Shown: piece after piece, positions 1-64,000 of the stretch
How positions within the stretch are numbered: the first letter of the stretch is position 1
Layout: each line of letters opens with the position of its first letter
Assembly (NCBI GenBank): GCA_903925075.1
Contig: CAIYDQ010000323.1
Location: 25,263-89,262 of the forward strand
Source: an uncultured Geobacter sp.
Lineage (GTDB): Bacteria; Desulfobacterota; Desulfuromonadia; Geobacterales; Geobacteraceae
Reading direction: 5' to 3'
Length of the DNA: 64,000 nucleotides
Position numbers and translations under genes: made by a program
Notes under the pieces: model-generated
Database searches by the model: none
What the model saw: the letters and a program-made list of their open reading frames with translations, nothing else
What the model was told of the DNA's origin: nothing

Positions 1-4789
<4,789 letters not shown>

Positions 4790-4802
4790 CCCTCCAAATT
4801 TA

Positions 4803-4960
4803 GGGCAAAGGGCAAAGGGCAAAGGGCAAAGGGCAAAGGGCAAGGGGCAAGGGGCTAAGGGCTAAGGGCTACGACTAAAGGCTTATGCCTGTTAACCTTT
4901 AGCCTTTAGCCTTTCGCCCTTAGCCGCCTTTAGGCCTTTCGCCCTTAGCCGCCTTTAAGC
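4803..4960. repeat. Intergenic heptanucleotide array (GGGCAAA/GGGCTAA, about 10 units) followed by inverted TTTAGCC/CCCTTAG units
   Basis: Direct reading: gggcaaa x5, gggcaag x2, gggctaa x2, gggctac at 4803-4872; then cctttagcctttagcctttcgcccttagcc and a duplicated cctttcgcccttagccgccttta at about 4895-4960. Confidence 0.9.
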
Positions 4961-4962
4961 CT

Positions 4963-6945
4963 TTACAACTTAAACCTTCCCACCATTTTCCTCAGGTCGG
5001 TGGCCAGCGAGGAGAGCTGCGAGGCCGCCGTGGCGGTCTCGTGCGCTCCCCGCGCGGTGTCGGAGACCACCTCGGTGATCTGATGGATGTTGTCGGTGAT
5101 CTCGCCGGTGACCGCGGTCTGCTCCTCCGAGGTGGTGGCGATCTGGTGCACCTGCATGGTCACCTCGTTGATGGCGTCCAGTATGTTCTGCAGGGCGTCG
5201 CCGGACTTGCGCGAGCTTTCCATCCCCTTTTCGACCTCCTGCACGCCGTTCTCCATGCTGCGCACCGCGCCCGCCGTCTCCTCCTGAATGGCCTTGATCA
5301 TGCCGCCGATTTCCTTGGTGGCGCGCGTGGTGCGCTCGGCCAGTGCGCGCACCTCGTCGGCGACCACGGCGAAACCACGCCCCTGTTCGCCGGCCCGCGC
5401 CGCCTCGATGGCCGCGTTCAGCGCCAGCAGGTTGGTCTGGTCGGCGATGTCCTCGATGGTGCCGACGATGGCGCCGATCTGGTCCGAGCGCGCCCCCAGG
5501 CTCTCCACGGTGCCTGCCGACTCCTGCACCCTCTGGGCGATGTTCTGCATCCCCTGGAGCGTCTGCTGGACGACCTGCGCCCCGCCCCGGGCGGTGTCGC
5601 TGGCCCGGTTGGAGCTGTCCGAGGCGAGCGTGCAGTTGTGGGAAATATCGTTGGAGGTGGCCGACATCTCCTCGCTGGCCGTGGCCACGGTCACCGACTG
5701 GCAAGCGACCTCTTCGGCGGCGGTGGCTATCTGCTCGGCGGTGCTGTGCAACTGGCTGGCCGCGGACGCCACCTGGGTGGTGTTGTCGGCCACCTGGGAG
5801 ATGATGGCGTGGATGTTGTCGACGAAGCGGTTGAACCAGTGCGACAGCTCCCCCAGTTCGTCCTTGCGGTCCGCCTGCAGGCGTCGGGTCAGGTCCCCCT
5901 CCCCCTCGGCGATGTCCTTGAGCATGGCGAGCATGCCGGCCAGCGGCCGGGTGATGTTCAGCATGACGACGACGCCCAGCAACAAGGCGATGCCGCCCAG
6001 CGCCAGCGAAAGGGTGACGCTGAAAACCAGGGCGCGCTTCGCCCCGGAGGCAAGCTCCACCGCCGCCTGCTCGATGTTCTTGGCCAGCAGGTCCTCGACC
6101 TCCTTTAGCGCATCGATCTTCTCGGTTATGGTGGCGAACCACAGCTCCGGGGCAACGCCGAAACCGCCGCTCATCCCTTTGGCCAAAGCCGCCCCCCGCA
6201 GTTCGGTCACCTTTTTGAATACCGGCCTTTGCTCCTTTTCCGCCAGCACGGCCCGGTCCGCAGCCGAGGCGTAGTCCGAAAACACGTCCAGGTAGCTGTC
6301 CTGGGCGGAGAGGATCCTGAAGGTCCTCTGGTAGGTTTCCTCGTCAAACTTGTCCGCGGCGAACACCGCATTCAGGGTGGCCCGCTCCTTGCCGGTTTCC
6401 TCCTTGGCCTCCACGAAGGCGTGGTAGGCCGTCGCCTGCCGAGTGATGGCGGCGTTGCTGCTGTTGCTGGCCACCGCGGCGACCACGTCCACATAGGTGG
6501 CGATCAGGCCGGTGTAGAAGACGAAGGAGTCCTTGCCGGGAATCTTCAGCCCGTCGACGTTGCCGCGGGTCTCCTGCAATCTGAGCCGGGTGGCGTCGGC
6601 CGAGTCCAGCGACTTTTTCACCGCGGCCAGGGCCGGGGCATTGGCGCCTTGGCACTCCTGCAGCTGCTTGACCCGGGCATCGACCAGCTCCCGCTGCCGG
6701 GCGAGCTCCCCTTTGAACTTCTCCCCCTTGCTGTTGATGTAGCCCGAGGAGAAGCCGCGCTCCTTTTGTATTTCGTGAATAACGGCTCCGGCCCGCACGG
6801 AAAGCCCGATAAGCGTACGGGTCTGGCTGGCGTCTTCCAGCACCTGGTACTTCTCCACGATGTCCCGCGCGGAAAAAAGCAGCAACCCCAGAAGCGGAGC
6901 CAACATCATCAGCAGCAGCTTGAGACTGATCCTCATGTTCTTCAC
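4963..6945 (-). CDS. Methyl-accepting chemotaxis protein with nitrate/nitrite-sensor (NIT)-like periplasmic domain
   Basis: 660 aa; N-terminal [14 protein letters not shown] (NIT-like), HAMP, hairpin [38 protein letters not shown]. Confidence 0.88.
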
Positions 6946-7089
6946 TCAAAACCCCCTTCTTTCACGAATGACAGAGACGCGACAGCAGATACCATTAAGA
7001 TCCAAATTATCACATTAACATCAAAACAAGCCCGCCACAAACCCTCATTCACTATTAGCAAGGAATAATGACCCTGAAAAAGGAAACCC

Positions 7090-8211
7090 TCAGCCGCCGC
7101 GGATGATTTCCTCCAGGCTCTCGGCGATGGTGGTCGAGGTGGCGGCCTGCTCCTCGGAGGCGGTGGCGATCTGGGCGATCATGTGCTCGATCTCCTCTAT
7201 GGAGTGGACGATATGGGTGAGCGACTCCTCCGCCTGATTGGAAAGCGCCTCGCTCACCTCGGCCTCGGTTTTCCCCTTCTCGATCGACTGCACCGCCAGT
7301 ATCGCCTCCTGCTGGATCTCGTTCACCATCAGGCGGATCTCCTTGGTCGAGGCGACGGTCCGGTCGGCCAAGCGGCGCACCTCGTCTGCCACCACGGCGA
7401 AGCCGCGTCCCTGCTCGCCGGCGCGCGCCGCCTCGATGGCGGCGTTGAGAGCCAAGAGGTTGGTCTGGTCGGCGATGTCGTTGATCACCCCCACGAACTC
7501 GCTGATCTTCTCCGACTTGGCGCCCAGACTGCCGACGATGGCCGCTGAACTCCTGACGATTTCAGCCACTTTTTGCATTTCTTGCACGGCCTGGGACACC
7601 ACCTTCTGTCCGTTGCGGGCATTGCCGGCAACCTGCGCGGCCGAGTCCGAGGCGTTCACGGTATTGCGCGCCACCTCGTTGACCGTCATGCTCATCTCTT
7701 CCATGGCGGTGGCGATCTGCGTCACGCGGTTTTCCAGATACTCCTTGCGCGTGACCTGCTCGGAGCGGTGCGCGTCCAGGTCCTTTTCGGCGGTGATGTC
7801 GGACCAGCAGGCCATGAAACAGAGGACCTTGGAAGGATCGGTGCTGTGCCAGATCGGATAGGCGGTGGTGCGCAGGGTGATGCCGCCGATGGGGATCTCG
7901 GCCTTATGGGGGAGGCTCGCTCCGGGATTGCCGAAGATGCGCCTGATGCGCTCGGGGTCCTTGTGGAACTGGTGGATGGACTTGCCCGCCACGTTCCCCA
8001 CGTCCGCGCCTCGCAGGCCGGCGTTGAGGTCCGAGCGGTGCCTGGTCATCAGGTCCTTGGCGCGGCTGTTCATGTAAAAGACCCGGTTCTCCGGCGTGGT
8101 GTCGCACAACATGACGATGTTGTCCACGTTATCGAGCATCTGGGTCAGCTTGGCTATCTCAGCCGCTTGCTCAGCCATTTCCTGCTTATTGTTCGAACCG
8201 AAAATACCCAT
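7090..8211 (-). CDS. Cytoplasmic PAS-domain methyl-accepting chemotaxis protein
   Basis: Frame 7090..8439; preferred start [12 protein letters not shown] (ATG at 8211) with GGAGCTTGGAG upstream; PAS-like [30 protein letters not shown] hairpin motif present; no TM segment seen. Confidence 0.8.
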
Positions 8212-8607
8212 ATCTCCAAGCTCCTTGTTCCACCGGCGGCTTTGCTTGGCGCCGGTCCAGACAGTGGGAAACGTGCTCATCGAAGCGTCGCTCATCGCTA
8301 AAGGACCATTCCTTAGAAATCGACTAGCCACTCTTCGGCAGAAAGCGCCTTTGCCTTGAGCGCTAAAGCGGACCTTGCACCCCCTAAACACATTATAAAT
8401 AGCCAACTTCAACGACCGGTTCGGGATCGAGCGCCCCACTCCCCCCTCTTCCGGCCGAACCAGCTCCGGAACCGCACGGGACTTATGCAGCGAAACGCCG
8501 CGCAGGTTGCCCGACTCGCAGTGCGCGAATTGACTTTCTAGTCGAAAGAGTATAAAAAACTCCAGGTTAGCTATTACCGATCCAAGGCAGTGAGGCTGGA
8601 GGCTTCC

Positions 8608-8985
8608 ATGGCGCTAAAAGACGTGCGAATTTTGATCGTGGACGACGAACTTTTCTTCCGGCAGGTGTTGCGCGACATGCTGGAGAAGATTGGCTTCAGC
8701 GTAGTTGCCGAGGCGGTTGACGGCCTGGAGGCCGTCGCGCAATTCCGTGCCCATCGCCCACACGTCACCATCATGGACATCTATATGCCGGAGAAAAACG
8801 GCATCGACGCGACCAGGGAGATACTGGCCCTGGACGGCAGGGCCAAGGTACTGGTGTGCAGCGCGTCGGGAGACGACAGCGACACCCGGGCGGCCCTGGA
8901 GGTAGGCGCCAGCGCCACCGTGCTGAAGCCCTTCGCGGCCAAGGAAGTTTACGAAGCCGTAAAAAGAGTGCTCACCGGGAAATAG
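8608..8985 (+). CDS. CheY-like single-domain response regulator
   Basis: [24 protein letters not shown]...[21 protein letters not shown]...[15 protein letters not shown] upstream of ATG 8608. Confidence 0.88.
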
Positions 8986-9037
8986 CCGCACCCGAGCCCC
9001 GCCTACCATCCCCACCCCCGACATCCGAGCTGATTCC

Positions 9038-9064
9038 GGGCGAACCGGCCGTTCGCCCTTTTTT
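9038..9064 (+). terminator. Rho-independent terminator after the response regulator
   Basis: GGGCGAAC-cggcc-GTTCGCCC followed by TTTTTT. Confidence 0.8.
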
Positions 9065-9158
9065 CGCCTCCGTCAAAGATCGAGCCTGCCCCCTTCCTGA
9101 AAACGTCAAACACTCACCGCAAATTAAGCTATTTTTAATTAGCATCATTTATTTATGG

Positions 9159-9279
9159 TATACTCCGTCGTTGTCGCGCCGGCCGAAACGCCGGGGGCGG
9201 CTGGAAACCTGATCCCTCCTACCGTCTTCCCCCGGTAGAGCCAGGGAACCTGCCAAGGGGAGTTCGCAGGAGGATCTAC
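9159..9279 (+). promoter_or_regulatory. Candidate promoter (-10 TATACT) and structured 5' leader of the MCP gene
   Basis: TATACT at 9159-9164 then ~110 nt GC-rich leader with CCGGCCGAAACGCCGG-like and TACCG-tcttcccc-CGGTA hairpins; RBS AGGAGG before ATG 9280. Confidence 0.35.
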
Positions 9280-10908
9280 ATGGACGCTTTTTACAACCTG
9301 AAGATCGGCGCCAAGCTCACCGCAGCATTCCTGTTAGTGGCCGCCATTGCCGCCGCCATCGGCGCGGTGGGCGTCCTCAAGATCCGTCAGATAAACGCGG
9401 CGGACACCCGGCTGTACGAGAAGATGACCGCTCCCCTGGGGGATCTGGCCAACATGTCCATCTCGTTCCAGCGCGTGCGCATCAACCTGCGCGATTTCCT
9501 GGAAGGCAAGGATATGCGGGAAAAGCAGGCCGCGCAGGATACCCTGGCCGCATTGCGCCGGGACATCACGGAGCGCGCGGACCGCTACGAGAAGACCATA
9601 ATTTCCGAAGAGGCCCGCAAGGTCTTCCAAGAGTTCAAGGAGTCGCGCAGGGTCTATGGCGGCTACATCGACAAACTGCTGGAACTGGAGAAGTCCGGCA
9701 AAGGAGCGGAGGCGATGGCTCTCTTGCACGGCGACGCCAAGCAGGCAGCCCTGCATGAGCAGCAATGCTTGAACAAGCTGATGGAATCCAAGGAGACGCT
9801 GGCCCGGGAAACCGCCAAGGCCAACGACAAAGAGGCCGACTCGGCGACGATGATCATGTCCGTTTTGGCAGTGCTCGGCGTTGCCCTGGCCATCGCGCTG
9901 GGCATTTTCATCTCCGCGAACATCACCAGGCCCCTGCGGGAGGCGGTTTCCGCCGCCAAGCGCATCGCCGACGGAGACCTGACGGTGAAGGTGGAGGCGA
10001 AGTCGGCGGACGAGACCGGCCAACTGATGACGGCCATGCAGCACATGGTGGTCAGCATGCGCAACATGATCAGCAAGACGGTGGACATCTCGGCAGGCAT
10101 CGCCTCGGCCTCGAATCAACTGCACTCCACCTCCGAGCAGATCGCGACCGGAGCCGAAGAAGTGGCGGCACAGACCAACACCGTCGCCACCGCCAGCGAA
10201 GAGATGTCCGCCACCAGCAGCGACATCGCCCGCAACTGCGCCATGGCCGCCGAGACCTCCAAGCGGACGGCGGAATCGGCCACGGACGGGGCCAAGGTGG
10301 TGAACGAGACCATCGTCGGCATGAGCGTCATCGCCGACCGGGTGCGCCAGACCTCCAAGACCATCGAGGCGCTGGGCACGCGCTCCGAGCAGATCGGCGA
10401 CATCGTCGGCACCATAGAAGACATCGCCGATCAGACCAACCTGCTCGCCCTCAATGCAGCCATAGAAGCGGCCAGGGCTGGAGAGCAGGGACGCGGCTTT
10501 GCCGTAGTCGCCGACGAAGTGCGGGCCCTGGCGGAGCGCACCACCAAGGCGACCCGCGAGATAAGCGAGATGATCAAGGCCATCCAGAAAGAGACGCGGG
10601 AAGCGGTCAGCGCCATGGAGGAAGGCGTTCAAGAAGTGGAAAAAGGCGCCGAATCCTCCCAGAAATCGGGGCGCGCGCTGGAGGAGATTTTGAACCGTAT
10701 CGGCGAAGTCTCCATGCAAGTAAGCCAGATAGCCACCGCGGCCGAGCAGCAGACCGCGACCACCAGCGAAGTGACCGGTAACATCCAGCAGATAACAAGC
10801 GTAGTCCAACAGACGGCGCAAGGCGCCAGCGAAACGGCCGGCGCCGCCGCCCAACTCAACGTCAGCGCCGAGCAACTGCAGGAACTCGTGCGGCAATTCA
10901 GGCTGTAA
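9280..10908 (+). CDS. Methyl-accepting chemotaxis protein with four-helix-bundle (4HB_MCP-like) sensor
   Basis: 542 aa; [76 protein letters not shown]. Confidence 0.88.
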
Positions 10909-10997
10909 GGCAAGGGGGCGAGGCACCGTGCCGCATCGATTGAGGAGCAGTCCGGTTCAGCCGCGGAGTTTTAGAGAGATTTCCAATTCACTTTTCC

Positions 10998-11026
10998 TTG
11001 ACTCGCGCGGCGGCATTTGCTATAAG
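10998..11026 (+). promoter_or_regulatory. Sigma-70-type promoter of tRNA-Gly
   Basis: TTGACT - 17 bp - TATAAG, 14 bp upstream of the tRNA 5' end. Confidence 0.75.
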
Positions 11027-11040
11027 ACAGGACTCGTTGA

Positions 11041-11115
<75 letters not shown>

Positions 11116-11127
11116 AATAAAAAGTAC

Positions 11128-11154
11128 GGCCGGGTCTTCGACCTGGCCTTTTTT
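11128..11154 (+). terminator. Rho-independent terminator after tRNA-Gly
   Basis: GGCCGGGTC-ttc-GACCTGGCC followed by TTTTTT. Confidence 0.85.
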
Positions 11155-11282
11155 ATTGTCTGCATACCACGATTCAAAATTCGACCTCTCCGTGCTTCGC
11201 CAAGACCGGGCGCTGTGAGGTAACCCCGTGTGTAAAATCGACTCTCGCCTAAAGCGGTCCATTCCCGGTTACTTCTTCCCGC

Positions 11283-12953
11283 CTACTGCCCCAAGAACGC
11301 GTTAATCACCTTCTGCACCTCTGAGATTGCCACCCCGCCGACTCCATTCGTATCCACGCAAGGTGCCGGAGCTTTCAGTCCAAGGAACATGTTTATGGCG
11401 CTCTGCACCTCGGCGATAGCGACGGCACCGTCTCCGCTGCAATTGCTATCCAATTGCAAAATCCAGTCATTTGTACCGGAACCGTTATTGCCCGGAGTCG
11501 TGAACTGTAGCGTCCCGGTATTGGCGAAGTTAGTCCCGATGGCAGTATATACGCCGGAGGTCGGATCATACCATCTGGCGCGAGCAGGAGAAAACATGGA
11601 TGTCATGTCCACGCTGAACGTGGTGGCCCCGGTTCCCGTGGGCGGCACATAGGCGACGAGGTTTTTACCGTCTGCGGTGGCCTGCGAAGTAATAGTGGAT
11701 AGACCTGTTCCCGCGCCGCTTGTTAGCAACGTTTTCCCTAGCCTGCCGCTCCCGACGCCGGAGGGGAGCATGGCGTACCAAGGAACCGATGCGAACAGGC
11801 TGAACAAATAAGCTCTGTCGTAGCTGAAGCCGTCTTCAATATAGTTAGCCCAGTTAGGATAGCCGACACTTTCGGTATATCCGGCTACAGCCGAATGGTC
11901 CCCGGCAGTCGATCCGGCAGTGACACCCCACCAGAGTTCGCGTCGAGCTGTCGGCCGGGTTGATGGTGCATTGGGGTTATAATAGGTAGGCTCGAACATT
12001 AATGTGGGTCTCGCAGGGGATGCCGTCCAGGCACGGTCGGCAGTCGCGAAGTTCTGCCCGTTCTCTCCCGGACCCAGGGAATAAAAGGAGCGGATATCCA
12101 TGTCTTTCCATTCCGTATAATCATCCGGCATGGAATCCGGCCATCTCCCCTGGAAAAGAGCTATTGCCCCCGGCGATCTGTTCCTGATACCGTCGATGAT
12201 CTTATGGCCGCGAATATTGCCTTCGCTGCCGTCGCTGAAAACGTAGTCTCCGGCAGCCAACCAGAGGACATTGCCCTTGGCGCCGTATCTGGTCCCCAAC
12301 CATTGTCCGTAAGCATACATTACCGCTTGAGTATTCACGGCAGAATTGCCACTGGTCGGATCAGCTTGATTATAGATATCGACAGCCCATGATCTCGTTG
12401 CGGTTGCACTTTGTGCCCCTCCCCCATCTTGAGCCTGGAAATACGCCGGGGCTACCACCACTACCATCCCAGCCGCCGCTGCCTTATCAACGATGGTGTC
12501 GATCCATGCCCAATAAGGCTCCGAATAAACGTTACGAAAATCGCCGACCGTGCCTGTGAACGGATTCAATCCGCCGGCAGTCGCAGGTGGTGTGGCAGGC
12601 AAGTCGGGTATTCCCGACAAGGTCGACAGATTAGGCGAGGGAGCCATTATGAGGAACGTGTTGAACCCCTTACTCGTTCTACTGGAAATGTAGGTATCGA
12701 CATCGGCGCCGGAAGCAAACGAGGGCATCAACCAAGTCGATTCCATGTTGAGCCGAAACGGGTTGCCGCCGCTATCCACCAGATAACGACCTGTTGGATG
12801 AATGGACAGCGGAAATTTCACTGAGCCCGCAACAGCCGCCGTCCTTCGAGTTGTGGCATGGGCAGACTCGGCAAATCCAGCCAGCAGGATCGCAATTAAA
12901 AAAACCGTCAACCCGAAAACCGGGACGCCGCTTTTTGAATTTCCTATTTTCAT
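11283..12953 (-). CDS. Secreted DUF4038/apiosidase-like glycoside hydrolase with C-terminal duplicated dockerin-like EF-hand motifs
   Basis: Start MKIGNSKSGVPVFGLTVFLIAILLAGFAESAHA (signal peptide; ATG 12953, GGGAG upstream); body HPTGRYLVDSGGNPFRLNMESTWLMPSFASGADVDTYISSRTSKGFNTFLIMA; C-terminus CSGDGAVAIAEVQSAINMFLGLKAPAPCVDTNGVGGVAISEVQKVINAFLGQ. Confidence 0.75.
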   Translation of the reverse strand: MKIGNSKSGVPVFGLTVFLIAILLAGFAESAHATTRRTAAVAGSVKFPLSIHPTGRYLVDSGGNPFRLNMESTWLMPSFASGADVDTYISSRTSKGFNTFLIMAPSPNLSTLSGIPDLPATPPATAGGLNPFTGTVGDFRNVYSEPYWAWIDTIVDKAAAAGMVVVVAPAYFQAQDGGGAQSATATRSWAVDIYNQADPTSGNSAVNTQAVMYAYGQWLGTRYGAKGNVLWLAAGDYVFSDGSEGNIRGHKIIDGIRNRSPGAIALFQGRWPDSMPDDYTEWKDMDIRSFYSLGPGENGQNFATADRAWTASPARPTLMFEPTYYNPNAPSTRPTARRELWWGVTAGSTAGDHSAVAGYTESVGYPNWANYIEDGFSYDRAYLFSLFASVPWYAMLPSGVGSGRLGKTLLTSGAGTGLSTITSQATADGKNLVAYVPPTGTGATTFSVDMTSMFSPARARWYDPTSGVYTAIGTNFANTGTLQFTTPGNNGSGTNDWILQLDSNCSGDGAVAIAEVQSAINMFLGLKAPAPCVDTNGVGGVAISEVQKVINAFLGQ

Positions 12954-13205
12954 GGCATAACTCCCGTTGGTAAAGTAGCCCACATGGCCGTCAATCTCCT
13001 TTGTCGAAGGGCGCATCAGGTCACCCCTTGTTGAGAAGTGCTTGGACATCCCAAAGAAGTGCGGGCCGAAGCCAGAGGAGACATGAACTGCGCTGCCAGA
13101 CAGTGATTTTATCAGTTCATTCGATGGTTGGCGGCGACAACGTATGTTTCCTGATGGTTTTAAAGAGGTCCGTATAACCAGCTGCGGAGAGACCCACGAA
13201 ATGAC

Positions 13206-13745
13206 GTGGAGTTGACGGTTACGTTTCGGAGGCGGGGGAAACTTTCCGGAGAGGTCCGCAATCTTCCCGGCGGTCTGCGGATGTTCTGGAGGGTTCCGGA
13301 TTTTCCCGGATGCCCGCGGGATTTTTCCCGGGCGCGCGCAATCTTTCCGGCAGGCTCAGGGAGCTTTTCGGAGACGCCCGGAACCTTCCGGAGGCCCCGC
13401 GGAACTTTCAGAGAGACTCGGAATTTTCCCAAGGCTCTCGGGAACCTTACGGAATACCGCCATCCTTCCGGAGGCCCGGGAACTTTTCCGAGACATGCTT
13501 CAATCTTTCCGGAGGCTCGGGAAACTTTCCCAAGGCATCCGCAATCTTTCCGACGCTCGCCCAACTTTTGGGAGGGCGCCGGAATGCTTCAGGGAGGGGC
13601 CGCCGGAATTTTTGGAGAGGCGCGCAACTTAACAGGAGGCCGCAAATTTTTTGGGAGGCGTTCGCAAACTCCCGAAGGCTCCGAGAAATTTTCGGGCCTT
13701 CCGATCGCTTCTCCGGATCGCGGAGGGTTCCGGAAGGAGCGGAGC
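13206..13745. repeat. Degenerate ~21-bp tandem repeat array, about 25 units (A)
   Basis: Manual segmentation, consensus approx AWCTTTCCGGAGGCYCGGGA (19-24 bp units). Several frames on both strands stay open through it and encode degenerate heptapeptides (e.g. ..SFSETPGTFRRPRGTFRETRNFPKALGNL..). Confidence 0.88.
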
Positions 13746-13786
13746 GGCTGTTAGGTGGAGTTAACGGAGGAAAGCGAGGGGAGAAA

Positions 13787-13827
13787 CGGGGCGTGGCCAC
13801 GGGATGGCTCACGCCCCCTCGATTTTT
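13787..13827. terminator. Hairpin between array A and the FN3-like gene, possible terminator
   Basis: GGGGCGTG-gccacgggatggct-CACGCCCC followed by tcgattttt on + strand. Confidence 0.45.
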
Positions 13828-13846
13828 GGCAGCTGCGGCAGGATCA

Positions 13847-14509
13847 TCAGATCACGGTCAGGGCGAGGATGGCGGACCAGGCGCCGTAGCCGGCATGGCC
13901 GTAGCATCTAAACTTGAAATGGTACGCTTTCGGGGCTTCCAGCCCGTGCGCCTCGAACGGCTTGCAACCTGGAGACTGCGCAATCAGGGTCCAGTTCTCC
14001 TCGATCGAAGGATCTCCCGCGGTCGCCCATAGTTGATACACGGCGGCGCCGTCCACCTTGTTGCAACTGGCTAAGACGGACCCGCTGGCACTCCCGTGCC
14101 CGACCTTCGGGTTGTGGGGCGCATCCACCAGAGGATGGATATGTGTTCTCGGGGTTGGCTTCTTCGGTTCCAGTCCCAGGTTGGCGATCAGATTGGGGTT
14201 GTTCTCCCGATAGGCCCTGGCCACGGCCCAGTTGACGGTAATAGTGGCATTCGCCTCCAAACGCGGGCGGTTCAGGTCGCGTTCGGTCTTCTTGCCGCGA
14301 TGCCCGGTCGCCGCCTGATTGGTGAGATCGACGTGGTACGCGGCATCCGTCATGAGTTCCTTGGCATCGGGCACCGTCGGCGGGAACGGTGCCTGATGGT
14401 CGGGGTGAACGGCGAGGAATTCGGCGAAGTGGTGGACCCAGTTCGCTAACTCCATGTGGTCCAAGTCCCGCAGAGTGACCTGAACCGGCACAAGAAATGG
14501 ATTTGGCAT
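13847..14509 (-). CDS. Small FN3-like protein A: helical N-terminal region + C-terminal fibronectin-III-like domain
   Basis: Start MPNPFLVPVQVTLRDLDHMELANWV (ATG 14509, GGGGGT upstream). C-terminus SGSVLASCNKVDGAAVYQLWATAGDPSIEENWTLIAQSPGCKPFEAHGLEAPKAYHFKFRCYGHAGYGAWS reads as FN3-like. Aligns by eye with the protein at 45317..45970. Confidence 0.75.
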   Translation of the reverse strand: MPNPFLVPVQVTLRDLDHMELANWVHHFAEFLAVHPDHQAPFPPTVPDAKELMTDAAYHVDLTNQAATGHRGKKTERDLNRPRLEANATITVNWAVARAYRENNPNLIANLGLEPKKPTPRTHIHPLVDAPHNPKVGHGSASGSVLASCNKVDGAAVYQLWATAGDPSIEENWTLIAQSPGCKPFEAHGLEAPKAYHFKFRCYGHAGYGAWSAILALTVI

Positions 14510-14717
14510 TTGATTGACCCCCGTTAGCGTTAGAAACGAAAACAAGGGTACATTGGATTCTTCCAACGTCAAATTTTTTTCCATCAGGCAGTTCCAGGAG
14601 ACGGCCGCCTTGCAGCGGTTCGAAGAACCAGATGGCCGGCGCTTAGGGCTCTGATCGCCGATGTCGGCGGATGCCGCTCTTGACCTTACCTTCCCATACC
14701 GATGAACCAGCGACTCC

Positions 14718-15209
14718 TCAGCTTTCATCCCGGATATTTACCTCTGGCGAGCGGATCAATCGGGGCTCCACCTCTTTGGCACCGAGTATGCCTACCAATT
14801 CATCCAGCCCATCTAAGATTCTTATCAACTTGTCGCTCGACATGGTTTCAAGCCCTTTCACCAGCAATCCCTGGGCAACTTCGGGGGAACTGGACGCGAG
14901 CGCCTTTCCCGACTCTGTCAACGCGACCTCCACGACCCTCCTGTCCACTGTGGACCTGGTTTTTATCACAAGACCGCGCGCGTCCAGGCGGTCGAGTATC
15001 CCCACAATCGTTGTCGGATGAAGATGCATGCGGCGAGCCAGATCCACTCCTTTGATCGGCGCAAATTCGGCGACCGTCTTGATTGCCCAGAGTTGAGGAC
15101 CGGTTATGCCGGTATCCTTCTCCGCCCTTTTCGACTGCTCGTTCACCACCTGGAAAATGCGGCGAATGTTGTCGATGATATCGGCTACTGTATCGATGTT
15201 TTTTGCCAT
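14718..15209 (-). CDS. MarR-family transcriptional regulator
   Basis: MAKNIDTVADIIDNIRRIF...ITGPQLWAIKTVAEFAPIKGVDLARRMHLHPTTIVGILDRLDARGLVIKTRSTVDRRVVEVALTESGKAL. Confidence 0.85.
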   Translation of the reverse strand: MAKNIDTVADIIDNIRRIFQVVNEQSKRAEKDTGITGPQLWAIKTVAEFAPIKGVDLARRMHLHPTTIVGILDRLDARGLVIKTRSTVDRRVVEVALTESGKALASSSPEVAQGLLVKGLETMSSDKLIRILDGLDELVGILGAKEVEPRLIRSPEVNIRDES

Positions 15210-15571
15210 AGGGAGATTTCTCTTTTCTTGGGGACAGAACAGGATTTTTATCCGCACTCTGTCACAAACGAGATGAATTATCAACTTTTCCCGCATGCAA
15301 TCGGACCCTAGGGTCAGCCACCGGGTCTCCCCCCCGCCCAGTCATCGGTCATGCCGGACTTTTCGGACCAAGGCGCCCTGCCCGACAATTTCGCTCGGCC
15401 GGCAAAATAATCTTGACAACCATGATCCTTGCAACAATAATATGTGCTCAAATGATTATCGCACGTATAGCACTTTTCTTCAAGCGTGGTCTATTGGTGC
15501 TCATTCGCCGCCTCGTAGGCGTTTGGGCTATTGCCGGCACTATCAACTAAGCAGGACAACGGAGGCTGTAA

Positions 15572-16189
15572 ATGGCAAGGATGAGGACGGGTTTGGGGGC
15601 GGCGATGATCTGCTGCGCACTGTTGGCGGCGGGATGTGCCAAACACGAGTTGACTAAGGGGGACGAGCCTCTGGCGCCCTCGGCGACGATTGTTGCTCCA
15701 TCGCAACAGTCGCAGGTCCCAAAAGGAGATAAACCGATCCAGGTGGTAGCACCGGACGCAGTTAAGGGGTCCGATGCGAAAATTGGAACTGCGAGTCAAA
15801 AAGACGGCGCTACGAAACCTGCAGGGCAGCCGGGCGAGCTGAAAAAGGGGCTGGAGAAAGTCTACTTCAATTTTGATTCTGCGGATCTCTCCGGCGAGGC
15901 ACGCAACACGCTAGTAAAGAATGCAGAACTACTCAAAGCCAGCATCAAAGGCACCATCCGCGTGGAGGGAAACTGCGACGAGAGAGGATCGGACGATTAC
16001 AACCTCGCCCTTGGTGAGAAGCGCGCTAAGGCGGCGGTGCAGTACCTGACCAATCTTGGTTTACCGGCGGATCGGTTCACGACGATCAGCTACGGTAAGG
16101 AAAAACCGGTGGCTCCCGGCCATGATGAAGCGAGTTGGGCGAAGAACAGAATGGACCAGTTTGTTGTTGTCCCCGAGAGCGAGCGATAA
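15572..16189 (+). CDS. Pal-like OmpA-family peptidoglycan-associated lipoprotein
   Basis: Lipobox LLAAGCAK; VYFNFDSADLSGEARNTL...RVEGNCDERGSDDYNLALGEKRAKAAVQYLTNLG. Confidence 0.85.
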   Translation: MARMRTGLGAAMICCALLAAGCAKHELTKGDEPLAPSATIVAPSQQSQVPKGDKPIQVVAPDAVKGSDAKIGTASQKDGATKPAGQPGELKKGLEKVYFNFDSADLSGEARNTLVKNAELLKASIKGTIRVEGNCDERGSDDYNLALGEKRAKAAVQYLTNLGLPADRFTTISYGKEKPVAPGHDEASWAKNRMDQFVVVPESER

Positions 16190-16302
16190 CCGGTCGGGTG
16201 GCAGGGGTTGCAACCAGGCAGGCCCCGGCTCGTGCGACATCAGTCTGCCGGGCCGGGGCCTTCTTGTGTACTACCGGCCGAATCAAGGAAAATATCGTTT
16301 CG

Positions 16303-17658
16303 ATGAAATCCCAAATTACCGAACAGTTGACTCTATTCGCCAGCGTCGTCAAATGGACCATCTACGCCTCCCTGGTCGGGGCGCTGGTCGGTCTCGGCAC
16401 GACCGGGTTCCTGCGCACCCTGGCCTGGAGCAACCGTCAGACCTTGGCCTACCCCGGCTACTACCTGGTCCTCCCCGCCACGATTCTCGTCAGTGCCGCC
16501 CTGGTCAAATGGCTTGCCCCCGATGCCGCGGGGCACGGCACCGAAAAGGTGATCGAGGCCGTACACAAGCGGATGGGGAGGATCCCGTTAGCCGTCGTCC
16601 CGGTCAAGTTGGTCGCTACGGTGATAACTCTGGCCGGTGGCGGCTCCGCCGGAAAGGAAGGGCCCTGCGCCCAGATCGGTGCCGGACTCGCCTCGGCGCT
16701 GGCAGACCTGATGCGGGTCGGCGACGAGGATCGCCGCAAGCTCGTCATCTGTGGCATCAGCGCCGGTTTCGCCAGCGTCTTTGGCACTCCCATCGCCGGG
16801 GCCCTGTTTGGAGTCGAGGTGCTGGTGTTGGGGCAGATGTTCTACGAGGTGCTCTTCCCGTCTTTCGTTGCCGGCATCGTCAGTTACCATGTCACCAGTT
16901 CCCTCGGCGTCAGTTACCGGCACGCTGCCGCCAGTTCGCTGCCGCGCCTTTCCGGTGGAGGTTTCCTGGAGATCATCATGCTGGGGGTATGCTGCGGCCT
17001 AGTCGCCTTGATGCTCATCGAAGTCATGAAACTGGGACACCGTCTTTTTAACGGGATCGCCTGGCACTGGTCCCTGAAGGCGCTGCTCGGGGGAGCGTTA
17101 TTGGTGCTAGTGGGAAAATTCGTTTCACTTGACTATCTGGGACTCGGACTGAACACGATAGAAGCGGGACTGAGCGGGGAGGCGCTTCCCGCCGGCGCGC
17201 TACTCTGGAAAAGTCTGGCCACCTCCATCACACTGGGAAGTGGTGGCAGCGGAGGGATCCTGACCCCGACCTTCTTCATCGGGACTGCGGCCGGGAACCT
17301 GTTCGCACAGACATTCGATCCCCGGTATATAGCGGCTTTCTCCGCCATCGGCATGGTGGCTCTGCTGGCCGGTTCGGCCAATACGCCGATTGCGGCCTCG
17401 GTCATGGCCATGGAGTTGTTTGGACCACAGATAGCATCCTATGCGTCCATTGCCTGCATGGTGAGTTTTCTGATCGTAGGCTACCGTAGCATCTATCCGA
17501 GTCAGCTCTTGGGCATCCAGAAGAGTGCGTCGCTCACCATGCCTACGGGGACGCCAATCGGCAGTTCCGGACGCGTCGTATACCACGCGGACGAACACAG
17601 CCTGATAGGCAGAGTGCAGACCGCGCTGGCGGCTCACCGGCAGAGGCGACGCGGATGA
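16303..17658 (+). CDS. ClC-family chloride channel/transporter (no CBS domains)
   Basis: GGGSAGKEGPCAQIGAGLAS, GSGGSGGILTPTFFIGTAAGN; multiple TMs; ATG 16303 after AAGGAAA. Confidence 0.85.
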   Translation: MKSQITEQLTLFASVVKWTIYASLVGALVGLGTTGFLRTLAWSNRQTLAYPGYYLVLPATILVSAALVKWLAPDAAGHGTEKVIEAVHKRMGRIPLAVVPVKLVATVITLAGGGSAGKEGPCAQIGAGLASALADLMRVGDEDRRKLVICGISAGFASVFGTPIAGALFGVEVLVLGQMFYEVLFPSFVAGIVSYHVTSSLGVSYRHAAASSLPRLSGGGFLEIIMLGVCCGLVALMLIEVMKLGHRLFNGIAWHWSLKALLGGALLVLVGKFVSLDYLGLGLNTIEAGLSGEALPAGALLWKSLATSITLGSGGSGGILTPTFFIGTAAGNLFAQTFDPRYIAAFSAIGMVALLAGSANTPIAASVMAMELFGPQIASYASIACMVSFLIVGYRSIYPSQLLGIQKSASLTMPTGTPIGSSGRVVYHADEHSLIGRVQTALAAHRQRRRG

Positions 17659-17695
17659 AAAACAGCGTGTACCCGCTATAGAGGAGGTCGCAGCA

Positions 17696-19000
17696 ATGCA
17701 AACCGGCACTGCGTTTCGCTCCCATGCGGGGCGATCGGAACCCGATTGTGAAAGACGGGCGGAATTCGTCGCCAAACATATCCCGGCCGGCTCACGAGTG
17801 CTCGCCATGGGCGGCGCCACGAATCTGAAAAAATATCTGCCGCAGGGATGCGACTACCTCCCCTGCGATCTTGAATTGCGCGACGACGCACGCACCTTCG
17901 TTTGCGACTTCAATCGCGGCGAGTATCCCGACGATCAGTTGCAACGCGCGGACATCGTAGCGATGATGGGGGTAGCGGAATACATCTACAACCTGCCGGG
18001 CATGATTTGCCGCCTGGGCTGCGCTAGGCGGCACCTGCTGATCAGCTATTGCTCCTGCGAAGACGGCCTGACCACCCAGCGCACCACCCGGGGCTTTGTC
18101 AACCATTACACCCGCGAAGAGTTCGCCGATTTGCTTCGGCGTGCCGGATGCCACCTGCGCCGCTGCGAGCGGATCGACGAGACGGAGTGGCTGTTCGATG
18201 CGGTTGTGGAACCCTCGATATCCGTTCCGGCGCCGGACAAACGGGTGCTGGTGCTTTCCTACAACAACATCGGCAATTTCGGAGACCGCCTCGGATACCA
18301 TCTGATCAACACCATCCTCCCTCCGCATGCCGTCGTCACCCACTCGCATTTCAACCCCTGGAACGTGCCGGACGAGGAGTTCGATCTATTGGTGCTGGGC
18401 ATCGGCAACAGCCTGTTCGCGCCGCTTTTGACCGATAAACTGCTCGCTCTTCTGGATCGCATTCCGTGCAAGATCGGCATCTTCGGCACTCAGTACCGGG
18501 AGGATATCCCGAGGCAACGCATGCAGGCCGTGCTGAGTCGTCTCGATCACTGGTACGCGCGCTATAAAGAGGACGTGTTCCTGTACGGGCACGATAGCGA
18601 CAACGTCACCCACCTGGGCGACTGGCTCATCAACGCCTTCCCTATGACTCATGGCAAGGATGCCGCGCTGTTGCGGGTCGGAGCCGAGGTCCTGCAGCAA
18701 CTCCCCCTGGACCGCACCATCGAAAAAATCCAGTCGCACCGCCGCGTGTATTCCACCCGCCTGCATCCCTTGCTCTGCGCGCTGACCAGCGCCGAGGCCG
18801 TGGCCTACGTCGAGCAGCGCGAGAACCGGGCTGCCACGCCTTCGGGGAAATTCCGTTCCATGCTGATCGACATCTTCGGGCGTAGCATGCCCGAAGACCG
18901 TCTCTGGGAGGTGGATCGCGACGCCGTCGTCGCCTACAAGTCGTTCGTGATGCGACAAACCGAGCTGTTGCGGGCGAGGATGACAAGATTTGCGAGCTGA
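17696..19000 (+). CDS. Fusion: methyltransferase-like N-terminus + polysaccharide pyruvyltransferase-like C-terminus
   Basis: N-term VLAMGGATNLKKYLPQGCDYLPCDLELRDD..ADIVAMMGVAEYIYNLP; C-term VLVLSYNNIGNFGDRLGYHLIN..DLLVLGIGNSLFAPLL..IGIFGTQYR..HLGDWLINAFP. Confidence 0.6.
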   Translation: MQTGTAFRSHAGRSEPDCERRAEFVAKHIPAGSRVLAMGGATNLKKYLPQGCDYLPCDLELRDDARTFVCDFNRGEYPDDQLQRADIVAMMGVAEYIYNLPGMICRLGCARRHLLISYCSCEDGLTTQRTTRGFVNHYTREEFADLLRRAGCHLRRCERIDETEWLFDAVVEPSISVPAPDKRVLVLSYNNIGNFGDRLGYHLINTILPPHAVVTHSHFNPWNVPDEEFDLLVLGIGNSLFAPLLTDKLLALLDRIPCKIGIFGTQYREDIPRQRMQAVLSRLDHWYARYKEDVFLYGHDSDNVTHLGDWLINAFPMTHGKDAALLRVGAEVLQQLPLDRTIEKIQSHRRVYSTRLHPLLCALTSAEAVAYVEQRENRAATPSGKFRSMLIDIFGRSMPEDRLWEVDRDAVVAYKSFVMRQTELLRARMTRFAS

Positions 19001-19172
19001 GTCGTGTCGAAGCATTTGGCTGAAGAGTGCCATCTTTTTACGAACGGTGCCTACCGCTGGTGCGGACATGCCATCCTGATGGTCAGACTCGGGTTGTTCT
19101 GAATAGACCCAAGGACTGCACAATAGGACCTTTTATCGCGAGGCCTCGGCTGTTCCGCGAACGGACGCCGAT

Positions 19173-19799
19173 TCAGCCGCCTTTTCTCATCTCGGATAAG
19201 GTGACGGCGTCGCGTCTGGTAAACCCCGACCGTTTGCGGTCCGGCTCCTCCGCCGTCAACGGCGATACTTCCTTCATCGTCGCCAGGGAACAAGCCGCCA
19301 GCCCTTGATACAGAAGGGTTGCCTTCGATTTCCATACCAGCTCGTCCTTGGTCAGACGGCGGATTTCTTTGGCGGGTATGCCTGCGAAAAGGGTATCCGC
19401 AACAGCCGGCATTCCGGACTTGACAAAAGCCATCGCCGCCACGAAAGAATTCTCTCCGATGACTGCGTGATCCATCACCACGGAGTTTATGCCGATCAGG
19501 GCATTACGCCGCAGCGTACAGCCATGGAGCACAGCACCGTGCCCCACGTGGCAGTTGTCCTCAATCCTCACCTCCATGTCAGGAAAGGAATGCACGACAC
19601 ACCCATCCTGGATGTTCACGCCCGCGCCGATCACGATGCGGCCAAAATCCCCCCTCAGACAGGCACACGGGCCGATGTAGCAGTTCGGGCCGATAATCAC
19701 GTCGCCAATGACGACCGCGTCGGGATGCACGAAGGAAGTAGGGTCGATCACGGGAACGAGTCCGTCGATTTCGTAGACTTTTGCCATCCGCTTCTCCAT
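19173..19799 (-). CDS. Gamma-carbonic-anhydrase/PaaY-like left-handed beta-helix protein
   Basis: FVHPDAVVIGDVIIGPNCYIGPCACLRGDFGRIVIGAGVNIQDGCVVHSFP...HVGHGAVLHGCTL. Confidence 0.85.
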   Translation of the reverse strand: MEKRMAKVYEIDGLVPVIDPTSFVHPDAVVIGDVIIGPNCYIGPCACLRGDFGRIVIGAGVNIQDGCVVHSFPDMEVRIEDNCHVGHGAVLHGCTLRRNALIGINSVVMDHAVIGENSFVAAMAFVKSGMPAVADTLFAGIPAKEIRRLTKDELVWKSKATLLYQGLAACSLATMKEVSPLTAEEPDRKRSGFTRRDAVTLSEMRKGG

Positions 19800-19964
19800 T
19801 GAGGGTGAACAATCGGGCGTTTTGCTTGCCGGTCGAAGTCATCCAGATGTACTCCCAAATCTCGCCCGGCGCAAGCCGAGAACTGCGGGCCAGGCGACGG
19901 AGGCGTCACCGGGTCGCACCGGCGGCGGTTGCGGGCTGATGCCGCATGTGTTTTCCTTTCCCCT

Positions 19965-21506
19965 TCAGTTTTCCGGGGTCAATAGGGATATCCCCAACAG
20001 GGCGCGTCTCGTGAGCCAGGGACTGGGCCGATAGCGGGGATCGCCGTAAAAATCGTACATGGCGGCTAGTATGGCATGCACGTTAGCGGGGCCGAGCTCG
20101 TCGCCCAAGGCCAGCGGGCCTTTGCGATAGCCGAGCCCGAGGGTCACGGCCCGGTCGAGCTCCGGCGGGGAGGTGATCCTCTGCTGAACGATGTCGCAGC
20201 CGATATTGACGATCATGGCCAGCACGCGTTGCGCCACGAAACCCGCGCTGTCGCGGATCACCGTCACCGGAGCGCCGTCGCTGCCGAACAGGCCATGGGC
20301 CGCGGCCTTCATCTCAAGAGAGGTGATGGGAGTCGTCATCAGGGTGCGGCGGACCGTCAGGCCGCACACCGTATCGAGCGCCAACGTGCGTTTCGGGTCC
20401 AGTCCGCGGGCCAGGCAGGCCGTGGTCGCGTCGGTGCCCAGCGGCATGACGATGCAAAGCGACTCGGGAGCCGGTACGGCGGCGTCGTCCAAGGTCCCGC
20501 CGAGTCCGGCGATCAACTCGGAGAGCGCCGCATGGGCGTCGGGTCTTTCGGGACTGACCCATACCGAGACGGGACGAGCCGCCGGGACCGGCTCCTCGGC
20601 AATCTCCTCTCGGACCGAATCCGGGTAGGCATAAAACCCCCGGTTCGTCTTTCGCCCCAACAGTCCGGCCATGAGCCTCTGGCGGGCGATGGGGGAAGGG
20701 CGCAGACGGGGCTCCTGGTAATACTGGTTGTAGATCGCTTCCATGGCCGGATGGGACACGTCCAGGGCGGTCAGGTCGAGCAACTCGAAGGGTCCCATCC
20801 GAAAGCCCGCAGCTTGACGCATGATGCGGTCCACGTCCTGGTGCTCGGCTATCCCCTCCCCCAGTATGCGCAGCGCTTCGGTGACGTAACCGCGCCCGGC
20901 ATGGTTGACGATGAAGCCGGGGGTGTCCTTGGCGGATACCGGGGTGTGCCCCAGGCGCGCGGCCAGCGCGATCAGACCCGCCACGACCCGGGGGTCGGTC
21001 ATGAGGCCGGCGATGACCTCGGTAAGCTTCATCAACGGCACCGGATTGAAGAAGTGGAATCCGGCGACCCTGCCCGGCAATCCGCAGGCCGAGGCGATCT
21101 CGGTAACCGACAGCGACGAGGTGTTGGTCGCCAGTATGCACGTGTCGGACACCACCTTTTCCAGCTCGCTTAGCAGCTGATGCTTGGCATCCAGCCGCTC
21201 CACGATGGCCTCGACGACGATGCCGCAGGGCGAGAGGGACCGCAACGACTCCACGACGCAAATAAGCCCGAGCGCCGCCTGCGCATCGACCGAGGACAGT
21301 TTCCCCTTCCCGGCGAGTTCCAATAGCGTGCGCCGTATCGATGCCAGCGCCTCGAGGGCCGCGCCCGGCTTGGCATCGAACATCAGGACGCGCACGCCCG
21401 CCCGGGCCGCGATCTGGGCGATGCCGCGCCCCATGACGCCGGTACCGACGATCCCCATGGTCAGGTTGTCCGCATATGCGTCGAAATTCACGTCATTTCC
21501 CCTCAT
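19965..21506 (-). CDS. 3-hydroxyacyl-CoA dehydrogenase (two C-terminal 3HCDH domains)
   Basis: MGIVGTGVMGRGIAQIAARAGVRVLMFDAKPGAALEAL; VAGFHFFNPVPLMKLTEVI; DTPGFIVNHAGRGYVTEALRIL; DRIMRQAAGFRMGPFELLDLTALD. Confidence 0.88.
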   Translation of the reverse strand: MRGNDVNFDAYADNLTMGIVGTGVMGRGIAQIAARAGVRVLMFDAKPGAALEALASIRRTLLELAGKGKLSSVDAQAALGLICVVESLRSLSPCGIVVEAIVERLDAKHQLLSELEKVVSDTCILATNTSSLSVTEIASACGLPGRVAGFHFFNPVPLMKLTEVIAGLMTDPRVVAGLIALAARLGHTPVSAKDTPGFIVNHAGRGYVTEALRILGEGIAEHQDVDRIMRQAAGFRMGPFELLDLTALDVSHPAMEAIYNQYYQEPRLRPSPIARQRLMAGLLGRKTNRGFYAYPDSVREEIAEEPVPAARPVSVWVSPERPDAHAALSELIAGLGGTLDDAAVPAPESLCIVMPLGTDATTACLARGLDPKRTLALDTVCGLTVRRTLMTTPITSLEMKAAAHGLFGSDGAPVTVIRDSAGFVAQRVLAMIVNIGCDIVQQRITSPPELDRAVTLGLGYRKGPLALGDELGPANVHAILAAMYDFYGDPRYRPSPWLTRRALLGISLLTPEN

Positions 21507-22260
21507 AGACCGGCTGGCGCTTTTCCAGGAAGGCGTGCATCCCCTCCTTCTGATCCCTGGTGTCGAAAAGGAGCTGAAAAGCCTTCCGTTCCAGCAGGAG
21601 AGCGGCATCCAGGGGGATGTCCTGACCCGCCAGCAGCACCTCTTTCACCTGCATGACCGCGATCGGCGGCATGCCGGCGATCAGCGCGGCCATCTTCAGG
21701 GCGGCGCCCTGGACCTCGTCGTCGGGCACCACCTCGGAGCAGAGCCCCATGCTCAGCGCCTCGCGAGCCGACACGGGCTGACCGGTGAGGATCATCCTCA
21801 TGGCCTGGAACTTGCCGACGGCCCTCGTCAGGCGCTGCGTCCCGCCTGCGCCGGGCATGATGCCGACCTTGACTTCGGGCTGACAGAAGGTGGCGCTTTC
21901 GCCGGCGATGATGATGTCCGCATGCATCGCCAATTCGCAGCCCGCGCCCCAGGCGTAGCCGTTGACGGCCGCGATCACCGGGGTCGGGCAGGCGGAGATC
22001 GCTTGCCACCAGAGGTGGAGGTTTCTCCGCATCACGTCGACCGGGCCCTGGTCGACCAGGGCGCGGATGTCGGCGCCGGCCGCAAACACCCGAGCGCCCC
22101 CCGTCAAGACGATGCAGCGGATCTTCGGATCCGCGCCCAGCGCGGTGAAATGCTCGGCCAGTTCCCGCCGGACCGACATATTGAGCGCGTTTTTCACCTC
22201 GACCCGATTCAATCTGACAACCGCAACCCCCTCAAGGGGATTTTCAAGCACTACGTCCAT
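21493..22260 (-). CDS. Enoyl-CoA hydratase/isomerase family protein (BadK-type role plausible)
   Basis: MDVVLENPLEGVAVVRLNRVEVKNALN...FAAGADIRALV...NGYAWGAGCELAMHADIIIAGESATFCQPEVKVGIMPGAGGTQRL. Confidence 0.85.
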   Translation of the reverse strand: MDVVLENPLEGVAVVRLNRVEVKNALNMSVRRELAEHFTALGADPKIRCIVLTGGARVFAAGADIRALVDQGPVDVMRRNLHLWWQAISACPTPVIAAVNGYAWGAGCELAMHADIIIAGESATFCQPEVKVGIMPGAGGTQRLTRAVGKFQAMRMILTGQPVSAREALSMGLCSEVVPDDEVQGAALKMAALIAGMPPIAVMQVKEVLLAGQDIPLDAALLLERKAFQLLFDTRDQKEGMHAFLEKRQPVYEGK

Positions 22261-22285
22261 GTGATACCTCGTCCGCCCGAGGGCG

Positions 22286-23947
22286 TTACGCGTGTGCGAC
22301 CGGCTGCGCGGCCGGTTGAAAGGTCGATTCCGCCTGCTTGCGCAAGGCGAACTTCTGGATTTTCCCGGTCGCCGTCCTGGACAAGGGTCCGAAGACGATG
22401 CGGCGGGGACATTTGAAGTGGGCGAGGTTGTCCCGCGCAAACGCGATCATGGCCTCCTCGGTCGGCGCTTCGCCGCACTCCGGCCTCAATTCGACGAAAG
22501 CGCAGGGGACCTCGCCCCATTTCGGATCGCGCAACGCGACCACCGCCACGCTGGACACCGCGGGATGGCGGTACAGCGCCTCTTCGACTTCTATGGAGGA
22601 GATGTTTTCGCCTCCGGAGATGATGATGTCCTTCAACCTGTCCTTGATTTCCATATAGCCGTCGGCATGGATCACGGCAAGATCCCCGGTGTGATACCAG
22701 CCGCCGGCGAGCGCCTCCGCCGTGCCCCGGGGATTCTTCAGGTACCCCTTCATGGTCAGGTTGCCGCGCATGAACACTTCCCCGATGGTGGCGCCGTCTT
22801 TCGGCACCGGGACGAGCGTTGCCGGATCGGCGACCATCATGTCGTCGAGGACGATCGAATGCACCCCCTGGCGGGCCAACTTGCCGGCCTGGAGATCCGG
22901 AGAGAGCGTGTTCCAGTCGTCGTTCCATTCGCAAAGGGTGGTGACGCCGTGCATCTCCGTCATCCCGTAGACGTGCGTCAAACGTAGGCCGATGGCTGCG
23001 CCTCCCGCCAATACGGATACCGGCGGAGCCGCCCCGGCGGTGATCACCTGCACGGTTTTGTCCAACCGCGGCCGACCCTTGGCCGCCTCGACGATCATCG
23101 ACACGATGGCGGGCGCCGCGGAAAAATGCGTCACCGAGTAGCGCACGATCAGCTCGAGCGCGATCTCCCCGGTGACCTTGCGCATACAGACGTGCGTGCC
23201 GCCGAGGGCGGCAATGGACCAGGCCTGACACCAGCCGTTGCAGTGGAATAGAGGCAAAATCCACAGGTACACCGGATGCCCGGTCATTTGCGCATTGAAG
23301 ATCTGGCCCAAGGCGTTCAGATAGCCGCCGCGATGATGGTAGACCACGCCTTTGGGACTTGCCGTCGTGCCGGAGGTGTAGTTCAGGGCGATGGCGTCCC
23401 ACTCGTCGCGGGGCCACTCGATCGGCTGGCTCGGATCTCCCGAGGCGAGGAAGGCTTCGTAGTCGATCCCAAGGAGTGGCCCTCTTTCGTCGGCCAGAGG
23501 ATCGTCGACGTCGATGACCACGACGTCGTTTCCCCGGCACAGTTCCAGAGCTTTGCCGGCGCTCTCCGAGAACTGACGGTCGACGATCAGCACTTTCGCC
23601 TCGCTGTGTTCCAGGATCAGCGCGATGCCGGCCGCGTCCAAACGGATATTGACGTTGGCGAGCACCCCTCCGGTCATCGGGACGCCGAACTGCAGCTCCA
23701 ACATCGCCGGGATATTGGGGAGGAGCGCCGCGACGGTGTCTCCTCGTCCGACGCCCAGCCGCATAAGGGCGCTCGCCAGCCTCCGGCAGCGCTCGGCATG
23801 TTGCCGCCAGGTGAACCGCTGCTCGCCGTGGATCACCGCAATGCGCTCGGGAAAGACCGTTGCCGCCCGCAAAAGAAAGTGAATCGGGGTCAACGGGCGA
23901 AAATTGGCGTCGTTGCGGTCGAGATCATGATCGAATTTGTTGCTCAT
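22286..23947 (-). CDS. AMP-forming acyl-CoA synthetase/ligase
   Basis: MSNKFDHDLDRNDANF; LNYTSGTTASPKGVVYHHRG; MTEMHGVTTLCEW; YHTGDLAVIHADGYMEIKDRLKDIIISGGENISSIEVEE. Confidence 0.9.
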   Translation of the reverse strand: MSNKFDHDLDRNDANFRPLTPIHFLLRAATVFPERIAVIHGEQRFTWRQHAERCRRLASALMRLGVGRGDTVAALLPNIPAMLELQFGVPMTGGVLANVNIRLDAAGIALILEHSEAKVLIVDRQFSESAGKALELCRGNDVVVIDVDDPLADERGPLLGIDYEAFLASGDPSQPIEWPRDEWDAIALNYTSGTTASPKGVVYHHRGGYLNALGQIFNAQMTGHPVYLWILPLFHCNGWCQAWSIAALGGTHVCMRKVTGEIALELIVRYSVTHFSAAPAIVSMIVEAAKGRPRLDKTVQVITAGAAPPVSVLAGGAAIGLRLTHVYGMTEMHGVTTLCEWNDDWNTLSPDLQAGKLARQGVHSIVLDDMMVADPATLVPVPKDGATIGEVFMRGNLTMKGYLKNPRGTAEALAGGWYHTGDLAVIHADGYMEIKDRLKDIIISGGENISSIEVEEALYRHPAVSSVAVVALRDPKWGEVPCAFVELRPECGEAPTEEAMIAFARDNLAHFKCPRRIVFGPLSRTATGKIQKFALRKQAESTFQPAAQPVAHA

Positions 23948-24741
23948 TTGCTGACTCTCCTCTGGGGCGCACGGAAGTTCGGCGGGCGTTTTTCCAGGAA
24001 CGCCTTGACCCCTTCCTTGGACTCGTCGGTGCCGTAGAAGAGGGCAAGGGACTGCATGCCCATATTGGAGATGCCTCGGATGTTTTCGCTGTCCATGTTG
24101 AACGAGCGCTTGGCGATGGCGATGGCCGTGGGGCTCATGGTCAGAATTTCCCGGCACCAGCTCTCCACCTCGGCATCCAGCCGCTCGGCCGGGACGACCG
24201 CATTGACCAGCCCCATGGCGAGCGCCTCCTGAGCTCCGTAGCGCCGACACAGGAACCAGATTTCACGCGCCTTCTTCTCGCCGACGCTCCTGGCAAGCAG
24301 CGCCGTGCCGAAACCCGGATCGACCGAACCGACTTTGGGCCCGACCTGACCGAACACCGCCTTTTCCGAGGCGATGGCCAAATCGCAACAGGTGACCAGC
24401 ACGTTGCCGCCGCCGATAGCAAAGCCCTGCACCTTGGCGATCACCGGTTTGGGAATGTCCCGGATCAGCGATTGCAGCTCCTCCACCGGCAGGCCGATCA
24501 CGCCCCTGCCGTCGTAGGAGCCGTCGTGGGCCGACTGGTCGCCGCCCGTGCAGAAGGCCTTTTCCCCGGCGCCGGCCAGGACCACGACTCCGATCGAGCG
24601 GTCCCACCCCGCCCGGTGCAAGGCCTGAATCAGCTCTTCGCAGGTCTGGCCGCGGAAAGCGTTGTATTTCTCCGGGCGGTTGATGGTGATGGTGGCGATG
24701 CCGTCGCCGGCCTCGAATAAAATATCCTGGTACTGGGTCAT
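23944..24741 (-). CDS. badI: 2-ketocyclohexanecarboxyl-CoA hydrolase, BadI-like
   Basis: ATITINRPEKYNAFRGQTCEELIQALHRAGWDRSIGVVVLAGAGEKAFCTGGDQSAHDGSYDGRGVIGLP...AIGGGNVLVTCCDLAIASEKAVFGQVGPKVGSVDPGFGTALLARSVGEKKAREIWFLCRRY; matches my recollection of Rhodopseudomonas BadI. Confidence 0.82.
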   Translation of the reverse strand: MTQYQDILFEAGDGIATITINRPEKYNAFRGQTCEELIQALHRAGWDRSIGVVVLAGAGEKAFCTGGDQSAHDGSYDGRGVIGLPVEELQSLIRDIPKPVIAKVQGFAIGGGNVLVTCCDLAIASEKAVFGQVGPKVGSVDPGFGTALLARSVGEKKAREIWFLCRRYGAQEALAMGLVNAVVPAERLDAEVESWCREILTMSPTAIAIAKRSFNMDSENIRGISNMGMQSLALFYGTDESKEGVKAFLEKRPPNFRAPQRRVSK

Positions 24742-24765
24742 CGTTTTTTCTCCTTTTCCGATGTA

Positions 24766-25521
24766 TCAACCGTGCATCGTCAAGCCGCCGGAGACGCTGA
24801 TGACTTGACCCGTGATGTAACCGGCGTCGTCGCTGGACAAAAAGGCGACGATGCCGGGGATGTCTTCCGGGGCGCCGATACGTTTTAGCGGCACCGAGCG
24901 TTTCAGGGCCTCGTACAGCTTGCTGCCGTAATCGCCCTGATCGAAAAAGCCGCGCAGAATCGCGGTATCGGTCGGGCCTGGGCAGACCGAGTTGAGCAGA
25001 ACGCCATTTTTGGCCAACTCGCGAGCCAGCGTCTTGGTGAAGGCGACGATCCCCCCCTTGCATGCCGAGTAAACGGACTCGCCCGACGAACCCACCCGGC
25101 CCGCGTCGGAAGCGATATTCACCACTTTTCCGCCGCCACCGGCGATCATCAGCGGGATCACGGCGTGATGCATGTTGAGCGGCCCCATCAGGTTGACGGA
25201 CACCACCTTTTCCCAAAAGGAGGGCTCCGATTCCAGGAACGGCGAGGGAACGTCCCACCCCGCGTTGTTGACCAGCACGTCGATGCGCCCGAACCGATCG
25301 ACGATCGCCTCCCCGGCGGCCTTGACCGCCGCATGGTCGGTGATGTCCAATTGCATGGTCATCGCCAGCGCCGTCTTGGCGGTCAACTCATCAAGCCCCT
25401 CGGCTCGCAGGTCGAGCCCGACAACCAGGCTCCCTTCTTCCGCAAAACGTGCGCAGAGCGCGCCGCCGATCCCCCCCGCGGCACCGGTCACGATCACCAC
25501 CTTGTCTTTCAGACCACGCAT
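24766..25521 (-). CDS. badH: 2-hydroxycyclohexanecarboxyl-CoA dehydrogenase, BadH-like SDR
   Basis: VVIVTGAAGGIGGALCARFAEEGS; LVNNAGWDVPSPFLESEPSFWEKVVSVNLMGPLNMHHAVIPLM; VGSSGESVYSACKGGIVAFTKTLARE; DAGYITGQVISVSGGLTMHG. Confidence 0.8.
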   Translation of the reverse strand: MRGLKDKVVIVTGAAGGIGGALCARFAEEGSLVVGLDLRAEGLDELTAKTALAMTMQLDITDHAAVKAAGEAIVDRFGRIDVLVNNAGWDVPSPFLESEPSFWEKVVSVNLMGPLNMHHAVIPLMIAGGGGKVVNIASDAGRVGSSGESVYSACKGGIVAFTKTLARELAKNGVLLNSVCPGPTDTAILRGFFDQGDYGSKLYEALKRSVPLKRIGAPEDIPGIVAFLSSDDAGYITGQVISVSGGLTMHG

Positions 25522-25587
25522 ATCCCGGTTCTCCCTTGCAGGTTTCGTTGTTGGACATCGATTCGGGAAAGCTATTTCGCCTCCCGG

Positions 25588-26727
25588 TCAGGCGGTCTCC
25601 TTTAATACCTCTCTGGCTACGACCAGCCGCTGGATCTGGTTGGCCCCCTCGAATATCTGGGTCAGCTTGGCGTCCCGGAACATCCGCTCCACCGGGTACT
25701 CCTGCATGTAGCCATACCCTCCGAAGACCTGAATGGCGTCGGTGGTGATCTTCATGGCGGCGTCGGAGGCGAACAGCTTGCCCATGGAGGCCAGTTTCGT
25801 GTTGCGCAGCCCCCGGTCGAACAGATCCGCGGCCCGGTAGACCAGCCCCCGCGACGCCTCGATCAAGGTTGCGCTGTCGGCGATGATCTGCTGGATCATC
25901 TGGTGCTCGCAAAGCGCCTGACCGAAGGTCTTGCGCTCCCTGGAGTAGCGCACCATCTGGTCGAAGGCGCCCTCGGCGATTCCCAGCGCCTGGGCGCCGA
26001 TGGCCGGGCGGGACATGTCGAAATCCTTCATGGAGAGCTGGAAACCCTTGTTTTCTTCGCCGAGCAGGTTGCCGACCGGTACCCGCACCCCGTCGAGATA
26101 CACGCTGCAGATCTTGGAGCCGCGCTGGCCTAGTTTCTTCTCGCTCCTGCCCACCTCGAGTCCCGGCGTGTCGCACTCGACCAGGAAGAAGCTGAGGCCG
26201 TTGCGCCCGTTCTCCGAGGTGCGCGCGAGGAGCGTGTAATAGGAGGCCACCGGCCCGTTCGAGGCGAAGCACTTGGCACCGGTGATGACGTACTCGTCGC
26301 CGTCCCTGACCGCCTTGGTGCGGATCGAACCGACGTCGGAACCGCCGTCGGGCTCCGACACGAGGAGGGCGAACAGTTCGCGGTTCTCGACTATCCGCGG
26401 CAACAGCCGCGCCAGCAGTTCGGGTCTTCCACCGTGCACCAGCGGATAACTCCCCACCGCCTGGACGATCAGCATCAGCGCCGACGAGGCGCAGTGGCGC
26501 GCGACTTCCTCGACCGCCGTGCAAAGCAGCGCCCCCTGGCTCTGCCCCGCGCCGCCGTGCTCCGGCGGGAAGACCACGGTCATCAGCCCCAGGTCCCACA
26601 AAAGCGACAGTACTTCGTCGTCAAGCTCGCCGCTTGCGTCGACGGCCGCCGCCAAAGGGGCTATCCGCTCCCTTGCCGCCCGGCGTATGGTGTCGGCCAC
26701 TATGCGCAGTTCTTCGTTGTTGAACAT
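25588..26727 (-). CDS. Acyl-CoA dehydrogenase (cyclohexanecarboxyl-CoA-type dehydrogenase plausible)
   Basis: [113 protein letters not shown] 26727 after GGAG. Confidence 0.85.
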
Positions 26728-26739
26728 CCCCACTCCAGT

Positions 26740-26779
26740 TAGAAATAGATTTTATTTCTAGTCTTCACTTTACGTGCCA
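26740..26779 (-). promoter_or_regulatory. Candidate sigma-54 promoter plus palindromic operator-like element upstream of the alicyclic operon
   Basis: Minus strand TGGCACGTAAAGTGAA (consensus TGGCACGN4TTGCW; -24 perfect, -12 imperfect) at 26764-26779; 8-bp inverted repeat TAGAAATA-gattt-TATTTCTA at 26740-26760. Confidence 0.5.
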
Positions 26780-26960
26780 AAGCAAAACCCACCGGGTTTA
26801 TAGCTAAAACATTCTGATTTAACGCATATTTATAATATATTTACAAAAATACGATGTTTTGTTACTTTCAAGCAACGTAGCCGTTCGTATTCACACCCCC
26901 CCACCGAACCCGGATCCCGGCATCCTGGCGAGATGTACCCAAATGGAGACGCGTACCCAA

Positions 26961-28625
26961 ATGAAGACGTATAAACCGAAAGATACGTCGCCGGCGGCGA
27001 CTCAAGCGCGCAAGGCGGATTATTGCCGCTGCGGTGTGGTGCTGCTGGACAAAGCCGGCAAGGCGACCGCCGTGTCCCGGCGGTTTTTCGAAGCTACGGT
27101 TCTCAAGATAAAACCGGGGGAGACCCTGCCCGAGGGGTTGCGAGAGCTGAGGCCCGGTCAATGGGCGTTTTGGGGCGAGGATCTTTTCGTGCAGGCCGAG
27201 GGGCGTCAGTGGGTGGAAGCGCTTGTGGTGCGTCGCGTCAGGACCGCGGACCAGATTCTGGCGCCATACGGAGAATGCGCGATCAACGAGAAGATGGTGC
27301 GCATGGTGCTGGACAACCCGTACGAGGGGCTGATGGTCGTCGACGCGCAGGGAAAGCTCACCCTGCTGAGTCCGTCGAACGAGCGCTGGTTCGGACTTGA
27401 AATCGGCGGCGCGGTCGGGATGCCCCTCTCGGAACTGGCTCCGGCCAGCCATGTCGCGGAGGTGGCCCGCACCGGCGTGGCGGATTGCGCCCAAGTGGTC
27501 GATCTGCAAGGTAAGACCAAGATTACGGTGAACCTCCCCATCAGACGGGATAAAGAGGTGATCGGCGGCTTTGCCAGGATACTCTTCCAGAGCACCGAGC
27601 AGGCGAAACAGCTTGCCGACCGGGTGCGCACCATAGAGCGCCAGGTGGAGCTCTATGAAACCCTTTTGGACGAGATGCGCGGGGAACGCTATTCCTTCGA
27701 CGACATTATCACCGACAACGAGGCGATGCGGGGGATCGTCGGTCAGGCGCGCCGCATAGCCGGCTCTTCGGCGACCGTGCTGATTCTCGGCGAGAGCGGC
27801 ACCGGCAAGGAGCTGTTCGCGCAGGCGTTGCACGAAGGCTCAAGCCGCAAAAACGGCCCCTTCATCGCCATAAACTGCAGCGCCATCCCCCGAGACCTGA
27901 TCGAGTCGGAGCTCTTCGGCTACGAGGAAGGGGCCTTCAGCGGCGCCAGGAAAAAGGGGAAACCGGGCAAATTCGAACTCGCCAGCGGCGGCACGCTGTT
28001 TCTGGACGAATTGGGCGAACTGCCTCTCGACAACCAGGCGAAACTGCTGCGCGTGCTGGAGGAGCGCAAGATAGATCGTTTGGGAAGCACGGCCTCGATC
28101 GCGGTCGATTTTCGCCTGGTAGCCGCCACCAACTGCGATCTCGGAGCCAACGTCAACCGGGGCAAATTCCGCAGCGATCTCTATTACCGCATCAACGAAT
28201 ATCCGCTGGAAATCCCCCCGCTCAGGGCGCGCAAAGAAGACATCCCGCTGCTTGCCAGGAATTTTTTGACCGAAGTCTGCCGACGCGAACGTTTGCCTAA
28301 ACTGAAGATATCGGATGGCGCCTGCGAAATCCTGAAGAAGCACGACTGGCCGGGCAATGTCCGCGAACTGAGGGGATTGATGCGTCAGGTGGCCTGGAAG
28401 GCCCAGGGCCCGACCATCGAACCGCAGCATCTGCCGCCGACGCTCAACAAGGGACAGATCTTCGCCGCAGCCGGCAACCTGGAGGAGCAGATGGCCGGAG
28501 CCGAACGCGCCATCATCGAAGCCGCGCTGCAGAGCTGCGGCGGCAGCCGGGCGATGACGGCCGGCATGCTCGGCATTCACCGCACCGCCCTGTACAAGAA
28601 GATGAAAAAACTGGGCATAGACTGA
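26961..28625 (+). CDS. PAS-domain sigma-54-dependent (AAA+/Fis) transcriptional activator
   Basis: GESGTGKELFAQALHEGSSRKNGPFIAINCSAIP; ELFGYEEGAFSGARKKGKPG; LFLDELGELPLDNQAKLLRVLEE; Fis-like C-term AMTAGMLGIHRTALYKKMKKLGID. In-frame upstream starts (26859, 26943) possible. Confidence 0.88.
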   Translation: MKTYKPKDTSPAATQARKADYCRCGVVLLDKAGKATAVSRRFFEATVLKIKPGETLPEGLRELRPGQWAFWGEDLFVQAEGRQWVEALVVRRVRTADQILAPYGECAINEKMVRMVLDNPYEGLMVVDAQGKLTLLSPSNERWFGLEIGGAVGMPLSELAPASHVAEVARTGVADCAQVVDLQGKTKITVNLPIRRDKEVIGGFARILFQSTEQAKQLADRVRTIERQVELYETLLDEMRGERYSFDDIITDNEAMRGIVGQARRIAGSSATVLILGESGTGKELFAQALHEGSSRKNGPFIAINCSAIPRDLIESELFGYEEGAFSGARKKGKPGKFELASGGTLFLDELGELPLDNQAKLLRVLEERKIDRLGSTASIAVDFRLVAATNCDLGANVNRGKFRSDLYYRINEYPLEIPPLRARKEDIPLLARNFLTEVCRRERLPKLKISDGACEILKKHDWPGNVRELRGLMRQVAWKAQGPTIEPQHLPPTLNKGQIFAAAGNLEEQMAGAERAIIEAALQSCGGSRAMTAGMLGIHRTALYKKMKKLGID

Positions 28626-28646
28626 CATCGCTGTCGTTCAGGAAAA

Positions 28647-30470
28647 TCACTCCAGCGAAAGCAGATAGTCAAGACCCGAGGGATCCTCGGATGGCTCTCT
28701 CTGGAAATGGAATTTTTCGAAAACACGGCGCATCGAAGGGTTGTCGGAACGGACATTGGCCGTCATGAATTTTATTTTTCTCCGGCGCGCTATGTCGATG
28801 AGTTTTCCCAGCAGCAGGCTGGCAAACCCTTGACCGCGCATGGCCTCGTGCACGACAAAAGCGGCTTCCGCCCGTTCGCCATCGTCGAGCAGGTAATAGC
28901 GCCCGACCGCCAGAATCACCTCCCGGGGGCCCTGGCGTTCCACAATGCACAGCGCCATGTCTTTGCTCAGGTCGGTATTGACCAGGCGGTAGGCCTGCGC
29001 CGTTCCCATCTTTTTGGGTTCGCTTCGGTATCGTTGCAGCAGCGTCGCGTTGTCGTGCGAATAGAAGAAGCCCTGCAACCGACGTTGATCGGAGGGATGT
29101 ACCGGACGCAGGAAATACTCCTCGCCCTTGATCTCCAGCTTGACGAGCTCCGTATCGCCCAGTTCTTCGACCTGCGCCGGGGTATCGCGCTGGTAGGAGG
29201 GAACCTTGTAGGCTTGCAACATGTCGTCCAGCAGTTGATCCCTGAATGTGGGATGGGCGATCTGGATCAGTTCCATGACTCGCTCTCGAATGCTGCGGCC
29301 TCGCAGCGTCGCTATCCCGAATTCCGTTACCACGTAATGAACGTCGCCTCTGGTTGCCACCACTCCCGCCCCCGGGCTTATTACCGACACGATGCGTGAG
29401 ACGCTGCCGTCTACCGCGGTGGACGGCATGGCGATGATGGGCATCCCCCCCTTGCTCATGCCGGCGCCGCGGATGAAATCCACCTGGCCGCCGATGCCGC
29501 TGTAAAACCGCCCGCCCACCGAATCGGAAACGATCTGACCCGTGAGGTCGACTTGGGTTGCGCTGGTGATCGAAACCATTTTGCGGTTTTGGGCGATGAC
29601 GGAAGGGCTGTTCACGTAGGCCGTGCCGTGGAACTCGACATGAGGGTTGTTGTCGACGAAGTCGTAGAGTTCCTTGCTGCCAAAGCAAAACGAGACGATC
29701 GCTTTTCCCTGATTGATTCCTTTCAACCGGTTGGTGATATTGCCGTTTTTGTAAAGGCCCAATAGTCCGTCGCTGAACATCTCGGTGTGGACGCCCAGGT
29801 CGTTATGGCCGTGCAGCTTGTGCAGCACCGCATCCGGAATCCTGCCGATTCCCGCCTGCAAGGTGCAGCCGTCCTCGATGAGCAGTGAGACGTATTTGCC
29901 GATTTGCAGGGTGGTCTCGTCCAGTTCGGCGACGGGCACGGTCGGGATCGGCTCGGAAACCGCAATGAAGGCGGAGATCTCGTCCCGATGCAGGTAACAT
30001 TGGCCGAAGGTGCGCGGCATCTGGTCGTTGATCTGGGCCACGATATGCTTGGCGGACTGGGCCGCGGTCTTGACGATGTCGACCGAAACCCCCAGCGAAC
30101 AGTAGCCCTGCGCGTCGGGAGGGGTGACCTGGACAAAGGCCACGTCGACCGGAATCACGTTATCCGAAAAAAGAGCGGGGATTTCCGAAAGAAAACAAGG
30201 AGTGTAGTCGGCCTTGCCCGATAGCACCGCGTCCCGGGTCCCCTGATTCAGAAAGAATGAGTTGACGCGAAAGTTGGCTTCGTATTTTGGATCGACCCAG
30301 GGGGTCTTGCCGACGGTGAGCAGGGACACCAGTTCCAGGTCGCTGAAATTCTTGGCCGATGCCAGGAACAGGTCGATCAGCGCATGGGGACAAGCCGCCC
30401 CCGTGCCAAGGAAAATACGATAGCCGTTCTTCAGGTATTTACTCCATGAATTGCTGGTAAGCTCTTCCAT
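28647..30470 (-). CDS. Acetyl-CoA hydrolase/4-hydroxybutyrate CoA-transferase-like protein fused to C-terminal GNAT domain
   Basis: QGYCSLGVSVDIVKTAAQSAKHIVAQIN; GIGGQVDFIRGAGMSKGGMPIIAMPST; C-term AEAAFVVHEAMRGQGFASLLLGKLIDIARRRKIKFMTANVRSDNPSMRRVFEKFHF. Confidence 0.85.
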   Translation of the reverse strand: MEELTSNSWSKYLKNGYRIFLGTGAACPHALIDLFLASAKNFSDLELVSLLTVGKTPWVDPKYEANFRVNSFFLNQGTRDAVLSGKADYTPCFLSEIPALFSDNVIPVDVAFVQVTPPDAQGYCSLGVSVDIVKTAAQSAKHIVAQINDQMPRTFGQCYLHRDEISAFIAVSEPIPTVPVAELDETTLQIGKYVSLLIEDGCTLQAGIGRIPDAVLHKLHGHNDLGVHTEMFSDGLLGLYKNGNITNRLKGINQGKAIVSFCFGSKELYDFVDNNPHVEFHGTAYVNSPSVIAQNRKMVSITSATQVDLTGQIVSDSVGGRFYSGIGGQVDFIRGAGMSKGGMPIIAMPSTAVDGSVSRIVSVISPGAGVVATRGDVHYVVTEFGIATLRGRSIRERVMELIQIAHPTFRDQLLDDMLQAYKVPSYQRDTPAQVEELGDTELVKLEIKGEEYFLRPVHPSDQRRLQGFFYSHDNATLLQRYRSEPKKMGTAQAYRLVNTDLSKDMALCIVERQGPREVILAVGRYYLLDDGERAEAAFVVHEAMRGQGFASLLLGKLIDIARRRKIKFMTANVRSDNPSMRRVFEKFHFQREPSEDPSGLDYLLSLE

Positions 30471-30819
30471 GGCCAGCCTCTTCTCCTTTGCCGTCATCCT
30501 CCGCAATGGTCAAAACGGCGTACGCTGAGCCTGTTTTTATATCCCGCATCCAAACCAGATATCGCCCGCCGCCTGATAGGTACGACCTGTTAGTTTCGTT
30601 TTTATTCGTCATGCGCGCATGGATTTGACTACATTCGACAGCCAAAGTCCACATCCATTTTGGCGAAATCTCATGCGACGCTTACCGAAACCGGATGATC
30701 CTCCCGCCGGCGGTCGCTGCGTTCGAATTCTCCGATTGAATTAGTTTCATAAAAGCCGTAGTATCGTTGCGCCTTATAGTCTTAAAGCTTTTCCCCCTCC
30801 GGCTGACACAAGGATTTCC

Positions 30820-33294
30820 ATGGACCTGCACAACGAGGCGGCAAACGGCGCCCAAAAAGTAAACCTGATCCGCTACGGCGCGATATTGGCCGGTATCTGG
30901 TCCCTGCTGATAGCGTGTTCATTGCTGTGGGACAACCATCAGCGTCAACAGGAAGCCTTGTTGCTCGGCAAGATGCAGGGACAGGCTTTTTTCGAGAAGG
31001 ACCTGCTCTACCGCCGCTGGGTCACGCGCCACGGCGGGGTCTACGTACCGGCTACGGCAAGCACTCCGCCCAATCCCTACCTGTCCCACATCCCCGAACG
31101 GGATATCGTCACCCCTTCCGGCAGGCAACTGACGCTGCTGAACCCCGCCTATATGACGCGCCAGGTTTTCGAGATGCAGCAGGAATACAACGGGACGGGC
31201 CGCGGCCACATAACGAGCCTCAAACCGATCAGGCCTGAAAACGCCCCGGACGCCTGGGAAAAGGAGGTCTTGCTGTCTTTCGAGCGCGGCACCTCGGAGG
31301 TCGGGGAACTGGAGCAGATCGAGGGAAAAACCTTTTATCGCTACATGAGGCGCCTCAAGGTGGACAAACTATGCCTCAAATGCCATCAGTCCCAAGGGTA
31401 TCGCGAGGGGGACGTACGCGGCGGCTTGAGCGTGTCGGTCAGCATGGAGCCGATCTACGCCCTGGTGGCCCGGGAGATGCGCGGCGTCTACGTCAGCCAT
31501 GCGGCCCTCTGGCTGATGGGGCTCGGCATGATCGGCTTCGGCACGCGCAGGCTCGATCGCGCCACGGCCGGACTGCACGATAAGACGGTCGAGCTGGAAA
31601 GCGAAATAGAGGAGCGCAAAACGGCGCAGGCACAACTGCAGGACCAGGCGCTGCTGCTTGAGGAGGAAATTGGCGAACGGCAGGCGGCTCAGGAGGCTCT
31701 TCAGGAGCAAGCGATCATCCTGGAAGAAGAGATCGAGGAGCACAAACGAACGGAACAACAACGCCAACACCTTTCCGCCGTCATGGAAAAAAGTTTGAAC
31801 GAGGTTTACATCTCCAACTCCGAGACCCTCAAGTTCCAGCACGTCAACCAAGGGGCGCTCAGCAACCTCGGGTACGCCCTCGACGAAATCGTCGGTCTGA
31901 CGCCCGTCGACATCAAACAAGGCTTCACCGAAGCCTCATACCGCAACCTGACGCTCCCCCTGCTTGACGGCACCCAGGACTCACTCGTTTTCCAGGCCGT
32001 GCACCGGCGATCGGACGGCTCGACCTACCCGGTCGAGGTCCACCTGCAACTGATCGATTCCGGCAGCCATAAGGTGTTTTTGGAGATCGTCTTCGACATC
32101 ACCGAAAGAAACCGCGCGCAGGAAGAAAAAGCCAAGCTGGAAGCCCAATTGCAACAGGCCCAGAAGATGGAATCGGTGGGCCGCCTGGCCGGCGGCGTGG
32201 CGCACGATTTCAACAACATCCTGACGGTCATTCACGGTTACTCGGAATTGGGAATGCTGACCTCCGACCCCGGGCAACCGATCTTCTCGCAGCTCGAAGA
32301 GATCAACAAGGCGGCGCAGCGGGCTTCCGGCCTCACCCGGCAACTGTTGGCCTTCGCTCGCCAGCAGATCATCGAGCCCAAGGCGCTGAACCTGAACGAG
32401 GCGGTGGCGGGCATGCTGCAGATGCTGCAGAGGCTGATCGGCGAGAACGTGCCGCTCGATTGGCAGCCCGGCGCGGAGTTGTGGCAGATCAACATCGATC
32501 CCTCGCAGGTCGATCAGTTGCTGGCCAACCTGTGCATCAACGCCCGGGACGCCATGGCGGACGTGGGCAAGATCACCATACAAACGGAAAACTGCGCCAT
32601 CGTCGCCGACGACGGCTACTTCCATGGAGAGGTCGTTTCCCCCGGGGAGTTCGTGCGGCTGACCGTAAGCGACAACGGCTCCGGCATGAACGAGGAGACG
32701 CTGGCCAACATCTTCGAGCCGTTTTTCACCACCAAAGGAGTCGGCAAAGGGACCGGTCTCGGGCTCTCCACCGTTTTCGGAATCGTCAAACAGAATAACG
32801 GCTTGATCAAGGTCTTCAGCGAACCGGGCGTGGGCACGACCTTCACCTTCCACTTCCCGCGCTACCTGGGCAAGGGCGAGCAGGCTCCGACCGAAGGCTC
32901 GGCGGCGCCCGAGGCTTGCGGCCGCGAGACCCTCCTGCTGGTGGAGGATGACGAGGCCATTTTGAACATGGCGGCCACCTTCCTCGGAAATCAGGGCTAC
33001 ACCGTGTTGCGGGCGAGCACTCCGGCGCAGGCGCTACGTCTGGCCAAAGAGGAGCGCGGGGAAATCAGCATGCTGATAACGGACGTGATCATGCCCGAGA
33101 TGAACGGCAAGGACCTGGCGCTGGCCTTGCGCGCCCTCAATCCTCGACTCAAGTGCCTCTTCATGTCGGGATACACGGCGGACGCCATTGCGCAGCACGG
33201 CGTGCTGGACGAGGGTGTTAATTTTCTGCAGAAGCCTTTCTCCCTGCGGGATCTGACCGCCAAGGTGAATAAGGTGCTTGACAGCAAAATATAG
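30820..33294 (+). CDS. Hybrid sensor histidine kinase with DUF3365-like periplasmic domain carrying a CXXCH heme motif, PAS, HisKA/HATPase, REC
   Basis: LKVDKLCLKCHQSQGYREGDVRGGLSVSVSMEPIYALV; GGVAHDFNNILTVIHGYSELG; GLGLSTVFGIVKQNNG; LLLVEDDEAIL. Confidence 0.87.
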   Translation: MDLHNEAANGAQKVNLIRYGAILAGIWSLLIACSLLWDNHQRQQEALLLGKMQGQAFFEKDLLYRRWVTRHGGVYVPATASTPPNPYLSHIPERDIVTPSGRQLTLLNPAYMTRQVFEMQQEYNGTGRGHITSLKPIRPENAPDAWEKEVLLSFERGTSEVGELEQIEGKTFYRYMRRLKVDKLCLKCHQSQGYREGDVRGGLSVSVSMEPIYALVAREMRGVYVSHAALWLMGLGMIGFGTRRLDRATAGLHDKTVELESEIEERKTAQAQLQDQALLLEEEIGERQAAQEALQEQAIILEEEIEEHKRTEQQRQHLSAVMEKSLNEVYISNSETLKFQHVNQGALSNLGYALDEIVGLTPVDIKQGFTEASYRNLTLPLLDGTQDSLVFQAVHRRSDGSTYPVEVHLQLIDSGSHKVFLEIVFDITERNRAQEEKAKLEAQLQQAQKMESVGRLAGGVAHDFNNILTVIHGYSELGMLTSDPGQPIFSQLEEINKAAQRASGLTRQLLAFARQQIIEPKALNLNEAVAGMLQMLQRLIGENVPLDWQPGAELWQINIDPSQVDQLLANLCINARDAMADVGKITIQTENCAIVADDGYFHGEVVSPGEFVRLTVSDNGSGMNEETLANIFEPFFTTKGVGKGTGLGLSTVFGIVKQNNGLIKVFSEPGVGTTFTFHFPRYLGKGEQAPTEGSAAPEACGRETLLLVEDDEAILNMAATFLGNQGYTVLRASTPAQALRLAKEERGEISMLITDVIMPEMNGKDLALALRALNPRLKCLFMSGYTADAIAQHGVLDEGVNFLQKPFSLRDLTAKVNKVLDSKI

Positions 33295-33352
33295 TTACGC
33301 CACCTTGAGCATTTGACAGGAAGTACCTCTCTCCCCCCAAGGAGCTGGACCT

Positions 33353-34357
33353 ATGACCGCTCAAAAACCGAAACTGGCCATGTACTGGGCCGCCTCGTGC
33401 GGCGGCTGCGAAATCGCCCTGGCCAATATCCACGAGGCCATTCTCGAGGTGGACGCCCACTTCGACTTCATGTTCTGCCCATGCCTTTTGGACACCAAGA
33501 AGAAGGACATCGAAGCGCTCCCGGACGGCGCGATCTTTCTCACTCTCTTCAACGGGGCGCTGCGCACCGAGGAAAACCTGGAGATGGCCCGACTGCTGCG
33601 CCGAAAGTCGCAACTGCTGGTGGCTTTCGGCAGTTGCGCCGCCACCGGCGGGATTCCTTCCCTGGCCAACCAGCACGGCATCGAGCACGTGCTGGAGACG
33701 GCCTTTCTCAACGCGCCGGGGCTCGACAACCCCGAGCGGCTGATTCCGGGTGAGAGTTGCACGGTCCCCGACGGCGAATTGAGCCTCCCCCCCTTCCTGC
33801 AGCGCGTCCTCGCCCTGCACGACGCGGTCGCCGCGGATTACTCGATGCCGGGCTGCCCGCCCGAACCCGAACAGATCCTCGCCGTGGTGCGCCACGTGGC
33901 TTCCGGCGCGCCGCTCCCGCCGACCGGCTCCCTCCTGGGGTGCAGCGCACGCGCGGTTTGCGACGAGTGCCCCCGGGAAAAGCGCAACCGTCTCGCCCCC
34001 CGCCTGCTCCGCCCCTTCGAAGCGGTGCCGGCCGACGACTGGTGCCTGCTCGAACAGGGATTCGCCTGCCTGGGAACCTCCACCAGGGGCGGCTGCCAGG
34101 CGCTTTGCCCGGCGACGGCGATGCCGTGCACGGGGTGCTACGGTCCGCTGGACCGCGACTCCGATCCCGGCGCCACGGCGCTCTCCACCCTCGCCGCGGC
34201 TCTCGATCCGGGGAGCGCGCCGGGCCAGGACGAGGGGAGCCTGCACGCCGGCCTCAGGGCGGCGCTTGCCGGCGTGCCCGACCCGCTGGGCACCTTTTAC
34301 CGCTATACGCTCGCGGAAACGGTGCTAGCCGACCGCGCCACGGAGGTCGAACCATGA
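33353..34357 (+). CDS. [NiFe]-hydrogenase small subunit, MvhG-like
   Basis: MTAQKPKLAMYWAASCGGCEIALANIHEAIL...VAFGSCAATGGIPSLAN...YSMPGCPPEPEQILAVV...CPATAMPCTGCYGP. Confidence 0.85.
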   Translation: MTAQKPKLAMYWAASCGGCEIALANIHEAILEVDAHFDFMFCPCLLDTKKKDIEALPDGAIFLTLFNGALRTEENLEMARLLRRKSQLLVAFGSCAATGGIPSLANQHGIEHVLETAFLNAPGLDNPERLIPGESCTVPDGELSLPPFLQRVLALHDAVAADYSMPGCPPEPEQILAVVRHVASGAPLPPTGSLLGCSARAVCDECPREKRNRLAPRLLRPFEAVPADDWCLLEQGFACLGTSTRGGCQALCPATAMPCTGCYGPLDRDSDPGATALSTLAAALDPGSAPGQDEGSLHAGLRAALAGVPDPLGTFYRYTLAETVLADRATEVEP

Positions 34358-35844
34358 GCCAGCGCATCACCATCGACCCGATCACCCGCCTGGAGGGGCA
34401 CGGCAAGATCGAGATCTTTCTGGACGACGCCGGCGAGGTCTCCTCGGCCTATTTCCAGATCCCGGAACTGCGGGGCTTCGAGTCCTTTTGCGTCGGCCGC
34501 CAGGCCGAGGAGATGCCCAACATCACCAACCGCATCTGCGGGGTCTGCCCCGAGGCACACCACATGGCGGCCGTCAAGGCGGTGGAGGCGGCCTACGGCG
34601 TGGAGTGCCTCCCGGCGGCCAGGCGCATCCGCGAACTGATCTACATGGCTTTTTTCGTCACCGACCACACCACCCATTTCTACTGCCTGGGCGGTCCCGA
34701 CTTCATCGTCGGCCCCGACGCCCCTCCCTCTGAGCGAAACATCCTGGGGGTGATCCGCAAGGTGGGGCTCGACGTCGGCAAGCAGGTGATCGGCGCCCGC
34801 AAGAGAAACCACGAACTGATCAAGCAACTGGGAGGAAGGGGCGTGCATCTGTGCGGTGCCGTGCCGGGGGGGTGGGCCGTGCCGGTCACTTCCGGCCAGC
34901 GCGTCGAATTCCGCCAATGGGCGGAGGAAAACGTGCAATTCGCCAGGTTTTCCCTGCAGGCCTTCGAGGATATCGTCCTCAAGAACCCGGCCTATCTCGA
35001 TCTGGTCGTCTCCGACCTTTACCGTCACGAGACCCACAGCATGGGGACGGTGGACGCGAGCCTCGCGCCCGACTTCTACCACGGCAAGATCCGCGTGGTC
35101 GATACGCTGGGCAACGAGATCTCCCGCTACGACTCCCGGGATTACCTGGAGCATGTGGCCGAGCGGGTCGAGCCCTGGAGCTATCTGAAATCCCCCTACC
35201 TGAAAAAGATCGGCTGGCAGGGTTTCGTGGACGGCCAGCAAAGCGGGGTCTACCACGCCACGCCGCTGTCGCGCCTGAACGTGGCCGACCGCATGGCCAC
35301 CCCGCTGGCGCAGCAGGAGTTCGAACGCTTCTACCAGACCTTCGACGCCTGGGGCAAAGGGCCGGGGGGGCGCAACCTCCCGGTGCACAATCGGCTGGCG
35401 ACCCACTGGGCGCGGCTGATCGAGCTGCTCTACGCCTCGGAACGCATGTGCGAGCTGCTCGATCACCCCGAGATCTGCGACCCGCAGGTGCGGCAGGCGG
35501 TGCAGCCCCGGGCGGGGGTGGGGATCGGTTCGGTGGAGGCGCCCCGGGGGACGCTGACCCATCATTACCAGACCGACGAGCGCGGCGTGCTGCTCAAGGT
35601 CAACATGATCGTCGGCACCACCAACAACAACGCGGCCATGTCCATGTCGATCATGAAGGCCGCCAAGGGGCTGATCCACGGGGGGAAGCTCTCGGAGGGG
35701 ATCCTGAACCGGGTGGAAATGGCCTTCCGGCTCTACGACCCGTGCTGTTCCTGCGCGACCCACGCGCTGGGCAAGGCGCCCTTGGAGCTTTTGCTGCGCC
35801 AGGCCTGCGACGGCGCGATCGTCGATCGGGTGGTGCGGGGATGA
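34354..35844 (+). CDS. [NiFe]-hydrogenase large subunit, MvhA/HoxH-like
   Basis: MSQRITIDPITRLEGHGKIEIFLDDAG; NRICGVCPEAHHMAAVKAVE; C-term DPCCSCATHALGKAPLELLL. Start overlaps upstream stop. Confidence 0.92.
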   Translation: MSQRITIDPITRLEGHGKIEIFLDDAGEVSSAYFQIPELRGFESFCVGRQAEEMPNITNRICGVCPEAHHMAAVKAVEAAYGVECLPAARRIRELIYMAFFVTDHTTHFYCLGGPDFIVGPDAPPSERNILGVIRKVGLDVGKQVIGARKRNHELIKQLGGRGVHLCGAVPGGWAVPVTSGQRVEFRQWAEENVQFARFSLQAFEDIVLKNPAYLDLVVSDLYRHETHSMGTVDASLAPDFYHGKIRVVDTLGNEISRYDSRDYLEHVAERVEPWSYLKSPYLKKIGWQGFVDGQQSGVYHATPLSRLNVADRMATPLAQQEFERFYQTFDAWGKGPGGRNLPVHNRLATHWARLIELLYASERMCELLDHPEICDPQVRQAVQPRAGVGIGSVEAPRGTLTHHYQTDERGVLLKVNMIVGTTNNNAAMSMSIMKAAKGLIHGGKLSEGILNRVEMAFRLYDPCCSCATHALGKAPLELLLRQACDGAIVDRVVRG

Positions 35845-36323
35845 GCATGGTGGTGATCGGACTGGGATCGCCGTTTCTAAGCGACGACGGGGTCGGCCCG
35901 CGCGTGGTGCGGGAGCTTGCCTTGCGCCCCCTCCCCGGCGTCGACCTGGTCGAGGCGCACGCCGGCGGGCTTTTGCTGCTGGAGGAGCTGACGGGAGCGA
36001 AGCGGGCGGTGATCGTGGACGCGCTCCTGGACGGGCGCCGCGCCGCGGGCGAGATCGTGCTGGCGGGCTTCGCGGGGGGCACCTGCAACGCCGCCTGCAG
36101 CCATGACTGCACCCTCCCCGAAGCGCTCGCCATCGGCCGCGCCATGGGATTGGAGCTCCCCGCCGACCGCGACATCCACCTGGTCGGCATCGTCGCCCGC
36201 GACGTCGGCACCTTCAGCGAGACCCTGAGCGCGGAGGTCGCGGCGGCGCTGCAGCCCGCCTGCGACCTGGTCTGCACGCTACTTTCGGAGTCGCCACCCT
36301 TTATCTGTGCGGAGGCAGTATGA
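35841..36323 (+). CDS. Hydrogenase maturation endopeptidase (HycI/HoxW-like)
   Basis: MSMVVIGLGSPFLSDDGVGPRVVREL...VEAHAGGLLLLEELTGAKRAVIVDAL; overlaps both neighbours by 4 nt. Confidence 0.82.
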   Translation: MSMVVIGLGSPFLSDDGVGPRVVRELALRPLPGVDLVEAHAGGLLLLEELTGAKRAVIVDALLDGRRAAGEIVLAGFAGGTCNAACSHDCTLPEALAIGRAMGLELPADRDIHLVGIVARDVGTFSETLSAEVAAALQPACDLVCTLLSESPPFICAEAV

Positions 36324-38260
36324 GCGTATCAGCAAAGACCGCCGTGATCCTTTGTACCTGCAGCGGATTCATCAACGAGCGCATCGACTGGGAAAAGGTG
36401 CAGGCGCTGCTAGCCGGCCACCCCGCCAAGCCCCTCTTCAAGATCGACTCCCTGGCCTGCGGCGTGGACAACCTGGAGCAGTTGGTCCCCTGGCTGAGAA
36501 GCGAAAAGCCGCAACGGGTGGTGGTGGCGGCCTGTTCGCCCCGCGAGCACGAGGGGACCTTTCGCAAGCTTTTGGCCGACGCCGGCATCAACCCCTATTT
36601 CTTGCAGATGGTGAACGTGCGCGAGCAGATTTCCTGGGTGACCGCCGCCCCTCAGGCGGCAACGGCGAAGGCGGCCCGCTTGCTGGCCGGCGCTCTCAGC
36701 CGCGTGCAGCGCCACCAGCCGCTGGAGGCGCGCAGCGTGCCGGTCCGCACCGAGGTCGCCGTCATCGGCGCCGGCCCGGCCGGCATGCAGGCGGCGCTCA
36801 CCCTGGCCAAAGCCGGCCGCAAGGTGACCTTGATCGAGCGCGAGCCCTTCATCGGCGGGCTGCCGGTGCGCTTCGAGGAGCTGTTTCCCAACATGGAGTG
36901 CGGTCCCTGCCTGCTGGAGCCGGTGATGGGCGAGCTGCTGCACGGCCCGGAGAGCGGCCAAGTCCAGCTCTTGACCCTGGCCGAGGTGACCGGGGTGAAG
37001 GGAGGTTTCGGCAACTGGTCGTTGACCGTCCGGCAACGGGCGCGCTACATCGACGCCGAGCTCTGCATCGGCTGCATGATCTGCGCGGAGGTCTGCCCGC
37101 AGCGGCGCCCCAACGGCTGGAACGCCAGCGGCGAAATGGCCGCGGTGGACGTCCCCTTCGCCGGCGCGCTCCCGAACCTGCCGCACATCGACGCCGACGT
37201 TTGCCTCCGGCTTAACGGGAGCGAGGAGTGCGCGGCCTGCCAGGCGGAATGCCCGGTGGAAGGCTCGCTGCGCTTCGACCAGGAGGAGCGCGAGTACGGC
37301 ATCGACGCCGGGGCGATCATCGTGGCCAGCGGCGCCGTCGAGCTGCAGGAAATCCCGGCGCCCTTCGCCGGCCTGGCCGACGTGCACACCGCCTACTCCT
37401 TCGAGCGGCTGCTGGCCATGAACGGCCCCAGCGGCGGCGAGCTTTTGGGCGAGAACGGCTCCGCGCCCAAGTCCCTGGCCATCGTGCAGTGCGCCGGCTC
37501 CCTGGACCCGGACGGGATCTCCTACTGCAGCGGCACCTGCTGCCGCACCGCGCTGAAGTACGCGCACCTGGTCCTGGGCAAGGCCCCGGGGATCGCCGTC
37601 AGCCGGCTTTTCCGCGAGCAGTCGGCGCCGGGCGTGGATGCCGGCCGGCAGTTCCACCACGGCCAGGAGGGTGGCGTCCGTTACCGCTCCTTCGCCGAGC
37701 TGGCCGTCGAGAACGGCCCCGGCGGCAGAACCATCTCGGTAGCCGGCGGGGCGAGCGTCGCCGCCGAGATGATCGTGCTCTGCCGCCCGATCGTGCCGGG
37801 CGACGGCACCGCCGCCCTCGCCCGACTGCTGGAGCTGGACCGCGACCAGGGCGGGTTCATCGCGCAATCGCACCCGCTTTCCGGCTCCTGCGCCTCGCCC
37901 TTGAAAGGGGTCTATCTGGCCGGCGCCTGCCGGGGGCCGGGCGACATCCGCGAAGCCTTCGCCACCGGCACCGCCGCCGCCGGCTTGGCGCTCTCCGAGC
38001 TGGTCGAAGGGCGCGACCTGATCGTCGACCCCCAGGTCGCGTCGGTGGAGCCAAGCCTGTGCGCCGGCTGCAAGAGCTGCCTGCAACTTTGTCCCTACAA
38101 GGCGATCTCGTGGGACGGCGCGGAAAAAAGGGCCGCCGTCGCCGACCTGCTCTGCCGGGGATGCGGCACCTGCGTGGCCGCCTGTCCGGCCGGCGCCATC
38201 ACCGGGCGGGGATTTTCGCGCGACATGTTGCGCGCCGAGCTAGAGGGGGTACTTTCATGA
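36320..38260 (+). CDS. HdrA-like FAD/Fe-S protein
   Basis: CTCSGFINERIDWEKV; AVIGAGPAGMQAALTLAKAGRKVTLIERE; CIGCMICAEVCPQ; CAGCKSCLQLCPYKAI; CRGCGTCVAACPAGAI. Confidence 0.87.
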   Translation: MSVSAKTAVILCTCSGFINERIDWEKVQALLAGHPAKPLFKIDSLACGVDNLEQLVPWLRSEKPQRVVVAACSPREHEGTFRKLLADAGINPYFLQMVNVREQISWVTAAPQAATAKAARLLAGALSRVQRHQPLEARSVPVRTEVAVIGAGPAGMQAALTLAKAGRKVTLIEREPFIGGLPVRFEELFPNMECGPCLLEPVMGELLHGPESGQVQLLTLAEVTGVKGGFGNWSLTVRQRARYIDAELCIGCMICAEVCPQRRPNGWNASGEMAAVDVPFAGALPNLPHIDADVCLRLNGSEECAACQAECPVEGSLRFDQEEREYGIDAGAIIVASGAVELQEIPAPFAGLADVHTAYSFERLLAMNGPSGGELLGENGSAPKSLAIVQCAGSLDPDGISYCSGTCCRTALKYAHLVLGKAPGIAVSRLFREQSAPGVDAGRQFHHGQEGGVRYRSFAELAVENGPGGRTISVAGGASVAAEMIVLCRPIVPGDGTAALARLLELDRDQGGFIAQSHPLSGSCASPLKGVYLAGACRGPGDIREAFATGTAAAGLALSELVEGRDLIVDPQVASVEPSLCAGCKSCLQLCPYKAISWDGAEKRAAVADLLCRGCGTCVAACPAGAITGRGFSRDMLRAELEGVLS

Positions 38261-38706
38261 GCTGCCAGACGACCGCACAGGCCGCGGAGCTGCCCAAGGT
38301 AAACGAGTCGGGCGCCGGGGAGAAGAATCCGAAGGTGGTGGCCTTTCTTTGCAACTGGTGCTCCTACGCCGGCGCAGACAAAGCCGGAGCCAGTCAGCTA
38401 CCGGTGCCGCAGGAGCTCTCCGTCATCCGCGTCATGTGCTCCGGGCGCCTGGAGCCGACCCTGATTCTGGAGGCCATTCAAAAAGGGGCCGACGGCGTCA
38501 TGGTGCTCGCCTGCCATCCCGGCGACTGCCATTACAAAGAGGGCAATCTGCGCGCCTTCTGCCGGGCCGAACTGCTTGAGCGGATGCTCCCTCAACTGGG
38601 GGTCGACCCGCGTCGTTTCAGCTTCGACTACGTCTCGGCCGCCGAGGCGGAAAAGTTCTCGCGGATAACGACCGAATTCGTGGAGCGCGTTCGCTCTTTG
38701 GGGTGA
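38257..38706 (+). CDS. MvhD-like hydrogenase delta subunit
   Basis: VVAFLCNWCSYAGADKAG...IRVMCSGRLEPTLILEAIQKGADGVMVLACHPGDCHYKEGN. Confidence 0.88.
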   Translation: MSCQTTAQAAELPKVNESGAGEKNPKVVAFLCNWCSYAGADKAGASQLPVPQELSVIRVMCSGRLEPTLILEAIQKGADGVMVLACHPGDCHYKEGNLRAFCRAELLERMLPQLGVDPRRFSFDYVSAAEAEKFSRITTEFVERVRSLG

Positions 38707-38716
38707 GTCGTGCGGT

Positions 38717-39556
38717 TCAGCGCAGGAAAAGGTGATGGCGCTCCGAAAATTCATAGGCGCGCTTCACCCTGGTGAGGAGGGTCGTTTCCTTGATCGGCTT
38801 GGTGATGAAATCGAAAAAGCCCTTTTCGAAAGCCTGTTCCTCGGCGGCAATGCTGGAGATGCCGGCAATGAGAATGACCGGAATCTGCTTGGTTTCCGGC
38901 ACCGATTGCAGGGCGTACAGCAACCCGAAGCCGTCCAGCTTCGGCATCTCCATATCCGTCAGCACCACGTGCGGCTTCTTGCTGATCACCTCTTTGTAGG
39001 CGTCGAGTCCGTCTACCGCGGTGATCACGTGATACTGCTTCGACAAAGCGTTCTTCATGTACTTCAAGACCGCTTCATTATCCTCGACCACCAGAACCGT
39101 CTTTTCGGTGGGCTCGATCGACTCTTTGCCGAAATAATGTTTGCAGATCGCCTTCTTGATCTCGTGCTTGGTGCTTACGTACAAATAAACGGATAAGCTG
39201 TTGTTGGCCGCGATGTTGTTGGCGATTTTGGTGCAGGTCGGGTCGGCTATCGCCATGGCGAGTTTGTCCCCCTCTATTTTCAGAGGAAACAGCATGTTCT
39301 CCAAAGCGACCTCGGCGGTCATTACATTGAGCACTTCCGTCGAGAAGCTCATTTTGGAGAGATCCAGCAGCATTTTCAGCCCAAACTGCACGGCGAGGGC
39401 CTGAGCCAGTTCTTTTTCGGAGATCAAGCCCATCTCTTCCAGCAGGACCCCGAATCTTTTCCCCCGCGTGTTTGCTATGTCGACGACTCTTTCCACCGTC
39501 TTCTGACAGAGCAATTGGTTTTCGATCAAGATGTCGCCAAGCTTTTTCGCCCGCAT
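38717..39556 (-). CDS. MshEN/GspE-N-like domain fused to REC (paralog 1)
   Basis: MRAKKLGDILIENQLLCQKTVERVVDIANTRGKRFGVLLEEMGLISEKELAQALAVQFGLK...; REC VLVVEDNEAVLKYMKNAL..VVLTDMEMPKLDGFGLLYAL. Confidence 0.82.
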   Translation of the reverse strand: MRAKKLGDILIENQLLCQKTVERVVDIANTRGKRFGVLLEEMGLISEKELAQALAVQFGLKMLLDLSKMSFSTEVLNVMTAEVALENMLFPLKIEGDKLAMAIADPTCTKIANNIAANNSLSVYLYVSTKHEIKKAICKHYFGKESIEPTEKTVLVVEDNEAVLKYMKNALSKQYHVITAVDGLDAYKEVISKKPHVVLTDMEMPKLDGFGLLYALQSVPETKQIPVILIAGISSIAAEEQAFEKGFFDFITKPIKETTLLTRVKRAYEFSERHHLFLR

Positions 39557-39788
39557 ACTGTTCCCGTTATTCCACAAACTTTAAAATCATAGAGGTTTAA
39601 CAAGCTTAATTACCTTGTGCTGCTTTTAATACTACACTGGCTCCGTTAATTCTGTCAATCGGGAAGAGATGCCAGGAAGCGGCAGGTCAAACGCGCACTC
39701 CTCGGTCTTGATTTTTTTTGTGACTTTTGTGCCTTTTTGTGGCAATGAACTGCCGTATTCAGGTTTATGCACCCCCCGTGAAAACGGC

Positions 39789-39828
39789 AACGCCCTTTCG
39801 GATCGGATACCGAAAGGGCGTTGTTTTT
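39789..39828. terminator. Strong hairpin terminator
   Basis: AACGCCCTTTCGG-atcggata-CCGAAAGGGCGTT-GTTTTT. Confidence 0.75.
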
Positions 39829-39864
39829 GGATCTCTTCCGCTCGGGCTTTCGCCGGGCGAGGCG

Positions 39865-41403
39865 TTACTTATCGTCGCAGGTGAAGTTCGATTCGATACG
39901 ACGGTTGCGCTCTTTGCCGGCCTTGGTCTTGTTGTCGGCGATCGGTCTGGTGGGGCCAAAACCGACGGCTTTAATGCGATTGGGAGCCACCCCGAACTTG
40001 TTGATCAGGTAGCTGCGCACGCTCTCCGCTCGCCGCTGCGAAAGCTTCATATTGGCCTGCTTGCTCCCTGCACTGTCGGTATGCCCCTCGATTACGCCCG
40101 CAGCCTTGGGGTATTCAGCCAGGAAATCGGCCAATTTTTTCAGTTCGCCGTGATATTGAGGCTTGATGATCGCCTTGTTGGTGTCGAAGCGAACGTTGAT
40201 CACCGCCGGGCGGCAAAGTACGGCAACCGCCGCCGGAGCCGCCGGCTGGGCGACTTCCATCATCGGAGCCGGCAAAAGTACCGCGACCGTTGCCCCGCTC
40301 GTCGCCACGCCACCGGCGCCACTGCAGGTCAGCAGGTACGCGGTCGTGTCGGCCGGTGCGACCTTCACGGAGCCTTGCGGCTGCACGGCACCGATTCCCG
40401 GTTGTATCTGGCAGGCGTCGGCGTACTCCGAACTCCAGGTCAAGGTCGCGGATTGCCCCTTGTCGATGGACCCGGGGAGAGCGGTCAGCTTATCCGTGGG
40501 AGCCGACGGCGCCGGAGCGGTTACCAAGAGCTCCGCCGCGCTTTTGGCCGAACCGCCGGCGCCGCTGCAGGTGAGGGAATAGGAAGTGCTGTCGGCAGGC
40601 CTGACCGTTACCGTGCCTTGCGGCTGAACCATGCCGATTCCCGGTTGAATCTCGCAGTTGTCGGCGTTTTGGGAACTCCAGGTCAACATCGCGGCCTCGC
40701 CCTTGACGATGGCGCCGGGCGCCACGGTGAGATCGGCCGCGGGAGTCGGCGGGGCCGGGGGCGGTTCCGGCGCAGGTTTTTGTACCGGCGCAGGCTCCGC
40801 AATCGCGGCCGCGGCCACCGGGGCGGGCTTGCCGCCGAAGAGGAAACTCAGGCCGGCGCTGTATTCCCAGTTGAACTTGGTGTTTCTCGGCTGCTCCATT
40901 ACGAACAACTGCCGGGCGTCGCCGCGCAAGGCGAGGGAGTCGGTCAGGAAGTACTTCACTCCCCCCCCCGCGTTCAAGGTGACGTCGGTGACTCTGCGCC
41001 CTGCGGTAAGGCCGTCGCTGCCGCGGCCGTTGGTGATGCCGCCGCCGTGGCCGTAGGTGATGCCGCCCACGCCTGCGGCGAGATAGGGCACCAACGGCCC
41101 CTTCGGCAGGAAGTTGTAGAGTGCGTCCAAGCGGTAGGACAGGGCGTTGATGCTCGTCTTATTGAGCGTGCCCTTGGTGGCCAGGAAATCGGCGACGCCC
41201 TCCGCTTCCCAATTGTCGGTCAAATCGTAGCCCAGGCGCAGCCCGAAAACCGGAGCGGTTTCCAGATGTTGAACTCCGCCGAAAGTGTAGCCGCCGACAA
41301 AGGGCGACACGGAAAACGCGCCTTCCCTTTCCCCGGCGACAGCGGTCGATGCCATCACCATAGCCGCGCCGCACGCCAACATACTTGTGACAATCTTTTT
41401 CAT
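39865..41403 (-). CDS. OmpA-family outer membrane protein: beta-barrel, proline-rich linker, two Ig-like repeats, OmpA C-terminal domain
   Basis: Signal MKKIVTSMLACGAAMVMASTAVAG; repeats TWSSQNADNCEIQPGIGMVQPQGTVTVRPADSTSYSLTCSGAGG / TWSSEYADACQIQPGIGAVQPQGSVKVAPADTTAYLLTCSGAGG; GVIEGHTDSAGSKQANMKLSQRRAESVRSYLI. Confidence 0.88.
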   Translation of the reverse strand: MKKIVTSMLACGAAMVMASTAVAGEREGAFSVSPFVGGYTFGGVQHLETAPVFGLRLGYDLTDNWEAEGVADFLATKGTLNKTSINALSYRLDALYNFLPKGPLVPYLAAGVGGITYGHGGGITNGRGSDGLTAGRRVTDVTLNAGGGVKYFLTDSLALRGDARQLFVMEQPRNTKFNWEYSAGLSFLFGGKPAPVAAAAIAEPAPVQKPAPEPPPAPPTPAADLTVAPGAIVKGEAAMLTWSSQNADNCEIQPGIGMVQPQGTVTVRPADSTSYSLTCSGAGGSAKSAAELLVTAPAPSAPTDKLTALPGSIDKGQSATLTWSSEYADACQIQPGIGAVQPQGSVKVAPADTTAYLLTCSGAGGVATSGATVAVLLPAPMMEVAQPAAPAAVAVLCRPAVINVRFDTNKAIIKPQYHGELKKLADFLAEYPKAAGVIEGHTDSAGSKQANMKLSQRRAESVRSYLINKFGVAPNRIKAVGFGPTRPIADNKTKAGKERNRRIESNFTCDDK

Positions 41404-41485
41404 ACATCCTCCTTGTGATAAATTAACAACTGCTGCCCATAACCCGAGGTTAAACCAGGTCTATATCTGTGGCCCCGCCCTTCGG

Positions 41486-42403
41486 TCAAGTTGCCGGCTT
41501 CCGAGCGGTAAGATAGGCGACGCGATCGATGGAGACGGATTGGCCGGCTTCGACGGTCGGGCGCATGATCTGTTCGAAGAATTGCCGCTCCTCGTCGGAA
41601 AATCGTTCGGCGAGGATCACGCCCAGAGGCGGGGCTAACGGGTGCGGCGAAACGCCCAGAAACACCTCCCAGGTGGTGACGTCGGAGGGCGCGACGTCGA
41701 CATGGAGTTCCATGTGGATCTCGGCGAAGCCGGCGGCTTGCCCGAAACGGACCAGATCGCGCTCGGAATAGTTGGCAAGGGGAGAGGCGGCGATTTTCTC
41801 CAGCGAATCCGGAAACTGCGCGGCCTTCCAGCGATGCAAAAGAGGCAGGAAACGGTCGGGATTCTCAGGGGGTTGTCCATCGACAATCGTTTTCAAGGCG
41901 AGCGCCGCGTAGGCCTCGTCCTGATGTATCGGCTCCACCATGGAGATCCGGCCGCCTGGCTTGAGAACGCGGTGGAATTCACGAAAAGCGGCGCCCTTGT
42001 CGTGCACGTAAGCCAGCACGGCGCGGGTGGTGACCACGTCCACCGACGCACCCTCGATCCCTTGGAGACTTTCGGCGCTCCCCTGCAAAAAAGTGCATTG
42101 GTCCCGGACGCCGCGCTCGACGGCCAGCGCCTCGGCATGATGGAGCATGGCTGCGGAGATGTCGGTAAGCAGCACGCGCAGCGAGGCTCCGATGCGGTCA
42201 ATGGCGCGGAAGGCGACCAGGCCTTCGCCGGCGCCGACGTCGATCAAGGTCATCCCCGGAGCCAGGCGCGCGCCGTCCAAAACTCGCTCAGCGTAGCGTT
42301 CGATAACCGGGCGAATAACCTGTTGGTAGGAGGGGTCGTCTGCATGGCGGCGGTACAGCAGCCAATCGGACCAAAGGTCCGAGTCTGGTTTGTTGCCGAT
42401 CAT
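41486..42403 (-). CDS. Class I SAM-dependent methyltransferase
   Basis: MIGNKPDSDLWSDWLLYRRHADD; MTLIDVGAGEGLVAFRAIDRIG; FREFHRVLKPGGRISMVEP. Confidence 0.82.
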   Translation of the reverse strand: MIGNKPDSDLWSDWLLYRRHADDPSYQQVIRPVIERYAERVLDGARLAPGMTLIDVGAGEGLVAFRAIDRIGASLRVLLTDISAAMLHHAEALAVERGVRDQCTFLQGSAESLQGIEGASVDVVTTRAVLAYVHDKGAAFREFHRVLKPGGRISMVEPIHQDEAYAALALKTIVDGQPPENPDRFLPLLHRWKAAQFPDSLEKIAASPLANYSERDLVRFGQAAGFAEIHMELHVDVAPSDVTTWEVFLGVSPHPLAPPLGVILAERFSDEERQFFEQIMRPTVEAGQSVSIDRVAYLTARKPAT

Positions 42404-42651
42404 GGCGTTGGCATCCTTGTCGCCGGCCTTTCGCCCGCGATGTTGTCCGCCGGCTGCTAAAGGCGCGGTCGCAAGCGAGCGTCCGTTCTTCAGCAATGGC
42501 AGAAAGCTCGTTAATATTTACTCCTAACGCGCCCAAAGGGCAACACATTTCCCGCGTGGGACAGCGGTCATCCGCCCACTGAGCAGGGCATATCGGTCCC
42601 GTTTTCGGCGGTAACTTCGCGTTTGCGCGGCTTTTAACTGCCGGCTCGATC

Positions 42652-42696
42652 AATAAAAAAAGCCCCTGAATCCTTTTCATAGGGTCAGGGGCTTTC
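42652..42696 (-). terminator. Terminator hairpin, family copy 1
   Basis: AAAAAAAGCCCCTGAATCC-ttttcata-GGGTCAGGGGCTTT. Confidence 0.85.
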
Positions 42697-42762
42697 CTCT
42701 TGGTCCTGACCAAGTGGAAGGGAGCCTAAAGTCAGGGGTCGGCAATCTTTTTGGATCATACC

Positions 42763-44016
42763 TTATTCGTGACGTAAGGCTGAGATCGGATTCAGTTGAG
42801 TGGCCTTCCAGGCCGGATAAAAGCCGAAGAAGACACCCACTCCGATCGCGAACAGCGGTGCGACGATCAGGGCTTCCAGGGGGATGGACATGGGCCATCC
42901 CAAGGTGTGACCTATGAGGAAAGAGCAGACTATGCCGACCAGGACTCCCAGGAGACCGCCGAAGAGGCACAAGAGGACGGCCTCTTCCAGGAACTGAATC
43001 CGTATGGCCCGTGTCGTGGCCCCGATGGCGAGACGTAAACCGATCTCCCTGGTGCGCTCGGTCACCGACACGAGCATCACGTTCATTATTCCGATCCCGC
43101 CCACCAGCAGGGCTATGGAAGCGACGCTGATGAGCAGAAGTGCGAGCGTCCGTTTGGCGGCAATCTGTGCCTTGATGATCTCTTCCGGGTGGCGGATGTT
43201 GAAATCGTCGTCCCTGCCCGGCAGGATACGATGCCGCTGGCGCAGTAGAGAGGTAATCTGGTCGATCGCCCCCCGGGTGTCTTCACGCGAGACGGCCGAA
43301 CACAAAATGTCGTCCAACCATAAGGATCCGGTTCCCCGCAGTTTCTTTTGCACGGTGGAATACGGCAAAATGACCGTGTCGTCTTGATCCTGTCCATTGC
43401 CTGACTGCCCTTTCGGTGCCAACACGCCAGTTACCCTGAACATCTCCTTGTTGATACGAAGTCTCCGGCCGACCGCCATATCCGCTCCGAAGATCTCCCG
43501 ACGTACCGTCTGTCCCAGCAGGCAAACATTGGCGGCATGTACTACGTCTTCGCCGGTGAATGCCGCCCCTTCCGCCAACTCCCAGCTTTTGATCGCCAGG
43601 AATTCCGGGGTAACGCCACGATAATGCGTCGTCCAGTTACGGTTGCCGGAGACGACCAGCAGGGTTCCGTCCACGTTTGGAGAAGCACTTTTAATGGTGG
43701 TCAGTTCGCTCCTGATTGCTAGCACGTCTCCCATGGTTAGGGAAGTCATGCCGTGGCTGCCGGAGCGCACCCCGTTCACATTTCGAGAACCTGCTTCGAT
43801 CTGAACAAGATTATCTCCCAAATTTTGGAGCATGAGTTCGGCACGCTGTGAACCGGCCGTGCCGATGGCTACCACACAAACTACAGCGGCTATACCGACG
43901 GTAATACCGATCGCCGATAGAGCGCTTCGCATTTTGTTTCGAGAAAGGGAGCGGAAGGACTCACGGCCGAAGAGATTTAGCAGGGCTTCAACGGCATTTT
44001 TGGTGATTTCGCGCAT
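42763..44016 (-). CDS. MacB-type ABC transporter permease (no ATPase or MFP neighbour)
   Basis: SLSRNKMRSALSAIGITVGIAAVVCVVAIGTAG; IALLVGGIGIMNVMLVSVTERTREIGLRLAIGATTRAIRIQFLEEAVLLCLFGGLLGVLVG. Confidence 0.87.
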   Translation of the reverse strand: MREITKNAVEALLNLFGRESFRSLSRNKMRSALSAIGITVGIAAVVCVVAIGTAGSQRAELMLQNLGDNLVQIEAGSRNVNGVRSGSHGMTSLTMGDVLAIRSELTTIKSASPNVDGTLLVVSGNRNWTTHYRGVTPEFLAIKSWELAEGAAFTGEDVVHAANVCLLGQTVRREIFGADMAVGRRLRINKEMFRVTGVLAPKGQSGNGQDQDDTVILPYSTVQKKLRGTGSLWLDDILCSAVSREDTRGAIDQITSLLRQRHRILPGRDDDFNIRHPEEIIKAQIAAKRTLALLLISVASIALLVGGIGIMNVMLVSVTERTREIGLRLAIGATTRAIRIQFLEEAVLLCLFGGLLGVLVGIVCSFLIGHTLGWPMSIPLEALIVAPLFAIGVGVFFGFYPAWKATQLNPISALRHE

Positions 44017-44260
44017 AGGGATCTTTGCAGGTTACGGGTATTGAGTTCACAATAGGCATCTTTGACAGGAAGAATAACCCTGAGGGATGCACGCTTGCCA
44101 AACTCTATATCAAACGTATCTGCCGTACAAGGGGGAAATGCCCTCTGTCTTTCCGATGAGATTCTTCACGGCTAACTCTGGGCTAACTCTCGTGGCGTAA
44201 AGTGATCTTCACGGTGGACGCCAACGCGCCCAACCGAATACCCAAACCAAGAGGACTCTG

Positions 44261-45142
44261 ATGCCGTTTCTGATACTTGTTCCGGTTCTGTTGCTGGTCG
44301 TGGCCCATCTGGTTCGAAAGATCTTCCAGACGGTTGCGTACCTCTCCGTCGGCATCGATAAGCGTGGTGAGCAGGAGCTTCACCCGATTGCCCTTGAACC
44401 GCTCCCTAGCGAAATACGCCCCTTCGTTGAGGCGATCAATCGGCTTCTGGGACGCGTGCGGCAGTCAATGGATGCACAGCAGCGCCTAATAGCTGACGCC
44501 GCGCACGAGTTGCGCTCCCCACTTACGGCGCTGTCGCTGCAAGCCGAGCGGTTGGCGGCGACCGAAATGTCTACCAATGCGCATGAGCGACTGGACACGC
44601 TGCGCCGCGGCATCGAGCGCGGCAGAACGCTGCTAGACCAGCTTTTGTCGTTGGCGCGAGCCCAGTCCTCGGCAGAGATGCCTATCAGCGCCGTCTCTGT
44701 CCTGCAGGTGTACCGACGTGTGTTAGAAGATTTGATCCCGCTGGCCGATAACAAAGGGATCGACGTTGGGGTGGTAAGCAACCTGGACGCCCGAGTCCTG
44801 GTCGACGAGGTCGACCTCATCACTATCGTCAAGAATCTGGTGGACAACGCGATCCGCTACACGCCGGCGGGAGGGAGGGTCGATCTGTCCGTTTTGGCCG
44901 CCGATAGAGCTATTACCCTGGTGGTTGAGGATAGCGGCCCGGGCATTCCTGAGGCGGAACGGGAGCGGGTTTTTGACCCCTTCTACCGTGTCTTGGGCAG
45001 CGAGGAAATCGGTTCTGGACTCGGGCTTTCCATCGTCCGGGCCATCGCTGCTCGTGTCGGCGCCAAAGTGAGTCTCGGCGTTGCAACCCAGGCGGGCTCG
45101 GGTCTGCGGGTGATGGTTACTTTCCCTTCTCCAAAAAGCTGA
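44261..45142 (+). pseudogene. QseC-like sensor histidine kinase lacking its N-terminal TM/sensor region (truncated gene or remnant)
   Basis: MPFLILVPVLLLVVAHLVRKIFQTVAYLSVGIDKRGEQELHPI...QRLIADAAHELRSPLTALSLQAERL...GSGLGLSIVRAIAARVGA. In-frame upstream codons read ..RQRAQPNTQTKRTL-MPFLIL.. until a TAA about 60 nt upstream; no adjacent response regulator. Confidence 0.6.
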
Positions 45143-45190
45143 GAGGTGGGCGGGGAGAGCCCTCCCCTCCGCACAGGGGGCTCGGGGAAT

Positions 45191-45231
45191 AAAAAAAGCC
45201 CCTGAATCCTTCGTGGGATCAGGGGCTTTAC
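45191..45231 (-). terminator. Terminator hairpin, family copy 2
   Basis: AAAAAAAGCCCCTGAATCC-ttcgtg-GGATCAGGGGCTTTA. Confidence 0.85.
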
Positions 45232-45316
45232 TCTTGACGCTGCATATATTTCGTACCAGCGGTCTTCTTTAAGAAATGTGCGTTTTGAAGCCGGCGTGCA
45301 TCGCTTTTTCCGCGCA

Positions 45317-45970
45317 TCACAAGACGATGATGCCGATGTAGTGGGAATAGGGACCGGGGGCTCCGGTTCCGTGGCATCTTACCCTGAAATAGACCCTTTT
45401 CGCCGGCTCCAGTCCTCTGAGCGGGACGCGACAATAGGAGTACTGCCCCACGGTGCTCCAAGCTTCCTCCACATTCGGATCGCTTTGGCAAATCTCCAAT
45501 TCGTATGTTCCGGCGCCGTCTACTTTCCTGTAGGTGACAATTACCTCCCCGGAGTCGGAACCGTGCTTTGCGGAGATCGTAGTCGAGACGACCGAGTCTT
45601 TCGGTTTTCTGCTCCTTACCGGTTTCTCCTTCAGTTTCAAGCCGAGGTTTTCCAGCAAGCTGGGGTCGTTTTCGCTGTTTGCCCTCATGACCACGTATTG
45701 GGCCATCAACGTCACCGAATCGCAGATGGCCTCGCGCTTGCTGTCGCGGTCTTTCAGGTTTTTACGGCCTCCGTCGGCGTCAACCACGACGGCAGCTTCG
45801 TGATAGGCGGCCAATTGCTCCTTCAGCTTTAACGGGTGCGTTATATAGTCGGGCCAGTTGTTTTTAAAGAAGGAATGGACGAGCAGGCGGTTGGCGAAGT
45901 CTCCAACCACTAATACGAACTCCGAATGACTGAGGTCCGACAAGTTGGTGCCAAGCTGATTTACGGACAT
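45317..45970 (-). CDS. Small FN3-like protein B (paralog of 13847..14509)
   Basis: MSVNQLGTNLSDLSHSEFVLVVGDFANRLLVHS...SLLENLGLKLKEK...SGEVIVTYRKVDGAGTYELEICQSDPNVEEAWSTVGQYSYCRVPLRGLEPAKRVYFRVRCHGTGAPGPYSHY; AGGAGG 8 nt upstream of ATG 45970. Confidence 0.78.
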   Translation of the reverse strand: MSVNQLGTNLSDLSHSEFVLVVGDFANRLLVHSFFKNNWPDYITHPLKLKEQLAAYHEAAVVVDADGGRKNLKDRDSKREAICDSVTLMAQYVVMRANSENDPSLLENLGLKLKEKPVRSRKPKDSVVSTTISAKHGSDSGEVIVTYRKVDGAGTYELEICQSDPNVEEAWSTVGQYSYCRVPLRGLEPAKRVYFRVRCHGTGAPGPYSHYIGIIVL

Positions 45971-46133
45971 TTTCATCACCTCCTCTTTTGTAGGAATACG
46001 CCGAAAGGCGATCTTGATTGGTTCGAGCAAATGTTATCGACTCATTTCCGATAGTCAAAGAAAAATTTAATTTTTCTAATTTTTTTCTTTTTTATCCATC
46101 GACGTCCCGGATTCGTTGTCTTGCCCCTACCGA

Positions 46134-46700
46134 CCTCATGCTCCTGCGAGTCATCGTCACGTTACCTTTTCTGACCCCATGCACTTGGTCGTCCTGGCTA
46201 CGTTATTTGCCATGTCCGGATTATTTGGTTGCCATCGCTACCTTATCCCTCGCGACGCGATACATTCGGTGGATATCGCTACGCTAACTCGCGCGGCCGG
46301 ATGCATTGGGTCGTCACCGCCAGGTTACTTCTGGCGACCGGAAGCATCTGGTCGTCGCCGCTACGTTACTCCTGGCGGCAGGAAGCATATGGTCGTCGCC
46401 GCTACGTTACCTCTGGCGACCGAAAGCATATGGTCGTCGCCGCTACGTTACCCCTGGCGACCGAAAGCATATGGTCGTCGCCGCTACGTTACCCCAGGCG
46501 ACCGGAGGCACCTGGTCGAAGCCGCTACGCTACCCCCGGCGACCGGAGGCACCTGGTCGAAGCCGCTACGTTACCCCAGGCGACCGGAGGCACCTGGTCG
46601 TCTCCGCTGCGCTACCCCTGGCGACCGGAGGCATTTGGTCGTCACCGCTACGCTATCTCCGGCGGCCGGATTCACTTGGTCGTCGTTGCTACGCCATCTC
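46134..46700. repeat. 41-bp tandem repeat array, about 14 units (B)
   Basis: Unit AGCATATGGTCGTCGCCGCTACGTTACCCCTGGCGACCGAA; successive CAT positions 46386, 46427, 46468 confirm a 41-bp period; central copies near-identical, flanking copies diverged; each unit has GTCGCC...GGCGAC inverted arms. Confidence 0.95.
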
Positions 46701-46711
46701 GCCATCTTTCA

Positions 46712-46752
46712 TAAAAAAAGCCCCTGATCCGTTCTCTGGATCGGGGGCTTTC
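46712..46752 (-). terminator. Terminator hairpin, family copy 3
   Basis: AAAAAAAGCCCCTGATCC-gttctct-GGATCGGGGGCTTT. Confidence 0.85.
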
Positions 46753-46799
46753 TTCATGATTGGATTCAGCACCGACTTTTGTCGACCACGCCGGCTTCC

Positions 46800-47384
46800 C
46801 TAGCGTTTTCCGGGCGCTTCCGCGTCGGCTCCGCCGCACTGGGCCATGAGTCCGGCGATCTCTTCTTCGCTCAGCTCTTCCTCGATGCGGATGGCGCCCC
46901 TTTCGTCCCTGCTGAGTTCGCAGATGCCGGGATGCACGCTCTCCAGACGTCTCAGCTCCCGGGACTGGCGCCGCACCGTCCGCAACAACCGCCGGTTTTC
47001 GTGTTCCAGGTCGTATTTCTCCAGGGCGCTCAAAATGGCAAGCTTCAGTTCGGTGTCGTTCCAGGGCTTGGCGAAGAACCGGTAGATCTCGCCGTGGTTC
47101 ACCGCGCGCATGGCCGACTGCATGCTGGCGTTTCCGGTAAGCATGATCCTGACCGTCTCAGGATAGAGCTTCTTCACCCGGGCGAGAAACTCCGCGCCGT
47201 CCATCCCCGGCATCTTCTCGTCGGAGATCACCACCTTGAAAGTCTGCCCCGCCATCAGTAGCAGCGCCTCTTCCGCGCCGCCGGCGCCAGTTATCTTAAA
47301 CGGCTCTTCGTCCAGCCCCCGCATCAAAGCCAATACCACCAGCGGCTCGTCGTCTACTATCAGTATCGTATTGTCCAAAGGCAT
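46800..47384 (-). CDS. REC-domain response regulator with C-terminal helical tail
   Basis: MPLDNTILIVDDEPLVVLALMRGL...VVISDEKMPGMDGAEFL...RFFAKPWNDTEL. Confidence 0.85.
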   Translation of the reverse strand: MPLDNTILIVDDEPLVVLALMRGLDEEPFKITGAGGAEEALLLMAGQTFKVVISDEKMPGMDGAEFLARVKKLYPETVRIMLTGNASMQSAMRAVNHGEIYRFFAKPWNDTELKLAILSALEKYDLEHENRRLLRTVRRQSRELRRLESVHPGICELSRDERGAIRIEEELSEEEIAGLMAQCGGADAEAPGKR

Positions 47385-47418
47385 GGCGCACCTCCAGGTG
47401 GAGCTGTTCTGGTCAAAG

Positions 47419-48996
47419 TCAGCACGGGTTCGGCGGGTTCGGCGCGTTCTCCACGAAGATGCCGCAAAGAGGGGGGTCGATCTCATAGTAGCGGCTGACC
47501 GCCACTATGCACCCCGCGTCCAGCTCCGTCCCTTCGGTCAAGAGCAGCAGCCCGGTGCCGCTGTAGATGTTGCGGGTGATGCGCATTCCCGCCATAAGCT
47601 GCTTCGGCCTAAGCTCCTTCTCGGCCCCGTCCAGGCAGAGGTCCGTCTCTGGATCGGCCTTGGCAGCCGACGGCTTCCAGCTCACGAAGACGCCGCCGGA
47701 AGGTGGATCGAGGGCGCATTGGCGCAGCATAGCGGCGATTGCGGCCTGGTCCAGCACGGTTCCCTTAGTCAGCAGCCGCACCCCCGCGCCGCTGTACAGG
47801 TTGCGGGTGACGGTCATGCCGGGGAGCAGTTGCTTTGGGCGCAGCTCTTTCTCGGCGGGTCCGGCGCGCCGGGAGCGGGCCGGGGTATAAAGCGCGCCGA
47901 TCAAAGGCTGCATCGTCTCGAAGAGCGCGGGGTCGAGCCGGCTCCCCGATTCTCTTTTCGCCCGGGCAAGGACCGAGAGCACCGCCGGCTCGCCGCGCTG
48001 CTCGTCCAGTTCCCGGTCGACGAAATCGGCGAAGGCGATGATCCTGGAACCAAGCGGAATGGCCGCGCCGGCGACGCCGTCGGGGAATCCCCTGCCGCCG
48101 TAAAGCTCATGGTGGTGCCTGATCAAAAGCCCCGCCCCCCTCAGTTCCTCGACCGCATCCAGCGCGGTCTGCCCCCGCACCGCGTGCTGCAGGAATATCT
48201 TCAGTTGCTCGCCGGACAACTCGGCCGGCGGCCGATCGAGCAGTTCCGCAGGCATGCCGATCACCCCGATGTCGTGCAGCAGAGCCGCATTTCGAATGGT
48301 TTCGACCTCTTCCGGCGGCAGTCTCAAGGCGGCGGCGGCCTGCACGCTCAACTCGGTGACGTTCCTCGTGTGTTCCTGCAACTGGCTGCTGTGCTGCTCG
48401 ATCAGCCGGGAAAAGGCGAGGATGGTCTGTTGAAAGGATGCGCCGATCTTGCGGTTTCTCTCCTTCAACTCGTCGTTTTGGCGTCGGATGGTGCTGGTCT
48501 GCTCCAGCACGCGCCCCTTCAGGCTGTCGTTCCATTCGGAAAGCTCGCGGTTCTGCTTCTCGACCAGGGCATGAAGCGCCCGGTTTTCCTGCAACAGCCG
48601 ATATTGCCCTACCCCCTCCAGGATGCTACGGCGCAGCACCTCGTCGTCCCAGGGCTTGGTCAGGTAGCGCCAGGCGCCTCCCTTGTTGATCGCATCCATG
48701 GTGGCGGTCATGTCCGCGTATCCGGTGAGCACCATGCGCACCGCGTCCGGCGCGGCAACCCTCGCCTCTTGCAGGAACTCGGCGCCGGACATGCCGGGCA
48801 TGCGCTGATCCGCCAGGATCAGCGCCACGTCCGGGTGCGACGCGATCACCGCGAGCCCCGCGGCCCCGCAATTGGCGGTCAGCACCTCCAGGTCGAGGTC
48901 GTCCTCCATCAGCAGCCTGGCGATGGAACGGACGATGTTCTCCTCGTCGTCGACCAGCAGGACCTTGCAGGCGGTACGGGCTATCAGCTCTGTCAT
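47419..48996 (-). CDS. REC + HD-GYP-type response regulator with two C-terminal repeat units
   Basis: VLLVDDEENIVRSIARLL; LLHDIGVIGMPAELL; RHHHELYGGRGFPDGVAGAAIPLGSRIIAFADFVD; repeats EKELRPKQLLPGMTVTRNLYSGAGVRLLTKGTVLD / EKELRPKQLMAGMRITRNIYSGTGLLLLTEGTELD. Confidence 0.83.
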   Translation of the reverse strand: MTELIARTACKVLLVDDEENIVRSIARLLMEDDLDLEVLTANCGAAGLAVIASHPDVALILADQRMPGMSGAEFLQEARVAAPDAVRMVLTGYADMTATMDAINKGGAWRYLTKPWDDEVLRRSILEGVGQYRLLQENRALHALVEKQNRELSEWNDSLKGRVLEQTSTIRRQNDELKERNRKIGASFQQTILAFSRLIEQHSSQLQEHTRNVTELSVQAAAALRLPPEEVETIRNAALLHDIGVIGMPAELLDRPPAELSGEQLKIFLQHAVRGQTALDAVEELRGAGLLIRHHHELYGGRGFPDGVAGAAIPLGSRIIAFADFVDRELDEQRGEPAVLSVLARAKRESGSRLDPALFETMQPLIGALYTPARSRRAGPAEKELRPKQLLPGMTVTRNLYSGAGVRLLTKGTVLDQAAIAAMLRQCALDPPSGGVFVSWKPSAAKADPETDLCLDGAEKELRPKQLMAGMRITRNIYSGTGLLLLTEGTELDAGCIVAVSRYYEIDPPLCGIFVENAPNPPNPC

Positions 48997-49027
48997 CTTG
49001 CCTCTCCTTCGTCTTTACCGTCTGCGT

Positions 49028-49849
49028 TCAATTGGCGGCGGCCCTGGCGACGGTGAAAATCACCCCCACCCCCCCGTCCTCGATCACGGTGATCCCCTTG
49101 ATCTGCAACTTCGTGCCGTTCACCGTCGCCGTCTGATAGCTGCAGGCGTCGCCGGAACTGGCCGGCGCCGGTGCGCCCAACAGCGACGGCAGCGCTTCGC
49201 GGACGCTTTTCCCCAACACGTCCTCCGCGTTGACGCCGAGCAGCTTGGCGGCCTCGCGGTTGATGTCCAGCACCACGCCGTCGGAGCCGATCCCCAGCAC
49301 CCCGACCGGCAGGTGCCGCAGCACCTTTCTGGCATGTAGCAGGGCGGCGTTTTGCAGCATCAGCTCGCAGGTCCGCTCCTCCACCAGTTGTTCCAGGCTG
49401 GCGTTCAGCTCCCGCAGCTGCTCGTTTTTCAGGCGCAGTTCCTCAGTCAATTGGGCGTTCTTGCGGCGCATGGCGAAGGTCTCCAGCGCCTTGGCCACCG
49501 TGATCCTCAAATCGTCGTCGTTCCACGGCTTGGCGATGAACTTGTAGATCTTCCCCTCGTTGATGGCCGACACCACCGCCGCCGTGTCGGCATAGCCGGA
49601 GAGCACGATCCTGATGGTGTCGGGATGGGTCTTGAACACCTCTTTCAGGAATTCTATGCCGTTCATCCCCGGCATCCTGAAATCGGAGATCACCACCTGC
49701 ACCTGCGGGGCCGCGTGCAAAAGTTCCAGCCCCTCTTCCCCGGTCCCAGCGGTCAGGATTTCGTAGTCGTCGTCCAGGAAGATCCGCTGCAGCGAGCGCA
49801 GCACGTTGCGCTCGTCGTCCACGCACAGTATTCGGGTCCGATTGCTCAT
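49028..49849 (-). CDS. REC + PAS response regulator
   Basis: MSNRTRILCVDDERNVLRSLQRIFL...VVISDFRMPGMNGIEFL...KFIAKPWNDDDL; PAS LPVGVLGIGSDGVVLDINREAAKLLGV. Confidence 0.83.
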   Translation of the reverse strand: MSNRTRILCVDDERNVLRSLQRIFLDDDYEILTAGTGEEGLELLHAAPQVQVVISDFRMPGMNGIEFLKEVFKTHPDTIRIVLSGYADTAAVVSAINEGKIYKFIAKPWNDDDLRITVAKALETFAMRRKNAQLTEELRLKNEQLRELNASLEQLVEERTCELMLQNAALLHARKVLRHLPVGVLGIGSDGVVLDINREAAKLLGVNAEDVLGKSVREALPSLLGAPAPASSGDACSYQTATVNGTKLQIKGITVIEDGGVGVIFTVARAAAN

Positions 49850-49852
49850 CTG

Positions 49853-52800
49853 CTACACCCCCTCGATCGGCAGTCTGATGGTGAAGGTGGTCCCCTCCCC
49901 GGGAGCGCTCTCCACGCTGATGCTGCCGCCGTGCTTCTGAATGATGTCGTAGCTGATCGACAGCCCGAGGCCGGTCCCCTTCCCCACCTCCTTGGTGGTG
50001 AAGAACGGCTCGAAGATGCGGCTGCGGATCTCCTCGGGTATGCCGGAACCGGTGTCGCGGATGGAGATGGCGACCGTCTCCCCCTCGCGCCGGGTGGCGA
50101 CGGTGACCTCCCCCCGGGTCTCGATGGCGTGCGCCGCGTTCACCAGGATGTTCAGGAACACCTGGTTCAACTGCTGGGGGAGGCATTTCACCTCGGGGAG
50201 CTCGCCGTAGTCGCGGTGCAGCGTCGTTTTGTACTTGAGTTCGTTCCAGGCGATGGTGACGGTGCTCTCCAGGCACTCGTTGAGGTTCACGTAGCTGGCC
50301 TTGGCGTCGTCGACCCGCGAGAAGCTCTTCAGGTTCTGCACGATGTTGCGCACCCGCTCCGCCCCGTCCTGCGACTCGGCCAAGAGGCTCTTCGCGTCCT
50401 CCAGCACGTAATCCACCTTGAAGCCGCGCCTGGCCCGGGCCAACTCCTCCTTGAGTTCCTGCGGCGCGACCTCCTCCACCTTCGCGGATTGCAGTTCCAG
50501 GAACCCTCTCAGCCGCTCCAGGTACTTGCTCATGGTCCCCAGATTGCTGGAGATAAACCCCATCGGGTTGTTGATTTCGTGGGCGACGCCGGCGGCCAGC
50601 TGTCCTATCGAAGCCATTTTCTCCTGCTGCAGCAGCTGGGAGTGGGTGGACTTCAGTTCCTGGTAGGCATCCGCCAGCTGCTCGGAGACCAGTTTTATCT
50701 GGGTCAGGTCGTGCAGCATGATCACCTCGTCGCTCCCCTCGCCGTAGGGGTAGCTGTTGAGGGTCAGCCAGCGCCGGCTCGGCTCGTGGAAGAGTTCGCC
50801 GCTTGGTCCGTCCAGCCGGTCGAGGTCGAGCCCGGCGGCGCGCAACAAATCGCGCCAGTCCGAGGAGAAGAGCTGCGTCCGCGGGCAGGCCGCGAACTCC
50901 AGGAAGGCCCGGTTGCAGCGCCTGATCCTGCGCTCGCCGTCCACCATGGCCACCATGTCGTCGATGCAGTCCATGCTCTGTTCCCACTCGCGCTTCCCTT
51001 TTTCCACCTGGCGATACAGGTTGGTGAGCTGTTCGTGCTTCAGCACCAGCTCGGCCTGCTTCTTCAGCACCTGGCGTTCCGCGTCTTTCCTGTCGGTGAT
51101 GTCCTCCTTGACGCTGAGGAAATGGGTCAGGACCCCGTCTTTGTCGAAGATGGGGGAGATGAGCACGCTTTCCCAGAAGAGCGTGCCGTTCTTGCGCCTG
51201 TTTTGCAGTTCGCCGTGCCACTCGCGTCCCGACCTGGTGGTCTCCCACAGATCGGCGTACAGCTCCGGCGGATGGTTGCCGGACCGGAGCAGGCTCGGGC
51301 TTTTGGCGATCGCCTCCTCGAAGGAGTAGCCGGTTGTTTCGCAGAACTTGCGGTTCACGTACTGGATGGCGCCGGAGAGCTCGGTGATGATGATGGCGCT
51401 GGCGCTCTGCTCGACCGCCTGGGAAAAAAGACGCAGCGACTCCTCGGCGCGCGCACGGTCGGTGATGTCGTTGATGGTCTCCACCACGGCGACGATCTCT
51501 CCGTTTCTTAGCACCGGCGCCGCATCGAAGAAGAGGTAGCGGTCCTTGCCGTTGATGTTTCGGTACCACCCCTCGGCCCGCACCACCCCCGGGACCGCGA
51601 AATCCTTGTCGAAGCTCCGGTAAAGCCTGCCGATCTGCTCCGTCTCGCCGTCCATGACCAGGTCGCACAGCAACGGGCGCTTCTCGGGGTAGACGAACTG
51701 CCACTGGCGGTCGGTGCCGAGCACCTCCCGGGCCGGCACCCCGGACAGCTCGGTCATGGCCCGGTTCCAGACGATGACGCGGTGGCTTTTGTCGATGACG
51801 AAGATCGGGGTGGAGGTGTTCTCCAGCAGGCTCTCGGCAAAATGGCGCTGCTCCTCCAGCAGTTCCTCCAACTCGCGGTAGCGGGAGACGTCCCGGAAGC
51901 TGCCGCGCACGCCCAAGTGAGCGCCGTCCAGTCCGGTCACCAGGTGGCAGGTGTAGTTGAACCAGCGCGTTCCACCCCCGCGGACGTTCAGGCGCAGCTC
52001 GATCTGCGAGCCGTCCCGGCCGGCATCGGCGCTGCGTCGCAGGTTCCAGAGGGCGCGGTCGTCCGGGTGGACGATACTCTCCAAAAGCCGCGGAGACTCC
52101 AGGAACTCCCGGTCGGCGTAGCCGGTGAGCGCCAGGCAGTTGGGAGAGATGTAGCGCACGGTGTCATCGGGGTTTCTCAGGACGGCCAGCTCCGTGGTGA
52201 AGTCGGCGATGATCCGGTACAGTTCCCGGTTCTCCTCCAGGATCTCCCGCTTTTGGTCCATCTCTCCGACCACCGCGTTCACCGCCAGCGCCAGGGTTTC
52301 CAGCTCGTCTCCCGTCGCCACGGCGAGGCGCCGCTCCTCCCCCTCCTTGGCCGGCAGGTCGCGCACCTGCCCGATCAGCCGGAACAGGGGCGCCATGATG
52401 CGTCGCACCAGCAAGCGCAGCGCCAGTTGGGTCAGCCCCAGGATGGCCAGCAGAGCCGCCGCCAGGGTAAGCACGAAGAAAGTGCGGGCGTCCTTGAGCG
52501 GCGCGTACACCTCGGCCGCCGGGTACTGGATGGCTACCAGCCAGGGGACGCTGCCAAGGGGCCTGGCGGAGGTGATCATCGGTTCCCCCCCCGCCCCGCT
52601 CGCCTCCCCGTGCGTCGGCAGGTGCTTCAGGATCGCCCGGTCCAGCCCCGTGTCCGTGCCCGGCTCCACCCGCTGCATGATGCGCGTGCGGTCCGGGTGC
52701 ATGATGACGATGCGGCTGGTTGTCACCAGGAAGAGCCGGCCGCGGGTCCCCAGGGTAACCTCCCCGAAATCGGCCAGGTTGTCGCTCAAAAGCAGGTCGT

Positions 52801-53329
52801 TGCGTCCCACCAGCAGCCCGGCCACCGAGCCGTCCGGTCGCAGGATGGGAACGGAGAAGGCGATCATCGGATGATCTTTCGGGAAGTCGGCCAGGAAGGG
52901 GTCGGAGACGCGCGGCGAGCCCGCGGCGAGCCCCCGGCCGAGGTAGTCGTGTCCCCGGATGCCGCTTCCCGCCGGGCTCCCCGGCTGCGGACTTTGAGCG
53001 AGCAGGCGTCCCTGCGGGTCCACCACCAGCAGGCCGCCGTCGAAAAAGCTCCGAATCGACTGAAAACCGTCCAGCTTCCTCTGCAGGGACGCCGGGTCGC
53101 CGAGGTCGGCCGGGGGGAGGCGTTGTGACGCGAGCCGGAGCATCTCCAGCGAGCGCGCGACCTCGCCGTCGAGATGCCGTGCCGCCATGGCGAGGATGGT
53201 GGCATGCTGCTGAGAGATGGTCGCCTTGAAGGTGCGGGCGAGATAGCGGTAGCCCGCCAGGGTCAGGAGGACCATGCAGGCCGCCACCAGCGGGAAAACG
53301 GTTCCGGCGATGGTGCGCTTGATGTTCAT
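49853..53329 (-). CDS. Cache + multi-PAS sensor histidine kinase
   Basis: 1158 aa; [23 protein letters not shown]..; PAS repeats; [65 protein letters not shown]. Confidence 0.9.
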
Positions 53330-53514
53330 GCGGAGCTCTCCCCAAACGGCGCTGCTCTTTCCCGGCCGGCCTCCCGGCGCGGCTTCGGCCGCGCTCTGCG
53401 CGGGGCGATTCGGCAGCCGCCGGAAATCGGCGCACGGCTTCCCCTAGATATCGGAGCAACCGGCGATCACTTGAGCGCATTCTCCCATAAACTCCCCGAC
53501 GGTGGCGAATAAAA

Positions 53515-55560
53515 TCAGCATCGGTCGTCTTGCGGGCTGTACGCGCGGTAATGGCTGAAGGCCTCGCCGACCTTCTCCCGGATGACATCGTCATCCCAGG
53601 GCTTGTTCAGAAATTTGTAAACCGCGCCCCGATTGATGGCGTCGCTCATGGAATCGAGGTCGGCGTGCGCCGTGAGCATGATGCGAACCGTATCCGGATA
53701 GAGTTCCCTGACCCGGCTCAGGAACTCGGTGCCGTTCATTACCGGCATCTTCTGGTCGGAAATGACCACCGCCACGCGGTTGTTGGCCAAAAGTTCGAAC
53801 CCCTCGCCGGCGCTTTGCGCGGTGAGCACGCGGTACCCCTCCAGCAGGAACAGCCTTTGCAGCGCGGCGACCACGCTTTTTTCGTCGTCCACCACGAGCA
53901 GCGTCCGTTGCCGGCGGCCGTCATGGTCGGGGGGCGCGGGCAGGCGACGGTCCTCGGCGAGCAGGCGCTGAAATTCCCGGGCCGGCAGCGGGCGGCTGTA
54001 GTAAAACCCCTGCATTTCGTCGCAGCCGTGGGAGCGCAGATAGTTCAACTGCCCTTCGGTTTCCACCCCTTCCGCGATCACCTTCAAACGCAGTCCGTGC
54101 GCCATGGCGATGACGGCCCTGGCGATGGCCGCGTTGTCGGGGTCGCAGGTGATATCCCGCACGAAGGACTGGTCCAATTTCAACTTGTCGAAGGGAAAGC
54201 GCTTCAGGTAACTCAGGCTGGAATAGCCCGTGCCGAAATCGTCCATCGACAGACCGGTCCCCATGCGCTTCAGCTCGTTCAGGGTGGCAGCCGCCCTCTC
54301 CATGTCGTGCATGACCATGCTCTCGGTGATCTCAATCTCAAGAAAGCGCGGTTCCAGGCCGGTCTCCAGCAAGGCCAGCCCGATCAGGCCGGCGATGTCG
54401 CGCTGCCTGAATTGACGGGGCGACAGGTTGACGGCCACGGCCAGCGGCGGCAGACCGGCGTCCTGCCAGGCCTTGTTTTGCGCGCAGGCGGTTTTCAACA
54501 CCCAGGCGCCGATCGGCTCGATCAGCCCGGTCTCCTCGGCAAGGGAAATAAAACTGTCCGGGGCGGTCATCCCCAACTCGGGACTTTGCCAGCGGACCAG
54601 GGCCTCCATGCCGACGACGCGGCCGGAGCGCAGATCCACCTTCGGCTGGTAATGCACCAACAGCTCGTCATGCTCCAGGGCCCGCCGCAGATGCTTTTCC
54701 ATGGACAGGCGCGCCAAGGCTCGGGCGTTCATCTCGGCCGCGAAAAACTTGAAGTTGTTGCGCCCCTGCTCCTTGGCCCGATACATGGCCACCTCGGCGT
54801 GCTTTAGCAGCGTCTGCGCGTCCTCCCCGTCCCTGGGGGCGACGCCGATTCCTATGCTGCAGGTGACGAAGAGCTCGTGGTCGTTTATCGGCAAGGGCCG
54901 GGCCAGCGCCGCCAAAATCTGGCCGGCGATCAGCGAGGCGTTGTCGGCCACGGCCCTGCCGGAAACGACGGCAACGAATTCGTCGCCGCCTTGGCGCGCC
55001 ACGGTGTCTCCCGACCTCACGCATCCCGCCAGGCGTTCGGCGACGGTCTTCAGCAGCAGGTCGCCGACGTCGTGCCCCAGGGTATCGTTTACGAACTTGA
55101 AATTGTCCAGATCGAGGAAGAAGACCGCCACCTCCTGGCGGCTGCGATGAGACATGAGCAGCGCCTGACGAATGCGGTCGATGAGCAGGTTGTGGTTGGG
55201 CAGGCCCGTCAATCCGTCATGGTCGGCCTGATACTCCAGTTGTTCCTGATACTCCAATCGTTCCTGATACCGTTTGCGCTCGAAACCGATCGCGGCGTCC
55301 TCTATGCATCCCAGCGAGACCTCGGCGCGGGCAAATTCGTTAAGGGCCAGGTTTCGCAGGGGCCGGACCACCAACCACCAGACGAAGGGAGCGGCGAGGG
55401 CCAGCAAAAGAAGCGCGTCGGAAAAGTTTCGCACGTATTCCGGAGAGCCGGGGGGGAGCAGGCGCGGCAGGGCGAACATGACCAGGAGTTCGGCCAGGGC
55501 AACGATCAGCAGCAAGCCGGCAAAAAGGGGCAACGGTCTGGGTACGTTGGAAGATGACAT
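53515..55560 (-). CDS. TM-GGDEF-EAL-REC protein
   Basis: RQGGDEFVAVVSGR; VHYQPKVDLRSGRVVGMEALVRW; NLSPRQF; MDDFGTGYSSLSYLKRFPFDKLKLDQSF; REC LLVVDDEKSVVAALQRLF..VVISDQKMPVMNGTEFL. Confidence 0.9.
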   Translation of the reverse strand: MSSSNVPRPLPLFAGLLLIVALAELLVMFALPRLLPPGSPEYVRNFSDALLLLALAAPFVWWLVVRPLRNLALNEFARAEVSLGCIEDAAIGFERKRYQERLEYQEQLEYQADHDGLTGLPNHNLLIDRIRQALLMSHRSRQEVAVFFLDLDNFKFVNDTLGHDVGDLLLKTVAERLAGCVRSGDTVARQGGDEFVAVVSGRAVADNASLIAGQILAALARPLPINDHELFVTCSIGIGVAPRDGEDAQTLLKHAEVAMYRAKEQGRNNFKFFAAEMNARALARLSMEKHLRRALEHDELLVHYQPKVDLRSGRVVGMEALVRWQSPELGMTAPDSFISLAEETGLIEPIGAWVLKTACAQNKAWQDAGLPPLAVAVNLSPRQFRQRDIAGLIGLALLETGLEPRFLEIEITESMVMHDMERAAATLNELKRMGTGLSMDDFGTGYSSLSYLKRFPFDKLKLDQSFVRDITCDPDNAAIARAVIAMAHGLRLKVIAEGVETEGQLNYLRSHGCDEMQGFYYSRPLPAREFQRLLAEDRRLPAPPDHDGRRQRTLLVVDDEKSVVAALQRLFLLEGYRVLTAQSAGEGFELLANNRVAVVISDQKMPVMNGTEFLSRVRELYPDTVRIMLTAHADLDSMSDAINRGAVYKFLNKPWDDDVIREKVGEAFSHYRAYSPQDDRC

Positions 55561-55668
55561 GGCCGCTCCCCGCTCATGGTGTATTGTTTCGGCGCCGACC
55601 GACCATATCAGTTCCGATCAGTTTTCCACAAGTTAAATTGCTTTGCGGCGGCCTGGGGAAGGTCGCCC

Positions 55669-57966
55669 TCAAGGGGTTGCGGGGATGCGCACCGTAAAAG
55701 TGGAGCCCTTGCCCGGCTCGCTTTGCACGGCGATCTCTCCGTTGTGCTTCTTGACGATCTCAGCCGAGATGGAAAGTCCCAGCCCGGTTCCCTTGCCCAC
55801 CTCCTTGGTGGTGTAGAAGGCGTCGAAGATGCGTTGCCGGTCGGCAACCGGGATGCCGCAACCGGTATCGGAAATGGCGATACTGACCGAACCGTCCGCG
55901 AACCAGGTCCTGACGGCGATCTCGCCCTGATTGCCGACGGCGTGGGCCGCGTTGACCAGCAGATTCAGGAACACCTGGTTGAGTTGCTGGGGGTTGCAGC
56001 GCAGGAAGGGGATCTCGCCGTAATCGCGCTTGAAAGTGGCCACGTACTTGATCTCGTTCCAGACGATGTTCACGGCGCTCTCCAGGCAGGCATTGAGGTC
56101 GGCGTCGACCATGGCCTCCCCGTCGCTGTGAGAAAAGGTCTTCAGGTTCTGGACGATCGCGCTTACCCGCTCGGTCCCCTCGAGGTTCTCCTCGACCAGT
56201 TGCCGCATGTCCTGCAAAAGATAATCGACCTTGAAATGGCTGCGGCTGCGGGCCACCTCCTGCCGGACCTCGTCGGCACACCCCTGCTGCACGGCGCGCT
56301 CCAAAACGGCTATGAAGCCCTCCAGTTTCTCCGCGTACTTGCCGAGGGTGCTCATGTTGCTGCGGATAAAGCCGATGGGGTTGTTTATTTCATGCGCCAC
56401 CCCGGCGGCCAGTTGGCCGATGGAAGCCATCTTTTCGTGCTGGATTATCCGCGCCTGCATCTCCTTCAGCTTCCTTTCCGCCAGTTTGCGCTCGCCGATG
56501 TCGCGCATGAACACCAAGGCGCCGTGCTCGCCTTTGAACTCGAAAGGCACGGCCGACACCTCCGAATCCGCGATCGCGCCGTCAAGTCGCAGGCAGCGCT
56601 GTTCCCTGACCGGCACCGCTTGGTGCAGCTCGTTGAGCGTCGCCATGCGCTCCCGCAAATTGTCGCGGCAGTCCGGATGGAAGCGCTCCGCGACGGGCTT
56701 GCCCAACATTTCCTCTTTCCCTTTGGCGCCGAAAAGCTCCAGGGCGGCGCGATTGACATAGGAGAAACAGCCGCGGGTCTGAATGACGATGCCGTCCGGG
56801 GCGTGTTCCACCAGCAGCCGGAAGTGCTCTTCGCTTTGCCGCAGGGCCTCCGCGGACTGCAGGCGCGCGATTCCCAGCGCAATTTGATCCGAAATCGCCG
56901 CCAGGGCTCCCAAGGCCGCGTCGGTGAGCGGCTTGCGGGAGAACATGGCCATCACGCCGACCAATTGGTCCGCGACCACCAGGGGGTGTCCGGCGAAGGC
57001 GACCATCCCCTCGCGTTTAGCCCACTGCTGGTCGCCCACCCGGGGATCGCCGACCACGGCGTTGGTCAGATGGGGTTTTTTCTCCTGCGCTATCAGCCCT
57101 ATCTTGAATTTCCCCACCGGTACCCGGCCGTGGGGACCGTCGACATGGGTGTACATCCCGGCGCTGGCCTGAAGTTCCAGGACGTTCTCTTTTTCGTTCA
57201 AAAGCCAGATGCGGGCAAACGCCGCGTCGAGATGCAGGCAGATCGCTTCGGCGCAGCGCTTCAGGGTATCCGACAGGTTTTCGCCGGTGGTGACGGCCAC
57301 TCCCACCTCGGCGCCGAGGGCGGCGAGATGCATTCTTTCGCGCAGTTCCTCTTCCGCCCGTTTGCGTAGCGTGATGTTGTCGAAGACGGCGACGAAGCAG
57401 CCTCTTTCGGGACTGTAGACGCTTACCGAAAACCAGACCCCCAGGGGCTCGACATAGCTTTCGAATCGTTCCGGATTGCCGGTCGACGCCACTCTGGCAT
57501 AGGTCTCCAGCAATTCGGGATGCGACTCGCGCAGGCCCGGTATCACCTCGCTGACCCTTCTGCCGACCACGTCCCGCAGGCCGGTCAACTTTTGGAAGGC
57601 GGCGTTGACGCTCAGGTAGACGAAGTCGCGCGGCTCGCCTTCCCCGCCGACCATCCGGCAATACGCGTATCCCTCCAGCATGTTCTCGAACAGGAAGTGG
57701 AAGCGTTTCTCGCTTTGCCGCAGCACCTTTTCCGACAGCCTGAGCCGCGGCCGGGCGACCAGCCACCAGATGAAGGGCGCGCTGCAGAGCGCCAAAAGGA
57801 AAGCATCGGCGAAATTCTCCAGGCTCTTGCCGACGCCGGGAAGAATGTAGGGGAGCAGAAACATGATCAACATTTCGATGGTGAAGACGATCAGCAGCAG
57901 GGCGCCGAAAAGATAGAGCGTGTCGCGCAACAGTCGGCGGGGGAATTGCTGTTTCTTCTTGCTCAT
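55669..57966 (-). CDS. PAS-GAF-PAS sensor histidine kinase
   Basis: TM N-term; GAF region [91 protein letters not shown]. Confidence 0.88.
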   Translation of the reverse strand: MSKKKQQFPRRLLRDTLYLFGALLLIVFTIEMLIMFLLPYILPGVGKSLENFADAFLLALCSAPFIWWLVARPRLRLSEKVLRQSEKRFHFLFENMLEGYAYCRMVGGEGEPRDFVYLSVNAAFQKLTGLRDVVGRRVSEVIPGLRESHPELLETYARVASTGNPERFESYVEPLGVWFSVSVYSPERGCFVAVFDNITLRKRAEEELRERMHLAALGAEVGVAVTTGENLSDTLKRCAEAICLHLDAAFARIWLLNEKENVLELQASAGMYTHVDGPHGRVPVGKFKIGLIAQEKKPHLTNAVVGDPRVGDQQWAKREGMVAFAGHPLVVADQLVGVMAMFSRKPLTDAALGALAAISDQIALGIARLQSAEALRQSEEHFRLLVEHAPDGIVIQTRGCFSYVNRAALELFGAKGKEEMLGKPVAERFHPDCRDNLRERMATLNELHQAVPVREQRCLRLDGAIADSEVSAVPFEFKGEHGALVFMRDIGERKLAERKLKEMQARIIQHEKMASIGQLAAGVAHEINNPIGFIRSNMSTLGKYAEKLEGFIAVLERAVQQGCADEVRQEVARSRSHFKVDYLLQDMRQLVEENLEGTERVSAIVQNLKTFSHSDGEAMVDADLNACLESAVNIVWNEIKYVATFKRDYGEIPFLRCNPQQLNQVFLNLLVNAAHAVGNQGEIAVRTWFADGSVSIAISDTGCGIPVADRQRIFDAFYTTKEVGKGTGLGLSISAEIVKKHNGEIAVQSEPGKGSTFTVRIPATP

Positions 57967-58083
57967 GGCACCTTCCGGGTCGGACGCTATTGATGTTTCG
58001 CTAAAACGTTGACAGGAGCAATCGTGTTAAGCTAAGATTTAGCCAGTATAAAAGCGCGCTACATAGTGAAATAGAGGCAGGTT

Positions 58084-58926
58084 ATGCCGTTTAAAAAGCT
58101 GGGCGATATTTTAATTGAAAAGGAACTACTCAGCCGTATCTCAGTTGAAAGAGTCGTCGTCATGGCGAACAGGCTGGAGAAGAAATTCGGCGTCATGCTG
58201 GAAGAGATGGGGCTGATCACCGAAAGGGAGCTGGCTCAGGCCCTTGCCCAGCAGTACGGCTTGAAGCCCTTGTTCGACTTTGCCGACAGGGCTTTTCCTC
58301 CTGAACTCCTCAAGGTGTTTTCCGCGGAGGTGGCCTTGGAGAATATGCTTTTCCCGCTGCGCCTGGAAGGAAGCAAGTTGGCCCTGGCGACGGCGGACCC
58401 GACCGAAACCAAAATCGTGGGCAACATAGCCGCCAACAACGAGCTCTGCGTCTCCTTGTACGTAAGCAGCAAGAGCGAGATTAAAAAGGCCATCTGCAGA
58501 CACTACTTCGGCAAGGAATCGACGGAGCCGACGGAGAAAACCGTGCTCCTGGTCGAGGACAGCCCGGCGGTCTTGAAAGCCATGCAGGAGATACTGTCGC
58601 GGCACTATCGCGTGATCACAGCGACGGACGGCCTCGATGCCTATAAAGAGGTGATCAGCAAGAAACCGCACGTCGTTTTGACCGACATGGAGATGCCCAA
58701 GCTCAACGGCTTCGGACTGCTGTACGCCCTGCGGTCGGTTCCCGAGACCAAGCAGATTCCGATCATCCTGATCTCGGGTTCGGCCAGCGCCGCCACCGAG
58801 GCACAGGCGTTCGAAAAGGGTTTCTTCGACTTCATCCCGAAACCCGTGAAGGAAACGACCCTGTTGACCAGGGTCAAGCGAGCATACGAATTTTCGGTCA
58901 AGCACAGCCACCTGTTCCTGAGGTGA
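58084..58926 (+). CDS. MshEN/GspE-N-like domain fused to REC (paralog 2)
   Basis: MPFKKLGDILIEKELLSRISVERVVVMANRLEKKFGVMLEEMGLITERELAQALAQQYGLKPLFDFADRAF...; REC VLLVEDSPAVLKAMQEILSRHYRVITATDGLDAYKEVISKKPHVVLTDMEMPKLNG. Confidence 0.83.
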   Translation: MPFKKLGDILIEKELLSRISVERVVVMANRLEKKFGVMLEEMGLITERELAQALAQQYGLKPLFDFADRAFPPELLKVFSAEVALENMLFPLRLEGSKLALATADPTETKIVGNIAANNELCVSLYVSSKSEIKKAICRHYFGKESTEPTEKTVLLVEDSPAVLKAMQEILSRHYRVITATDGLDAYKEVISKKPHVVLTDMEMPKLNGFGLLYALRSVPETKQIPIILISGSASAATEAQAFEKGFFDFIPKPVKETTLLTRVKRAYEFSVKHSHLFLR

Positions 58927-58927
58927 C

Positions 58928-60397
58928 TCATTCCAGGGCGATTGCGACCACCCGGTTCTTGCCTCTGCGCTTGGCCTCGTAGACTCCGTCGTCGGCGCGG
59001 CGCACGAAATTTTCCACGATTTCCCCGGCGACGTACTCTGCGACGCCGATACTCACCGTGACCGCGATCACGGCGCCTGAAGACGTCGTCATCGGCGTGT
59101 CGGCGATGCTCTGGCGCAGACGGTCCGCGAGATTTACGGCCGGAGCGATGCCGGTTTCCGGCAGCAGCAAGGTGAATTCCTCCCCTCCGTAGCGATAGGC
59201 GGTATCCATGCTGCGCAGGTTGTTCTTGATCACGCCGGCGACGGCCGCCAGTACCTGATCGCCCTCCAGATGACCATAGGTGTCGTTGATCTTCTTGAAG
59301 TTGTCGAGATCGAACAACAACAGCGAGAGGGTTCGCCCGTAGCGTCGGGCGCGGGTGGTTTCGATGCCGATCTGATCGTAGAAGTGGCGCGAGTTGAAAA
59401 GCGAGGTCAGGGCGTCGGTGATGCTCATGGTCCGGTACTTTTCTTCGCTTTCCCGCAGCGCCTGCTCCACCAGTTTTTTCTCGGTTATGTCCTGCAGCGT
59501 CTCGATGACCCCTATCAGGTTCTCGTCGGCATCGAAAAGCGGCGCGGCGGTGAAGAACAGCCAGCGGCCGTTCTCTCCCAGGTGCTGAAAAAAATCCTCT
59601 GCTTCGAACGCTCCCGCGATCAGCTGCGACGGATGGAATTTGCCGTGGTAGAACTGGTCGATGTTGCTCTCCAGGGCGCTGTTGAGAATCAGATCGGCCA
59701 TCACCGGCCGCTCCGAGATGTAGAAGGCCCGCCACTGGTCCCGGGTGCCGACGACGTCGGCGGCGGCCAGAGCGGTGACCGTTTCGCAGGCGCGATTCCA
59801 ATGAGTGACGCGGTGCTCGCGGTCGATGACGAAGGTCGGGATGGAACTGCCGTCGACGATCTGCCGCAGCAAGTCCTTGCTTTCCCTGAGCGCCGCCTCG
59901 GCCTGACGGCTGTGGGTTTGATCCTGTATGGTCTCGATGCAGCCGACCACGTGTCCCGCAGGGTCCCTAAGCGGCGCGGCGGTGAAGAACAGCCAGCGGC
60001 CGTCGTCGCCCAATTCGGGAAAGAAATCGGATACCTCGACGCCGTTTTTCAGCAGGGACGAGCGCCGGTACTTGCCATGGTAGTAGGTGTCGAGTTCCTG
60101 TTCCAGGGTGCCGTCGACGATCAAGTCGGCCAAGGTCGGCCGCTCGCTGCCGTAGGCCCCCCGCCAATGGTTGCGGGTGCCGACCATCTCGTCGCTCGCC
60201 AACCCGGTCAGGTTGGCGAGCGCGAGGTTCCAATTGGTTATGACGTGCTCGCGGTCGATGACGAACATCGGAATCGGGCATTTTTCGATCCCTTCCATCA
60301 ACATGAAGCGGGAGGAAAAATCGTTCCAGGTCGCCTCTACCAAAATCTTGTCGCCGTGTGTCGGCGGCGGCTGCGATGCTTGCGACTGAGCTTTCAA
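58928..60397 (-). CDS. PAS-PAS-GGDEF diguanylate cyclase
   Basis: Two similar PAS units (CPIPMFVIDREHVITNWNLALANLTGL / SSIPTFVIDREHRVTHWNRACETVTAL); DALTSLFNSRHFYDQIGIE; YRYGGEEFTLLLPET. Confidence 0.88.
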   Translation of the reverse strand: MKAQSQASQPPPTHGDKILVEATWNDFSSRFMLMEGIEKCPIPMFVIDREHVITNWNLALANLTGLASDEMVGTRNHWRGAYGSERPTLADLIVDGTLEQELDTYYHGKYRRSSLLKNGVEVSDFFPELGDDGRWLFFTAAPLRDPAGHVVGCIETIQDQTHSRQAEAALRESKDLLRQIVDGSSIPTFVIDREHRVTHWNRACETVTALAAADVVGTRDQWRAFYISERPVMADLILNSALESNIDQFYHGKFHPSQLIAGAFEAEDFFQHLGENGRWLFFTAAPLFDADENLIGVIETLQDITEKKLVEQALRESEEKYRTMSITDALTSLFNSRHFYDQIGIETTRARRYGRTLSLLLFDLDNFKKINDTYGHLEGDQVLAAVAGVIKNNLRSMDTAYRYGGEEFTLLLPETGIAPAVNLADRLRQSIADTPMTTSSGAVIAVTVSIGVAEYVAGEIVENFVRRADDGVYEAKRRGKNRVVAIALE

Positions 60398-62184
60398 TGT
60401 TGTCGTCCTTTAGTTGCCGGCCGCTTTTGCTCGCCCAAAATCGGCGGCTCGGCGGCCGTCCAGCGCCGGAAGGCGTTGCGCCCGTCCTCCTTGGCCCGAT
60501 ACATGGCGATATCCGCTTTTCTCAGCAGGGTCTCTTCGTCCGCGCCGTCCTCGGGATAAACGGCGATGCCGATGCTCGCGGTGACGCGCAGCGGCCGCCC
60601 CGCGCAGGCGAAGGGGTGCCGGAACGCACTGAGGATCTTCCCCGCGACCAGATCGCCGTCCTCCCGGGAGACGCAGCCGGACAAAAGCAGCACGAACTCG
60701 TCGCCTCCCATACGGCAGACGGTGTCGCTTTTACGCGCCAACTCCCGCAGCCGGGTGCTCACCGCCTGCAGCAGCGAATCTCCGACGCCGTGGCCGAGGG
60801 TGTCGTTGATCTCCTTGAAGTTGTCCAGGTCGAGCATGAGCAGCGCGCAGCGGCTCGCGTTGCGGCCGGCCCGGGAAAGCGCCTGGGCGATGCGGTCGAC
60901 CAGCAGTACCCGGTTGGGGAGACCGGTCAACGCGTCATGGTAGGCCAGATGCCTGATCTCCTCCTGACGGCGCCTGCGCTCGGTCACGTCCCGCAGCATC
61001 ATCACGAAACCCGCCAGGCGGTTGAGCCGGTCCCGGATGCCGGTCACCCTGCCGTCGTAAAAACGCGGGCTCCCCTCCAGCTCGATCTTCAAGGGGAAGC
61101 GGTACTCCCCCCGCTTGAGCACGATCTCGCGGACCTTGAGCAGGCGCACGGGTACGCTCAGCCTTACGGCGTGCAGTTCGAGGGCCGAGCGGCCGATGGC
61201 TTCCTCCGCGCTGTAATTGAAGAGTTTTTCGGCCACCGGGTTGAAGTACTTGATCCGGTAATCGATGTCGGTGGCGACGATCGCCAGGTCGACGGAGGAC
61301 CTGAGAATGCCGTCCAGGTAGACGCTCTTGTCGAGCAGTTCCTTGGCGGTTTCCCTCAGGATGTCCTCCTTGTTGTTGAGCGACCTTTTCAGGGAGTCGA
61401 CGTACTGCACCTCCAGCCCCTTGACGACGTCGGACTGGGTGACGATCCCTGCGATCCTGCCGGAGTCGTCGACCACCAGCACGCGTCTGATGCCGTGCCG
61501 CTTCATGGTCATGGCCGCGCTTTCCACCGTGGAACCGGCGGCGACGGTGCGCACCGGGCGGGTCATGGCCTCCGCCAGCGACAGCTGGTCCAGATCGGCG
61601 CCCGCAGCCACAAGTCGGGTCGCGTCGCGCTCGGTGAGGATTCCCTCCGGCCGATCCCCCTGCGCCGCCACCACGCAACTGATGCGCCCGCCGGCCATGC
61701 GAGCCAGCGCCTCGCGGACCGGCCTGCCGGCTGCCACCGTAACCACGCCGCGGCTCATGATCTGCTCGATTTTGCGCAGTTCCACGAAGTATTCCAGCCC
61801 CAGGTGCTCGATAATGGCGGATTGGCTCAGCACGCCGACCACCTTGCCCCCCCGGTCCACCACCACGTGATGGCGGATGCCGTTGGTCAAAAGCAGGTTG
61901 TAGGCTTCGTAAAGGCTGAGACTGCCGGGAATGGTGACCACCGGGCTGGTCATAAATTCCCGAATCGGACGGCCGGCGAAGCTTACGCCGTAGCCGGCGC
62001 ATTTGACCAGGTCCCGTTCGGTGAAAATGCCGACCGGGCGCTCGTCTCCGACCACCACCAGACAGCTGATCCTGCGCTGCGCCATGACGGCGACGGCTTC
62101 GACCATCGGCGTGTCGGGGGTAACGGTGATCGCCTGCCGGGTGATCATCTGCCCAATCTTGACCCTGTGCATGGAGGCGCCCAT
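60394..62184 (-). CDS. Multi-CBS + PAS + GGDEF protein
   Basis: Four CBS-like units (VKIGQMITRQAITVTPDTPMVEAVAVMAQRRISCLVVV..; REFMTSPVVTIPG..; EQIMSRGVVTVAAGRPV..; AEAMTRPVRTVAAGSTV..); HDALTGLPNRVLLVDRI; MGGDEFVLLLSG. Confidence 0.88.
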   Translation of the reverse strand: MGASMHRVKIGQMITRQAITVTPDTPMVEAVAVMAQRRISCLVVVGDERPVGIFTERDLVKCAGYGVSFAGRPIREFMTSPVVTIPGSLSLYEAYNLLLTNGIRHHVVVDRGGKVVGVLSQSAIIEHLGLEYFVELRKIEQIMSRGVVTVAAGRPVREALARMAGGRISCVVAAQGDRPEGILTERDATRLVAAGADLDQLSLAEAMTRPVRTVAAGSTVESAAMTMKRHGIRRVLVVDDSGRIAGIVTQSDVVKGLEVQYVDSLKRSLNNKEDILRETAKELLDKSVYLDGILRSSVDLAIVATDIDYRIKYFNPVAEKLFNYSAEEAIGRSALELHAVRLSVPVRLLKVREIVLKRGEYRFPLKIELEGSPRFYDGRVTGIRDRLNRLAGFVMMLRDVTERRRRQEEIRHLAYHDALTGLPNRVLLVDRIAQALSRAGRNASRCALLMLDLDNFKEINDTLGHGVGDSLLQAVSTRLRELARKSDTVCRMGGDEFVLLLSGCVSREDGDLVAGKILSAFRHPFACAGRPLRVTASIGIAVYPEDGADEETLLRKADIAMYRAKEDGRNAFRRWTAAEPPILGEQKRPATKGRQH

Positions 62185-62241
62185 CAGCCGAAAGCCCCAT
62201 GCCCCGAGGCGGAACGCACGCAGAGAGACAACGGTAATTTT

Positions 62242-62655
62242 TCAGGCAAGGAGACCATGTTTTTTCAGCATCCCCCGCAGGTCTTCCGCATCGAACGGTT
62301 TGACCAGGTAGTCCGAGCAATCGCCTTCGAACAAGGCGTCCATCATGTCGTCGGCGGAGTGCAGCGCCGTGGCCATGACGATGATCGTCCTGTCGTCGGC
62401 CGAGACCCCAACGGAGTTCTCCATGGCGCGCATCCTCTTCAGCGTTTCCTGGCCGTCCAGAACCGGCATGACGATGTCGAGCAGCACCAGAGCATAGGGC
62501 GTTCCGTCCATCAAGGCCCGTTGAAAGTGCTCCAAGGCCTGTAGCCCGTTTACGGCCGCGGCAACGTCGTCGATGCCGCATTGCTCGAGCATGACGGCCG
62601 CCATCTGTAAAGCCACCGGCGAATCGTCTACGATCAGGGTTTTAATTCGTTTCAT
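62242..62655 (-). CDS. CheY-like response regulator
   Basis: MKRIKTLIVDDSPVALQMAAVMLEQCG...ALVLLDIVMPVLDGQETLKRM...YLVKPFDAEDLRGML. Confidence 0.87.
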   Translation of the reverse strand: MKRIKTLIVDDSPVALQMAAVMLEQCGIDDVAAAVNGLQALEHFQRALMDGTPYALVLLDIVMPVLDGQETLKRMRAMENSVGVSADDRTIIVMATALHSADDMMDALFEGDCSDYLVKPFDAEDLRGMLKKHGLLA

Positions 62656-62713
62656 GAACTCTCTCCGGCATCTTGCTGAAATCGCCGACCCGCCGCGGCA
62701 AGCGCCCGCGATC

Positions 62714-64000
62714 TCAAGGGCGGCGCCTTGCTTCGAACTCGCTGCGGATGCTGGTCAGCATGGAAATCACCTGCACGGAGAGCGAGTCGACTTCGTCCAT
62801 CATTTTCAACGCCCGCGGCAGATCGCCCGATCCCGCCACGGTCACTGCGTCCTTCGCCAGCGCGTGAATGCGTTCGTGCGGTCCGTCGATCGCCCGGAAG
62901 CTGGACAGCTCGCCGCACATCTCGCGGCCGACGCCGTCGTACCATTTGCCGAAACGGCAGCTATGGTGGGTGGCGATGTCGTTCGGGATCACCGATATTT
63001 CGCCCCTCACGCCGGCGTGCATCCTGCTCACGAACAGGCGATGGTCGTTTTTGGCGATTTCCAGTATCAGCAGGTCCGTGCTGCGGGTGCGGAATTCCCT
63101 GACCCCGTCCTGCAGCCCTTCGGAGAGCGCACCCAGTCCCTGCGCCTCCTGAGCCGAGACCTTGGCGAATTCCTGGGTCCGGAAGATGACGTCGTTGATG
63201 GAATGGATGTTCTGGGTGATCTCGTTGGTGGTGGCCGTCTGCTCCTCGGCGGCGGTGGCGATCTGGTTGATCTGCATGGCCAGGCCGCCGATCTGGGACA
63301 GGATCTCGTCCAGGGCCGCGCCGGAGCGCGACGCCTCCAGGGTCCCCTTTTCCACCTCTTCGACCCCCCGCTCCATGACCGAGACCGCGGCGCGGGTCTG
63401 CTGCTGCACCGCTTTGATCATCTCGCCGATTTCGCGCGTGGCCCGCGTGGTCCGTTCGGCCAAGGCGCGCACCTCGTCGGCGACCACGGCGAAGCCCCGC
63501 CCCTGCTCTCCGGCCCTGGCGGCCTCGATGGCGGCGTTCAGGGCCAAGAGGTTGGTCTGATCGGCGATGTCCTCGATGGTGCCGACGATTTCGCCGATGC
63601 GGTCGCTTTGCGAGCCCAGGTTTTCGATGGTTTGGGCCGCCGATTGCACCTGATCGGCGATCCTCCCCATGATGGCCACGTTCGACCTTACCACGGACGA
63701 TCCCAGCTCGGCAAGCTCGGTGGAACGGCTGGCGCTTCCGGCGGCCGCTTGACAGTTGCGGGCGATGTCGTTGGAGGTGGCCGACATCTGCTCGCTGGCG
63801 GTGGCAACCGCCGAGACCTCCGCGGCCGCCCGGTCGCTTACCGCAGTCAGCGTGCCCGAGTTCATGAACAACTGGCTGGCGCTTCCCGAAACCTTCACCG
63901 TGTCGTCGGTCACCTTGGCGACGATGTCGTGCAGCCGGTCGATGAACCGGTTGAAATGTCCGGCCAGCGTGCCGAACTCGTCGTTCCTGGCGGCGACCAG
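62714..64000 (-). CDS. Methyl-accepting chemotaxis protein with C-terminal CZB-like zinc-binding domain (5' end outside window)
   Basis: MCP hairpin [49 protein letters not shown]-like [14 protein letters not shown]...[14 protein letters not shown]...[12 protein letters not shown]; frame open to window end (..[39 protein letters not shown]). Confidence 0.87.

Follow-up and report, generated by a model that had tools for sequence, protein, structure and literature searches.

The window analysed here is a 64,000-nt stretch of the genome of an uncultured Geobacter sp. Between a response-regulator gene and P0001, a gene encoding a protein with a fibronectin type III (FnIII)-like domain, it carries an intergenic tandem array of 41-bp units, and this array is one of about 15–25 gene-array pairs in the bacterium and its relatives. 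The features that matter to the argument, including a second gene and array elsewhere in the window, are as follows.

45317–45970, minus strand: P0001, the cognate gene by position, about 217 aa (translation, alignment, structure model, FnIII matches in the PDB)
45971–46129, minus strand: AT-rich spacer between array and gene (sequence)
46130–46702, no strand assigned: tandem array of 14 × 41 bp (one unit of 40 bp) with a uniform centre and decayed edges (TRF and in-register reading)
46712–46749, minus strand: terminator-like hairpin and T run of the response-regulator gene (read directly on the minus strand)
46800–47382, minus strand: response-regulator gene, a neighbour outside the putative module (ORF list; no neighbour family recurs elsewhere)
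13850–14473, minus strand: second family gene in the window (profile search)
13218–13737, no strand assigned: second array, downstream of the gene at 13850–14473 (TRF, 2.3 copies of 41 bp; motif fit)

The array starts about 10 bases past the terminator-like hairpin of the response regulator and is located 160 bp upstream of the start of P0001, the less common side for this family. The spacer contains one weak sigma-70-like promoter match (46058–46031), which is at about chance level.

Read in register, the array comprises 14 units, in agreement with the roughly 14 copies counted in an earlier, sequence-only reading, and TRF returns a period of 41 with 9.8 copies and 86% matches over 46293–46693. 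One unit measures 40 bp because the two left-most units sit one base off register. Adjacent-unit identity is 0.54–0.61 at the left edge, 0.32 across the 1-bp shift and 0.76 at the right edge, and peaks at 0.98 in the centre (46416/46457), a profile that bears out the conserved centre and decayed edges described earlier and supports the proposed expansion with homogenisation of the centre and decay of the ends. Units between 46211 and 46662 match the inner consensus with z = 4.3 to 9.6 against a background of random 41-mers, and the DNA flanking the array on both sides has no match to it. We found no DNA similar to the array at a meaningful E-value, either elsewhere in the same genome or in 47 further genomes from the family. 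Within the unit, neither site symmetry or dyads beyond those in shuffles nor a significant 20.5-bp substructure was detected, and the 20.5-bp Fourier peak of the array is only suggestive as a sign of two phases. The earlier reading had also given every unit GTCGCC...GGCGAC arms enclosing a common loop; exact GTCGCC-N14-GGCGAC occurs in 3 units, 6 have it with at most one mismatch, and a single unit has the quoted loop without change. Because the array is strongly homogenised and unique, a core within its 41-bp unit is not resolvable, and any reading of this array would itself rest on the arrays of its relatives.

P0001 has a four-helix N-terminal domain and an FnIII-like C-terminal domain, with no obvious signal peptide. 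A structure model (pLDDT 91.5, pTM 0.61) gives the same helical N-domain and FnIII-like C-domain, with the relative placement of the two unsure at this pTM. The matches of the C-terminal part in a PDB fold search are FnIII domains, Pfam fn3 is recognised in 13 of 34 P0001 relatives, and in its C-terminal part the protein thus shares the fold of fibronectin type III proteins. The family also includes short proteins consisting of the N-domain only. This domain, modelled as a helix bundle (pLDDT 91.8), found nothing convincing in Pfam in scans of 34 and of 68 members and no significant match, including to any known DNA-binding fold, in the PDB or among viral models; the diversity-generating retroelement (DGR) accessory protein Avd was considered and rejected at E about 3–5. 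The N-domain is acidic on average, with basic charge confined to the linker, where an AT-hook was rejected (K/R.GRP in 2 of 117 proteins only). PADLOC, NCBIfam and PHROGs offered no convincing family for these proteins.

Many paralogues of P0001 occur in the same genome. An N-domain profile finds 9–21 family copies per genome in all other genomes examined of Geomonas/Citrifermentans, the genus of the window, and the related genus g5 has 24; two further genera have few copies, and the family is absent from the remaining genera of our Geobacteraceae sample. It is present in another class, with 12–18 copies in each of three Methylococcaceae/Crenothrix genomes. No member was found among 198 genomes drawn from the phylum of the window (Desulfobacterota), nor in plasmids, phages or viral contigs queried with one member or a small alignment, and the class of G244 yielded, besides G244 itself, one fragment and the FnIII parts of large proteins only.

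Tandem arrays adjoin most of these paralogues. As judged by TRF and lag scans, their sequences differ and their periods belong to one class, in steps of 20–22 bp (20, 21, 40–42, 61–63, 81–85, 102 and 120–126 bp). The occurrence of similar arrays beside homologs had been named beforehand as a deciding test, and it proved strongly true; the pairing with a large gene family is invisible from the window sequence alone. A TRF array of this class lies within 1.5 kb of 78 of 117 distinct family genes (56 downstream, 22 upstream), several of the array-less cases being cut by contig ends. Among the 94 genes with both flanks present, 73% have an array, compared with 10% of places of gene size picked at random in a closed relative; most of this background consists of repeats within coding sequence and of a dispersed repeat of the GGGAGAGG type. 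The apparent background arrays with such periods in G028, namely a repeat coding for a coiled coil and dispersed repeats of the GGGAGAGG type, were rejected as being of a different class. In two closed genomes, 29 of 33 family genes have a TRF array, two of them standing 1.3–1.6 kb off the gene, and short N-domain-only proteins are among the 29; no second neighbour gene family recurs at these loci. The pairing also holds in Methylococcaceae, and some family genes, L063 for example, have no detectable array.

Fourier analysis of 54 well-defined arrays gives a fundamental of 20.59 ± 0.48 bp, or two turns of B-DNA, a spread narrowed by the pre-filtering of TRF periods to 19.4–22.2 per phase; unfiltered scans give the same period class. 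The side on which the array stands is inherited by lineage, with 8 changes on the tree, and a terminator-like hairpin separates stop codon and array at 20 of 55 downstream loci, compared with 3% of shuffled gaps.

Several further observations concern these surroundings. In Methylococcaceae metagenomes (L113, L116, L110, L122, L123 and L109), the contig stops at most about 50 bp from many family genes, usually on their 5' side, which would be expected if an unassembled array stood there. ORFs resembling REP-associated tyrosine (Y1) transposases lie near arrays at L048:6502–7506 and L058:238–606, without recurrence elsewhere. In G028 (L144, L148, L153 and L083), a repeat family with GGGAGAGGG/CCCTCTCCC palindromes is scattered through intergenic DNA; some of its copies stand in tandem at 44, 83, 105 or 125 bp, and it is a different class, with a sequence common to its copies.

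The window itself holds a second module of the same kind, formed by the gene at 13850–14473 and the two-strand array at 13218–13737, in which about 24 diverged sites lie on both strands at a main spacing of about 20 bp (a motif fit gives 27 sites, compared with 1.2 in shuffles). For L041, the nearest paralogue of P0001 (56% identical), the contig reaches no more than about 190 bp beyond the gene on its upstream side. Elsewhere in the window's own genome, an FnIII-end-only gene remnant of about 86 aa (L222:3856–4113, minus strand) is overlapped by a 15-copy 41-bp array (L222:4040–4666), a module that appears to be decaying or rearranged. Short intergenic repeats at 4802–4972 of the window, with AGGGCAA about 10 times followed by a 25-bp GCCTTTAGCCTTTCGCCCTTA unit, fall outside the 20–22n class and adjoin no family gene.

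To define candidate sites, we turned to a less homogenised lineage (L018/L021/L027/L037/L048/L058/L065/L066). A motif fit with no symmetry constraint found 108 cores near GGAATAGTGCAATTYC, compared with 1.45 in shuffles. The core is about 16 bp long and quasi-palindromic and occurs on both strands; spacings are 20 bp in 58 cases, 21 bp in 27 and 41 bp in 9, with variable linkers of 4–5 bp. The orientation order of 17 sites is identical in three species, one read in reverse, and in the three-species alignment identity is 80% in cores, 53% in linkers and 58% in flanks (p = 6e-7), a footprint-like pattern, although the test is mildly circular in that sites were placed on one species and the motif was fitted to the whole lineage. 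In the closed genomes G028 and G021, exact cores occur only in the array beside the gene, and a reversed control pattern gave 0. Mixed-strand sites recur in other lineages as TGTAACSGTTACA (L191/L199) and TGAATCACGATTTA (L196/L207), the latter found by motif fit where TRF had shown nothing nearby; in some lineages (F and G), motif fits were at or near the shuffled level. Unit palindromy is modest and absent in some arrays, and was rejected as a general property. Sites on both strands at a fixed phase suit a symmetric protein on double-stranded DNA, rather than an RNA or a reading frame.

Array sequences are private to lineages. Between loci whose proteins are less than 50% identical, array similarity (6-mer cosine) is about 0, rising to 0.48–0.58 at 70% identity or more; this tracking of the protein is compatible with coevolution as well as with simple descent of the locus from a common ancestor. 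We also identified orphan arrays of 17–23 AATAGTG-type cores between glgA and hppA in G016, G011 and G012 (L220:4504–4965, L227:4999–5339 and L228:4997–5422), one syntenic place in three species, where the roughly 5 kb to each side contain no family gene. Their core is that of the L018...L066 lineage arrays. That an array is kept apart from its gene suggests recognition in trans. G012 retains the orphan array, yet no clear orthologue of the cognate protein is seen there; a paralogue that has diverged may take its place.

The reading that we favour, with somewhat better than even confidence, is that array and adjoining gene form one module, the array supplying helically phased double-stranded DNA sites for the cognate family protein. 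The sites are presumed to be bound by protein, and we infer that the family protein is the binder from the privacy of the sites, their co-inheritance with the gene and the lack of any other partner. The likely DNA-reading part is the N-domain, since short proteins without FnIII also have arrays. Its acidic average charge, with only the linker basic, and its lack of a match to a known DNA-binding fold speak against this role.

The binding-type evidence concerns the DNA and not the identity of the protein, so another factor, such as a nucleoid or transcription protein, might occupy the sites, with the gene linked only as one needing a regulatory or insulating flank. The orphan arrays fit such an arrangement, among them that of G012, where no cognate orthologue is clear. 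We nevertheless consider it unlikely: a single common factor would not produce lineage-private units that follow the protein, and the side of the array varies, being downstream in the majority of lineages and upstream elsewhere.

Selfish or neutral minisatellites, arising by slippage or unequal crossover and with a period that reflects the expansion mechanism, would account for the turnover shape of the window array, with its uniform centre and decayed edges, and no orthologous array is known for it. We consider this explanation distinctly improbable, given that cores are conserved above linkers and flanks, that orientation order is the same in three species and that a near-constant period is found among unrelated sequences in two distant groups; simple head-to-tail duplication alone could not produce mixed strands.

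The array might also be transcribed and work as RNA, either as the repeated hairpins that the sequence-only reading had suggested or as guide RNAs bound by a protein. The model for the latter is TIGR-Tas, in which a Nop-domain protein accompanies arrays of two alternating 8–12-nt repeats with variable 9-nt spacers that yield 36-nt guide RNAs (PMC12045711). These arrays likewise lie up- or downstream of one gene, have locus-specific repeats and run from few to tens of units, with 5–15 units and unit lengths near 36–42 described (PMC12045711). Pfam finds no significant Nop-domain match in scans of 34 and of 68 members, and the PDB fold search gives FnIII. Edge and loop repeats that alternate around 9-nt spacers are lacking; the arrays have a single core of about 16 bp with 4–5-bp linkers on both strands, the window units being conserved over their whole length. 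We therefore rejected identity with TIGR-Tas on the Nop domain and the spacers. Nor does the window array fold as RNA better than shuffles (z of -1.3 and +0.3 for the two strands; -0.7 to +0.4 for single and double units), and at 20 related loci Rfam has no family match, riboswitches included; a structured RNA was rejected on these grounds. With cores on both strands of a related lineage at unchanged spacing, and terminators often standing between gene and array, an RNA function lacks support and is very improbable. CRISPR, which the earlier reading had already discounted, is rejected, as the units run head to tail without unique spacers and no neighbour gene (cas) recurs. The plus-strand ORFs of 203, 161 and 165 aa are indeed present, and all three frames are open, but a repeat protein has a negligible likelihood, because one stop-free 41-bp unit opens every frame, the starts are TTG and the periods of related arrays (20, 41, 82 and 85 bp) are not multiples of 3; the three open frames are no sign of a protein.

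Under the reading of the array as DNA sites for the cognate family protein, it would be a row of predicted sites, one per two helix turns (about 20.5 bp), so that the 41-bp unit would hold two phases. Bound copies would stack on one face of the helix into a regular nucleoprotein rod, displaying FnIII domains for a partner or for each other. With its own site sequence for each paralogue, a chromosome would carry about 15–25 separately addressed rods. Tandem duplication and conversion would rebuild and homogenise the arrays, with selection retaining the core sequence and the helical spacing. We give a little under an even chance to the full form of this proposal, a chromosomal addressing system in which 15–25 paralogues each recognise a private two-turn array and build a locus-specific rod, in two distant groups of bacteria and possibly with use in trans. 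As to purpose, autoregulation seems less fitting than a role in local chromosome architecture, in anchoring or in insulation; this is a tentative and rather unlikely suggestion, preferred because most arrays lie downstream, often past a terminator.

In the plasmid centromere systems ParR-parC and TubR-tubC, a gene for a small DNA-binding protein stands beside a tandem array of private sites at fixed helical spacing, whose sequence varies among members and gives specificity (on ParR specificity, see PMC9426499). The same arrangement, a gene adjoining a tandem array of private, helically phased (here predicted) sites, is found in our loci, and by analogy ParR/parC is the nearest counterpart in the presumed manner of working. 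The differences are that 15–25 pairs share one chromosome here, that no motor (ParM/TubZ) or ParA gene recurs in the two closed genomes, that the period is two turns rather than about one, and that the helix-bundle/FnIII protein is an unrelated one.

Repeats of related appearance have been described before. Multicopy sequences of Geobacter bemidjiensis, which is closely related, include intergenic direct repeats of 6–42 nt, tied to no gene family, and the same genome has an FnIII triplet under a GEMM riboswitch (PMC2996986). Those direct repeats may include the present array class; in contrast to the GEMM-regulated FnIII genes, the 20 loci searched here have no riboswitch. Borg elements are rich in tandem repeats whose units are unrelated to one another, among them an intergenic one of 20–21 nt (PMC9879509). 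In number and in the unrelatedness of their units they resemble our arrays, but Borg repeats are perfect, about half of them fall within ORFs with lengths divisible by 3, and no single gene family accompanies them. A search of the open-licence literature, which is weak evidence of absence, found no published description of the gene-array pairing.

The general principle of a protein with a cognate site array is already known, whereas for the protein family, its multiplicity, the period of two turns and the privacy of the sites we found no described match. If family proteins bind their own arrays, one chromosome would come equipped with many orthogonal pairs of protein and DNA address, and dozens of natural pairs could show how private DNA specificity arises by duplication. 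A function could then be assigned to proteins whose best present annotation is 'fibronectin type III domain-containing', and a class of intergenic repeats at which short-read assemblies of Geomonas/Geobacter and methanotrophs break would be explained.
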